This document shows positions 1 to 7,273 of a stretch of 7,273 nt of DNA, piece after piece. The DNA comes from Candidatus Aerophobota bacterium. Its GTDB lineage: Bacteria; Aerophobota; Aerophobia; Aerophobales; B3-G15. The notes below the pieces were generated by a model that worked only from the letters and a program-made list of their open reading frames with translations, was not told the DNA's origin and made no database searches. Numbering within the stretch: the first letter of the stretch is position 1; every line of letters begins with the position of its first letter. A program made the translations under genes and the position numbers. The stretch is taken from positions 1 to 7,273 of the forward strand of contig JACUUP010000076.1 in assembly GCA_014859225.1 (NCBI GenBank), given 5' to 3'.

Positions 1-32
1 TCTATCTTAGATATAATTTCTTTTAACTTCAT
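1..32 (-). CDS. murE: MurE, UDP-MurNAc-tripeptide synthetase (N-terminal fragment)
   Basis: Only the first ten codons and part of the next lie in the window; the gene runs off the left edge. The visible peptide is MKLKEIISKI, which resembles the usual start of MurE proteins (MKLKEL...). The ATG at 32-30 follows an AAGGGG ribosome binding site at 36-41, and the ftsI stop is 16 nt upstream. MurE is the cytoplasmic ligase that adds the third stem-peptide residue to UDP-MurNAc-L-Ala-D-Glu, and it usually follows ftsI in dcw clusters. The identification rests on this gene order plus the short N-terminus, so it is an inference. Another mur ligase such as murF is less likely. Confidence 0.6.
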   Translation of the reverse strand, partial: MKLKEIISKI

Positions 33-48
33 TTTCCCCTTATTATTT

Positions 49-1770
49 TTATTTCCTCACCCACAGCTCTTCTTGTGGCATAATACCAAGTAGAGGCAAG
101 ATACGAAAAAGTATTCTTCCGAACACAGGAGCTGCCACATCTCCTCCGTAGTATGCCCCCGCAGGTTCCTTTATCACCACAATTCCTGCTATTTGAGGAT
201 TACCTACGGGGGCAAAACCCATAAAGGAGGCAGTGTATTTTCCCTGTAAATAACCTCTGCCTTGAGGGGAAGGGATCTGGGCAGTTCCTGTTTTGCCTCC
301 TATGGTATAGCCTCTAACTTCAGCTTTTTTTGCAGTTCCTTCCTTAACCACATAACCCAAAATTTCCCTTAAAGTTATGGAGGTCTCCTCCGAAATCACC
401 CTTCTTATAATGTAAGGTTCATTTTTCTCAATTATGTTCCCTTCAAAGTCGCGTATACCCTTTACCACAAAGGGACGCAAAAGATTTCCTCCATTAACCA
501 CAGCAGATAAAGCCACCACCATTTGAAGCGGGGTTACCGCTATCCCCTGCCCCGTAGAAATGCAGGGCAAATCAGTAAGATACCAACTATTAACGGGTTT
601 AACCAGACCCTTTGCCTCTCCGGGAAGGTCAATGCCCGTCTCTTTGCCAAATCCAAAGTTACTAATATATCTGTGAAATGTATCCTTTTCCATTCGCTGT
701 GCAGCTTTAATCATTCCAACACTGGAGGAATTATAAATAATTTCTGCAAAGCTCATCTCTTTGTTAAATTCTTTCCAGTCAGTTATGGTATAGCTGCCAA
801 ATCTAAGGAAAGCGTCGCAATATATTTTCTCTTCTAACGAAATAAGTTTCTCCTCCAGTAAAGCGGCGGCTGTAAAAACTTTAAAGGTAGAACCCGGTTC
901 ATACATAAATTGAACTGCCCTGTTTCTTCGTTCGTAAGTGGCATAATTTGACCAATAATTGGGGTCATAATCTGGCTTATTTGCAAGCGCAATAATCTCT
1001 CCTGTATGAGGGTGCATAAAAATTGCTTCTACAGATTGTGCTCCGGTTTCCTTCAGAGCACGCGAAAGTTCCTGTTCCACAATTGATTGAACTTTAGAGT
1101 CTATAGTTAAAACTAAATCCTGTCCCGGGACCACCTCTCTTAAAGCATTCCGAGTAAATGGAATATAGTAGCCACGAGCATCTCGCTTTAATAAAACTGT
1201 GCCTTCCTCTCCCCGGAGTTTATCCTCATAATAGTACTCTATCCCGGACAGTCCCTGATTGTCAATTCCTGCCCATCCAAGAATATGACTCGTCAATTCC
1301 CCTTCAGGATAGAGCCTTTTTTTCTCCTCTATGAAACCGAAACCCTCCAGATTTAACTTTTCTATCTTTCTCTTATCCTCCACAGAAATCTTTCGGGCTA
1401 TCCACACGAAAACTGCATCTCTTTTTAATTTAGACAAAACAGAATCTTTATCTTCTCCTTCTAAAATGAGAGCCAAATTTTCGGCTGCTTGCTCCGGATG
1501 AGAAATTCTGCCCGGGGAAGCATAAAGGGAAAAGGAGTTAATATTCACACTAACAGGTTTAATATTTACATCATAAATAATCCCTCTCTCTGGAGATATA
1601 TCAACTACTCTTACCCGAGCCCTCTCAGCAAGACTTTTATACTTTTCATGTTCTATCACCTGAAGTTGAAAAAGACGAAGCCCAATAATCCCAAAACCTA
1701 AAAAAATAATCAAAAAAGGAAGGTGAATCCGAACTTTTCTATTGTTCCTTTTTTTCATAAAAGATATCAA
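49..1770 (-). CDS. ftsI: FtsI/PBP3-type septal peptidoglycan D,D-transpeptidase (class B PBP)
   Basis: This class B penicillin-binding protein cross-links septal peptidoglycan in the periplasm within the FtsQLB/FtsW/FtsI divisome. From the N-terminus it has a basic cytoplasmic tail (5-14), one membrane anchor (about 17-37), a PBP dimerisation/pedestal domain (about 55-205, containing SPERGIIYD) and a transpeptidase domain (about 240-560). The catalytic tetrad is STFK with Ser294 and Lys297, and the third motif KTG is at 493-495. The second motif reads SSS at 348-350 where FtsI normally has SSN. There is no PASTA repeat, and 573 aa is normal for the family. The start is uncertain. TTG at 1770 sits 4 nt after AAGG, within AAGGTGGT, while ATG at 1758 (MKKRNN) is 16 nt away, longer than usual. 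The gene overlaps ftsL by 32 or 20 nt, which implies translational coupling. SpoVD or another class B PBP is possible, but the dcw position argues for FtsI. Confidence 0.93.
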   Translation of the reverse strand: MISFMKKRNNRKVRIHLPFLIIFLGFGIIGLRLFQLQVIEHEKYKSLAERARVRVVDISPERGIIYDVNIKPVSVNINSFSLYASPGRISHPEQAAENLALILEGEDKDSVLSKLKRDAVFVWIARKISVEDKRKIEKLNLEGFGFIEEKKRLYPEGELTSHILGWAGIDNQGLSGIEYYYEDKLRGEEGTVLLKRDARGYYIPFTRNALREVVPGQDLVLTIDSKVQSIVEQELSRALKETGAQSVEAIFMHPHTGEIIALANKPDYDPNYWSNYATYERRNRAVQFMYEPGSTFKVFTAAALLEEKLISLEEKIYCDAFLRFGSYTITDWKEFNKEMSFAEIIYNSSSVGMIKAAQRMEKDTFHRYISNFGFGKETGIDLPGEAKGLVKPVNSWYLTDLPCISTGQGIAVTPLQMVVALSAVVNGGNLLRPFVVKGIRDFEGNIIEKNEPYIIRRVISEETSITLREILGYVVKEGTAKKAEVRGYTIGGKTGTAQIPSPQGRGYLQGKYTASFMGFAPVGNPQIAGIVVIKEPAGAYYGGDVAAPVFGRILFRILPLLGIMPQEELWVRK

Positions 1771-2134
1771 ACCACCTTCTTATTTGCCCTACAATTTTTG
1801 AAATCGGGCTTTTTAACTTTATTTTTAGCTTATCTATAAATGGTGGAGGGGAAGAGCTTTCTTCTGGGGGAGAGAAGTTTCCTTTCAAAAATCGCACCTT
1901 TTCTGGATTAACTAAACCAAGCTCCTTGCGTGCATAATCCTCCAGTCTGTTTAGAGAAAGATAGGGGGAGAGCTTTTCTTGAAGATAACCATTCTCCTCT
2001 ATCAGGGCAACTTTTTTCACTTCCAGTTTCTGCAGAAGATACCCTCTATCCATTAGAGCTGTATTGCGGTAGATTTCCAGTCCCAGAAAACACAGGATGA
2101 AAGTCAGAAAAAGAAGGAACAACTTCACAAACAA
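1739..2134 (-). CDS. ftsL: FtsL-like divisome bitopic membrane protein
   Basis: A small bitopic protein of 131 aa. It has a 2-3 residue cytoplasmic end, a hydrophobic helix at about 3-19, a charged heptad-like region at about 30-57 that should form a coiled coil, and the motif YARKELGLVNPEKVRFLK (68-84 region) typical of FtsL/DivIC proteins. It then continues into a Ser/Pro-rich linker (88-98) and a basic amphipathic tail (100-131). FtsL forms the FtsQLB complex that activates FtsW-FtsI. Its place between rsmH and ftsI supports this role better than sequence alone, since FtsL diverges fast. The start is TTG, one nucleotide after the rsmH stop, with GAGAGG seven nt upstream. An in-frame GTG two codons later is the alternative. 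The 3' end overlaps ftsI. Confidence 0.82.
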   Translation of the reverse strand: MFVKLFLLFLTFILCFLGLEIYRNTALMDRGYLLQKLEVKKVALIEENGYLQEKLSPYLSLNRLEDYARKELGLVNPEKVRFLKGNFSPPEESSSPPPFIDKLKIKLKSPISKIVGQIRRWFDIFYEKKEQ

Positions 2135-2135
2135 T

Positions 2136-3029
2136 TTACAACCTCTCTGCTGCTCTTAACCTGGCTGAACGACTTCTGGGATTTTCTTTGGTCTCCTGTA
2201 AAGAAGGTTTTACCACCTTAGGTGTAAGTATTCTCAGCTCTTTCCCCTCCACCTGTTTAAACTTGCTTTTAACTATTCTATCCTCCAGAGAATGATAACT
2301 CATTACACATATTTTTCCTCCTGATGAGAGAAAATTAATAGCCTCTGAGAGACTTTTTTGTAAATTTTCCAGTTCCCTGTTTACAGCTATCCTTAAAGCC
2401 TGAAAGGTGCGGGTGGCAAAATGAATTTTTCTACCTCTTCTAAATTTAGCCGGAACTGCTCTTTTTAAAATCTCCACCAGCTGTTTTGTGCTGGTTATGG
2501 GGCACACTTTTCTTTCCTCAATTATAAATTCTGCCATACGCTTTGCCCATCTCTCCTCTCCTAAATTCCACAAAATATCCTCCAGCTCACTTTGACTTGA
2601 TTTGTTAACAATATCAGCGGCATTTATTTTTTCTCTTTTGTCCATACGCATATCCAGTAAAGCATCTTCCCGAAAGCTGAATCCTCTAAAAACGTTATCC
2701 AGCTGATGAGAAGATAAACCAAGGTCATATAAGAACCCGTTAACTTTATAAATATTTTCTTCTTTAAGTATTTTTGTAATATCAGCAAAATTTGCCCTTA
2801 CCAGCACAACTTGTTCCTTATACTCCCTCAGGTGCTTACAAGAGATATTGATAGCTTCCTCATCCCAATCTATGCCAATGAGCCTTATCTTACCATCTGT
2901 TTTTTCCAACATAGCCTGACTGTGACCACCTGTTCCCAGAGTGCAGTCAACATAGATGCCACCTTTCCGGGGAGCTATGTAATGCAAAACCTCCTGCACC
3001 ATTACAGGGGTATGCATATGGAACTTCAT
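2136..3029 (-). CDS. rsmH: RsmH (MraW), 16S rRNA m4C1402 N4-methyltransferase
   Basis: A cytoplasmic SAM-dependent enzyme that methylates N4 of C1402 in the decoding centre of 16S rRNA. At 297 aa it is close to the usual 300-310. Visible family landmarks in order are HTPVM (6-10), the SAM-binding loop VDCTLGTGGHS (27-37), the acidic ribose-binding segment GIDWDEEA (52-59), YDLGLSSHQLD (101-111), RGFSFREDALLDMRMD (115-130), ATRTFQALRIAVNREL (205-220), SYHSLEDR (244-251) and the C-terminal NPRSRSARLRAAERL. All motifs are intact. The ATG start overlaps the mraZ stop as ATGA. Only a weak GGA lies upstream, so translation probably depends on coupling to mraZ. The second position in the cluster, after mraZ, is the standard one. 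Confidence 0.97.
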   Translation of the reverse strand: MKFHMHTPVMVQEVLHYIAPRKGGIYVDCTLGTGGHSQAMLEKTDGKIRLIGIDWDEEAINISCKHLREYKEQVVLVRANFADITKILKEENIYKVNGFLYDLGLSSHQLDNVFRGFSFREDALLDMRMDKREKINAADIVNKSSQSELEDILWNLGEERWAKRMAEFIIEERKVCPITSTKQLVEILKRAVPAKFRRGRKIHFATRTFQALRIAVNRELENLQKSLSEAINFLSSGGKICVMSYHSLEDRIVKSKFKQVEGKELRILTPKVVKPSLQETKENPRSRSARLRAAERL

Positions 3030-3466
3030 ATTCCGAGGTCCATAATTGTTTCAGCAATTTGCTCATAATTATCTTTTTTATGCTGGTAATACTCACTCCA
3101 TAAATCCTCGTCCCAGATTTCAATCTTATTGATAAGTCCGATTATTACCACTTTTTCCTTAATAGAGGCAAATTCTTTCAGGGGCTGGGGGATAATTATT
3201 CTCCCCTGATGATCCGGTTGCACCGGATGTGCCCCGGAGAATAAAATTCTCAGGAAGGCACGCACATCAGAGCGATTGATGGAAAGATTTTTTAATTTAT
3301 TGCCAAGGCTCTGCCACTCAGAGAAAGGATAAAAAAGCAGGCTCCTGTCAAGACCTCTTGTAATAATACAACCATCCTCCTCCCTGCTAATAGCCTGCCT
3401 GAAAGAGGAGGGAATGATTAATCTATTTTTCTCATCCAGTGTATGGTGATACTCACCGATAAGCAT
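3026..3466 (-). CDS. mraZ: MraZ, AbrB-like transcriptional regulator of the dcw operon
   Basis: A DNA-binding protein with two SpoVT/AbrB-like half-domains. The signature D-x-K-x-R-x-x-I-P occurs as DEKNRLIIPSSFR near the N-terminus and again as DHQGRIIIPQPL about 75 residues later, the normal duplicated MraZ architecture that assembles into a ring. I choose ATG at 3466 (146 aa) because the family begins with M-x-x-GEYxHTxDxK, here MLIGEYHHTLDEKNRL, and because GGAAG lies 5 nt upstream. A GTG at 3478 would add four residues (MEEK) but would lie inside an operator repeat and lacks a good ribosome binding site. MraZ represses the mra promoter in E. coli and acts as an activator in Mycoplasma; the repeats just upstream suggest autoregulation here. 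The 3' end overlaps rsmH by 4 nt. Confidence 0.95.
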   Translation of the reverse strand: MLIGEYHHTLDEKNRLIIPSSFRQAISREEDGCIITRGLDRSLLFYPFSEWQSLGNKLKNLSINRSDVRAFLRILFSGAHPVQPDHQGRIIIPQPLKEFASIKEKVVIIGLINKIEIWDEDLWSEYYQHKKDNYEQIAETIMDLGI

Positions 3467-3473
3467 CTTTTCT

Positions 3474-3508
3474 TCCACAATTTACCACTTTTTACCACTA
3501 AACACCAC
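3474..3508 (-). promoter_or_regulatory. Four-box MraZ operator (10-bp direct repeats)
   Basis: On the coding strand the core GTGG occurs four times at exact 10-bp spacing; plus-strand CCAC cores are at 3475, 3485, 3495 and 3505. Three of the four extend to GTGGT. Tandem boxes on one helical face just before mraZ are the known form of MraZ operators: E. coli uses TGGGN boxes with 5-nt spacers, and Mycoplasma uses boxes starting AAAGTG at a 10-nt period. The first box overlaps the -10 element and the last overlaps the mraZ ribosome binding site, a layout suited to repression. Binding by this MraZ is inferred. Confidence 0.85.
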
Positions 3509-3534
3509 TATAGGCTGTGCGATTTTTTTGTCAA
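3507..3534 (-). promoter_or_regulatory. mra/dcw operon promoter (Pmra)
   Basis: On the minus strand, TTGACA (3534-3529, a perfect -35) is followed by a 16-bp spacer and TATAGT (3512-3507, one mismatch to TATAAT). Transcription should start near 3500, giving a leader of about 34 nt before the ATG at 3466. This is the best sigma-70-type match in the window and sits where the dcw cluster promoter is expected. The -10 box shares bases with the first MraZ repeat. Confidence 0.8.
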
Positions 3535-3547
3535 TAGGAAAAAGAAG

Positions 3548-3560
3548 GGCAAAATTTGCC
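3548..3560. promoter_or_regulatory. Perfect 13-bp palindrome, candidate operator upstream of Pmra
   Basis: GGCAAAATTTGCC is a perfect inverted repeat with 6-bp arms around one central base. It lies 13 bp behind the -35 box of the mra promoter, on the side facing the divergent radical SAM gene. As RNA it would have almost no loop, so a DNA site for a dimeric regulator is the better reading. No regulator is identified in the window, and chance cannot be excluded in AT-rich DNA. Confidence 0.35.
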
Positions 3561-3678
3561 GTAAGTGTTTATGGATAAAGATTTTTAACAATTATGCTTC
3601 GTTGAATTGACTGTGATTTCAATTTTTTCATTTACAAAATTAGGTATTTTTTCCAGGATAAAAGCCACTTTAGCCACA

Positions 3679-3698
3679 AAAGATGTAAAAATATCTTT
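3679..3698. repeat. Inverted repeat AAAGAT-N8-ATCTTT upstream of the rightward promoter
   Basis: Six-base arms AAAGAT (3679-3684) and ATCTTT (3693-3698) surround an A-rich 8-nt centre, ending four bases before the proposed -35 element of the radical SAM gene promoter. The position would suit a regulator or an AT-rich promoter-stimulating element. The arms are AT-rich and short, so the support is weak. Confidence 0.25.
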
Positions 3699-3702
3699 AT
3701 CG

Positions 3703-3730
3703 TTGCCTGGATTGCATAAATTATTATAAT
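3703..3730 (+). promoter_or_regulatory. Promoter of the radical SAM gene (possibly leaderless transcript)
   Basis: TTGCCT (3703-3708, four of six consensus bases) is followed by a 16-bp spacer and a perfect TATAAT (3725-3730). The expected start of transcription, about seven bases further on, is near 3737, only about 5 nt before the ATG at 3742. No Shine-Dalgarno sequence lies between the -10 box and that ATG; the stretch reads CAATCCCCACC. Confidence 0.6.
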
Positions 3731-3741
3731 CAATCCCCACC

Positions 3742-4659
3742 ATGAACAAAGAATATCCTGGGTACGTAGAGCTGCACGAAAAAGGAGAGCTTGTAAAAAA
3801 AGTAGATTCTCTGTATGAGATGATGCAAAGCTGTCATCTTTGCCCCCGCCGATGTGGAGTTGCAAGATTAAAGGGTGAGGTTGGATACTGCAGGGCAGGA
3901 GCTGAAGTAGAAATCTCAAGTTTTCACCACCATATGGGTGAGGAGCCTCCCATCTCTGGTTGGTCAGGGTCAGGAACAATATTTTTTACTCACTGCAGTT
4001 TAAGGTGCGTGTTTTGTCAAAACTTCCCCATTTCGCAACTTGGTCATGGAAACAAAGTTTCAATAAGCAGACTGGCTGAAATAATGCTAATTTTACAAAA
4101 AAAGGGGTGCCACAATATAAACCTCGTTACCCCCACGCATTTTGCACCTCACGTAGTAGCAGCCGTTCATATAGCCGTTCGTCAGGGCCTGAGAATCCCT
4201 TTAGTCTATAACTGCGGAGGATACGAAGAAATCCTCACGTTACAACTTTTAAAAGGAGTTATTGATATATACATGCCTGATATTAAATACGGAGAAAACG
4301 CGCAGGCTAAAAAATACTCCAATGCACCTGATTACTTTGACGTGGCAAAAAAATCTGTGCAGGAAATGCATCGCCAGGTTGGTGATTTAAAACTTTCTCC
4401 AGACAACATAGCCCAAAGGGGACTTTTAATACGTCATCTAATCTTGCCCCACGATTTGGCTACAAGCGAAAAGGTGCTATACTTTATAAAAAATGAAATT
4501 TCCCCTGCAACGTACATAAGTATTATGAGTCAGTATTTCCCCGCTTATAAAGCGGTGGATGTAGAAGAGCTACAAAGAAAAATAACAAATAATGAATACA
4601 GAAAAATTTTAAGACTGACTCAGGAGCTTCATCTGGAAAAAGGATGGCGACAAAGTTGA
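3742..4659 (+). CDS. Radical SAM Fe-S protein, PflX-like (COG1313) family
   Basis: A 305-aa radical SAM protein. The cluster motif C-x3-C-x2-C is Cys85-Cys89-Cys92 (THCSLRCVFCQNF), preceded by EEPPISGWSGSGTIFF, a hallmark of the PflX-like group. An additional N-terminal cysteine set (Cys31, Cys34, Cys38, Cys50 in CHLCPRRCG...GYC) may hold a second Fe-S site. Other conserved stretches are NINLVTPTHF (126-135), PLVYNCGGYE (153-162), DIYMPDIKY (175-183), EMHRQVG (208-214) and RGLLIRHLILP (226-236). The family is often annotated as 'pyruvate formate-lyase activating enzyme-like', but its substrate is not established, and no glycyl-radical enzyme is adjacent. The start at 3742 is preferred because the N-terminal segment (EYPGYVELHEKGEL) resembles the family's, even though it lacks a ribosome binding site. 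The gene lies 31 nt before trkH and may share its transcript. Confidence 0.9.
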   Translation: MNKEYPGYVELHEKGELVKKVDSLYEMMQSCHLCPRRCGVARLKGEVGYCRAGAEVEISSFHHHMGEEPPISGWSGSGTIFFTHCSLRCVFCQNFPISQLGHGNKVSISRLAEIMLILQKKGCHNINLVTPTHFAPHVVAAVHIAVRQGLRIPLVYNCGGYEEILTLQLLKGVIDIYMPDIKYGENAQAKKYSNAPDYFDVAKKSVQEMHRQVGDLKLSPDNIAQRGLLIRHLILPHDLATSEKVLYFIKNEISPATYISIMSQYFPAYKAVDVEELQRKITNNEYRKILRLTQELHLEKGWRQS

Positions 4660-4670
4660 GATACTATCTC
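4658..4670. promoter_or_regulatory. Perfect 13-bp palindrome between the radical SAM gene and trkH
   Basis: GAGATACTATCTC is a perfect inverted repeat with 6-bp arms around one base. It overlaps the radical SAM stop codon (TGA) and ends 20 nt before the trkH ATG. As RNA it could form a 5-bp stem with a 3-nt loop just ahead of the AAGGA ribosome binding site at 4683-4687; as DNA it could be an operator. No T-run follows, so it is not an intrinsic terminator. I see no convincing promoter here. Confidence 0.35.
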
Positions 4671-4690
4671 GCAAAAACAGAGAAGGAAAC

Positions 4691-6439
4691 ATGAAAACAC
4701 AACAGGAATTTACCTCACTCAAGCACATAGTAGTAAAAATTTTACATACGGCAACCCCTGGGGTAATTGTAGCTGGTATAGTATCCCTGATAGCAAAACA
4801 TGGTTTTAGCCTTTCTCCAGAAACCTTACACCGTACCGACTTTTTTATTTATTTTTTCAGTCTACTATTAGTTTTCCAGTTTTTGCTTCGCTTAGCTTTC
4901 GTAGGTAACAAAAAGAAATTCTTGAAAGATAGCCGTGCAGAATCTATTTTAGTTTGTTGTTGGGCACTGGTTTTATTTTTTTTAAGAGTTGGCATTTTGC
5001 CTGGAGAAATTTCTCCTGCCATCACAAGTAGCACGTACCTTATTGCATCCCAGATGCTCATTTTGCTGTTCAGCGTTATAAAAGTTCCCTACCTTTACAG
5101 AATGCTGGCATCCCTGCGCCTTTCCCCTCCCTTAACCGTAGTCAGCGCATTCTTAATCATAATAACCATTGGCACTCTTCTTCTTGTTTTACCTCACTCA
5201 ACTGTGCCTGGAAAAGATACCTCTTTTATAGATGCCCTTTTTACCGCAGCCTCGGCAACCTGCGTTACGGGACTTATTGTAGTGGATACGGGAAGTCATT
5301 TTTCTATCTTCGGACAACTTGTGATACTGGTTCTTGTCCAGATAGGAGGATTGGGACTTATGGTATTTGCTTCACTTTTTGCACTTACATGGGGCGATTT
5401 TGGTGTAAGAGAAAGGCTAATACTTAGAGATATAGTGAGATACGAGAACTTAAGTAAAATAAGATATCTTGTTTTATTTATTCTTGCTTTCACTCTTATT
5501 TTTGAAGCCACAGGAGCTATTCTTCTTTATTTTCAATTTCTTCCTCTGGAAAAAAGTAGCCTGCAAGCTGCCTATTCTGCACTTTTTCACTCTGTCTCAG
5601 CCTTTTGTAATGCTGGATTCTCCATTTATTCTGACAGTTTCAGGGGATACCAGAACAATTTGCCCGTCAACCTGATAATGACATTTTTGATTATATGGGG
5701 AGGGTTGGGATTTATAGTAATACTTAACATTATGCAAACTGTTTTCGCCCGCATGAAAGGTATAAAAAAATCCCTGTCCCTTCACAGCAAGCTGGTAATC
5801 ATTACCACACTTACACTCATTGGACTGGGAACCCTTTTTTTGTATACAGGAGAAGGGAAAAATCTTTTGAAAGACTTATCTTTGCAGGGAAAAATATTAG
5901 CCTCTTTTTTCCAGTCAGTTACAGCACGAACCGCAGGATTTAATACCATCCATATTGGCAGTTTAACCACATTTACATCATTTTTCTTGATAATATTAAT
6001 GTTTATAGGTGCCTCTCCCGGCTCTACAGGTGGTGGAATCAAAACCAGCACATTTGCCACCTTGCTGCTTACAATAAAGTCCATGATTCAAGGGAAAGAT
6101 GAGGTAGAAACCTTGAAAAGAACTATACCTCGAACCATCGTTTATCAAACTCTTTGTGTGGCAATTCTTGCTTTCGGGTGGATAAGTGTTGCTACACTTT
6201 TTTTATCCTTTACTGAAAGCTCTGACTTTTTAACCATCTTATTTGAAGTCTTTTCAGCCTTTGGAACGGTAGGGCTTTCCCGGGGCATTACTGCCAACCT
6301 TACCAGCTGGGGAAAAATGATTATAATAATTACTGTGCTTGTTGGCAGAATTGGTCCTTTAACCTTAGCTCTGGCTATTGCCGGGAAAAAAGTAGCTAAA
6401 CGATACAGATATCCGGAGGAAAGTATTATTATAGGATAA
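4691..6439 (+). CDS. trkH: TrkH/KtrB-family potassium uptake channel subunit with N-terminal membrane extension
   Basis: An inner-membrane ion-conducting subunit for K+ uptake, 582 aa. The four pore loops of the Trk/Ktr/HKT superfamily are visible: TCVTGL (190-195), CNAGFS (306-311), RTAGFN (413-418) and FGTVGLS (524-530). Each keeps its filter glycine (Gly194, Gly309, Gly416, Gly528), consistent with K+ selectivity. The gating loop after the third pore (FIGASPGSTGGGIKTST, 438-454) and the final-helix motif GRIGPLT (552-558) are intact. The canonical core begins near residue 145. Before it lie about 140 residues with roughly four hydrophobic segments (about 22-37, 51-71, 86-101, 113-131), making the protein longer than typical KtrB (about 450) or TrkH (about 480). 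An AAGGA ribosome binding site precedes the ATG, and the regulatory subunit follows after 28 nt. Confidence 0.95.
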   Translation: MKTQQEFTSLKHIVVKILHTATPGVIVAGIVSLIAKHGFSLSPETLHRTDFFIYFFSLLLVFQFLLRLAFVGNKKKFLKDSRAESILVCCWALVLFFLRVGILPGEISPAITSSTYLIASQMLILLFSVIKVPYLYRMLASLRLSPPLTVVSAFLIIITIGTLLLVLPHSTVPGKDTSFIDALFTAASATCVTGLIVVDTGSHFSIFGQLVILVLVQIGGLGLMVFASLFALTWGDFGVRERLILRDIVRYENLSKIRYLVLFILAFTLIFEATGAILLYFQFLPLEKSSLQAAYSALFHSVSAFCNAGFSIYSDSFRGYQNNLPVNLIMTFLIIWGGLGFIVILNIMQTVFARMKGIKKSLSLHSKLVIITTLTLIGLGTLFLYTGEGKNLLKDLSLQGKILASFFQSVTARTAGFNTIHIGSLTTFTSFFLIILMFIGASPGSTGGGIKTSTFATLLLTIKSMIQGKDEVETLKRTIPRTIVYQTLCVAILAFGWISVATLFLSFTESSDFLTILFEVFSAFGTVGLSRGITANLTSWGKMIIIITVLVGRIGPLTLALAIAGKKVAKRYRYPEESIIIG

Positions 6440-6467
6440 CACAAAAAAATTTTACAAAGGCGAAACA

Positions 6468-7145
6468 ATGCGTAAATTTGCAGTAGTTGGTTTAGGGCGG
6501 TTTGGGAGTACCGTAGCTGAAGCTCTTGCTCAAAGAGGTGCAGAAGTTATAGCTATAGACAAGGAGCCTGAACTGGTGGAAAAATTCAAAGATATAGCGA
6601 CTTTGGCTGTAACGCTGGATTCTACCGATGAGGAGGCACTTCGCTCTCAGGGGGTGGATAAGGTAGATGTTGCTATTGTAAGTATAGGCGAGTTTGAATC
6701 ATGCATCCTGACAACTGCTCTGTTAAAAAAAATAGGCGTGCCCAAAGTTATAACGCGTGCCTCCCATGCAATTTCTAACATTCAGGAAAAAATTCTTACC
6801 CTGGTTGGAGCAGATAAAATAATGCTACCCGAGGTGGAGATGGGGAAAAAACTTGCTCAGAGCTTAATTCTTTCTAATATTATGGACTATGTTCGCATAA
6901 CCGATACGTACAGTGCAGCAGAGCTGCGTGCTCCAAAAAGCTTCTGGGGCAAAAAAATAGGAGAGCTCAAAGTCCGGCAAAAATACCGTGTTAATGTTCT
7001 GGAGATACGGAAATTGTCCCCGGAAAAAGATAAAGTAGAAAAGGTAAACTATCTTCCTCAGGCAACTGACACCATTGAAGAAGGAGATGTGCTCATAGTT
7101 GCAGCGGAAGAGAAGGATATAGAAAGATTCGCCAGGGAAGAATAA
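6468..7145 (+). CDS. trkA: KtrA/TrkA-family potassium uptake regulatory subunit (RCK protein)
   Basis: A cytoplasmic gating subunit that assembles as a ring on the TrkH/KtrB channel and opens or closes it in response to bound nucleotide. An N-terminal RCK_N Rossmann domain (about 2-120) carries GLGRFG (8-13) and acidic Asp31 at the end of the second strand, the usual adenosine-ribose contact. It is followed by DSTDEEAL (51-58), and an RCK_C domain spans about 135-220. With one RCK_N/RCK_C pair and 225 aa it matches KtrA (about 220 aa) and not the duplicated E. coli TrkA (about 458 aa). AAGG lies 7 nt before the ATG. Both the order, downstream of the channel gene, and the spacing imply one operon. 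ATP/ADP or NAD(H) binding is a family property and cannot be decided from the sequence. Confidence 0.95.
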   Translation: MRKFAVVGLGRFGSTVAEALAQRGAEVIAIDKEPELVEKFKDIATLAVTLDSTDEEALRSQGVDKVDVAIVSIGEFESCILTTALLKKIGVPKVITRASHAISNIQEKILTLVGADKIMLPEVEMGKKLAQSLILSNIMDYVRITDTYSAAELRAPKSFWGKKIGELKVRQKYRVNVLEIRKLSPEKDKVEKVNYLPQATDTIEEGDVLIVAAEEKDIERFAREE

Positions 7146-7153
7146 CACTATTA

Positions 7154-7181
7154 TTGATTTTTTGCCAAATTATGTTATCAT
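7154..7181 (+). promoter_or_regulatory. Promoter of tRNA-Leu(GAG)
   Basis: TTGATT (7154-7159) and TATCAT (7176-7181, one mismatch) are separated by 16 bp. A TG one base before the -10 makes it an extended -10 element. The predicted start near 7188 is only about two bases from the mature tRNA 5' end at 7190. The promoter lies wholly in the 44-nt gap after trkA, so the tRNA need not rely on read-through from the potassium operon. No intrinsic terminator is visible in this gap. Confidence 0.55.
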
Positions 7182-7189
7182 TATGAGAA

Positions 7190-7273
7190 GCCGGGATGGC
7201 GGAATAGGCAGACGCGCATGGTTGAGGGCCATGTGGAGAGTACTCCGTGGGGGTTCGAGTCCCCCTCCCGGCA
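7190..7273 (+). tRNA. tRNA-Leu(GAG)
   Basis: The full cloverleaf can be drawn. The acceptor stem is GCCGGGA (7190-7196) with TCCCGGC (7266-7272), and the discriminator is A73. The D arm is GCG/CGC with GG in its loop. The anticodon stem is CATGG/CCATG around loop TTGAGGG, giving anticodon GAG (7224-7226), which reads CUU/CUC leucine codons. A long class II variable arm GGAG/CTCC has loop AGTA (7235-7246), and the T stem is GGGGG/CCCCC with loop TTCGAGT. The long variable arm and A73 are leucine features. The window ends at the discriminator, so whether CCA is encoded cannot be seen. Confidence 0.97.

Follow-up and report, generated by a model that had tools for sequence, protein, structure and literature searches.

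MraZ, a DNA-binding protein of the AbrB type, assembles into an octameric ring in the bacteria studied. In E. coli, the MraZ operator lies at the promoter Pmra (Eraso et al. 2014, as cited in PMC8475190 and PMC7761207). In Burkholderia cenocepacia, the corresponding site, PmraBc, consists of four repeats of 7 bases separated by 3-base spacers, and the fragment binds MraZ in EMSA (PMC7761207). For Mollicutes, the MraZ site of Fisunov et al. 2016 is quoted as (AAAGTGKN3)3, with K standing for G or T (PMC5282649).

The window, i.e., the whole stretch of 7,273 nucleotides analyzed here, carries four GTGG boxes just before mraZ. This array is very probably (about 95%) the autoregulatory MraZ operator heading the dcw cluster. 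An earlier note on this DNA had recognized it correctly in kind: the four-box array is an ordinary and very widespread form of the MraZ switch.

The GTGG array and its gene context

The elements of the array, of the predicted promoter, and of the genes that follow are listed below in the direction of mraZ transcription.

3529–3534, minus strand: predicted mraZ promoter, -35 element TTGACA, exact consensus
3507–3512, minus strand: predicted -10 element TATAGT, separated from the -35 element by 16 bp
3505–3508, minus strand: MraZ box 1, predicted site, core GTGG, fused to the -10 element
3495–3498, minus strand: MraZ box 2, predicted site, core GTGG
3485–3488, minus strand: MraZ box 3, predicted site, core GTGG within AAAGTGGT, a context also seen in the Mollicutes site
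3475–3478, minus strand: MraZ box 4, predicted site, core GTGG, adjoining the ribosome-binding region and including an in-frame GTG
3026–3466, minus strand: mraZ, 146 aa, starting with ATG and encoding the repressor that would bind the boxes (TIGR00242, 131.8 bits against a cut-off of 98.35)
2136–3029, minus strand: rsmH (mraW), second dcw gene (TIGR00006, 319 bits)
1739–2134, minus strand: ftsL-like small protein, named from its cluster position and a weak match below the cut-off (NF053549, 26.6 bits)
49–1770, minus strand: SpoVD/FtsI-type penicillin-binding protein (TIGR02214, 526 bits, below the equivalog cut-off of 688)

On the minus strand, the four GTGG cores follow one another at steps of 10, 10, and 10 bp over positions 3475–3508, an exact phasing without slip that the earlier note had already pointed out. 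The array extends, again as described there, from the -10 box (TATAGT, 3512–3507) to the ribosome-binding region, 8 bp before the mraZ ATG (3466), and the minus strand upstream of mraZ reads TTGACA-N16-TATAGTGGTGTTTAGTGGTAAAAAGTGGTAAATTGTGGAAGAAAAGATG. The core common to the four boxes is GTGG. The longer core GTGGT proposed earlier holds for boxes 1–3, but box 4 reads GTGGA, so the array (GTGGT-N5)4 is not literally present; a distinct GTGGT core was rejected on this ground and because the base also varies among relatives. The four-box pattern (GTGG-N6)x3-GTGG, with up to three mismatches allowed, gave no match in 200 dinucleotide shuffles of the window, and its exact form occurs a single time in the window and in the 1.8-Mb genome.

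Downstream, mraZ, rsmH, the ftsL-like gene, and the gene of the penicillin-binding protein stand in succession and thus constitute a dcw cluster. The MraZ encoded is intact, scoring above the curated cut-off of TIGR00242 and matching PF02381 in two stretches, which correspond to two MraZ domains. It retains the D-x-K-x-R and D-x-x-x-R motifs, as in E. coli and in solved MraZ chains, and shares 65% identity with its closest named relative, from a Candidatus Aerophobetes genome, which places the window in candidate phylum Aerophobota. A literature search for a paper on the recent MraZ structures 9qlr, 9qlg, 9r4j, and 9sx6 found none. On the other side, over a 275-bp gap, a radical SAM protein (PF04055) is encoded divergently from mraZ (3742–4659, plus strand), for which no specific NCBIfam model scored above its cut-off. 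At the far end of the window, a tRNA-Leu gene (GAG anticodon; 7190–7273, plus strand) comes after trkH and a trkA-like gene and stops exactly at the contig end.

The GTG at position 3478, within box 4, is in frame with the ATG at 3466 without any stop between them. If mraZ started there, box 4 would be coding and the operator would be reduced to three boxes. This is very unlikely, as the MraZ family profile starts at the ATG (MLIGEY), as do, at the aligned position (M-[LF]-x-G), all 13 phylum relatives compared and E. coli, and no Shine-Dalgarno-like sequence is found before 3478. The sister genome G002 has this box 4 as well, but there an in-frame TAA comes between it and the TTG start, meaning that the box is kept where a start is impossible. 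The profile start, the aligned starts, and the TAA of G002 thus rule against GTG 3478 as the start codon and, in line with the earlier note, box 4 is assigned to the operator.

Conservation in Aerophobota and beyond

The earlier note had made its reading depend on the array being kept upstream of mraZ in relatives, and this is what is found. Indeed, mraZ is present in 14 of the 17 phylum genomes examined and, in all 14, it is preceded by at least three exact GTGG cores at 10-bp steps, keeping in mind that counts over relatives, here and below, are not phylogenetically independent. Matches to the three-box pattern in the 17 genomes are almost confined to the region before mraZ, and a reversed control pattern gave none. 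Apart from mraZ, one match lies in the alanine racemase gene of the window's genome and another within a gene of G006 that is unrelated; a further entry (G015:C48), identical in sequence to C88, seems to be the mraZ promoter copied at a contig end. The cell-wall gene for alanine racemase, which contains three exact boxes (G000:C258:2888-2911; L034 1501-1524), was considered as an additional MraZ target and rejected, the match being intragenic, absent from relatives, and probably due to chance.

The comparison was extended to 74 mraZ upstream regions, comprising those of the phylum, of a domain-wide set, of GTDB loci, and of E. coli. At least three exact in-phase cores were found in 56 of them versus none of 2220 shuffles, with 6 out of 16 in the domain set and 35 out of 43 in the GTDB set. 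Unrelated tandem repeats containing GTGG do exist in other genomes (G165, G143, and G290), and the array might likewise be a product of chance or slippage devoid of function. The probability of such an origin is close to nil, as the spacers have diverged while the cores and their phase are kept in 14/14 phylum genomes and in distant phyla, against 0/2220 shuffles. A second alternative stems from the mraZ promoter of Staphylococcus aureus, for which a G-quadruplex has been reported (PMC11796246), and would have the G runs regulate mraZ through such a structure. However, the runs of the window are merely GG with loops of 8 bases, making a poor quadruplex, and a quadruplex gives no reason to conserve a strict 10-bp phase or the T of GTGG; very little credit is therefore given to this proposal.

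The exact four-box array was detected in 19 of 386 genomes spread over the domain, and in 10 of these 19 it stands 8–104 bp before mraZ. Two of the ten belong to the window's own family, the other eight to eight different families outside the phylum. Four exact boxes are also found in two further GTDB loci, L061 and L063. The earlier note had regarded the four boxes as a lineage-specific version of the site. This view had to be abandoned, since eight outside families have four exact boxes before mraZ and four repeats constitute the site of B. cenocepacia (PMC7761207).

The predicted promoter and box 1

The TTGACA -35 element is common to the 13 Aerophobota genomes scored. In the window and in its family mate, the sister genome G002, the -10 element and box 1 together read TATAGTGG, the final two bases of TATAGT being the initial two of the box. 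An in-phase first box is located on the -10 element in 10 of the 14 mraZ-bearing Aerophobota genomes. It is GTGG in the window's family and ATGG (TATAATGG) in eight other genomes of the phylum, the layout of which, registered on the -10 element, is TATAATGG-N6-GTGG-N6-GTGG-N6-GTGG, with TATTATGG in G004. Three in-phase boxes only are found in 4 of the 14 genomes, namely three of one genus and G010, where a 1-base slip separates boxes 1 and 2; box 1 is thus not indispensable. In G010 (L009), the array lies 238 bp from mraZ versus about 80 in its genus mate G009, and the leader contains about 160 extra bases in addition to the 1-base slip of the first GTGG relative to the -10 box.

Among 604 consensus promoters of the phylum, GG follows TATAAT in 25, eight of which are mraZ promoters. 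All eight mraZ promoters with that hexamer are followed by GG versus 17 of the 596 other consensus promoters (Fisher p = 2.6e-12), or 0.0285^4 = 6.6e-7 with one count per family, both values overstating independence because the genomes are related. These frequencies support the view that the GG is a part of the operator rather than a general promoter habit. It may be, although the odds are put slightly below even, that in Aerophobota the first box of the MraZ operator is built into the -10 element (TATAATGG; TATAGTGG in the window's family, where a stronger box would be gained at the cost of a weaker -10), with repressor and polymerase competing for the same bases. A known switch would then be tuned in a way typical of the phylum. 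What sets the array apart most is that box 1 and the -10 element have bases in common, a plausible but modest refinement.

As boxes 3 and 4, and perhaps box 2, are within the leader predicted from the -10 position, the repeats could also be thought to work in the mRNA, as an RNA element or by translational control, and not as DNA. Nevertheless, box 1 is in the -10 element and so outside the transcript, Rfam gave no match in the array region, and the leader folds no better than shuffles (z -1.07), making an action at the RNA level highly improbable.

The reading as an MraZ operator is favored by features found together at this locus. The array directly precedes mraZ, the first gene of the dcw cluster, has at least three direct repeats with a GTG/TGG core and a 10-bp period, overlaps the predicted core promoter by the two bases shared between box 1 and the -10 element, and is conserved in relatives. 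This evidence from position, conservation, and promoter overlap supports the interpretation put forward in the earlier note. With one helical turn (10 bp) from each box to the next, all four are exposed on a single face of the DNA, and neighboring DNA-binding modules of MraZ would contact successive GTGG boxes. The bound protein would most likely mask the -10 element together with the transcription start and shut off RNA polymerase. Repression would then lower the synthesis of MraZ itself and the expression of rsmH, the ftsL-like gene, and the division genes further down, amounting to negative autoregulation. Binding, repression, and the ring are extrapolated to this lineage from E. coli, Mycoplasma, and Burkholderia.

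Comparison with characterized MraZ sites

With these data, the MraZ autoregulatory switch is extended, at the sequence level, to the uncultured candidate phylum Aerophobota. A safe rule for annotation is to look for GTGG-N6 in three or four repeats just before mraZ, which also helps to fix mraZ start codons.

The E. coli K-12 mraZ promoter is AGTGGGAAATTGTGGGGCAAAGTGGGAATAAGGGG, with GTGG at 10-bp steps. As in the window, these steps are exact and the cores stand just upstream of mraZ (GTGGGAAATT GTGGGGCAAA GTGGGAATAA GGGG), whereas Pmra has three exact cores with a degenerate fourth at the 3' end. Its core is GTGGG instead of GTGGT, and its array is downstream of the -10 element, while that of the window begins within it. 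The site of B. cenocepacia shares with the window the four repeats, the GTG core, the 10-bp period, and the location at the transcription start but is given as downstream of the -10 box, which box 1 of the window overlaps (PMC7761207). The Mollicutes site also has a 10-bp period and a GTGG/GTGT core, box 3 of the window being AAAGTGGT, but it is described with three repeats and belongs to another phylum (PMC5282649). In the same bacteria, the HsdC site also consists of direct repeats with a TG core over a -10 element, but its spacing is off by 1 nt, and another protein controls restriction-modification genes through it (PMC5282649).

The earlier note had contrasted the core of the window with those of E. 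coli and Mycoplasma. The "TGGG" of E. coli is in fact the GTGG motif taken one base on, and the contrast is thus one of register only. The same GTGG is visible in the E. coli DNA and in the (AAAGTGKN3)3 formula as stated for Mollicutes (PMC5282649). The same GTGG repeated at one helical turn is found in E. coli, Mollicutes, Bacilli, and Aerophobota, under published core names that differ by register.
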